Shown here piece by piece: positions 1 through 25,857 of a DNA stretch of 25,857 bases; positions within the stretch are counted from its first letter, which is position 1, and each line of letters starts with the position of its first letter. The DNA comes from a virus. The stretch covers positions 1 to 25,857 of the IMG/VR virus record IMGVR_UViG_3300009495_000068, one strand, 5' to 3'. The position numbers and the translations under genes were made by a program. A model generated the notes under the pieces. The model was not told where the DNA came from. It was given only the letters and a program-made list of their open reading frames with translations, and did no database searches.

Positions 1-209
1 CTGTAGACCCTGTAGACCCTGTAGACCCTGTAGACCCAAATAGTCTTGACTCAATCAACAAAGCAATTGCAGAGACAACAGATCCAGAAAAATTAAAATC
101 ATTATACCAGCGCAGATTAAGCCTGATGCGAATGGATCGCACACGCACTCGTTTTGCTGGATTGCTTGATGATGCAGACACTAAGAAATCACAGATGAGT
201 ATTGTTTAA
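1..209 (+). CDS. C-terminal end of an unidentified phage protein with VDP repeats (partial)
   Basis: The 5' end lies outside the window; the reading frame begins at base 3 and ends with TAA at 207-209, directly followed by the portal ATG. The visible 68 residues start with four Val-Asp-Pro units encoded by a 9-base tandem repeat (3-38), followed by a charged, probably helical tail rich in Arg, Lys and Asp with no motif I recognise. Its place just before the portal is where a terminase gene often lies in this phage type, but nothing visible identifies it as one. The missing 5' part would be needed to name it. Confidence 0.75.
   Translation, partial: VDPVDPVDPVDPNSLDSINKAIAETTDPEKLKSLYQRRLSLMRMDRTRTRFAGLLDDADTKKSQMSIV
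3..38 (+). repeat. 9-base tandem repeat, four copies
   Basis: The unit GTAGACCCT is repeated three times, with a fourth copy ending in CCA, and encodes Val-Asp-Pro each time. The array touches the window edge, so more copies may lie upstream. Confidence 0.9.
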
Positions 210-1871
210 ATGTATGAAGACAATGACGATAAAAGCAAAAGCAAAACCATATCACCTACTGTTTCGCCTGTTTCGTTACTAAAGCGATATGACCGACTCA
301 AAAGTGACCGAGTCAATTGGGATCAGATGTGGGAAGAGCTTGCTACTTATTTAATGCCAGGCAAGATTGACTTTATATCTAAGTCCAGCAAAGGCACAAA
401 AAGAGCTTCTGAGGTCTATGACAGCACAGCTATACACGCGCTACAGATATTATCAGCATCGCTGCACGGGTCGCTTACAAGTCCATCCACTAAATGGTTC
501 GGCCTACGCTTCCGTGAAGACGAACTGAACGAAGATAAAGACGCTAAAGATTGGTTAGAAAAGTGCAGTATGGGAATATTCCAAGAGTTCGGAAAATCCA
601 ACTTCTCAACTGAAGTCGCAGAGGCTTATCAAGACCTAGCTGGCTTTGGTACTGCCGCTTTTATGTTTGATGTAAAAACTAAAGAGTCGCAGTTTGATGG
701 CTTTAATTTTCGAGCGTGTCATTTAGCTGAAGTCGTTGTATCCGAAAGTGAAGAGGGCCGCATTGATACTGTGTTCCGCAAGTTAAAGCTTACGGCTCGA
801 CAGGCACATCAGAAGTTTGGCGATAAGTGTGGCGAAAAGAGCATGAAAGCTCTGGAGACTGACCCAGACAAAGAGTTTGAGTACATACAAGCTGTGTTTC
901 CCCGTGAGCTAAAAGGTGAGCCAGCATTAGTTGCTCCCCCTAATATGCGGCCTTTTGCTTGTTACTTCATTAGCGTTGCTGACAAAAAAATAGTTAAAGA
1001 GTCGGGCTATTACGAGCTTCCGTATATGGTCCCTCGTTGGGGCAAGACCACAGGTGATGTCTACGGATTTGGACCTGGTTGTGTGGCTCGTCCAGATATT
1101 AAAACGCTAAATGAGGCTCGTAAACTAGCAATGAAAGCGTGGGAGAAATCAATTGATCCCCCACTTAAAGCCATGCAAAACGGCATCCTTGGCAAGATTG
1201 ATATGCGGCCCAGTTCGGTGACATATGTCCGAGACATGAACGGATTGCAGCCTATTGTCAATCAAACTAACTGGAACGCTGATCAGTTAATGCTAAACGA
1301 TGTCCGTGGCTCAGTGCGTAGAATCTTCTTTTCTGACCAGCTTGAGTTAAACGATGGTCCACAAATGACAGCGACTGAAGTCCAGGTTCGCTATGAATTG
1401 ATGCAACGCCTATTAGGTCCAACCCTTGGTCGATTGCAATCAGAGTTCCTAAACCCAATTGTCGAGAGAGCATTTTATTCCATGTTGCGTGGCAATGCGC
1501 TGCCACAAATGCCCGAAGTATTACAACAAGCTGGAGGTGATTTAGATATTGAGTATGTCGGCCCATTAGCACGATCTCAGAAGATGGATGAGGTGACCTC
1601 TATCCAACGCGCAGTCGATGGGATTATGCAGCTGGCTAATGTTAATCCAGAAGTATTGGATCTTGTCGATGTCGATAAAGCAGGCCGTACCATTGCAGAT
1701 AGACTTGGTGCGCCTGCTGACATTCTTAAGGGTGATGAGCAAGTGGGTCAGCTTAGACAGTCACGACAGCAGCAGCAACAGGCACAGGCTGAAATGGAGC
1801 AGGGCCAGCAGCAGATTGCAGGCGCACAACAGGTAGCTGATTTGGAGCAGACTGTAAATGGACCAGTTTAG
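210..1871 (+). CDS. Portal (head-to-tail connecting) protein
   Basis: This 553-residue protein is the podovirus portal, the ring at one capsid vertex through which DNA is packaged and ejected. Family-typical features are the N-terminal RYDRLKSDRVNWDQMWEEL segment (about residues 27-45), the Trp-Gly-Lys-Thr/Gly-Asp-Val-Tyr-Gly stretch near residue 277 and the TATEVQVR motif near 388. Length fits the Head-tail_con family. The C-terminus is a Gln-rich tail (about 510-540). The ATG follows the upstream TAA directly, without a clear Shine-Dalgarno, so translation is probably coupled. It precedes the Bbp19-like, scaffold and capsid genes, the usual head-module order. Confidence 0.95.
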   Translation: MYEDNDDKSKSKTISPTVSPVSLLKRYDRLKSDRVNWDQMWEELATYLMPGKIDFISKSSKGTKRASEVYDSTAIHALQILSASLHGSLTSPSTKWFGLRFREDELNEDKDAKDWLEKCSMGIFQEFGKSNFSTEVAEAYQDLAGFGTAAFMFDVKTKESQFDGFNFRACHLAEVVVSESEEGRIDTVFRKLKLTARQAHQKFGDKCGEKSMKALETDPDKEFEYIQAVFPRELKGEPALVAPPNMRPFACYFISVADKKIVKESGYYELPYMVPRWGKTTGDVYGFGPGCVARPDIKTLNEARKLAMKAWEKSIDPPLKAMQNGILGKIDMRPSSVTYVRDMNGLQPIVNQTNWNADQLMLNDVRGSVRRIFFSDQLELNDGPQMTATEVQVRYELMQRLLGPTLGRLQSEFLNPIVERAFYSMLRGNALPQMPEVLQQAGGDLDIEYVGPLARSQKMDEVTSIQRAVDGIMQLANVNPEVLDLVDVDKAGRTIADRLGAPADILKGDEQVGQLRQSRQQQQQAQAEMEQGQQQIAGAQQVADLEQTVNGPV

Positions 1872-2049
1872 TAAAGACATACGAGAATTATTCAACAGCA
1901 AAACAGGCGAGAGAATACTTGCCAATATGAAGGTGGCCTATGGTGATCGAATTTCGTTTACCAAAGACCCATGTGAAACGGCTTTTCGTGAAGGTCAGCG
2001 TAGCATTTACTTAGAGATCACGAACATTGTGGAGAAAATAAATGAGTGA
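1858..2049 (+). CDS. Small Bbp19-like phage protein
   Basis: A 63-residue protein overlapping the portal end by 14 bases and the scaffold start by 8 bases. A GGAG at 1844-1847 lies 10 bases before its ATG. The C-terminal half contains an AFREGQRS motif typical of the small protein encoded between portal and scaffold in BPP-1-like podoviruses (Bbp19). Its function is not known; position suggests a role in head assembly or the connector. Family assignment is from memory of the motif and position, not from a search. Confidence 0.75.
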   Translation: MDQFSKDIRELFNSKTGERILANMKVAYGDRISFTKDPCETAFREGQRSIYLEITNIVEKINE

Positions 2050-2857
2050 AGAAACAGAAGCAGCAACAGAGTCCTGGCACTCAGGTTTGTCTGATGAATA
2101 CAGGGGTAATGAATCACTATCACAGATACCTGACCTAAACACTTTAGCTAAGTCTTACCTTGATGCCCAGCAGTACGCTGGCGGTTCAATTCGCATACCA
2201 GGTGAAGACGCAAGCACAGACGATTGGACAGCGTTTAACGCCAAGCTTACCGATAAGGTTCCTACCCTATTAAACCTCTCCAGCGATGAGGACGAAGCTC
2301 GTAATGCGATGTATGCGCGACTAGGCCGTCCAGACACAAAAGAAGGTTACAAGGTTGATGGTGCTGATCCAGATTTCTTGGAATGGGCGCATGAAAACGG
2401 ATTATCAACTGCACAAGTAAAAGCCTGGCATGAGAATACTCAAAGCCAATCGGCTCAGGCTGACGAGCAGAACGATCAACAAATGCAAGATGCAAATGAC
2501 TTACTCAAAAAAGAGTGGGGTCACGCTTACGATGCCAAGTTAGCTGCGGCAAAGAATGCTGTGATGGCCTATGCCGATGCTGAGACACAGCAGTTCTTGT
2601 TAGACAGTGGTCTAGCTAACAACCCTGGCATGATCCGACTGATGGCTGGTATAGGGTCCACCTTGACCGAAGAGCAGTCAGCAGGGCTTAACTCAAGTTC
2701 TCAATTTTCGTTATCACCAACTGAGGCTATGGACAGGATTGGCGAGGTTAGGCGTAACGCTGAACACCCGTACAATGTTGCCAGCCATCCACAGCACAGG
2801 GCTGAAATTGAAAAAATGGAACGCTTGTACACACAGGCATATCCAGAGTTAGATTAA
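2042..2857 (+). CDS. Capsid scaffolding (assembly) protein
   Basis: This 271-residue acidic protein, rich in Glu, Asp and Gln, sits directly before the major capsid gene, the standard place for the scaffold around which coat subunits assemble. Recognisable features are the N-terminal SLSQIPDLNTLAKSYLDAQ stretch (about residues 25-43), a PDTKEGYK segment near 97 typical of such proteins, a long Gln/Asp-rich helical middle and a short C-terminal helical segment. GGAG at 2031-2034 lies 7 bases before the ATG. No protease motif is visible. Confidence 0.85.
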   Translation: MSEETEAATESWHSGLSDEYRGNESLSQIPDLNTLAKSYLDAQQYAGGSIRIPGEDASTDDWTAFNAKLTDKVPTLLNLSSDEDEARNAMYARLGRPDTKEGYKVDGADPDFLEWAHENGLSTAQVKAWHENTQSQSAQADEQNDQQMQDANDLLKKEWGHAYDAKLAAAKNAVMAYADAETQQFLLDSGLANNPGMIRLMAGIGSTLTEEQSAGLNSSSQFSLSPTEAMDRIGEVRRNAEHPYNVASHPQHRAEIEKMERLYTQAYPELD

Positions 2858-3036
2858 TTCTAATAACCGCACCAAAAAACACGATCATTTAACTCAACAG
2901 GGTAGCTAAACCTTAGTCCTGATGGGTTAGATGAGCCGTTTCTCATCTCGTTAACGCAAGCGTTATTGCCAGTTAAGAGTCCGCAAGGGTAGCTCAAAAC
3001 GCCAATTTCAATTTGCCAATTTCGGAGATGAATATA
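2858..3036 (+). promoter_or_regulatory. Structured leader before the capsid gene
   Basis: A 179-base gap, the largest in the structural module. It holds a hairpin with a 7-bp stem AGATGAG/CTCATCT (2929-2948), an inverted repeat TAACGC-AA-GCGTTA (2952-2965) and a 9-base direct repeat GCCAATTTC (3001-3009 and 3015-3023). The Shine-Dalgarno GGAG (3024-3027) follows directly. A leader that raises capsid expression by promoter activity or mRNA stability is an inference; I could not fix a convincing -35/-10 pair. Confidence 0.45.
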
Positions 3037-3891
3037 ATGGCTAATACAATCGCAAAAGCGTTTGTCCAACAGTTCCAGGACAACCTTATACATTTAGCGC
3101 AACAGAAAGGTTCACGCCTACGCGCATCAGTAAACGAGCAGTCAGTCACAGGCGAGAAGTTTAACTTTGAACGTCTAGGCACAGTCGCTGCTGTTGTTAA
3201 ATCTAGTCGGCATACCACTACACCTGTGTTGGAAGTTCCACACTCGCGTAGGGTCGCAACGATGACTGATTACCACTGGGCCGATTTGATCGATGACGAA
3301 GATAAAGTTCGTATGTTGATTAGCCCTGAGTCCCACTATGCCAAGTCTGGCGCAAACTCAATGGCTCGCGCATTCGATGATTTAATCATTGCTGCTGCCA
3401 CTGGTAACGCTGTCGATGGTGACGGCTCTAACGTAGCTTTGCCTGCTGGTCAAAAGATCGCTCATGGTTCTGCTGGTCTGACTCTTGCTAAGTTGATCTC
3501 TGCTAAAGAGATTCTTGATGGCAACGATGTTGATCCAGACGAAGAGCGTTTCTTTGTACTAGGCTCACAACAGGTTTCTAACTTGTTGAACACGACTGAG
3601 GTGAAATCTGCGGATTACAACTCTATCAAAGCCTTAGTACAAGGTGATATTGACACGTTTATGGGATTCAAGTTCCTACGTTCTGAGCGTTTAAACCTAG
3701 CTTCTACCCAGCGTAAATGTTTCGCATTTACAAAAGGTGCGATGGGACTCGGCATTGGGAAGGATGTTTCTACCAAAATCGATCTGCGCCCTGATAAGTC
3801 TTACGCTCATCAGGTGTACTTGTCATTCGTAGCTGGCGCAACTCGCGTTCAAGACGAATGTGTTGTTGAGGTACTTTGTACTGAATCCTAA
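3037..3891 (+). CDS. Major capsid protein
   Basis: A 284-residue coat protein. The segment TPVLEVPHSRRVATMTDYHW (about residues 62-81) and the following Asp-Asp-Glu-Asp-Lys, Ala-Arg-Ala-Phe-Asp-Asp and Ala-Ala-Ala-Thr-Gly-Asn-Ala stretches are characteristic of the podovirus coat family (Phage_capsid_2 type). I chose the ATG at 3037 (MANTIAKAF) because GGAG at 3024-3027 lies 9 bases before it; the frame is open further upstream to a TTG at 3013, which has no such site. It follows the scaffold gene and is followed by a strong terminator, so it is probably expressed at high level. Confidence 0.93.
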   Translation: MANTIAKAFVQQFQDNLIHLAQQKGSRLRASVNEQSVTGEKFNFERLGTVAAVVKSSRHTTTPVLEVPHSRRVATMTDYHWADLIDDEDKVRMLISPESHYAKSGANSMARAFDDLIIAAATGNAVDGDGSNVALPAGQKIAHGSAGLTLAKLISAKEILDGNDVDPDEERFFVLGSQQVSNLLNTTEVKSADYNSIKALVQGDIDTFMGFKFLRSERLNLASTQRKCFAFTKGAMGLGIGKDVSTKIDLRPDKSYAHQVYLSFVAGATRVQDECVVEVLCTES

Positions 3892-3909
3892 GTTCAGTAT
3901 GTAGCAACC

Positions 3910-3938
3910 AAGGGGGCTGAAATACGCCCCTTTTTTTT
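3910..3938 (+). terminator. Rho-independent terminator after the capsid gene
   Basis: The stem AAGGGG/CCCCTT, plus a further C-G pair past a bulged G, is followed by eight T residues (3931-3938). It lies between the capsid stop and the tail tubular A gene and would lower tail gene expression relative to capsid. Confidence 0.9.
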
Positions 3939-3953
3939 AATCAAGGAGTTGTC

Positions 3954-4514
3954 ATGGCTAGTGAAGTTTCAATCTGTAATCGGGCTTTGGCTATGCTGGG
4001 CGGCAGCACTATCACCTCTCTTACCGATGGATCTACCGAAGCTAACGTGTGCAACGCAGTCTACGCTGATGCTAGAGATGCGGTTCTAAGGGCGTACCCT
4101 TGGTCCTGTGCTATTCAACGTGTAAGCCTCGCTCAACTTTCGACTCCTCCAGTGTGGGGATTTGATAAGGCATACAGCCTACCTAATGACCCGTTTTGTT
4201 TATCCGTACTTGATTTAAAAGAAGACTCTAAATATCGGGTTGAAGGTCGAACCCTGGTCTGCAATAGCGATACCGCAACCATTAAATATATTTCACAAAT
4301 TACTGACCCTGGTCAGTTCGACCCAGCACTCGTCTTTGCGATTGCCTGTCGGATTGCAGCAGAGGTCGCATACGCACTGAGCCAAAATAGATCACTAGCC
4401 AATGATATGTGGAACCTGGCTAGTCAATCAATTGAAGAAGCGTCTGGTTTTGACGGAGCAGAAGTTGGATCTGAAGACATTGCTGCAACAATATTTGAGG
4501 ATGTTCGCCAATGA
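3954..4514 (+). CDS. Tail tubular protein A (T7 gp11-like)
   Basis: This 186-residue protein forms the upper ring of the short tail tube below the portal. The start SEVSICNRALAMLGG and the VLRAYPWSCA motif near residue 45 are signatures of the tail tubular A family, and the length matches T7 gp11. AAGGAG at 3943-3948 precedes the ATG. The stop overlaps the next ATG by 4 bases, coupling it to tail tubular protein B. Confidence 0.93.
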   Translation: MASEVSICNRALAMLGGSTITSLTDGSTEANVCNAVYADARDAVLRAYPWSCAIQRVSLAQLSTPPVWGFDKAYSLPNDPFCLSVLDLKEDSKYRVEGRTLVCNSDTATIKYISQITDPGQFDPALVFAIACRIAAEVAYALSQNRSLANDMWNLASQSIEEASGFDGAEVGSEDIAATIFEDVRQ

Positions 4515-6460
4515 GATTAACCCCAATTACGAATAGCTTTTCGTCAGGGGAGTTATCGCCCCGATTAATGGGGCGCACAGATTCACCTAAATACGCCAGT
4601 GGCTGTGAGGTCATGGAGAATTTTATTGCCTTACCTCATGGTGGGGCAAAGCGCAGAGGTGGCACTGAATTTATTAATGAGGTTAAAAACTCAGCGCATA
4701 CAACTAGGCTAATACCTTTTGAGTTTAGTGTGGACCAGACTTATGTTTTAGAGTTCGGTAATAATTACATTCGATTCTATACCGATGGTGGTCAAATCCA
4801 AGCCAGTGGATCAGCCTACGAGATCGCAACAAATTACACTCATGCTCAAGTAAACGAGCTACAGTTCGCTCAAAATGCAGATGTGATGTGGATCGTTCAC
4901 CCTTCACATAAACCTAGAAAACTAACGAGGTTAGCTCATGCAAGCTGGACAATTGTTGATGAAGCATTTAAAAAAGGCCCGTTCCTACCTGTCAATCAAG
5001 ATGAAACACTTACAATCTCTTTTGCCTCCACAACTGCTACGACTCAGAATATCACTGCCAGTAGCTCTTTGTTTAATTCTAGTCACATTGGCGGTGATTT
5101 TTTAATCGATACAATCCCCACTGTTGCTACGGGTGAAGTCGTATGGGTTCGCGTTAATAGTGTTGCGTCAGCTACTGTCGCTAACGTGACCATTAAAGAT
5201 TTAGGCTATATGCCGCAGGACACAAATCCGACAAACCTATGGCAAGAGCCAGCGTTTACAACGATAAAGGGCTACCCTAGCGGTGTGGTGTTTTATGAGC
5301 AACGCTTATGGTATGCAGGGACAGTGTCTAAGCCTCAGACATTCTGGGCTAGTAAAACTGGTGAGTATGAAAACTTTAACCCTGGGGCTACTGCAAATGA
5401 TGGGCTAAGTTATGCCATCGCATCTGACCGAGTCAACAATATTAAATGGTTAGCCGCACAACGAGTGCTAATTATTGGCACATCTGGCGGTGAGTTTCGG
5501 GTAACGGGTGGCAATGAATCTGCGGTAACTCCAACTAATATCGATGTTCGCAGACAGACTTCATACGGATCTAAGCTAGGCCACCCAGCTTACGTTGGCA
5601 GTGATGTGTTCTTTATCCAACGCTCTGGCACACAAGTAAGAAACGTAGCTTACAAATGGGAATCTGACTCATTCCAATCAGATGACATTACCTTTCTAGC
5701 CGAACATATAACGGAAGGTGGATTAACAGGTCTAAGCTACAGCCATGTGCCTGATTCAATATTACTAGGTATAAGGGCTGATGGCGTTTTAATCATGCTC
5801 ACTTATGATCCTAGTCAAGAGGTGGTTGGCTGGCATCGTCACACTACAGATGGTGAATACAAAAGCCTAGCCGTCATATCCGAAGATGGCCCAGATCAAT
5901 ATTGGTTTGTTGTTAAAAGAACGATTGGTGGTGTTGTAAAGCAGTTTGTTGAGCTATACAACCCCGATCACTTCATGGACAGCATGATCACCTACTCAGG
6001 CTCTGCTACAGCGTCTGTAAGCGGTCTTGCACACCTAGAGGGTAAAACTGTACAGGTTGTCGCTGATGGTGCTGTACACCCTGATATGGTCGTTTCTAGC
6101 GGTGCGCTTACATTAAATTATACGGCCTCAGATATTAAGGTTGGCTTAAAGTATGTATCAAAGCTCACGCCCACTCGACCTGGGCTAAATGCTGGATCAG
6201 GCACAACGCTTGGCAAGATGAAACGATGGAATGAAATATTCCTACGCCTAGATAAGTCATCAATACCAACAATCAATGGGCAGCGTCCACCTGTGCGATC
6301 ACCTGGCACAAACTACGGCAATGAGCAGCCAACCGCCACTCAAGATATAAAAGTTAACAACTTGGGCTATGACTTAGATGCGCGAATCATAATTGAGCAA
6401 GACCTTCCTTTGGCCTGCCACATAATATCGCTATTCGGAACGCTAGGAGTTGGAGATTAA
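4511..6460 (+). CDS. Tail tubular protein B (T7 gp12-like nozzle)
   Basis: A 649-residue, beta-rich protein. Its N-terminus carries the conserved SFSSGELSP and later NFIALPHGGAKRRGGTEF segments (residues 9-53) diagnostic of tail tubular B or nozzle proteins. Two regions around LIPFEFS and VLEFGNNYIRFYTDGG (about 66-90) are also typical. It makes the distal tail tube through which DNA passes. Shorter than T7 gp12 (794 aa) but within the spread of related podoviruses. ATGA overlap with the preceding gene. Confidence 0.92.
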   Translation: MRLTPITNSFSSGELSPRLMGRTDSPKYASGCEVMENFIALPHGGAKRRGGTEFINEVKNSAHTTRLIPFEFSVDQTYVLEFGNNYIRFYTDGGQIQASGSAYEIATNYTHAQVNELQFAQNADVMWIVHPSHKPRKLTRLAHASWTIVDEAFKKGPFLPVNQDETLTISFASTTATTQNITASSSLFNSSHIGGDFLIDTIPTVATGEVVWVRVNSVASATVANVTIKDLGYMPQDTNPTNLWQEPAFTTIKGYPSGVVFYEQRLWYAGTVSKPQTFWASKTGEYENFNPGATANDGLSYAIASDRVNNIKWLAAQRVLIIGTSGGEFRVTGGNESAVTPTNIDVRRQTSYGSKLGHPAYVGSDVFFIQRSGTQVRNVAYKWESDSFQSDDITFLAEHITEGGLTGLSYSHVPDSILLGIRADGVLIMLTYDPSQEVVGWHRHTTDGEYKSLAVISEDGPDQYWFVVKRTIGGVVKQFVELYNPDHFMDSMITYSGSATASVSGLAHLEGKTVQVVADGAVHPDMVVSSGALTLNYTASDIKVGLKYVSKLTPTRPGLNAGSGTTLGKMKRWNEIFLRLDKSSIPTINGQRPPVRSPGTNYGNEQPTATQDIKVNNLGYDLDARIIIEQDLPLACHIISLFGTLGVGD

Positions 6461-6462
6461 TT

Positions 6463-6888
6463 ATGAGTTTTTTGACGTTTTTATCAATCGCTGGAGCGAT
6501 TAAGCAATACTCTGACGCAGATAATGCATCATCACAAATGCGTGAGGCTGGAGAAAAGAATGCACAACTTGCTGAACTGGAAACTCAAGAGCGGTTAAGG
6601 CGATCAAGGTATCAATATAACCAAGAACAAGGTCAGAGAGTCGTATCTTACGCTAAAGCAGGCGTTGATATAGGAAGTGGATCTAGCATGGCTGTAATGG
6701 CAGAAGCTGCCACTGTAGCTGAACGTGAGATGGCTTTCACCGCAGAGCAAGGTAAACGTACCGCAGCAGCTAGAAGGGCAGGGGCAAGCGCACAAGCCGA
6801 CTCAATGAGCAGCCAGGGTGAAAGTTTGTTGATTAGTAACATAGGAAAAATAGGCAACGAAAATAATTGGTGGGGTAAGATAACGTGA
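6463..6888 (+). CDS. Small internal virion protein (gp14-like)
   Basis: This 141-residue protein begins with a short hydrophobic stretch (about 1-14) followed by an Ala/Glu/Gln/Arg-rich helical region with likely coiled coil (about 20-115). Its centre, around VVSYAKAGVDIGSGS, is typical of the small core or ejection proteins encoded just after tail tubular B. In T7 this place is taken by gp14, which inserts in the outer membrane at ejection; the same role here is an inference from position. GGAG at 6452-6455 lies 7 bases before the ATG; the end overlaps the next GTG. Confidence 0.75.
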   Translation: MSFLTFLSIAGAIKQYSDADNASSQMREAGEKNAQLAELETQERLRRSRYQYNQEQGQRVVSYAKAGVDIGSGSSMAVMAEAATVAEREMAFTAEQGKRTAAARRAGASAQADSMSSQGESLLISNIGKIGNENNWWGKIT

Positions 6889-8372
6889 GAATACCTAATA
6901 TCAACCAGACAGGTGTGCCTGGTGCTGAACAAATTAGTTTAGGTGCTATCTCATCCGCTGCTCAAGCCGAGATGAGGACCACGCAGGCACTGGTTCAAGT
7001 GGTCGATGATTACCAGGTAATGAGCAATAAGGCAGAGGCAGTTGCTCAGTATGGGCAAAACTATCAATCTAGCCTAATAGCATTAGATTCAGCATATGAT
7101 GAAATGGTTAATCAGCCTCATTTTGATCAAGACAATAACCCCACTTACCGAGATATTTCTAAGCGTTGGAATGCGATTTCGATGAAACACGTTTCTGAAA
7201 CGCTAAATAACTTTACCAATAAAACAGCATCTACTAAGTATCAAGAAGATATTTCTGCATACTTACGAGGCAAGGCTTCTGACATTAGAGGCGTTGCTCG
7301 AACAAGGCAAGTTGATTATGCCAATGGTGTCCTGGCTTCTCAAATATCATCGTATAGCAAACTGCACAATGGTAATGAAATGATCCAAGCTGCAATTGAG
7401 CAGCAAGTAAAGATTGGATTTATGACCCCAGAGGCTGGCGTAAATGAACTACAAAGTCATCTTGAAACCCATGCGTCTACTCAATTAACAATGTCTATAG
7501 AAAGCTCTACTAGCGATACAGACCTTGACGCTATACGACTTTCATTGATTAACAATACTAACCCATACCTATCATTGTCCACTGTACAGTCTGCGTTCAC
7601 ATCTATTCAACAACGCGAGAATCAAATCGATAAAGACTTTGATGACGAGCAAACAAACACTTATGTTGATGCCCTGACCAAGATTGTAATGGGGGATATA
7701 ACTAATGAGGGCGAAATTGATTTACTACTACTCAATGACAAAATTACCCCTGCGTATCATGCGGCTTTAAGCCAACGACTTGTTGAGGAGATCAAGGGTC
7801 CAGAGGTAGACGATTGGTCTGAGTATTCACTAATTAAATTAAATGTGTGGGACTACACAGCCGCTGATATTTTAAACAACGAAATGTTAACCCGTGATTC
7901 TCGCATTAAACTTTTGGCTGATTTAGCCAAATGGAATGATGACCAGGATACAGATTTGGATTGGGTTGCAACTCAAGCAGGCAGAGAGGCGACCAGGCGA
8001 ATAAAAGCTGCTTTTCCAGTTGCGTCAAAACAATTTAATCCTTTTGGTGCTGCCAGCGCAGAAGCGGATGCGGCATTAACTAAATTGTACGATGCTGTAA
8101 TAGCCCTTCCTGTTGGTAAGCGCACAACGTCAGTCATTGATTTAGCTAATCAAATAATTGCGGATAAAATCAATAATAAGCCGAGTTCTAGTTCGTCTGC
8201 TCCTACAACAATTCAAGAGATTGTTGATAAGTATCCACCTGGGACTGACAGAGACAAAGCTCTTAAAGAGTTTGAAGCAAAATATTTAATAAAACCAGAT
8301 GCTAAAGATTATAGAAGATTAGTACAAAACGACATTATGTCATTAGCAAAAGAGCTAGGAGTCATCGTATGA
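6885..8372 (+). CDS. Internal virion protein (gp15-like position)
   Basis: A 495-residue, mainly helical, soluble-looking protein that starts with GTG inside a GTGA overlap with the preceding gene. The N-terminal MRIPNINQTGVPG segment followed by an Ala-rich helix is common among podoviral core proteins in this position. No enzymatic motif or membrane segment is evident; a low-complexity Ser patch lies near residue 428. By order it corresponds to T7 gp15, part of the ejected channel that delivers DNA into the cytoplasm. The role is inferred from context. Confidence 0.7.
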   Translation: MRIPNINQTGVPGAEQISLGAISSAAQAEMRTTQALVQVVDDYQVMSNKAEAVAQYGQNYQSSLIALDSAYDEMVNQPHFDQDNNPTYRDISKRWNAISMKHVSETLNNFTNKTASTKYQEDISAYLRGKASDIRGVARTRQVDYANGVLASQISSYSKLHNGNEMIQAAIEQQVKIGFMTPEAGVNELQSHLETHASTQLTMSIESSTSDTDLDAIRLSLINNTNPYLSLSTVQSAFTSIQQRENQIDKDFDDEQTNTYVDALTKIVMGDITNEGEIDLLLLNDKITPAYHAALSQRLVEEIKGPEVDDWSEYSLIKLNVWDYTAADILNNEMLTRDSRIKLLADLAKWNDDQDTDLDWVATQAGREATRRIKAAFPVASKQFNPFGAASAEADAALTKLYDAVIALPVGKRTTSVIDLANQIIADKINNKPSSSSSAPTTIQEIVDKYPPGTDRDKALKEFEAKYLIKPDAKDYRRLVQNDIMSLAKELGVIV

Positions 8373-11300
8373 GCGGTATTGTATGGAACGTGGACCCTGG
8401 CGAATTGCAACAAGCTGATGACATAGCTAGAGCAGGGCAAGATCAAGCAGATCAACAGTATGAGACAAGCCTCAAACTAACCGATGCGCTAGGTAAAAAG
8501 CATCGCGTTATAAAAGAGCAGCAGGCTATAGATAACCCTGATGAAGATATGGTTTTGGCATCAAGGACGCTTTATGAAATGCGCCAAGGTAAAGAATATG
8601 AGGGTACTGACTCTGATTTAATTCGTTATGGCATTGACGAGATGGGCCGATTCAACCACAGTATTTTTCAAGCTGATAACAATTTCTTGCAGGATCTATC
8701 GTATAAGTACAACCCTTTGGATATGTCTACAAAAGACTATATGTCTAATCAAGATGAAATAGGCTTGTACGGCTATATGGAGTTAATGGAAAGTGATCAA
8801 ACGACACCTGATCAGAAGTTAGCATTCTTGCACCTGTCTAATGCGTATACAGCGATGGACATGGACAACGTAAATGAAGCAGCGCGTATGGGCCAAGCAA
8901 TGGTTGCAGATCCATCTAGCCTTGGAGGTATTGCTGCACTGGCATCACAAGGGCTTAGATATTTAGGGAAGAAAGGTCTTAAATCTCAAATGAGAAATAG
9001 ACTTGAAACATCATTAGCTCTTAGCTTAGAAGGTGCTGCATTTGGGGATGCCTATACCCGTATTCACCAACAAGCAATAATCAATGCTAGTGACAACCCA
9101 TATTTTAGCCAACAAACTGAGCAAGATAATACTTTAAACGCTTTATCTGCTGGCATAGGTGCAACCTTTGGTGCGCTTCTTCCAGTTGCTCCAGGTTGGA
9201 TATGGGATGGATTAGGCTGGGCCGTAGATAAGACTTACAAGCCTGGACAGTTAGGTTCTGGAGTTGGACCTACTGATTGGCCCGATAAGCCTGACTACAC
9301 ACCAGACATTGCTACTGGCGGTCCAGATGTCCCTGCGCTTGGTGATCCTGGTATGCCTAGTGTCGGTCCAGACCCACAACTTAATGATGCAGCTATCACG
9401 CCTGATGCAGGGGTTTCACAAGCACTAGCGGTTCCATTAGATAACGCAAAGGGTCACGCTATGCCTCCATTGCTATTGGTTTCGGGAACTGGTGAAAAAC
9501 CTTCAATACCAATAGTTCAGACATTTACGCCAAACAACACAGCCTCTCTAATGGCTAACATAGATACAGTTTTAGCAGATAATCCACTATCGCTGGCATC
9601 AGAGGAAAACTGGTTAAGCACGGAAGCTCAAGCTTTTGGAGGCGACTTTCTGCCAGCACCACCATCGCAGGCTATAAAGTACACACAAGACCCACAGGCA
9701 TTAGCTACTAAGTTAAAGCAATTAAGCCCAGAAATGAAAGCTGCTGTGGATGAAGGTTTTGAATATGTAAATGAAATTAAAAGCATATACAACACAGGTC
9801 AAGCTAGTCAAGACATGACAGCTAGGTTATTTACTTGGGGTATATTATCGCGTGGTGCAGGCCCAATGCAGCAAGAAGGTGCGTTTTTAGATATTCTTGA
9901 GGGTGCAACTCCCTTTATTAAGAAAACAATTAATGGAACATTTACTGAGTCCGATCTTGAAGCCTGGAAGAAAATGACTTCAACAAGTCTTCCAGAAGGA
10001 TCACCTGGAAAACAAGTCACAATGAACGCTAACGCGACAGGAAATTTGTTAATGCAACTATCCAAAGTTTCAGATGTGGAAGGAACTAGGACTACAGCAT
10101 TAAAACAATTGCATGACTTATTGGCAGACCCTAATGCCTCTGGCCCACAAGTCAGGCGTAAGTTTTTTGAGTTAACTAACAAGGCTGGGATTGACAATAA
10201 AGTTGTATCATTCTTGTCTCTTGTTGGCGGCAAAGATGATTTATTGGTAATGGACCGAATCCAATCTCGACACTTATGGGATGATGGACGTTATGATGGC
10301 AAGAACATTTACGATGGTATAGACAAGGGAGGCTTGAGTAATATTGTTGCTGGCCCAAGAGGGTTAATGATTACTGAGATGTTGGAAAATGGATTAGCAG
10401 ATACTGTTAAAGAAGCTTACCGATTACTTGGTCGCCCTAAAGATGCAAGCTTAAGTCGAATGCATTGGGAATCTTGGCTGATCGAAGGTAACCAACCAGT
10501 ATCTCACAGCACACTTGAGTCTGTTAGGTCTGGTAATGCCATAGGAGGTTCGGTAACAGAAGGAAAACCTGGAACTTTCTCTTCTGGAGTAACGTATAGA
10601 CAAACTGTTAATGGTTCTATTCAAGAGTATCCATTGTCAAATGGTGGCATTGTTAGAATGACTCCAGAGCGACAAAAAGAATTTGAAAAGTTTATAAAGA
10701 ATCCGAAAAATGGTATAGTACCAGCAGGGTTTAAGGTCACTGCTTCCAAAGAGGGGCCGTGGTTTACTAGTCCAGAAGTTAACAGGAGCAAATTAGATGA
10801 AGCAGCAAAACAATTTGAAAACGCCAACGCAGATGGATCGCTTCAATCGGGCACTGTCAGGACTGTCTCAGGTGGAAACACCATTTCAGGACGAAAGTCA
10901 GAGTTCCTTAGCTCCTTCCGTGCAGACCAAGACAGAGCCTTCAAAGCTGGACGGGGTACGAGCACCAATAGTGGCAGAAGTAATGGCTCGACATTCGGGC
11001 CTTACCGAAGCGGAAGTATTGGAGGGGATGGAAGCAATGGGCTTTTAACTTTTGAAGCTGAACCATCTATTTTAACTCAGTATCAATCTGCTGGGCTAAA
11101 CCTACCCACTATTAGTCAAGTAGATGCCCCATCTAACGCTATAACTTATAACTTAGACATGACAGCCGCTATGGCTGGAAATAAGTTTGGTCCTCAAGTA
11201 GAAATCAAAAGCGCAGAAGACCTCGCATCATCTAGTTTATTTAGAACAGAGTCTGGCAGTGGCTTTGCAATAAAGCCTGATGGTGACATCGTAGCGGTGT

Positions 11301-11629
11301 TTGCTTCTTCCACTGAGCCAGCAGGCGGTTCCTATGCGATGCTGCAGGCGGCTGTACAAGCAGGCGGTAATAAGTTGGATGCCTTTGATACATTCTTGCC
11401 AGATATTTATAAACGCGTTGGATTCCGTCCAGTGGCTCGTATTCCTTGGAATGATGAATTTGCTCCACCTGGCTGGGATAAAGAAGGTGTGTTCAAAAAA
11501 TACAACAATGGTGAGCCAGATATAATTTTCTTTGTTTACGACTCAGAATACTTTGGTGGTGCTACCGATGTGCCTTTGGTCACTGATTACGATGACGCAG
11601 TTCGATTACAAAATGAGGCATTAAAATGA
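8369..11629 (+). CDS. Large multidomain virion protein, candidate ejected polyvalent protein
   Basis: A 1086-residue protein overlapping its neighbours by 4 bases on both sides; AGGAG at 8357-8361 precedes the ATG. The N-terminal 240 residues are helical. Residues about 250-290 hold a hydrophobic Gly/Ala-rich segment, followed by a Pro/Asp/Gly linker (about 290-360). Residues about 487-700 form a dense conserved-looking domain with LFTWGILSRGAG, a GIDNKVVSF segment near 607, VMDRIQSRHLWDDG near 626 and RMHWESWLIEG near 692. Residues about 957-1065 resemble the C-terminal half of a GNAT acetyltransferase, with KLDAFDTFLPDIYKRVGF. Between them (about 824-892) is a Ser/Gly/Asn-rich stretch that coincides with an out-of-frame ORF. 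Ejection with the genome is inferred from position. Confidence 0.8.
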   Translation: MSGIVWNVDPGELQQADDIARAGQDQADQQYETSLKLTDALGKKHRVIKEQQAIDNPDEDMVLASRTLYEMRQGKEYEGTDSDLIRYGIDEMGRFNHSIFQADNNFLQDLSYKYNPLDMSTKDYMSNQDEIGLYGYMELMESDQTTPDQKLAFLHLSNAYTAMDMDNVNEAARMGQAMVADPSSLGGIAALASQGLRYLGKKGLKSQMRNRLETSLALSLEGAAFGDAYTRIHQQAIINASDNPYFSQQTEQDNTLNALSAGIGATFGALLPVAPGWIWDGLGWAVDKTYKPGQLGSGVGPTDWPDKPDYTPDIATGGPDVPALGDPGMPSVGPDPQLNDAAITPDAGVSQALAVPLDNAKGHAMPPLLLVSGTGEKPSIPIVQTFTPNNTASLMANIDTVLADNPLSLASEENWLSTEAQAFGGDFLPAPPSQAIKYTQDPQALATKLKQLSPEMKAAVDEGFEYVNEIKSIYNTGQASQDMTARLFTWGILSRGAGPMQQEGAFLDILEGATPFIKKTINGTFTESDLEAWKKMTSTSLPEGSPGKQVTMNANATGNLLMQLSKVSDVEGTRTTALKQLHDLLADPNASGPQVRRKFFELTNKAGIDNKVVSFLSLVGGKDDLLVMDRIQSRHLWDDGRYDGKNIYDGIDKGGLSNIVAGPRGLMITEMLENGLADTVKEAYRLLGRPKDASLSRMHWESWLIEGNQPVSHSTLESVRSGNAIGGSVTEGKPGTFSSGVTYRQTVNGSIQEYPLSNGGIVRMTPERQKEFEKFIKNPKNGIVPAGFKVTASKEGPWFTSPEVNRSKLDEAAKQFENANADGSLQSGTVRTVSGGNTISGRKSEFLSSFRADQDRAFKAGRGTSTNSGRSNGSTFGPYRSGSIGGDGSNGLLTFEAEPSILTQYQSAGLNLPTISQVDAPSNAITYNLDMTAAMAGNKFGPQVEIKSAEDLASSSLFRTESGSGFAIKPDGDIVAVFASSTEPAGGSYAMLQAAVQAGGNKLDAFDTFLPDIYKRVGFRPVARIPWNDEFAPPGWDKEGVFKKYNNGEPDIIFFVYDSEYFGGATDVPLVTDYDDAVRLQNEALK
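10797..11048 (+). CDS. Candidate 83-residue protein nested out of frame in the 1086-aa gene
   Basis: This ORF lies wholly inside the large virion gene, in the +1 frame. AGGAG (10784-10788) lies 8 bases before its ATG, an almost ideal spacing; a second ATG lies at 10833. Its product looks more like a normal protein than the host frame does here: it ends with a compact helical segment, VMARHSGLTEAEVLEGMEAM plus Gly-Phe, of a style I have seen at the ends of other phage proteins, while the long frame reads as Ser/Gly/Asn-rich low complexity. It might be a true overlapping gene, a relic of an inserted gene or a frameshift product. The function is unknown. Confidence 0.45.
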   Translation: MKQQNNLKTPTQMDRFNRALSGLSQVETPFQDESQSSLAPSVQTKTEPSKLDGVRAPIVAEVMARHSGLTEAEVLEGMEAMGF

Positions 11630-14523
11630 GTTCTCTTGCTAAAACTTTAGCCACCATACTAACGTCAAAAGTAACTAAAGAGGTGGCACAAGAAAGCCCT
11701 GCAATTATTTACGGCAACTCAGTATCTCAAATGTCTAGGAATGTGCCCGACCCCGAAGCCATCGTGCCCGAAATGGCATCTGAAGTAATGCCTACTCAAG
11801 ATATTGCGCCAGATCCATCAGCCAGCACAATGATGGAAGTAGATGGCGTTGTAAGTGACATAACGCCACCAGAGGCCGCTGTTGCAGACGCTATTGACGA
11901 TCTAACTACTATCACACCAGAAGCCCAGCAAATGCCTGCGACTGACGTTCTAGTGCCTCCAGCCGCTAAAGCTAATGCGGTCCCAATTGAAGAAGTCCAA
12001 AAAGATATGCTTGATGAGGCGGTCCAGTTAGCAGACCAGGCTGATGACTTCATGGCGACATCGATTGATGACTACGATACACGGCAAAACTGGCAACCTA
12101 ACTTTGATACTATCGATACAGACGAAAAAACTCAGTCACTCATTGCTGGGTTAGCTGACCAATATTTAGACGAGATCGATGAGGCCAGGCGTGGAATAAT
12201 CCGAGATCAAGAGCTAACTGAAATGGCGAGAGAGCTAGGTCAAAAGCCTGAGTTCTTGGAAAAGATATTAATGCGAAAAACGGGTGAGGCGGCTAATGCT
12301 GAAACAATACTTGCTTCACGCCATGTTCTGCATGAGTCAGCACGAAGCCTAAAAGTTATGGCACAAAGAGTTTTGGCTGGATCGGCTGATGACAATATGA
12401 AGTTAAAGTTTCATCGTCAATGGGATTTTCATAATCAGTTTATGGCTCAATTCATGGGGGCTAGGGCTGAGATTGGACGGGCCATGCGCTCATATGGAAT
12501 GCCTCTAGGCAGTGAAAGTATGCAAAATAATCGAATGAAGGAGATCATGGAAACCCAAGAGGGTCGATTTGACATATTAGAAGTGGCTGAACAGATTATG
12601 AATAACGACACCTTTGAAGGGCTTAATAAGATTGTTAAAGCTCAAAAAGGCGGTATGTCAAAAGGTGGTGCGGCAATGGCAGAGCTATTTGTTTCATCAA
12701 TCTTGTCAGGCGTAAAAACTCACATTGTTAATTCTACGGGTAATGCCCTAATGACAGTTATTGGTCCATTTGAAACGGCTCTTGCTGCTCGTATGGGCTG
12801 GGGTATAGCTGATGGACCTAACAAGATAATAAAAGGCGAAGCACTGGCTCAAACTTTTGGTTTAATTAATGGGTTTGCTGATGCTTTGTACGTTATGGGT
12901 CAAGTCTTTAAAACAGGTGAGCCATATGGGGGTATCGCTAAATATGAGTCTGCCTATCCAAAAGCAATTAGTAGTGCAACTTTTAATGTGTCAGGCACAT
13001 GGGGTTGGATGATTGATGCCTTTGGATCTACAGTAAGATTTCCACTAGAGCGAGTCATGGGTCCAGTTGATGGCTTCTTTAGATCAATTAACGAAAGGGC
13101 AAAGGTCGCACAAATGTCATATCGTGAGGCCAGTAGATTGAGAGATTTAAATGGCTTATCTGAGCAAGAATATCTACAGACGCTTGATTCATTAATGACT
13201 GATGTGCCGTTAAATATTAAAGAAGCTGGCGTTGACTACTCGATTTATAACATGGCTGCGACTCCCTTGCCTCCACTAGGTCGTGACTTGCAGTCTTTGT
13301 TAAACAAGTCTGCTCCTGCAAAAATAATTCTTCCTTTTATTAGAACCCCTACTAACTTATTAAAAATGGGGTTTGTAGAAAGAACGCCTTTGGGTTTGTT
13401 GTCAAAAAAATATAGAGAAGAGTTTGCTGCTGGAGATGAAAGGGCGCAACTTGCTAGAGCTAGACTGACCTTTGGTTCAATGCTTGGCGCATACATAGCG
13501 ATGCAAGCAATTGACATGAAAGTAACTGGGTCTGGTCCTATAGACTACCAGGCTAGGAAAGCTAAAATGTTAACTGGATGGCGGCCCAGGTCTTTTGTTT
13601 TTACAGATGATGAAGGTAATCGAACCTATACTTCTTATGATCGAATGGAGCCAATTTCATACATTGTCGGCACTATTGCTGATTTAGTGGAGATGAATGA
13701 ATTAAATAAATACAACGCTTACGATGATTATGACCCTAGTCAAGCTATTAATGCTATCACTCTTGTACTGGCAGAGAACACTTTAAACAAGACTTTTATG
13801 TCTGGAATCCATGACTTTATGGGTGCGTTTACAAGAAGCCCTGGTCAAGCAAGTAAAGTTGATCGGTTTACATCAGGTCTTACAAACGCTGTTATTCCTC
13901 TGTCTGGAGCTAGAAGAGATGCAAGAAAGTTTCAAGACCCATATATGAGACAGACATTTACTTTTGTTGAGAAGCTTAAAAATGGCACACCTTGGATGTC
14001 TGAAACTTTACCAATGGCCCTTGATGCAATGGGCGACCCAATAATGTATGAGCAAGTTCTTAACCCGTGGCCTGTTAGTAATGAGACTTCAGACCTAGTG
14101 ATTCGCCACATTGGTTCGTTGTTAGACAGCACTAATGTTACGCCTATTAGAATGCCAAAGAAGACAATGGATGGTGTTGAATTAACTTCTAAACAATACC
14201 ATGATCGAATTTTAATATCGCGCAAGACATTAAAGATTCCTGATGGTGAGGGTGGTGAACTCGACTTTAGAATGGCTTTAGTTAAACTAATCCAATCTGA
14301 GACATACCAGGCAGCACCTACTGACTTCATTCGCGTGGAGATGGTAAAGAATATTCAAAAGGCATTTGACGCTAGTGCTACAGCATTTATGTTGAACCCA
14401 GAAAACACTCAATACAGTGGACTTCAAGATAAAGTAATGGAGCGCAAGATTGGTAAGGCATCGCAAACGTATGGCGCAGAAAATGTACAGGAGATGTTAA
14501 AGCAGAACGCTCCTCAATTCTAA
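11626..14523 (+). CDS. Large internal virion / DNA-ejection protein
   Basis: A 965-residue protein at the place of T7 gp16. The first 190 residues are acidic, Pro/Ala-rich and probably disordered. Residues about 345-400 (AELFVSSILSG, then a Val/Met/Ile/Gly-rich stretch) and 405-440 are hydrophobic and could insert in or lie along a membrane. The ILPFIRTPTNLLKMGFVERT stretch (about 566-585) and the GWRPRSF...SYDRMEPISY region (about 652-680) are typical of the large core proteins of related podoviruses. I see no lytic transglycosylase motif, unlike T7 gp16. ATGA overlap with the preceding gene. Ejection is inferred. Confidence 0.75.
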   Translation: MSSLAKTLATILTSKVTKEVAQESPAIIYGNSVSQMSRNVPDPEAIVPEMASEVMPTQDIAPDPSASTMMEVDGVVSDITPPEAAVADAIDDLTTITPEAQQMPATDVLVPPAAKANAVPIEEVQKDMLDEAVQLADQADDFMATSIDDYDTRQNWQPNFDTIDTDEKTQSLIAGLADQYLDEIDEARRGIIRDQELTEMARELGQKPEFLEKILMRKTGEAANAETILASRHVLHESARSLKVMAQRVLAGSADDNMKLKFHRQWDFHNQFMAQFMGARAEIGRAMRSYGMPLGSESMQNNRMKEIMETQEGRFDILEVAEQIMNNDTFEGLNKIVKAQKGGMSKGGAAMAELFVSSILSGVKTHIVNSTGNALMTVIGPFETALAARMGWGIADGPNKIIKGEALAQTFGLINGFADALYVMGQVFKTGEPYGGIAKYESAYPKAISSATFNVSGTWGWMIDAFGSTVRFPLERVMGPVDGFFRSINERAKVAQMSYREASRLRDLNGLSEQEYLQTLDSLMTDVPLNIKEAGVDYSIYNMAATPLPPLGRDLQSLLNKSAPAKIILPFIRTPTNLLKMGFVERTPLGLLSKKYREEFAAGDERAQLARARLTFGSMLGAYIAMQAIDMKVTGSGPIDYQARKAKMLTGWRPRSFVFTDDEGNRTYTSYDRMEPISYIVGTIADLVEMNELNKYNAYDDYDPSQAINAITLVLAENTLNKTFMSGIHDFMGAFTRSPGQASKVDRFTSGLTNAVIPLSGARRDARKFQDPYMRQTFTFVEKLKNGTPWMSETLPMALDAMGDPIMYEQVLNPWPVSNETSDLVIRHIGSLLDSTNVTPIRMPKKTMDGVELTSKQYHDRILISRKTLKIPDGEGGELDFRMALVKLIQSETYQAAPTDFIRVEMVKNIQKAFDASATAFMLNPENTQYSGLQDKVMERKIGKASQTYGAENVQEMLKQNAPQF

Positions 14524-14575
14524 TAACCGCGCAATCAACAGTTACTGTAGTCAATAAATCTACAGGAGATAATCA

Positions 14576-17500
14576 GTGACTGTATCTAGCACAACGAACA
14601 AACACAGCTATAACGGCAATGGCTCTCAAACAGTCTTTGCTTATACGTTTAAGATATTTGTCGCAGCCGACATTAAAGTTTATTTAGATGGTGTTTTAAA
14701 GACCATTAACACTCACTACACGCTGTCAAATGTAGGTGTAACTGGTGGCGGCAATGTAACATTTACTTCGGGTAGCGTCCCTGTTGCTGCTACTGGCAAT
14801 GTCATTTTATTGCGAAGCCTAGCGTTAACCCAAGGCGTTGACCTTATAAACTATGGCGCGTTTGACGCAAACATAATTGAGTCAGCATACGACAAATTGA
14901 CGATGATGGTGCAGCAGCTTCAAGAAGAAGTGTCTCGCTCTATTCGATTCTCTGCAACTGTCTACGATGGTGGCACTCAAGAAGTATCTGACACTGTCGC
15001 TAACCGCGCAGGCAAGGTATTGGCATATGATGCTTCTGGCAACATATCAATAGCCGCAGAGCTAGGCGATTGGAAGGGTAACTGGGCCACAAACACCGCA
15101 TTTGAATTGCGTGACCTAGTTTTAGATTCTGCCACTAACAATGTTTACATCTGTTTAGTCGCGCATACCTCTGGGACACTATCAAGTGATGTGTCAGCAA
15201 GCAAATGGTCGCTGGTTATCAATGCCTCTGCCGTTGCTGCAAGTGCCACCACAGCCACTACAAAGGCTAGTGAAGCCGCAGCAAGTGCAACTACCGCAAC
15301 TAACCAGGCATCTACCGCAACTACCAAGGCGAGTGAAGCTGCAACCTCAGCATCTACCGCAACGACTAAAGCAAATACCGCAACTACGCAAGCGTCTACC
15401 GCAACTACCAAAGCATCTGAGGCATCAACCTCTGCTAGTAATGCCGCTACAAGCGCGTCAACTGCCAGTACACAAGCAACTAACTCAGCCAATAGTGCTA
15501 CCGCTTCTGCAAACTCAGCAGGAAGTATAACGTCAGCCGCAAACACAGCCACCACAAAGGCAAGTGAAGCGTCTACCTCTGCAAGCACCGCAACTACAAA
15601 AGCAAGTGAAGCGAGTACAAGCGCATCTACAGCGTCTACTCACGCTTCCACAGCAACTACTCAAGCGTCCACAGCGACAACCAAGGCGTCTGAGGCGTCC
15701 ACTAGCGCAGGTAATGCAGCTACATCGGCTACAGCAGCCGCTAGCTCATTAAGCACGTTTCAAGGCATTTTCTATGGCTCATTAAGCTCTGCTCCAACGT
15801 CCAGTATTGCCAGTGGCGATCTGTATTTTGATAGCGGCACTAATGCTATGAAAGTTTATAACGGCTCGTCTTGGCAAGTGGTTGCGCCTACAGTCACCAC
15901 AGTAGATAACTCCACATGGTCTGGGACTGATCTTGCTGTAGCAAATGGCGGTACAGGTGCGTCTAGCGATAGTGCGGCACGAACAAATCTAGGATTGGTT
16001 ATCGGTACTGACGTACTAGCACCAGACGGATCAGCAGCCAACCTAACGAATCTCCCAGCAGGGGGTGCAGAGGATTTTGTAGCGTCAGGCACATTACCGA
16101 ATGGTAAGCCAGTAATACTTAAAGCCAATGGTCAGGTTGAGGTTGTTGGTTTTTCTCCAACGGCTATATCGCAGAGTATTCCCGCAGCAAGTGGAGTTGT
16201 ATTTAATAATTCTGCAACTACTTATATAGCGGCAGCTTATGACCCTAATACGGCTGGTAAATTCGTGATTGCGTACACTGATGGGGGTAATTCAGATTAT
16301 GGCACAGCCATTGTGGGTAGTGTCTCGGGTACTTCATTAACATTCGGTAGCGAAGTTGTGTTTAACGCAGGGGCCGTGACTTGGGTGTCCATATCTTTTG
16401 ATCCAAACACCGCTAATAAGTTTGTTATAGGCTTTAAAGACGATGGTAACTCGCAACGAGGGGCAGTTATTGTTGGCACAATAGCTTCAACTTCTCTGTC
16501 ATTCGGAACTGAGGCAGTCTTTGAGACAGGTGTAGCAGTAGATATAACAGTAGCCTACGATCCAAACACCGCTAATAAGTTTGTGGTTGCGTACAGAAAT
16601 TTAGCCAACTCAGGATACGGAACAGCAATTGTAGCCACAGTCTCTTCTACTTCAATTAGCTATGGTTCAAAAATAGTTTACAACTCCGCACAATCTTATT
16701 TTAATAGTATTGTTTTTGACCCAAACACAGCTAACAAATTAATAATAGCGTATCGAAACGTAGAAGTTGGAACTGCCATTGTGGGGACTGTCTCTTCCAA
16801 TTCAATTAGTTTTGGCACTGCTGCTGTCTTTGAAACACCTACGGGCGGTAATCATATTGCCATAGCCTACGATCCCAACACAGCTAATAAATTCGTGATT
16901 GCCCATTCAGATGAAGGTAACTCTCAATATGGAACTGCAATTGTAGGAACTGTTTCTTCAACTTCAATCAGTTTTGGTAGCCCTGTTGTATTTAACTCAG
17001 GCACTACTAATCAACAAATGGATATAGCGTTCGATAAAAATACTGCAACTAAATTTATAATTGCATACAGGGACGTTAGTAACTCAAACTATGTCAGCGT
17101 AATTCAAGGAACTTTGGGCAGCACCAGTGCTACTTTTGGCTCTGAGATTGAGATGCTTTCTTCTGGGGAGTATCCAGCCGTAGCTTTTGACCCAAGCTCT
17201 TACGGCAAGTTTGTTTTAGTTGGCAAATCTAGCCAGACAGGAACCGCCAGACTAGGGCAAATAGCCACGACTGAACAAATATCAAACCTAACATCTACCA
17301 ACTTCTTAGGCACTGCCACAGCAGCCTACACTAACGGACAAACTGCAAGCATCATGCTCAAGGGTGGCATTAGTGATAACCAAACTAGCTTAACTTCTGG
17401 CTCAACTTACTATGTACAACCTAATGGTACTTTTGCTACCACTGCTGGCACACCATCGGTACTTGCTGGTCAAGCAGTCTCAGCAACAAGCCTGTTATTA

Positions 17501-18094
17501 AATGGGTTAGCTACTCCAGACGAGATACCAAGCCAGACAAGCCAATCAGGTAAGTTTCTAACGACTGATGGAACTGATACAAGTTGGGGCACTGTTGCTC
17601 CTGCTGGATTAGTGCTTTTATCAACAGTAAATGCGACCAATGCGTCTACAGTTATAATTTCCTCACTTTTTACTGCAACTTATAGCAAATATTTAATAGA
17701 AGTTACTGATTTGCGCGTTCTCACTAACAACACTACTATCCGACTTCGGAGAAAAATTGGCAGTGGGTCATTCGGAAATTATGAACAGATACGAGCTGAA
17801 AGGATTGGCAACACATGGTCTAACCGAACTCCTAATATAACAGAAAGCTTAAACAGTGCCACATCCCAAAGAGGGGCTGTATTTACCATGAGTGTTTATG
17901 ATCCAGCAAATGCGTTGACAGTAAACTTAGCTACCATGTTCGGTGGAGCATACTCAGGCTTTGCAAGTGGTGGTAGTCATATTATTAATAACTTTCTGAC
18001 TGACAGCATTGTTGGAGCTTTGACTGAGCTGGAGTTTAAAGCAGCGTCAGGGAATATAAGTGGAGTGTTTAAAATTTATGGAGTTTCAATCTAA
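14576..18094 (+). CDS. Tail fibre protein with T7 gp17-like anchor, heptad shaft and seven-fold repeat
   Basis: A 1172-residue fibre. Residues 1-130 match the T7 tail-fibre N-terminal anchor that binds the tail. Residues about 160-215 form a small domain of the FELRDLVLDSATNNVYIC type. Residues about 218-392 are an Ala/Ser/Thr/Lys heptad shaft, probably a trimeric coiled coil. A GGTGASSDSAARTNLGL motif near 460 is a standard fibre element. Residues about 541-896 hold seven repeats of about 50 residues centred on DPNTANKFVIAY. Then come a YYVQPNGTF module (about 945) and a beta-rich tip ending in FKIYGVSI, the likely receptor-binding end. Start is GTG with AGGAG at 14564-14568. The 52-base gap before it has no promoter I can fix. 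The fibre chaperone gene overlaps its stop by one base. Confidence 0.92.
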   Translation: MTVSSTTNKHSYNGNGSQTVFAYTFKIFVAADIKVYLDGVLKTINTHYTLSNVGVTGGGNVTFTSGSVPVAATGNVILLRSLALTQGVDLINYGAFDANIIESAYDKLTMMVQQLQEEVSRSIRFSATVYDGGTQEVSDTVANRAGKVLAYDASGNISIAAELGDWKGNWATNTAFELRDLVLDSATNNVYICLVAHTSGTLSSDVSASKWSLVINASAVAASATTATTKASEAAASATTATNQASTATTKASEAATSASTATTKANTATTQASTATTKASEASTSASNAATSASTASTQATNSANSATASANSAGSITSAANTATTKASEASTSASTATTKASEASTSASTASTHASTATTQASTATTKASEASTSAGNAATSATAAASSLSTFQGIFYGSLSSAPTSSIASGDLYFDSGTNAMKVYNGSSWQVVAPTVTTVDNSTWSGTDLAVANGGTGASSDSAARTNLGLVIGTDVLAPDGSAANLTNLPAGGAEDFVASGTLPNGKPVILKANGQVEVVGFSPTAISQSIPAASGVVFNNSATTYIAAAYDPNTAGKFVIAYTDGGNSDYGTAIVGSVSGTSLTFGSEVVFNAGAVTWVSISFDPNTANKFVIGFKDDGNSQRGAVIVGTIASTSLSFGTEAVFETGVAVDITVAYDPNTANKFVVAYRNLANSGYGTAIVATVSSTSISYGSKIVYNSAQSYFNSIVFDPNTANKLIIAYRNVEVGTAIVGTVSSNSISFGTAAVFETPTGGNHIAIAYDPNTANKFVIAHSDEGNSQYGTAIVGTVSSTSISFGSPVVFNSGTTNQQMDIAFDKNTATKFIIAYRDVSNSNYVSVIQGTLGSTSATFGSEIEMLSSGEYPAVAFDPSSYGKFVLVGKSSQTGTARLGQIATTEQISNLTSTNFLGTATAAYTNGQTASIMLKGGISDNQTSLTSGSTYYVQPNGTFATTAGTPSVLAGQAVSATSLLLNGLATPDEIPSQTSQSGKFLTTDGTDTSWGTVAPAGLVLLSTVNATNASTVIISSLFTATYSKYLIEVTDLRVLTNNTTIRLRRKIGSGSFGNYEQIRAERIGNTWSNRTPNITESLNSATSQRGAVFTMSVYDPANALTVNLATMFGGAYSGFASGGSHIINNFLTDSIVGALTELEFKAASGNISGVFKIYGVSI
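15228..15749 (+). repeat. DNA encoding the fibre heptad shaft
   Basis: Imperfect 21-base periodicity encoding alternating TATTKAS and EASTSAS-type heptads; the TTKASEA motif occurs six times. The low complexity also opens spurious ORFs in other frames and on the opposite strand. Confidence 0.85.
16196..17265 (+). repeat. Seven tandem repeats of about 150 bases in the fibre gene
   Basis: Seven units encode about 46-54 residues each with the shared core (Y/F)DPNTANKFVIAY, then NS.YGTAIVGTVSSTS and SFGS; units 6 and 7 are the most divergent. Seven tandem beta-rich units suggest a closed seven-bladed propeller. Confidence 0.85.
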
Positions 18095-18372
18095 TGACTA
18101 GATACCACACAACATCAAACGGCAACGTACCCTTCACAACAGCAGAAGAAACAGCCCGTGACGCAGAAGAGGCAGCATGGACAGCAGGGGCAGATGATCG
18201 TTTAGCAGCAGAGGCTAGAGAAGTCCGTAATCAACTTCTCGCTGCTACGGATTGGACGGCAAACTCTGACGTAACCATGACTACTGAAATGGCAGCCTAT
18301 CGCCAAGCTCTACGGGACGTACCTACACAAGCAGGGTGGCCCACAACAGTTAACTGGCCCACTGCCCCATAG
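18094..18372 (+). CDS. Tail fibre assembly chaperone-like protein
   Basis: A 92-residue protein whose C-terminal half (RNQLLAATDWT near 47-57, then YRQALRDVPTQAGWP near 70-84 and a WPTAP end) matches the phage tail assembly chaperone family found beside fibre genes. The N-terminal half is Ala/Glu-rich and helical. Such proteins help the fibre trimerise or fold. Its ATG overlaps the fibre stop by one base, with GGAG at 18080-18083, so production is coupled to the fibre. Confidence 0.88.
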   Translation: MTRYHTTSNGNVPFTTAEETARDAEEAAWTAGADDRLAAEAREVRNQLLAATDWTANSDVTMTTEMAAYRQALRDVPTQAGWPTTVNWPTAP

Positions 18373-18561
18373 ATGTGGTCAACAATTGGCGAGGTCTATC
18401 CTGTATTTATGCCTGCGCCAGTGGGCCAGACAATCGTGGCTGAACCTCAGACTTCTCAGCGTGAAGTGAACGAGCGTTATAGCGTGGCGAAAGTGACAGG
18501 TGTCGTTGCTTACAAAGATCGTGGGCCTTTGTCTACGTTGCACTGGGTGGCTCGTTGTTAG
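18373..18561 (+). CDS. Hypothetical small protein
   Basis: A 62-residue ORF whose ATG follows the upstream TAG directly with no clear Shine-Dalgarno; reinitiation would be needed. The sequence has a Pro/Val-rich start (EVYPVFMPAPV) and a predicted beta-rich end with VVAYKDRGPLSTL. No domain is recognised. It ends inside the first codons of the next gene, which lies in a different frame; a coupled start or a frameshift joining the two are both possible. It is likely real because it fills the space exactly. Confidence 0.5.
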   Translation: MWSTIGEVYPVFMPAPVGQTIVAEPQTSQREVNERYSVAKVTGVVAYKDRGPLSTLHWVARC

Positions 18562-18998
18562 CCGAACTCGCGGCCTGTAACCTAGCATATGGCACTATTA
18601 AGCAATTTATCGGTAGTGGACGAGAGCTAGTCGATTGCTCTGCCTCACTTATTAAATATTTTGACTCAAAAGCAGAACTAGCTAAACGAGTAGAAAATAA
18701 GACAGGGCCAAAAAATGAACTGGAAGAATTTCTAGCACTTGAAAAAATTAAGGAACAAGAAGCTGAGTTAAAGCAATTTATGATTTATTGCGGTAGGCCA
18801 GGTCTTTGGCAGGATTGGATGAGCTTTCAAGCTAAAGCTGCTAGGGACAGGAAAGATGCAGTAAAGAATAAGGCAAAGGCTAGATACCAACGTCAAAAAG
18901 CTTTGCAACAAAATTTAAATCTGGGCATTAAAGTAATGTCGTGGCTGTTAGTCGTAATCGCCTTTATGTTTGGCGTTACTTATTATTATGTGAGATAG
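18555..18998 (+). CDS. Coiled-coil protein with C-terminal membrane anchor
   Basis: A 147-residue protein starting at TTG (18555), overlapping the preceding ORF by 7 bases. Residues 1-120 are helical and charged, with ELEEFLALEKIKEQEAELK (about 55-73) and MIYCGRPGLWQDWMSFQAKA (about 76-95), a pattern I recognise from unnamed proteins of marine phages. Residues about 125-146 form one hydrophobic segment ending in YYYVR, a probable transmembrane anchor. Placed at the head of the lysis genes it could act in the cell envelope, but spanin-type inner proteins carry the anchor at the N-terminus, so the role is open. Confidence 0.7.
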   Translation: MLAELAACNLAYGTIKQFIGSGRELVDCSASLIKYFDSKAELAKRVENKTGPKNELEEFLALEKIKEQEAELKQFMIYCGRPGLWQDWMSFQAKAARDRKDAVKNKAKARYQRQKALQQNLNLGIKVMSWLLVVIAFMFGVTYYYVR

Positions 18999-19000
18999 AA

Positions 19001-19180
19001 ATGAAAGACATTGAATTGACGGAAGCACAGCTAGATAAGATTGCCGAACTGGCTAGTGAAAAATCGATGGCAAAATTTCATCAGGCTGTTGGCAAGTCTG
19101 TAATTAAAAAAGGTTTCTGGCTTGCTGCTGCTGTTGGTGTTGCAATTCTAGTTTTTCTCCAGGAGGGCATACAAAAATGA
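19001..19180 (+). CDS. Small single-span membrane protein of the lysis region
   Basis: A 59-residue protein; I chose ATG 19001 because the longer frame back to 18941 lies inside the preceding gene. The N-terminal 35 residues are charged and helical (ELTEAQLDKIAELASEKSM), followed by one hydrophobic span (about 40-55, FWLAAAVGVAILVFL). Its end overlaps the endolysin start by 4 bases, and its last codons carry the endolysin Shine-Dalgarno (AGGAGG, 19161-19166). It might be a second holin, an antiholin or a spanin-like helper; position and topology only. Confidence 0.7.
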   Translation: MKDIELTEAQLDKIAELASEKSMAKFHQAVGKSVIKKGFWLAAAVGVAILVFLQEGIQK

Positions 19181-19599
19181 GTTATTCATTTGGTAAAAAT
19201 AGTCTTAAACATCAAGATGGCCTCAACCCTGACTTGAAGTTGATTTTAAAACGCGCCTTGGAAATATCAGTTTTTGATTTTGGAGTACCAGTAACAGGGG
19301 GGGTGAGATCAGCAGAGACTCAAAACCGCTTATACCTAAATGGTAAGAGCCAACTAGATGGATATAACCACATTTCAAATCATCAAAGCGGAAACGCTGT
19401 AGACGTTTTCGCAATCGACCCAGACACAGGTAAAGCCTCATGGGATCACGAAATGCTTGCCGTAATTGCAGCAGCTATGCTTCAAGCCGCTAGTGAGCTT
19501 GAGACAGCACCATTACGATGGGGTGGGTTATGGGGTCATTACGGGAGAAATGGGGCGTTTTGTGACAGACCTCATTTTGAATTAGTAATAGAGGACTAA
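19177..19599 (+). CDS. M15-family peptidase endolysin
   Basis: This 140-residue enzyme belongs to the M15 zinc peptidases (T5 endolysin / L-alanyl-D-glutamate endopeptidase type) that cut the peptide stems of peptidoglycan at the end of infection. The zinc ligands are visible: His69 and Asp76 in SNHQSGNAVDVF and His133 in RPHFEL. No signal peptide, so it needs a holin to reach the wall. AGGAGG lies 10 bases before the ATG. The holin gene follows after 2 bases. Confidence 0.92.
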   Translation: MSYSFGKNSLKHQDGLNPDLKLILKRALEISVFDFGVPVTGGVRSAETQNRLYLNGKSQLDGYNHISNHQSGNAVDVFAIDPDTGKASWDHEMLAVIAAAMLQAASELETAPLRWGGLWGHYGRNGAFCDRPHFELVIED

Positions 19600-19601
19600 A
19601 T

Positions 19602-20000
19602 ATGGGCTGGCTATCAAGTTTAGTAGGTGGAGGCGTTGTAGAGCCGATAGCAGCGATTGGGTCAGTCTTAGACAACCTGATCACTACTGATGAAGAACGA
19701 GCCGCAGCAGACCTATTAAAGAATAAACTCGCACAGCAGCCAGCAATGGCCCAGGCTGAAATCAACAAGGTTCAAGCAGGCCATCGATCTACCTTTGTCG
19801 CAGGGGCAAGGCCGTTCTTAATGTGGGTTTGCGGTTTGGGATTCTTGTTTGCCTTTGTTGTTAACCCGATCCTCCAATGGATAGCACCCGATCTAGGCGC
19901 ACCAGAATTGCCTCTAGACGCAATGATGGAACTAACCCTAGCAATGTTAGGACTAGCTGGACTAAGAACAGCAGAGAAGATTAAAGGCGTATCTAAGTAA
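19602..20000 (+). CDS. 3TM-family holin
   Basis: A 132-residue membrane protein. Residues 1-25 are Gly/Val-rich and amphipathic; residues about 66-95 hold GARPFLMWVCGLGFLFAFVV, the hallmark of the three-segment holin family; a further hydrophobic stretch lies at about 105-125 with GLAGLRTAEKI, also typical. It would form lesions in the inner membrane at a set time and release the endolysin. It is the last gene of the late unit, just before a terminator. Confidence 0.85.
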   Translation: MGWLSSLVGGGVVEPIAAIGSVLDNLITTDEERAAADLLKNKLAQQPAMAQAEINKVQAGHRSTFVAGARPFLMWVCGLGFLFAFVVNPILQWIAPDLGAPELPLDAMMELTLAMLGLAGLRTAEKIKGVSK

Positions 20001-20027
20001 TTCCCCACGCTAGTTCTCCCTAGCCTT

Positions 20028-20052
20028 GACCAGTTGATCGCTGGTCTTTTTT
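20028..20052 (+). terminator. Rho-independent terminator of the late operon
   Basis: A perfect stem GACCAG/CTGGTC with loop TTGATCG is followed by six T residues, 28 bases after the holin stop. It keeps late transcripts from running through attP into integrase as antisense. Confidence 0.88.
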
Positions 20053-20125
20053 ATGGGTGGTCCTAAGTCACTCAGATTAACTCAGTTAAGACCAACCTTT
20101 AGAGCAGTGTTTAGTATTGATAAGT

Positions 20126-20136
20126 GTTGGTAAAAA
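20126..20136. repeat. Left integrase arm-type repeat
   Basis: GTTGGTAAAAA, identical to the two copies at 20346-20367. It lies about 110 bases left of the tRNA core. Confidence 0.6.
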
Positions 20137-20180
20137 CGTGTGCTAAGTTGTTGATTCTATTAGGCTAGATTGATTAGTAT

Positions 20181-20191
20181 TTTGGTAACGC
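20181..20191. repeat. Left variant arm-type repeat
   Basis: TTTGGTAACGC, one base different from GTTGGTAACGC at 20368-20378. Confidence 0.5.
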
Positions 20192-20239
20192 AAAAGCACT
20201 AAATCCTAGTAACTACGGGGGTTTGCGTCCGATTGGACA

Positions 20240-20289
20240 TCTGCCTGGGGGGCAGGGGGTCGCAGGTTCAAATCCTGCCGTCCCGACCA
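20240..20289 (+). other. tRNA-Pro(GGG) 3' half, probable attP core
   Basis: Fifty bases fold as the 3' part of a tRNA: anticodon stem TCTGC/GCAGG (20240-20244, 20252-20256) with loop CTGGGGG and anticodon GGG (20247-20249), variable loop GGGTC, T-arm GCAGG-TTCAAAT-CCTGC (20262-20278), acceptor strand CGTCCCG, discriminator A and encoded CCA (20287-20289). The 5' side lacks a matching acceptor strand and a normal D-loop, so it is not a functional gene. Such fragments restore the host tRNA when the phage integrates. Confidence 0.88.
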
Positions 20290-20345
20290 ATCAAACCCTT
20301 ATGGGGTGGGGCTTTCAGAGCTTTTCCAAATATCCAGAAAACAGA

Positions 20346-20378
20346 GTTGGTAAAAAGTTGGTAAAAAGTTGGTAACGC
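20346..20378. repeat. Three tandem 11-base arm-type repeats
   Basis: GTTGGTAAAAA twice, then GTTGGTAACGC, with an exact 11-base period, about one helical turn. They end at the integrase stop codon and are probable P'-arm sites for the integrase N-terminal domain. Confidence 0.7.
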
Positions 20379-21518
20379 TTAACGATTTAAATCGGCTTTT
20401 AAGTCTAATTTAGGCTCTGCTATCTTCCACTCAATATCATCAGGATCTTCTTCATAAAAGTTGGTCATTTCTACACTGGAGTGACCAGCCATTGTTGTTG
20501 CTGATTCGCCAAACCTTCTCTTGTATATTTTACTGCCTAATGCCTTACCCTGGTGAATGCCTGGTTGTTCATCTTCTGCGTAATCAGGGTATGCGTTAAC
20601 TAAATCTCTGACCTTCTTAAATGCTCTACTCAAATACGCTGGCGTTATGTATGTTCTATGTTTGCCTGAGTCCATTGCAGCCTTAGTGCGCTTCTGTGGC
20701 ACTCTGTGAATCAAGTATGGGCTTAATACATTGTCGGCTTTGCACTGTTGTATAACTTGCGCCAATTCGTATGTGACCTTAATTTTAATATACGCACTAT
20801 CATGCTTAATGCTTTTCTTTTGGATCATGTGAATATAGCCATCTTTAATGTCAGACAATTTAATATCACAAATATCCGATCTTCGCTGTAATATTAATAT
20901 TGCCAGATCCATAGCGTTTTTTAGCCAAGGTTCTGCTGCGTTATAAATAGCATTCCAACCATCAATGGTATGCCTTTTGGTAACACGCTTTTTGTTTACC
21001 TGTAAACATGGCGTTGCTGGGTTAATACTATCAACGTAACCTTCTTGTATTGCGTACTCAAATAAAAGCATTAGGTGGCCCCTGTGAACGTCACGCGCCC
21101 TAGCAGTGCCCAGGTTAGTTTTTGGGTCATACATTTCATTAAGGTATCTAGTAATGTCTATCGTCTTAATGTCTCTGGCGTATTTTTTCCCTAGCTTTAT
21201 TTTAATGCGGTCTAAAGTGTAGCCGCGATTATCAAAAGTTGACTTGGCTATTTTATTTTCTGTGAATTGTTGTTTAACAAACGACCTATATTCCTCGCAC
21301 AATGCACTGACTTTGATCATGCCATTAATTAGCATTTTTTCAATTTCAAAACGTTGCTCAAACTTGTCATTCATAATCCTTGCGGCTTTCACCGCATTTA
21401 GCTTATTAGTTCCAAGCCCATGCCGAGTTTTAAGTGTAGGGTGCTTATACGCATAGTACACCCTGCCTTTTGATGAACTGGCGTAAAGGTTTGGCGGCAA
21501 TCCTTGAGGTTTAGGCAC
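20379..21518 (-). CDS. int: Lambda-type tyrosine integrase
   Basis: A 379-residue recombinase that joins attP to the host tRNA site. Residues 1-65 (LPPNLY... Tyr-Tyr-Ala-Tyr... LGTNKLNA) match the lambda integrase arm-binding domain, then a core-binding domain (about 75-175) and the catalytic domain. Catalytic residues by alignment with lambda Int: Arg212 (LQRRSDICD), Lys about 234-235, His322 (HQGK), the second His in AGHSS and Tyr355 (NFYEE). The residue matching lambda Arg311 is Lys325, so the HxxR motif reads HxxK. Start is GTG (21516-21518), overlapping the Xis-like gene by 8 bases, with no strong Shine-Dalgarno. Confidence 0.93.
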   Translation of the reverse strand: MPKPQGLPPNLYASSSKGRVYYAYKHPTLKTRHGLGTNKLNAVKAARIMNDKFEQRFEIEKMLINGMIKVSALCEEYRSFVKQQFTENKIAKSTFDNRGYTLDRIKIKLGKKYARDIKTIDITRYLNEMYDPKTNLGTARARDVHRGHLMLLFEYAIQEGYVDSINPATPCLQVNKKRVTKRHTIDGWNAIYNAAEPWLKNAMDLAILILQRRSDICDIKLSDIKDGYIHMIQKKSIKHDSAYIKIKVTYELAQVIQQCKADNVLSPYLIHRVPQKRTKAAMDSGKHRTYITPAYLSRAFKKVRDLVNAYPDYAEDEQPGIHQGKALGSKIYKRRFGESATTMAGHSSVEMTNFYEEDPDDIEWKIAEPKLDLKADLNR

Positions 21519-21732
21519 TTAGTATTTTCGCCATGACAGCGTCCATTTTATTTTTATCAGAGTCGTTAGCGTACTCTTCCCCAGCCTGATCTTCAATGTA
21601 ATAAGATCGGCCCATCTTGATGGCATTCAACTTACCCTCTCTGATCCAACGCCTCACAGTGTTAATGTGGGGCTGTGAAGCCTTTGAAAAGGTGCGATCC
21701 ATGTACTCGTCAATCGTCATTAATCTACTCAT
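21511..21732 (-). CDS. Excisionase-like winged-helix protein
   Basis: A 73-residue DNA-binding protein from ATG 21732 (MSRLMTIDEYM), which forms an ATGA overlap with the upstream gene; an in-frame ATG lies 15 bases earlier. Residues about 15-45 (INTVRRWIREGKL then KMGRSYYI) are a MerR/Xis-type winged helix. Overlap with integrase by 8 bases fits a recombination directionality factor that biases Int to excision. A small transcription regulator of the same fold is the alternative. Confidence 0.8.
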   Translation of the reverse strand: MSRLMTIDEYMDRTFSKASQPHINTVRRWIREGKLNAIKMGRSYYIEDQAGEEYANDSDKNKMDAVMAKILSA

Positions 21733-21920
21733 TTTCTGCAATCCCATTCTTCAACTACGCAACTAGGCGACACAAATGATCGCCCCCGATTGTCTGGCTT
21801 TGGTATGGCTTTTCTAGCCCACTTAATAAGAATCTGTCGCCTATTTATCTCTGCCACTATATCAGCGTCAGAGAGCATTGTAATAGGCACTGGCACTTGC
21901 ACTTGCACTTTAGTATTCAT
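21729..21920 (-). CDS. Hypothetical protein with Val-Gln repeat start
   Basis: A 63-residue protein between the GIY-YIG and Xis-like genes, overlapping both by 4 bases. It begins with alternating residues (VQVQVPVP) encoded by a hexamer repeat, followed by a helical stretch (LSDADIVAEINRRQILIKWA) with several basic residues and a C-terminal part with two Cys. The middle looks DNA-binding-like but shows no named motif. The function is unknown; the tight coupling suggests a role in the integration or excision unit. Confidence 0.65.
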   Translation of the reverse strand: MNTKVQVQVPVPITMLSDADIVAEINRRQILIKWARKAIPKPDNRGRSFVSPSCVVEEWDCRK

Positions 21921-22453
21921 TTTTCACCTTCATAAAATATACGATCTAATGACATTGGTGCAGACTTGTAACCATTATTCATATTTCCATTAAGGGCTGG
22001 CCTAAATGTATGTATGTATAGCGATTCAAGTCTGTCTAACATATAGTTTTCACAAGGAACCCAGGCTATCGAGTCAAAGTCTTTAGTGCTTTGGTGGGTT
22101 GATATTCGGCTATATACCGAAGTCGATTGACCAACGTAAACTACAGACTTATTTTTAATAAGAAAATATACGCCTACTGCTTTGTCCCAGGGCTGGCATC
22201 CATCCACGACCTCACTCTCAGTAAGCATGGTTTTGCTTGTTAGCTTGGCAGATAGGTTGCCTAAGATAGCCTCCCTTTCTAACTTATCGCGCTCACTATT
22301 AAGTTCTCTAATTCGCATTTCTACAACGTCCAGCCTTAATAACTGCTCCTTCTTAGCTTCATCTTTGATTAACTTATTCCGTTTAATAGTGTCACGCCTC
22401 TTCTGAGCTATAGCTATCTTCTGTTCTGGCGTTTTTGTGTGGTAGTAATCCAA
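21917..22453 (-). CDS. GIY-YIG nuclease with N-terminal coiled coil
   Basis: A 178-residue protein starting at TTG (22451-22453) with a strong AGGAGG (22462-22467) 8 bases upstream. Residues 1-65 are a Lys/Glu-rich coiled coil. The GIY-YIG fold spans about 92-156: GVY at 94-96, YVG at 106-108, Arg116, Glu143 in RLESLYI and Asn155 in PALN, so the expected catalytic set is complete. It could nick or cut DNA, as a homing-type or repair-like nuclease or an anti-host factor. The 3' end overlaps the next gene. The target is unknown. Confidence 0.85.
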   Translation of the reverse strand: MDYYHTKTPEQKIAIAQKRRDTIKRNKLIKDEAKKEQLLRLDVVEMRIRELNSERDKLEREAILGNLSAKLTSKTMLTESEVVDGCQPWDKAVGVYFLIKNKSVVYVGQSTSVYSRISTHQSTKDFDSIAWVPCENYMLDRLESLYIHTFRPALNGNMNNGYKSAPMSLDRIFYEGEK

Positions 22454-22465
22454 ATTAACAACCTC

Positions 22466-22621
22466 CTAAATATGCATTTGTTCGTCACTCAGGGCTTCTG
22501 GGTGATGCCAGGTAAAGTCTTCATGCTCTACTGGCATTCCGCAATCTGCGCACTTGTCAGCATCAATGTCATAACCAATTTTAGTTACTTCACCAATGCT
22601 GTAACCCACTTGAGATTTCAT
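22466..22621 (-). CDS. Small CxxC protein, possible zinc binder
   Basis: A 51-residue protein from ATG 22621; GGGAGG lies 4 bases upstream, so I reject the longer frame to 22687, which would begin inside the terminator. Residues about 24-27 are Cys-Ala-Asp-Cys, followed by MPVEHEDFTWHHPE with three His, enough ligands for one zinc. Its TAG stop overlaps the Shine-Dalgarno of the GIY-YIG gene. The function is unknown. Confidence 0.7.
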   Translation of the reverse strand: MKSQVGYSIGEVTKIGYDIDADKCADCGMPVEHEDFTWHHPEALSDEQMHI

Positions 22622-22645
22622 AACGCCTCCCAACAAATTTTGTAG

Positions 22646-22695
22646 AAAAAAAATACGGGCTATTAATAAGGAAAAAAACCTAAACAAATAGCCCG
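22646..22695 (-). terminator. Strong rho-independent terminator between recombination and integration genes
   Basis: On the minus strand a 9-bp perfect stem CGGGCTATT/AATAGCCCG (22656-22664 with 22687-22695) encloses a smaller AGG/CCT hairpin and is followed by TA and eight T residues (22646-22653). It would stop leftward transcripts after the SSB-like gene. Confidence 0.88.
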
Positions 22696-22703
22696 ATTAA
22701 TTT

Positions 22704-23033
22704 TTAAAATGGAATACCATCAAGATTGCCATGCTTATCGACAGGGCCGTAGCCAACGTCATTGGTGTTTGGGCCTGTGTTCCAATCATGCGTAGCTGCT
22801 TTGGCCTGCGCCATTTCAGTTGACTGTTGGGGTGGTTGTTGATGCGGTTGGTTTTCTTTTGGGTTAAAACTAAATGACATAAACTTCTGCCCATTTTTGC
22901 TAGTTTTAATCCATGCAGACATCCAAATATGTACACCATTAATTTCACAATTTCCAGTGTAGTCAGGGTGTTTGTCTGATTTCTTGTCAGCCTTAAACAA
23001 AGCCCCAGTGTTATTATTGTCGTACTGACTCAT
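22704..23033 (-). CDS. Single-strand DNA-binding-like small protein
   Basis: A 109-residue protein from ATG 23033 (MSQYDNNNTG), with GGAG 7 bases upstream; the ATG 6 bases earlier is too close to that site. The N-terminal half (about 10-60) is beta-rich, with HPDYTGNCEINGVHIWMSAW and a KFMSFSF strand, as in short phage proteins that may bind single-stranded DNA. The middle is Gln/Pro-rich, and the last residues, LDGIPF, resemble the DDDIPF tip by which SSB recruits partners. Its place next to the exonuclease supports this. It is shorter than a full SSB, so the assignment is an inference. Confidence 0.65.
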   Translation of the reverse strand: MSQYDNNNTGALFKADKKSDKHPDYTGNCEINGVHIWMSAWIKTSKNGQKFMSFSFNPKENQPHQQPPQQSTEMAQAKAATHDWNTGPNTNDVGYGPVDKHGNLDGIPF

Positions 23034-23051
23034 TTTCATTCTCCAGTTATT

Positions 23052-23669
23052 TTAAAAAGTTAGATCCATATGACCTTCATTTACTACATCTAAAAACTTC
23101 AATAGCTTTGCTCTGCACTCTTCAATGTCATCAAAGTCGTCCCTGGTGACTGTCTTAACGAATAGTGGGCGTTCATAATTTCGATCATCGAAGCTGGCAA
23201 ATACCCAATACTTAACATCGTCTGACATAATGAATGGGGCTTTAACCTGGTGCAGATATTCTTTGGGTATTTCGTTTTTAATAAGATACTCAACGTGTTT
23301 TTTACTGTTGGGACATTTGGTTTCGATGCCGCCAACTATCACGCCATCTTCTTCTACAATGCCATCTGGCGAGATTGAGAAGCGTGGGTATGCGTCATTA
23401 AGAAGTAAGCCTGTCTCAGTAAACTGGATGCCTGTCTCATCCTCTGTAGCGCGTATAGCAAATGGCTCAAGCTCATTACCTCTGTCAATTGCAGGGGTGC
23501 TGAGATCGCTCATTTGAACCTCAGTCATGCGGTCTGCAATAAGCGAGTACATCAATGTCTTCTGGACTGCTGGTGTCCCTAGTGCGCTACTAAGGCTAGT
23601 GCCAGTAACATTGCCATGCCTAGCTTTAAGCCAATCCAAAGACTTCTGCTCCATATCAACCTTATACAT
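23052..23669 (-). CDS. YqaJ / lambda-exonuclease-type recombination nuclease
   Basis: A 205-residue exonuclease of the lambda Exo/YqaJ family, which resects double-strand ends for phage recombination. Visible motifs: DWLKARHGNVTGTS (12-25), RGNELEP with Glu66 (63-69), SPDG with Asp102 and ETK with Glu116 and Lys118, the PD-(D/E)xK set, then LHQVK with Gln141. AGGAG lies 6 bases before the ATG, and the start overlaps the preceding gene by 8 bases. Its expected partner, a single-strand annealing protein, is not obvious in the operon. Confidence 0.9.
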   Translation of the reverse strand: MYKVDMEQKSLDWLKARHGNVTGTSLSSALGTPAVQKTLMYSLIADRMTEVQMSDLSTPAIDRGNELEPFAIRATEDETGIQFTETGLLLNDAYPRFSISPDGIVEEDGVIVGGIETKCPNSKKHVEYLIKNEIPKEYLHQVKAPFIMSDDVKYWVFASFDDRNYERPLFVKTVTRDDFDDIEECRAKLLKFLDVVNEGHMDLTF

Positions 23670-24201
23670 TAGACGCTCCTATCTTGTTTTTCATGGTGTC
23701 TTTATGCTCAGTCAAACGAGCCTTTAAATGTTTTGGTATTGAAGTAAACGCCTGCTTTAATTCTTGCATTGTGGTGCAATTACTTAGGCTGTTTACATAC
23801 TGATCAATGTTTTCATTGGTATCAGGTATAGCTGCTCTAACGCGCAGAGCCATAACTTCTGAGCCAAAAGCTTTTACCATAGTTGCGTATATCTGAATGC
23901 TCTGGCCTTTCCAGTGGTGGTAGCTAGGGCCGTACAAAGAGGCAATGGTTTTTACATTGGTAATGTTCATGACCATTGGTGGGGCATTTACAAAAGTGAT
24001 TACTGGCACTTCTTCTTGCTGACCACTTGCACTTCTGATGCTTTGCATTTCCACATGATCGATTGTGGCGACCAGCTCTTCACCTTCATTTAAGTTATGA
24101 GAGCCAAGCAACATAGTCTTATTTGGAAATAGGTTTTTCCAATGCGTTGTCTGGCTAGGCTCATAAACAATGCTAGGGTTGATTTGCGCTACATTATTCA
24201 T
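23662..24201 (-). CDS. Conserved phage protein beside the exonuclease, function unknown
   Basis: A 179-residue protein overlapping the exonuclease by 8 bases. GGAG lies 7 bases before the ATG, inside the preceding tiny ORF. Residues about 30-120 are beta-rich, with MLLGSHNLNEGEELVATID, MVMNITNVKTIASLYG and GQSIQIYATMVKAFG segments followed by ALRVRAA. I have seen this pattern in unnamed phage proteins near recombination genes; it could be an OB-like DNA-binding domain. The C-terminal third is helical and basic. As the only gene tightly coupled to the exonuclease it is the best candidate for its annealing or loading partner. Confidence 0.75.
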   Translation of the reverse strand: MNNVAQINPSIVYEPSQTTHWKNLFPNKTMLLGSHNLNEGEELVATIDHVEMQSIRSASGQQEEVPVITFVNAPPMVMNITNVKTIASLYGPSYHHWKGQSIQIYATMVKAFGSEVMALRVRAAIPDTNENIDQYVNSLSNCTTMQELKQAFTSIPKHLKARLTEHKDTMKNKIGASNV

Positions 24202-24263
24202 AGTTCTACTCCCGATAAAATTATTACGATTACAAACAACCAGGCTTGTACTGAAGCACTCAC
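24198..24263 (-). CDS. Tiny membrane peptide, 21 residues
   Basis: Starts at GTG 24263, inside the GTGA stop of the upstream tiny ORF, and ends at a TGA overlapping the ATG of the 179-aa gene (24201). Residues about 6-17 (QAWLFVIVIILS) are strongly hydrophobic and could span a membrane. It carries the Shine-Dalgarno of the downstream gene, so it may serve as a coupling leader and not as a functional peptide. Confidence 0.45.
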   Translation of the reverse strand: MSASVQAWLFVIVIILSGVEL

Positions 24264-24349
24264 GATGTCATACCTACTGTCCACCAGACTGTGCAAACGA
24301 TCCAGATAACTACACCTAATGCATTGATCACAAAAGTCTCTTTAGTCAT
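24260..24349 (-). CDS. Tiny membrane peptide, 29 residues
   Basis: Starts at ATG 24349, 3 bases after the stop of the 114-aa gene, with GGAG 9 bases upstream. After a polar start (MTKETFVIN) residues about 10-25 (ALGVVIWIVCTVWWTV) form one hydrophobic span rich in Trp. It ends in a 4-base overlap with the 21-residue ORF. Good ribosome-binding site and exact coupling on both sides support expression. The function is unknown. Confidence 0.55.
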   Translation of the reverse strand: MTKETFVINALGVVIWIVCTVWWTVGMTS

Positions 24350-24352
24350 GGG

Positions 24353-24697
24353 TTAATGCTCCGAATGCTTGTCTGCGTACCACTCAAGTGTTAACTCAGG
24401 GTGATAGTCTTTAAAGTAAACAGCAGCACACTTTGTAATGATTTCTTCTGAAAGCTGCTGGGCATCATCTGGAAAGCGAAAAGCCAGCCAAATAACTCTA
24501 ACTTGCTCGTCTTCATCGCCATACTGTAAAAGGTCGTCAACATAGTAATGAGTCTTTCCAATCTTGATATAGCTATCGTAGAGCAAGTCATCTTTAAGCT
24601 CGTTAAAAGCATCTTCAAGTAGATAGTCAGGTGCATCAATAACATCGGTGTGAATGTTGACCTGATTAGTAATGTGGCAATGCGTTAATGAGTTCAT
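24353..24697 (-). CDS. Hypothetical acidic protein, first gene of the early operon
   Basis: A 114-residue acidic protein; GGAG lies 6 bases before the ATG. The sequence is rich in Asp, Glu, Leu and Tyr (LLEDAFNELKDDLLYDSYIK near 26-45), with a LEWYADKHSEH end. I recognise no domain. As the first gene behind the candidate early promoter it may be an early host-interaction factor or anti-restriction mimic, but acidity and position are the only grounds. Confidence 0.65.
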   Translation of the reverse strand: MNSLTHCHITNQVNIHTDVIDAPDYLLEDAFNELKDDLLYDSYIKIGKTHYYVDDLLQYGDEDEQVRVIWLAFRFPDDAQQLSEEIITKCAAVYFKDYHPELTLEWYADKHSEH

Positions 24698-24728
24698 GTG
24701 CTGCTCCAGTTCTTAATTGGTATGACTC

Positions 24729-24757
24729 ATAATAAGTTAAGTTAACAAGGAATGCAA
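24729..24757 (-). promoter_or_regulatory. Candidate leftward early promoter
   Basis: On the minus strand TTGCAT (24752-24757) and TATTAT (24729-24734) are separated by exactly 17 bases. The spacer holds overlapping AGTTAAGTTAAC repeats that could be a repressor site. It lies about 30 bases before the 114-aa gene and would drive the recombination operon. Confidence 0.55.
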
Positions 24758-24808
24758 GTTTATTTGTTATGTATTGATAAGTGTCATGTCGGAGGTAAAA
24801 TTTAAGCC

Positions 24809-24832
24809 AAAAAAAATCCCCATAAAGGAGAT
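24809..24832 (-). terminator. Terminator after the repressor unit
   Basis: On the minus strand the stem ATCTCC/GGGGAT (one G-T pair) with loop TTTAT is followed by a T run. It would end repressor transcripts before the early promoter. Confidence 0.75.
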
Positions 24833-24857
24833 CGGTTGATATTGATGTAAAGTTTAT

Positions 24858-25076
24858 TTAGTTGGGGCCGTTTGGCTCAGAGTCCTTTTCAAATTTACCG
24901 AGCGTAAGATTGCTTTTGCGCTTTAATCCATATAAAGCATCCGTGGCTACAGCGTGTTTGGGTAGCAGTCGATTAAACGCGTCTATCAATGGCATAAACC
25001 ATTTCCAGATGCCTCTCTCTGTCATCCAATACCGCTTCTTGCAGCGCATTTTTGAAAAATTAAAATTAATGTTCAT
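24858..25076 (-). CDS. Hypothetical protein in the repressor operon
   Basis: A 72-residue basic protein 5 bases after the repressor stop, with no strong Shine-Dalgarno, so probably co-translated with it. It begins with a basic, aromatic stretch and contains MTERGIWKWFMPLIDAFNRL (about 18-37) followed by KHAVATDALYGLK. The middle is amphipathic or weakly hydrophobic. I do not recognise the family. Expression with the repressor would make it a lysogen-expressed gene, for example superinfection exclusion or lysogenic conversion; this is an inference from position only. Confidence 0.65.
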   Translation of the reverse strand: MNINFNFSKMRCKKRYWMTERGIWKWFMPLIDAFNRLLPKHAVATDALYGLKRKSNLTLGKFEKDSEPNGPN

Positions 25077-25081
25077 GATAT

Positions 25082-25717
25082 TTACTCGGCTACAAATGAG
25101 CCAATCACCACTCCTATTATTTTAGAACCATCTGTAAATGCTTCTATTGCGTACTGTGGGTTGATTGGCTTGAGCAGCTTCTTACCCCCATCTTCAATGT
25201 ACTCTTTAAAAGTCGCTTCCTCAGAATCTTCAAGTTTAGCCATAACGCGAGAGCCACTAACTAATGGCGCGTCTGGGTCAATGAATATAATGATTCCTGC
25301 TGGATAACTTTTATTGTTAGGGTAGGGCGATGTCATCGAATCCCCGTTAACAGTCGTGGCAAAAGTATTTTCACCACATTGAACTGGGCAGTACAACCAA
25401 TCCACTGTCTCCTTGTCTAGCTTCATATAATCTCCTTGATAATATGCATTAACTTCATTCCACCTGATTAATGGAATTCGGCTGTGAATAGGTGCAATTG
25501 AAACCTCACCTCCGAATGTTGCTCCATGCAATATGTAGTCTGGGGCGCAATCTAACGCCCTGGATAGTGCTGATAAGTGCTTGTTCTTAGGCTCTACTTC
25601 CGCATTTTCCCAATACGTTATTGAGGTTGCAGACACCCCCACCAATTCGCCCAATGCTCGCTGGGTTAAGTTTTTTTCTATTCTACGAGATTTAATTCGT
25701 TGTCCAGAAGTTGTCAT
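25082..25717 (-). CDS. CI/LexA-type phage repressor
   Basis: A 211-residue repressor that keeps the prophage silent. Residues about 5-62 are a Cro/C1-type helix-turn-helix (LTQRALGELVGVSATSITYW). The C-terminal half is an S24 peptidase fold with Ser127 in GDSM and Lys171 in EATFKEY as the catalytic pair, and LLKPINPQY (181-189), typical of phage repressors. The usual Ala-Gly cleavage dipeptide before the catalytic domain is absent: the matching place reads Glu-Val-Asn (88-90). AGGA lies 8 bases before the ATG. It is divergent from the cro-like gene across a shared operator region. Confidence 0.92.
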   Translation of the reverse strand: MTTSGQRIKSRRIEKNLTQRALGELVGVSATSITYWENAEVEPKNKHLSALSRALDCAPDYILHGATFGGEVSIAPIHSRIPLIRWNEVNAYYQGDYMKLDKETVDWLYCPVQCGENTFATTVNGDSMTSPYPNNKSYPAGIIIFIDPDAPLVSGSRVMAKLEDSEEATFKEYIEDGGKKLLKPINPQYAIEAFTDGSKIIGVVIGSFVAE

Positions 25718-25749
25718 TTGTTTAATCCTGTTGTCGATATGTAATTTAA

Positions 25750-25766
25750 AACACTTAAATAGTGTT
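25750..25766. promoter_or_regulatory. 17-base palindromic operator candidate
   Basis: AACACTTAAATAGTGTT is a perfect inverted repeat (6-bp arms, 5-base centre) 33 bases before the repressor start and 74 bases before the rightward gene, the expected place and size for a CI/Cro operator. Confidence 0.65.
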
Positions 25767-25839
25767 AAGTAATCTTATCGGGTATTGACCTAAGTTGCGT
25801 TGGTGTGAGACTATAAGTCAACTTAACAAGGAGGCAGCG

Positions 25840-25857
25840 ATGTTGAAGGAAAATTGC
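25840..25857 (+). CDS. Start of a rightward gene, probable cro position (partial)
   Basis: ATG at 25840 is preceded by AAGGAGG (25828-25834) with 5 bases spacing. Only six codons (MLKENC) are inside the window. It is divergent from the repressor, where cro normally lies. A TATAAG (25812-25817) upstream could be its -10 box, flanked by a 7-bp inverted repeat TAAGTTG/CAACTTA (25791-25797, 25819-25825). The identity cannot be shown from six codons. Confidence 0.6.

Follow-up and report, generated by a model that had tools for sequence, protein, structure and literature searches.

Comparison among related viral sequences shows that positions 10797-11048 of the viral record IMGVR_UViG_3300009495_000068 are a real, conserved, and previously unannotated overlapping gene. 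The record was surveyed as a 25.9-kb viral DNA, and the whole analyzed stretch of 25,857 nt is called the window here. The best overall explanation (probability of about 0.8, from sequence comparison) is that a real small gene lies in the +1 frame of a long virion gene and has its own start, with the long frame acting there as a linker. The features involved are:

3013-3891: capsid gene (PF19821), in the same virion block
8369-11629, + strand: long (host) gene of 1086 aa, flanked by a 495-aa ORF and an internal virion protein gene
9425-10835, + strand: upstream domain X of the long frame (long-frame residues about 353-822), with 51 relatives on viral contigs
10784-10788, + strand: Shine-Dalgarno AGGAG, 8 nt ahead of the nested ATG, using the long-frame Arg codon AGG
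10794-10796, + strand: +1-frame stop TAG, abutting the nested ATG
10797-11048, + strand: nested gene of 83 aa, ATG start and TAA stop, in the +1 frame of the 1086-aa ORF
10797-10899, + strand: N-half of the nested gene, FNRALSGLSQVETPF, with a predicted helix at residues 12-25; its kind is tied to the upstream domain X
10865-11041, + strand: part of the long frame that covers the nested gene, predicted to be a disordered linker (model residues 444-502)
10956-11045, + strand: C-half of the nested gene, VRAPIVAEVMARHSGLTEAEVLEGMEAMGF, a predicted helical hairpin; its kind is tied to the downstream GNAT-like domain
11048-11626, + strand: C-terminal GNAT-like domain of the long frame, putative acetyltransferase by annotation of relatives
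11626-14523: PHROG match to an internal virion protein, neighbor of the long gene

The long gene lies in a T7-like virion block that also contains a head-tail adaptor, capsid, tail protein, internal virion protein, and tail fibre. Part of the N-terminus of its product presents 24% identity to 'internal virion D' of Pseudomonas phage LUZ100, and the product is probably an ejected internal virion protein. On the - strand, this phage carries a lambda-type integrase and an S24/HTH repressor (20379-21518 and 25082-25717); their presence beside a T7-like virion block suggests that it is probably a temperate podovirus.

When considering one genome alone, 27% of codon shuffles that keep the long protein fixed leave the +1 frame open, and a gene call from the open frame of a single genome was rejected for this reason (P = 0.27). 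We recruited 51 viral loci with the long-frame domain X. The +1 frame at the end of domain X is open in all the loci examined, and the 36 aligned relatives (36/36) present a +1 ORF with (D/E)xFxxALRGLxKVxTPL or a variant of it. We assessed conservation in BLOSUM units on 19 representatives sharing < 80% identity, against shuffles preserving the long frame. In the core stretch, the +1 frame had no stops in the 19 representatives and an excess conservation of d = 2.1 (z = 21), compared to an excess of about 0-0.35, z ≤ 3.9, and 11-58 stops for wholly upstream control windows of the same alignment. We rely on this comparison with control windows, since resampling z-scores obtained with no control for relatedness are inflated. 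The second alternative frame presented 33 stops in the core stretch and also a raised conservation, which is the expected effect of the other frame being constrained.

The substitution pattern, counted on 12 pairs of relatives, changes within the nested gene. Substitutions at the first, second, and third long-frame codon positions were 316, 224, and 615 in the flanks and 253, 176, and 185 inside it (p = 1.6e-19). The share of third positions goes from 53% to 30%, and that of first positions, which are the third positions of the +1 frame, from 27% to 41%. In most pairs, the long frame evolves faster than the +1 frame over the nested stretch, and for the C-terminal half the +1 product is more similar than the long one. 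Moreover, L019, L020, L024, L025, and L027-L029 still encode the small protein although their long frame stops within its gene, so the nested ORF is not a mere by-product of the long frame. Altogether, these comparisons show a +1 protein under selection of its own.

The original prediction, made from a single sequence, had proposed an 83-codon +1 ORF preceded by AGGAG 8 bases ahead of its ATG, and both were confirmed (83 aa, ATG to TAA, inside 8369-11629; AGGAG at 10784-10788 and ATG at 10797). The conservation of the +1 frame among relatives shows that its reading as an overprinted gene holds. It had also named +1 stops in homologues, or a lack of similarity for the product, as evidence to the contrary: no stops were found in the core stretch of the 19 divergent relatives, and homologues of the nested product do occur.

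The GNAT-like domain allowed us to look at the same position from the downstream side, since relatives of this domain were found on at least 295 viral contigs. In each of the 48 fusions that were inspected first (48/48), a +1 ORF ends 0-12 codons ahead of the GNAT-like domain, with a C-terminus close to PGLTxEExxxxMxEMGF. Across 33 diverse fusions, +1 conservation of the C-half was 2.36 vs. -0.36 expected, and that of the long frame was 1.38. In 46 non-redundant fusions, the +1 open length exceeded that of shuffles (p = 7e-7) and the +2 open length did not (p = 0.93); due to the fixed search window, this test took the wrong +1 stretch for L006 and L007, which makes it conservative. L164, L196, and L217 all have the nested ORF.

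The two halves of the nested gene follow the flanking long-frame modules, as the comparison of loci shows. After domain X, the N-half reads FxxALRGLxKVxTPF, and after an unrelated domain Y it reads YDQEFAQAMKLKLxLNRQ. In some loci, a module Z (FRAVHDAFGHG) replaces the GNAT-like domain downstream, and the C-half before Z then differs in kind (EVEEDGIRQxALRRLKVRQ), whether the upstream domain is X (L037) or Y (L169). Thus, all four combinations exist, namely X with GNAT (window), X with Z (L037), Y with GNAT (L120), and Y with Z (L169), and in each of them the small protein has the matching halves. This modularity, and the recurrence of the nested gene in many otherwise unrelated settings ahead of the same downstream domain, were not visible from the first reading of the sequence.

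Regarding the flanking modules, no Pfam family matched domain X, and its conserved C-terminal tail QFENANADG shares bases with the start of the nested gene. Domain X displayed weak, non-significant fold matches to endonuclease III and to the 8-oxoguanine glycosylase AGOG (HhH type). The GNAT-like domain matches 'acetyltransferase' genes of Streptomyces phages (E~1e-6), has no Pfam match and no fold match, and presents a weak HPA2-like match in the PDB (E = 0.21). Its assignment as a GNAT, taken from the annotation of relatives, is putative and unproven. Stand-alone genes related to this domain occur in Streptomyces phages and close to the left end of Pseudomonas phage Alpheus, so it is found both on its own and as part of a virion protein.

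At the structural level, the long frame over the nested gene is rich in Gly, Ser, Asn, and Arg, and in the AlphaFold model nearly all its residues 444-502 have pLDDT < 50, between two better-folded parts. The model of the nested product, with a modest mean pLDDT of 66, has a helix at residues 12-25 joined by a loose linker to a helical hairpin (55-65/71-80) in its C-terminal third, where pLDDT is about 76-88. The low complexity of the long frame and the helical C-terminal end of the nested product, both noticed in the original prediction, agree with these models, and the predicted disorder fits its suggestion of an insertion tolerated as a linker. We suggest that the long frame across the nested gene would serve only as a flexible linker.

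A third suggestion, that two former genes make up the long ORF, is in line with those loci (L019, L020, L024, L025, and others) in which the long frame runs out within the small gene or shortly past it. Fifteen of the X-domain loci in the tree have a long frame that terminates within the small gene or no more than about 12 codons past its end; in the other X loci it continues into the GNAT-like domain, module Z, or others. The tree points in the same direction, with the GNAT-like fusions needing several gains or losses: the GNAT label requires about three state changes, and the L030/L071 fusions and the un-fused L045/L046 form strongly supported sister groups. On this tree, which has no outgroup, these changes support repeated fusion by stop loss (or repeated fission). 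Stop loss would have joined the upstream gene, the small gene, and the GNAT-like domain into a single reading frame. The small gene predates or outlives the surrounding fusion, as the compared loci show, because it is kept at the 3' end of stopped long genes and one nested kind has a distant homologue that is a separate gene.

This distant homologue comes from bacterial genome bins, mostly Gastranaerophilales, with distant relatives of the GNAT-like domain. L223-L225 have a +1 ORF before the domain, and L221, L222, and L226 have a small gene with a strong Shine-Dalgarno just after the GNAT-like ORF; L222 and L226 have no comparable nested ORF, and L218 shows none. In L221, the small gene (3476-3670, AAGGAGGT) lies directly 3' of the GNAT-like ORF with no overlap, and it shares 38% identity over 61 aa with the nested ORF of L228, a related contig (shuffle z = 19). 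Thus, at least one kind of small protein exists both nested and as an ordinary gene beside the same domain. Within region 1318-3670, L221 has this small gene twice, as a short nested +1 remnant and as a complete free-standing copy, and may represent an intermediate stage in an escape from overlap. When compared to the window gene, the Gastranaerophilales small genes presented no significant sequence homology, the link between L228 and L221 being the only significant one, and their relationship to the window gene is suggestive only.

The nested product had no match in Pfam, PHROGs, PDB, or phage isolates, and fold searches with its model and with the long-frame model retrieved no significant match. 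Its homologues were found only where the long gene has homologues, and a profile of the small family found no additional members away from the nested position in the fetched loci. Since no family or structure matches the nested product, its function is read from linkage alone. The nested arrangement recurs across many phages wherever the GNAT-like domain is fused, which suggests that the hidden protein works with that domain. We tentatively propose, at a little short of even odds, a partner role for it: a small helical inhibitor or chaperone, coded inside its own client, that acts on the C-terminal modules of the ejected virion protein. The C-half would bind the GNAT-like domain, and the N-half perhaps the upstream domain, in the producing cell. 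The partner would keep the effector, which would be packaged and leave the virion together with the DNA, in an inactive or assembly-competent state. Both roles give the same pattern. X-domain relatives without the GNAT-like domain retain the N-half, so partnership with the GNAT-like domain is not the whole story, and the N-half presumably serves the upstream part.

It is also quite possible, if somewhat doubtful, that the nested gene is real and encodes something unrelated to the domains on either side, such as a protein for host takeover or a factor in tail structure or assembly. Its linkage to the modules would then be hitch-hiking: the halves must travel with the modules because the bases are shared, their co-inheritance is partly a consequence of shared DNA, and the N-half kept by X relatives lacking the GNAT-like domain fits as well. 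However, N-halves of several unrelated kinds are found in association with the GNAT-like domain, and the L221 locus has a homologous small gene directly behind the GNAT-like gene, where no bases overlap.

We consider it unlikely that the nested gene is an antidote, in which case the virion protein would bear toxic effector modules and the small protein would protect the producing cell. Polyvalent virion proteins have been described with effector domains that include GNATs (PMC5512222), and the small-protein and GNAT genes are tightly linked, with either one coming first, but a chaperone role predicts the same pattern, and toxicity and inhibition are hypothetical. A broader proposal, leaning toward the improbable, is that effector modules carry their own antidote or chaperone gene in the linker, in the +1 frame, and recombine as one dual-coded cassette. 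If true, a new effector domain would arrive with the matching partner half, and the partner would occasionally escape to become an ordinary downstream gene, as in L221.

Regarding initiation, the Arg codon under the Shine-Dalgarno is AGG in 9/9 relatives with the same ATG and in 0/27 starting elsewhere (Fisher p = 1e-8, with relatives that are not independent). The L037 group has its start at a later position, preceded by AGGGAG. The anti-Shine-Dalgarno duplex energy was stronger than in synonymous shuffles of the long frame for both N-terminal kinds (p = 0.001 and 0.0002). L071, L074, and L158 are exceptions to the kept signals and likely start further upstream. These comparisons show that the Shine-Dalgarno is maintained at the expense of codon choice in the long frame.

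Programmed frameshifting could instead make the +1 ORF an alternative C-terminal end of the long protein, and L019-L036 do include relatives with the +1 frame open further upstream. We regard this as highly improbable. In the window, the +1 frame is closed by the TAG at 10794-10796 rather than open across an upstream slip site; a +1 stop abuts the ATG in most same-start relatives too, which argues against entry through an upstream frameshift. No conserved slippery sequence was seen by eye, and the Shine-Dalgarno stands at the proper distance and shifts along with the start codon. The kept Shine-Dalgarno and start signals favor independent initiation: ribosomes would initiate at the nested gene's own AGGAG/ATG on the same late mRNA, and the product would be a soluble helical protein of about 83 aa.

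Finally, it is scarcely credible that the +1 frame is open and similar merely through conservation of the long frame, with no gene at all: a +1 frame open over such a length is not unusual in a single genome given the long protein (P = 0.27), but shuffles with the long protein fixed fail to give the +1 conservation, flanking windows of the same alignment lack it, the long frame is the faster-changing one in most pairs, the small protein is encoded even where the long frame of relatives has already ended, and one nested kind has a homologue that is a separate gene, so that, provided the alignments are right, the control windows, the substitution pattern, and the C-half conservation refute it.

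Nested phage genes and overlap by stop loss are already known kinds. Rz/Rz1 is an embedded out-of-frame phage gene pair whose two products work together (PMC5295617). In such spanin pairs of the lysis region, Rz1 is a lipoprotein and Rz is anchored in the membrane. As in Rz/Rz1, the small gene here lies wholly within a longer one, in the other forward frame, has its own start, and is conserved across many phages. Unlike Rz/Rz1, it is outside a lysis cassette; the gene that contains it is a virion gene, and its product is predicted to be soluble and helical, contains no cysteine that could bear a lipoprotein anchor, and exchanges halves with the flanking modules. Overlapping genes can also arise by loss of the stop codon between neighbors (mechanism a; PMC2268670). 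This is in line with the un-fused relatives and the several changes that the fusions need on the tree; here, however, reading through the lost stop also adds a new domain on the far side of the small gene, turning the small gene into a coding linker.

Polyvalent proteins of phages and conjugative elements have exchangeable domains, GNATs among them, and are thought to enter the host with the DNA (PMC5512222). A word search of that paper did not find 'overlapping'. The window protein is similarly long, multidomain, and virion-type, with domain exchange shown among relatives, and no named polyvalent domain was identified in it.

In GNAT toxin-antitoxin pairs of the TacAT type, an acetyltransferase toxin has a small adjacent partner gene. 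The window likewise has an acetyltransferase-like domain and a small adjacent partner gene, but here the partner is nested and is not recognizable as a DNA-binding antitoxin, and toxicity of the GNAT-like domain is hypothetical. A limited literature search found no paper title describing the nested gene of the window.

Annotation misses nested genes inside large phage genes, and the recurrence of this one in dozens of diverse phage contigs and in the isolate DC33 points to a systematic blind spot. The gene also offers a natural example of co-evolution and recombination of two proteins on shared bases. Moreover, the nested product is a candidate controller of enzyme-like domains that phages package and inject.

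In the isolate, Limnohabitans phage DC33, such an ORF lies inside a 3125-aa gene, at 5762-5989 of L006, and matches the profile HMM of the C-half (E = 3e-7). Its record (PQ492659.1, L006) is a 39-kb phage with very long virion-type ORFs, and its listing as Inoviridae looks like a taxonomy error. Microbacterium phages UtzChips, Barnstormer, and Caron (L007 about 3857-4000, L219, and L220) have a 47-codon +1 ORF, MALPITEEERLAF...AAILTGW, with AAAGG before its ATG, in the minor capsid gene just ahead of the GNAT-like domain. This ORF is unannotated and near-identical in the three phages, which are too similar and GC-rich for selection tests. In L233-L237 and L261, the +1 ORFs ahead of the GNAT-like domain end in a differing conserved ELLALHGIACPK..., and they are perhaps another kind of nested partner.

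Follow-up and report, generated by a model that had tools for sequence, protein, structure and literature searches.

Two very short open reading frames, ORF1 and ORF2, lie between two early genes of a virus, and they raise the question of whether they are genes at all and, if so, what their products do. Genes of 21–31 codons are below the size that is well handled by standard gene finding. The window analyzed here is the whole virus record of 25,857 bases.

Layout of the locus and its operon

The two ORFs, their junctions and the adjacent ribosome-binding sites are as follows:

24260–24349, minus strand: ORF1, ATG start, a 29-aa microprotein (MTKETFVINALGVVIWIVCTVWWTVGMTS) with one predicted helix
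24198–24263, minus strand: ORF2, GTG start, a 21-aa microprotein, (M)SASVQAWLFVIVIILSGVEL
24260–24263, minus strand: GTGA stop-start overlap of ORF1 and ORF2, read from the sequence
24198–24201, minus strand: ATGA stop-start overlap of ORF2 and the 179-aa gene, read from the sequence
24359–24362, minus strand: GGAG, likely ribosome-binding site of ORF1, within the last codons of the upstream gene
24209–24213, minus strand: GGGAG, likely ribosome-binding site of the 179-aa gene, within the last codons of ORF2

According to the initial annotation, the space between the flanking genes is filled exactly by two ORFs linked through 4-base overlaps. This holds for the ORF positions and for two of the three junctions, but not for the junction between the upstream gene and ORF1, where the stop codon of the 114-aa gene (24353–24355) leaves a 3-base gap and no overlap. 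A comparable chain, with both ORFs of at least 15 aa and the same overlaps, arose in 116 of 20,000 dinucleotide shuffles of the gap (0.6%). The layout alone is therefore suggestive only, and it is conservation that decides.

The surrounding features place the pair in the left early operon of a temperate phage:

24353–24697, minus strand: early gene upstream of the pair, 114 aa; in relatives, the left operon begins with it
23662–24201, minus strand: downstream gene, 179 aa, phrog_21613, in the annealing-protein gene position of relatives
23052–23669, minus strand: YqaJ-family recombination exonuclease (PF09588, 2.2e-20)
22704–23039, minus strand: single-strand DNA binding-like protein (phrog_18154, 1.8e-16)
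21917–22453, minus strand: GIY-YIG protein, close to the recombination genes
25082–25717, minus strand: CI/LexA-type phage repressor with HTH and S24 peptidase (PF01381, PF00717)
24729–24757, minus strand: candidate early left promoter, TTGCAT-17-TATTAT, identified by eye and scoring below the consensus-scan cut-off
24732–24751: operator-like repeat inside the candidate promoter, 90% identical over 20 nt to 25813–25832
25813–25832: operator-like repeat, second occurrence, beyond the repressor gene
24833–24815: terminator-like hairpin

The gene order runs from the repressor through a 72-aa gene, the 114-aa gene, ORF1, ORF2 and the 179-aa gene to the YqaJ exonuclease, followed by the SSB-like protein, the GIY-YIG protein, small genes and a lambda-type integrase, for which the relatives listed are only 29–33% identical. 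The major capsid protein (3034–3891, plus strand) has its closest matches in Pelagibacter phages (58% to EXVC032P Baldr), and many Vibrio phages have similar ones; the lambda-type integrase and the repressor are found in the same window.

Judging from sequence patterns in the control regions, repressor control of the left operon is likely. The consensus scan returned five promoter-like sites, fewer than the shuffle mean of 8.4. The best word common to the left and right control regions of the window scored 15/17, against a maximum of 14 in 12 shuffles. The best shared word was also one match above the 12-shuffle maximum in L086, L088, L098 and L099, and at or below it in the other five of the ten contigs. 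With this excess in 5 of 10 contigs only, repressor control falls short of being demonstrated. Palindrome-like words occur in relatives at a similar distance from the left gene.

The 179-aa protein is a candidate for an unrecognised annealing protein, by its position where relatives carry ERF or Rad52-like proteins; its fold model is poor (pLDDT 52). Relatives of it were found in six Vibrio phage records, and it directly precedes the YqaJ exonuclease in both the window and the Vibrio phages. In Vibrio phages 234P9 and 340E47.2 (L003, 2645–3004), a protein that resembles the GIY-YIG protein by appearance stands directly before the gene homologous to the 179-aa gene. The genome-contig search returned no relative of the 179-aa protein, and the ORF1 pattern gave two chance matches there. 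The genes upstream of the pair are of two types, of 112–118 aa and about 140 aa (window 24353–24697, L061, L069 and L096), with a common N-terminal stretch like MNS..CHITNQVN..TD. They look as if one N-terminal segment had been kept and the remainder swapped.

Conservation of the pair among relatives

IMG/VR loci were reached through the flanking genes, 18 via the 179-aa protein and 19 via the 114-aa protein. Both ORFs are intact and coupled in 17 of the 18 loci reached from downstream; the remaining one, L011, has ORF2 and a different gene in the place of ORF1. Among the 19 loci reached from upstream, ORF1 is present in 18 and a complete ORF2 in 17, the two exceptions (L038 and L041) being truncated at the end of the contig. 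The initial annotation had named disrupted ORFs next to preserved flanking genes as the finding that would speak against the pair; no such case was encountered.

Extension of the neighbor-found loci by motif searches and ORF1 profiles yielded 38 distinct complete haplotypes of ORF1 plus ORF2 in IMG/VR, encoding 31 distinct ORF1 and 24 distinct ORF2 proteins. These haplotypes are mosaic relatives rather than independent samples, and part of them were found by ORF1 or ORF2 motifs, which biases the apparent conservation upward. The scan demanded only the C-terminal motif of ORF1 and a stop codon, and no overlap. The junction between ORF1 and ORF2 nevertheless reads NTGA in 38/38 haplotypes (33 ATGA, 4 GTGA and 1 TTGA), and the junction between ORF2 and the next gene reads ATGA in 37/38. 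Motif matches in L043 and L049 were rejected as unrelated chance matches.

The initial annotation had also assigned a ribosome-binding site to each ORF, which is borne out for ORF1 only. In the 31 haplotypes scored, strong anti-SD pairing (≤ −5 kcal/mol) was found ahead of ORF1 in 29 and of the downstream gene in 29, but of ORF2 in only six, which is near the 17% of random 16-mers. Since ORF2 mostly has no strong SD, it is probably made by termination-reinitiation on ORF1. A published study describes translational coupling by 4-nt overlaps as tightly distance-dependent, and short overlaps as enriched among genes for subunits of heteromeric complexes (PMC10666635).

The codon-level check suggested in the initial annotation came out in favor of the pair, as both ORFs are under purifying selection as protein. 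Across 11 distinct sequences each from neighbor-found loci, we obtained a pS of 0.616, a pN of 0.238 and a dN/dS of about 0.22 for ORF1, and a pS of 0.504, a pN of 0.265 and a dN/dS of about 0.39 for ORF2. The haplotypes used also matched one of two motifs; L011 and L024, the latter with a divergent ORF1, were left out. None of 200 column shuffles gave a ratio as low as observed for either ORF (0/200 each), with a slim margin for ORF2 (lowest shuffle ratio 0.532 vs. 0.529 observed), whose C-terminal conservation partly serves the ribosome site of the next gene. An RNA element was rejected as the explanation, as RNAalifold found no consensus fold over 31 rows and 158 columns. The two ORFs are real and have been conserved in evolution as a pair in many related uncultured viruses.

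The pair is retained while its neighbors change. At least five kinds of gene follow it, namely the 179-aa family, ERF, two small-gene families and, in L140/L141, a DUF7173 gene; the upstream genes differ among relatives as well. The recombination genes behind the pair vary between ERF, Rad52_Rad22, AAA_24, and phrog_21613 with YqaJ, the annealing proteins behind the small-gene families being of the ERF or Rad52-like kind. The genes behind the pair in L140 encode an AAA_24 ATPase and a DUF669 protein, an arrangement that we take to be Sak4 with its SSB. In eight repressor-bearing contigs, all of which carry the pair (8/8), the repressor is 33–57% identical to that of the window in seven (full range 33% to 91%), ORF1 36% to 97% and ORF2 39% to 95%, and the three identities do not track one another. 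The pair is thus independent of its flanking genes and is conserved as a unit in mosaic phages that have exchanged almost everything around it. Overlap conservation combined with neighbor-based relatives can reveal such genes without expression data.

Neither ORF matched a family among the Pfam-A, PHROGs and NCBIfam profiles, a search that is weak at 21–29 aa. Two versions of ORF1 gave no tblastn match in 50,697 INPHARED phage records, a comparison likewise weak for queries of 29–31 aa. The ORF1 profile had no match in four Vibrio phage records carrying a homologue of the 179-aa gene, and in the same comparison it matched 14/14 IMG/VR records, which had been chosen for holding ORF1. Titles and abstracts yielded no published description of the pair, although an overlap with catalogues of predicted phage small genes is possible. 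Large catalogues of this kind exist and may contain ORF1 and ORF2 unnamed. The portions consulted of the small-protein review by Beggs and Bassler (PMC11323111) hold no matching case. The pair represents a family that is new and unannotated; the general class to which it belongs, that of small membrane proteins encoded by phages, is known.

Possible function of the pair

ORF1 reaches a Kyte–Doolittle maximum of 1.57–2.13 over 19 residues, and ORF2 one of 2.31–2.80 over 15 residues, its hydrophobic stretch being short. ORF1 has a predicted hydrophobic helix of sufficient length for a single-pass membrane protein; ORF2 is likened to one by the hydrophobicity of its 15-residue stretch only. AlphaFold2 modelled ORF1 of L021 as a helix from residue 5 to 30 with a mean pLDDT of 91, a value that a short single helix reaches easily. 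Variability along ORF1 has its periodicity maximum at 100 degrees (p = 0.021), and I10, G14, I17, position 21, W25 and G28 (alignment numbering) make up a conserved face; no helical periodicity was found in the variability of ORF2 (p = 0.41). Because of the purifying selection, the intactness in relatives, the strong hydrophobicity and the helix model of ORF1, phage membrane microproteins, one of the readings offered by the initial annotation, are the best reading of the two ORFs.

With moderate confidence, we posit that ORF1 and ORF2 are an early, repressor-controlled and translationally coupled pair of single-helix membrane microproteins, probably with a joint action on a host membrane protein or on the membrane of the host itself. 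The pair would be expressed from the early leftward operon, whose promoter is probably shut off by the repressor in the prophage. ORF1 would be initiated at its own strong ribosome site, and ORF2 made mainly by ribosomes that finish ORF1 and reinitiate at the start codon overlapping its stop, which would link the ratio of the two products. Both helices would most likely lie within the inner membrane of the host and function jointly, with ORF1 contacting a host membrane protein or the membrane through its conserved face. The pair may thereby serve as an early, host-directed accessory to the recombination and replication genes downstream. Distances of ORF1 and ORF2 are correlated (r = 0.28, p = 0.009, 36 haplotypes), but hardly more strongly than those of either with the unrelated downstream gene (0.27 for ORF1, 0.22 for ORF2), and the alleles of the two ORFs reassort, so that no specific co-evolution of a complex is demonstrated. 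A more far-reaching version can be offered only tentatively: an undescribed micropeptide family, forming a two-helix complex at the core of the immediate-early operon in many temperate phages, that, upon induction, might reprogram a single protein of the host inner membrane regardless of the phage's recombination system. The pair is a concrete candidate, open to experimental testing, for a phage function exerted early at the host membrane.

The pair might instead be a membrane factor of the recombination module, anchoring or assisting the annealing protein or exonuclease at the membrane and not directed at the host. Its place ahead of recombination genes in the contigs with enough flank, with any annealing-protein family, would fit this role. 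We nonetheless regard it as unlikely, since a helix pair that binds a recombinase should track the recombinase family, whereas the same ORF types accompany ERF, Rad52-like and phrog_21613 modules; in addition, no ORF1 match was obtained in the four phage records that contain a homologous 179-aa gene.

Small toxic membrane peptides, either depolarising or pore-forming in the manner of DinQ and TimP or with an early holin-like activity, resemble ORF1 and ORF2 in size, hydrophobicity and single helix. The position of the pair in an early operon beside repressor and recombination genes argues against toxicity, and the conserved glycine/tryptophan face of ORF1 suggests a specific contact. The search for a type I antitoxin RNA gave no Rfam family match in the window, so that no known regulatory RNA accompanies the pair there; an undescribed RNA would escape such a search. 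We consider a toxic function rather improbable.

The other suggestion of the initial annotation, that the ORFs are leaders that couple translation, implies that they are translated to load ribosomes on the downstream recombination gene and that the peptides are inert. The ATGA junction to the next gene in 37/38 haplotypes and the location of the next gene's SD inside ORF2 are compatible with such a role. A leader peptide should combine conserved downstream coupling with a free amino-acid sequence, but the amino acids of both ORFs are constrained, the same pair precedes unrelated downstream genes, and the downstream gene has a strong SD of its own (29/31). Moreover, the distantly related L140 and L141, in which no gene directly precedes the pair, retain it with the ORF1/ORF2 overlap kept, although a 10-base gap separates its TAA stop from the start codon of the following gene. 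Coupling to the next gene is therefore dispensable and the pair is not merely a leader; a role as leader only is insufficient as an explanation and very improbable.

We consider it highly unlikely that the pair is a functional analogue of lambda CIII that inhibits the host membrane protease FtsH and thereby steers the lysis-lysogeny decision. Its products share with CIII the class of operon position, the left early operon of a temperate phage, and a very small, helical nature, but CIII is amphipathic whereas ORF1 and ORF2 are transmembrane-like, and no sequence relation was found in Pfam, PHROGs or NCBIfam. Chance ORFs in the spacer, although shuffling of the gap gives a comparable chain in 0.6% of cases, are refuted by conservation, given 38 haplotypes with intact ORFs and protein-level selection, and have next to no probability.

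Comparison with known systems

Lambda CIII is described as a helical, oligomeric inhibitor of FtsH (PMC1838920). Like the products of the present pair, it is very small and helical and is encoded early by a temperate phage. It is a single amphipathic protein, whereas the pair consists of two hydrophobic single helices, and no sequence relation between them and CIII was found. The lambda pL operon has in common with the operon described here that it is an early leftward operon flanking the repressor, with small genes before the recombination genes, and leads towards excisionase and integrase. Its genes include kil, cIII, gam, bet and exo, and no small lambda gene is known to form such a coupled pair of single-helix membrane proteins.

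In phage P22, the small gene arf adjoins the annealing gene erf. The likeness is that of a small gene beside a gene of the ERF family; Arf is not known to be a membrane protein. DinQ and TimP are similar to ORF1 and ORF2 in being single-helix or membrane-targeted micropeptides. They are bacterial and controlled by small RNAs, whereas ORF1 and ORF2 belong to a phage, where they are coupled genes of an early operon.
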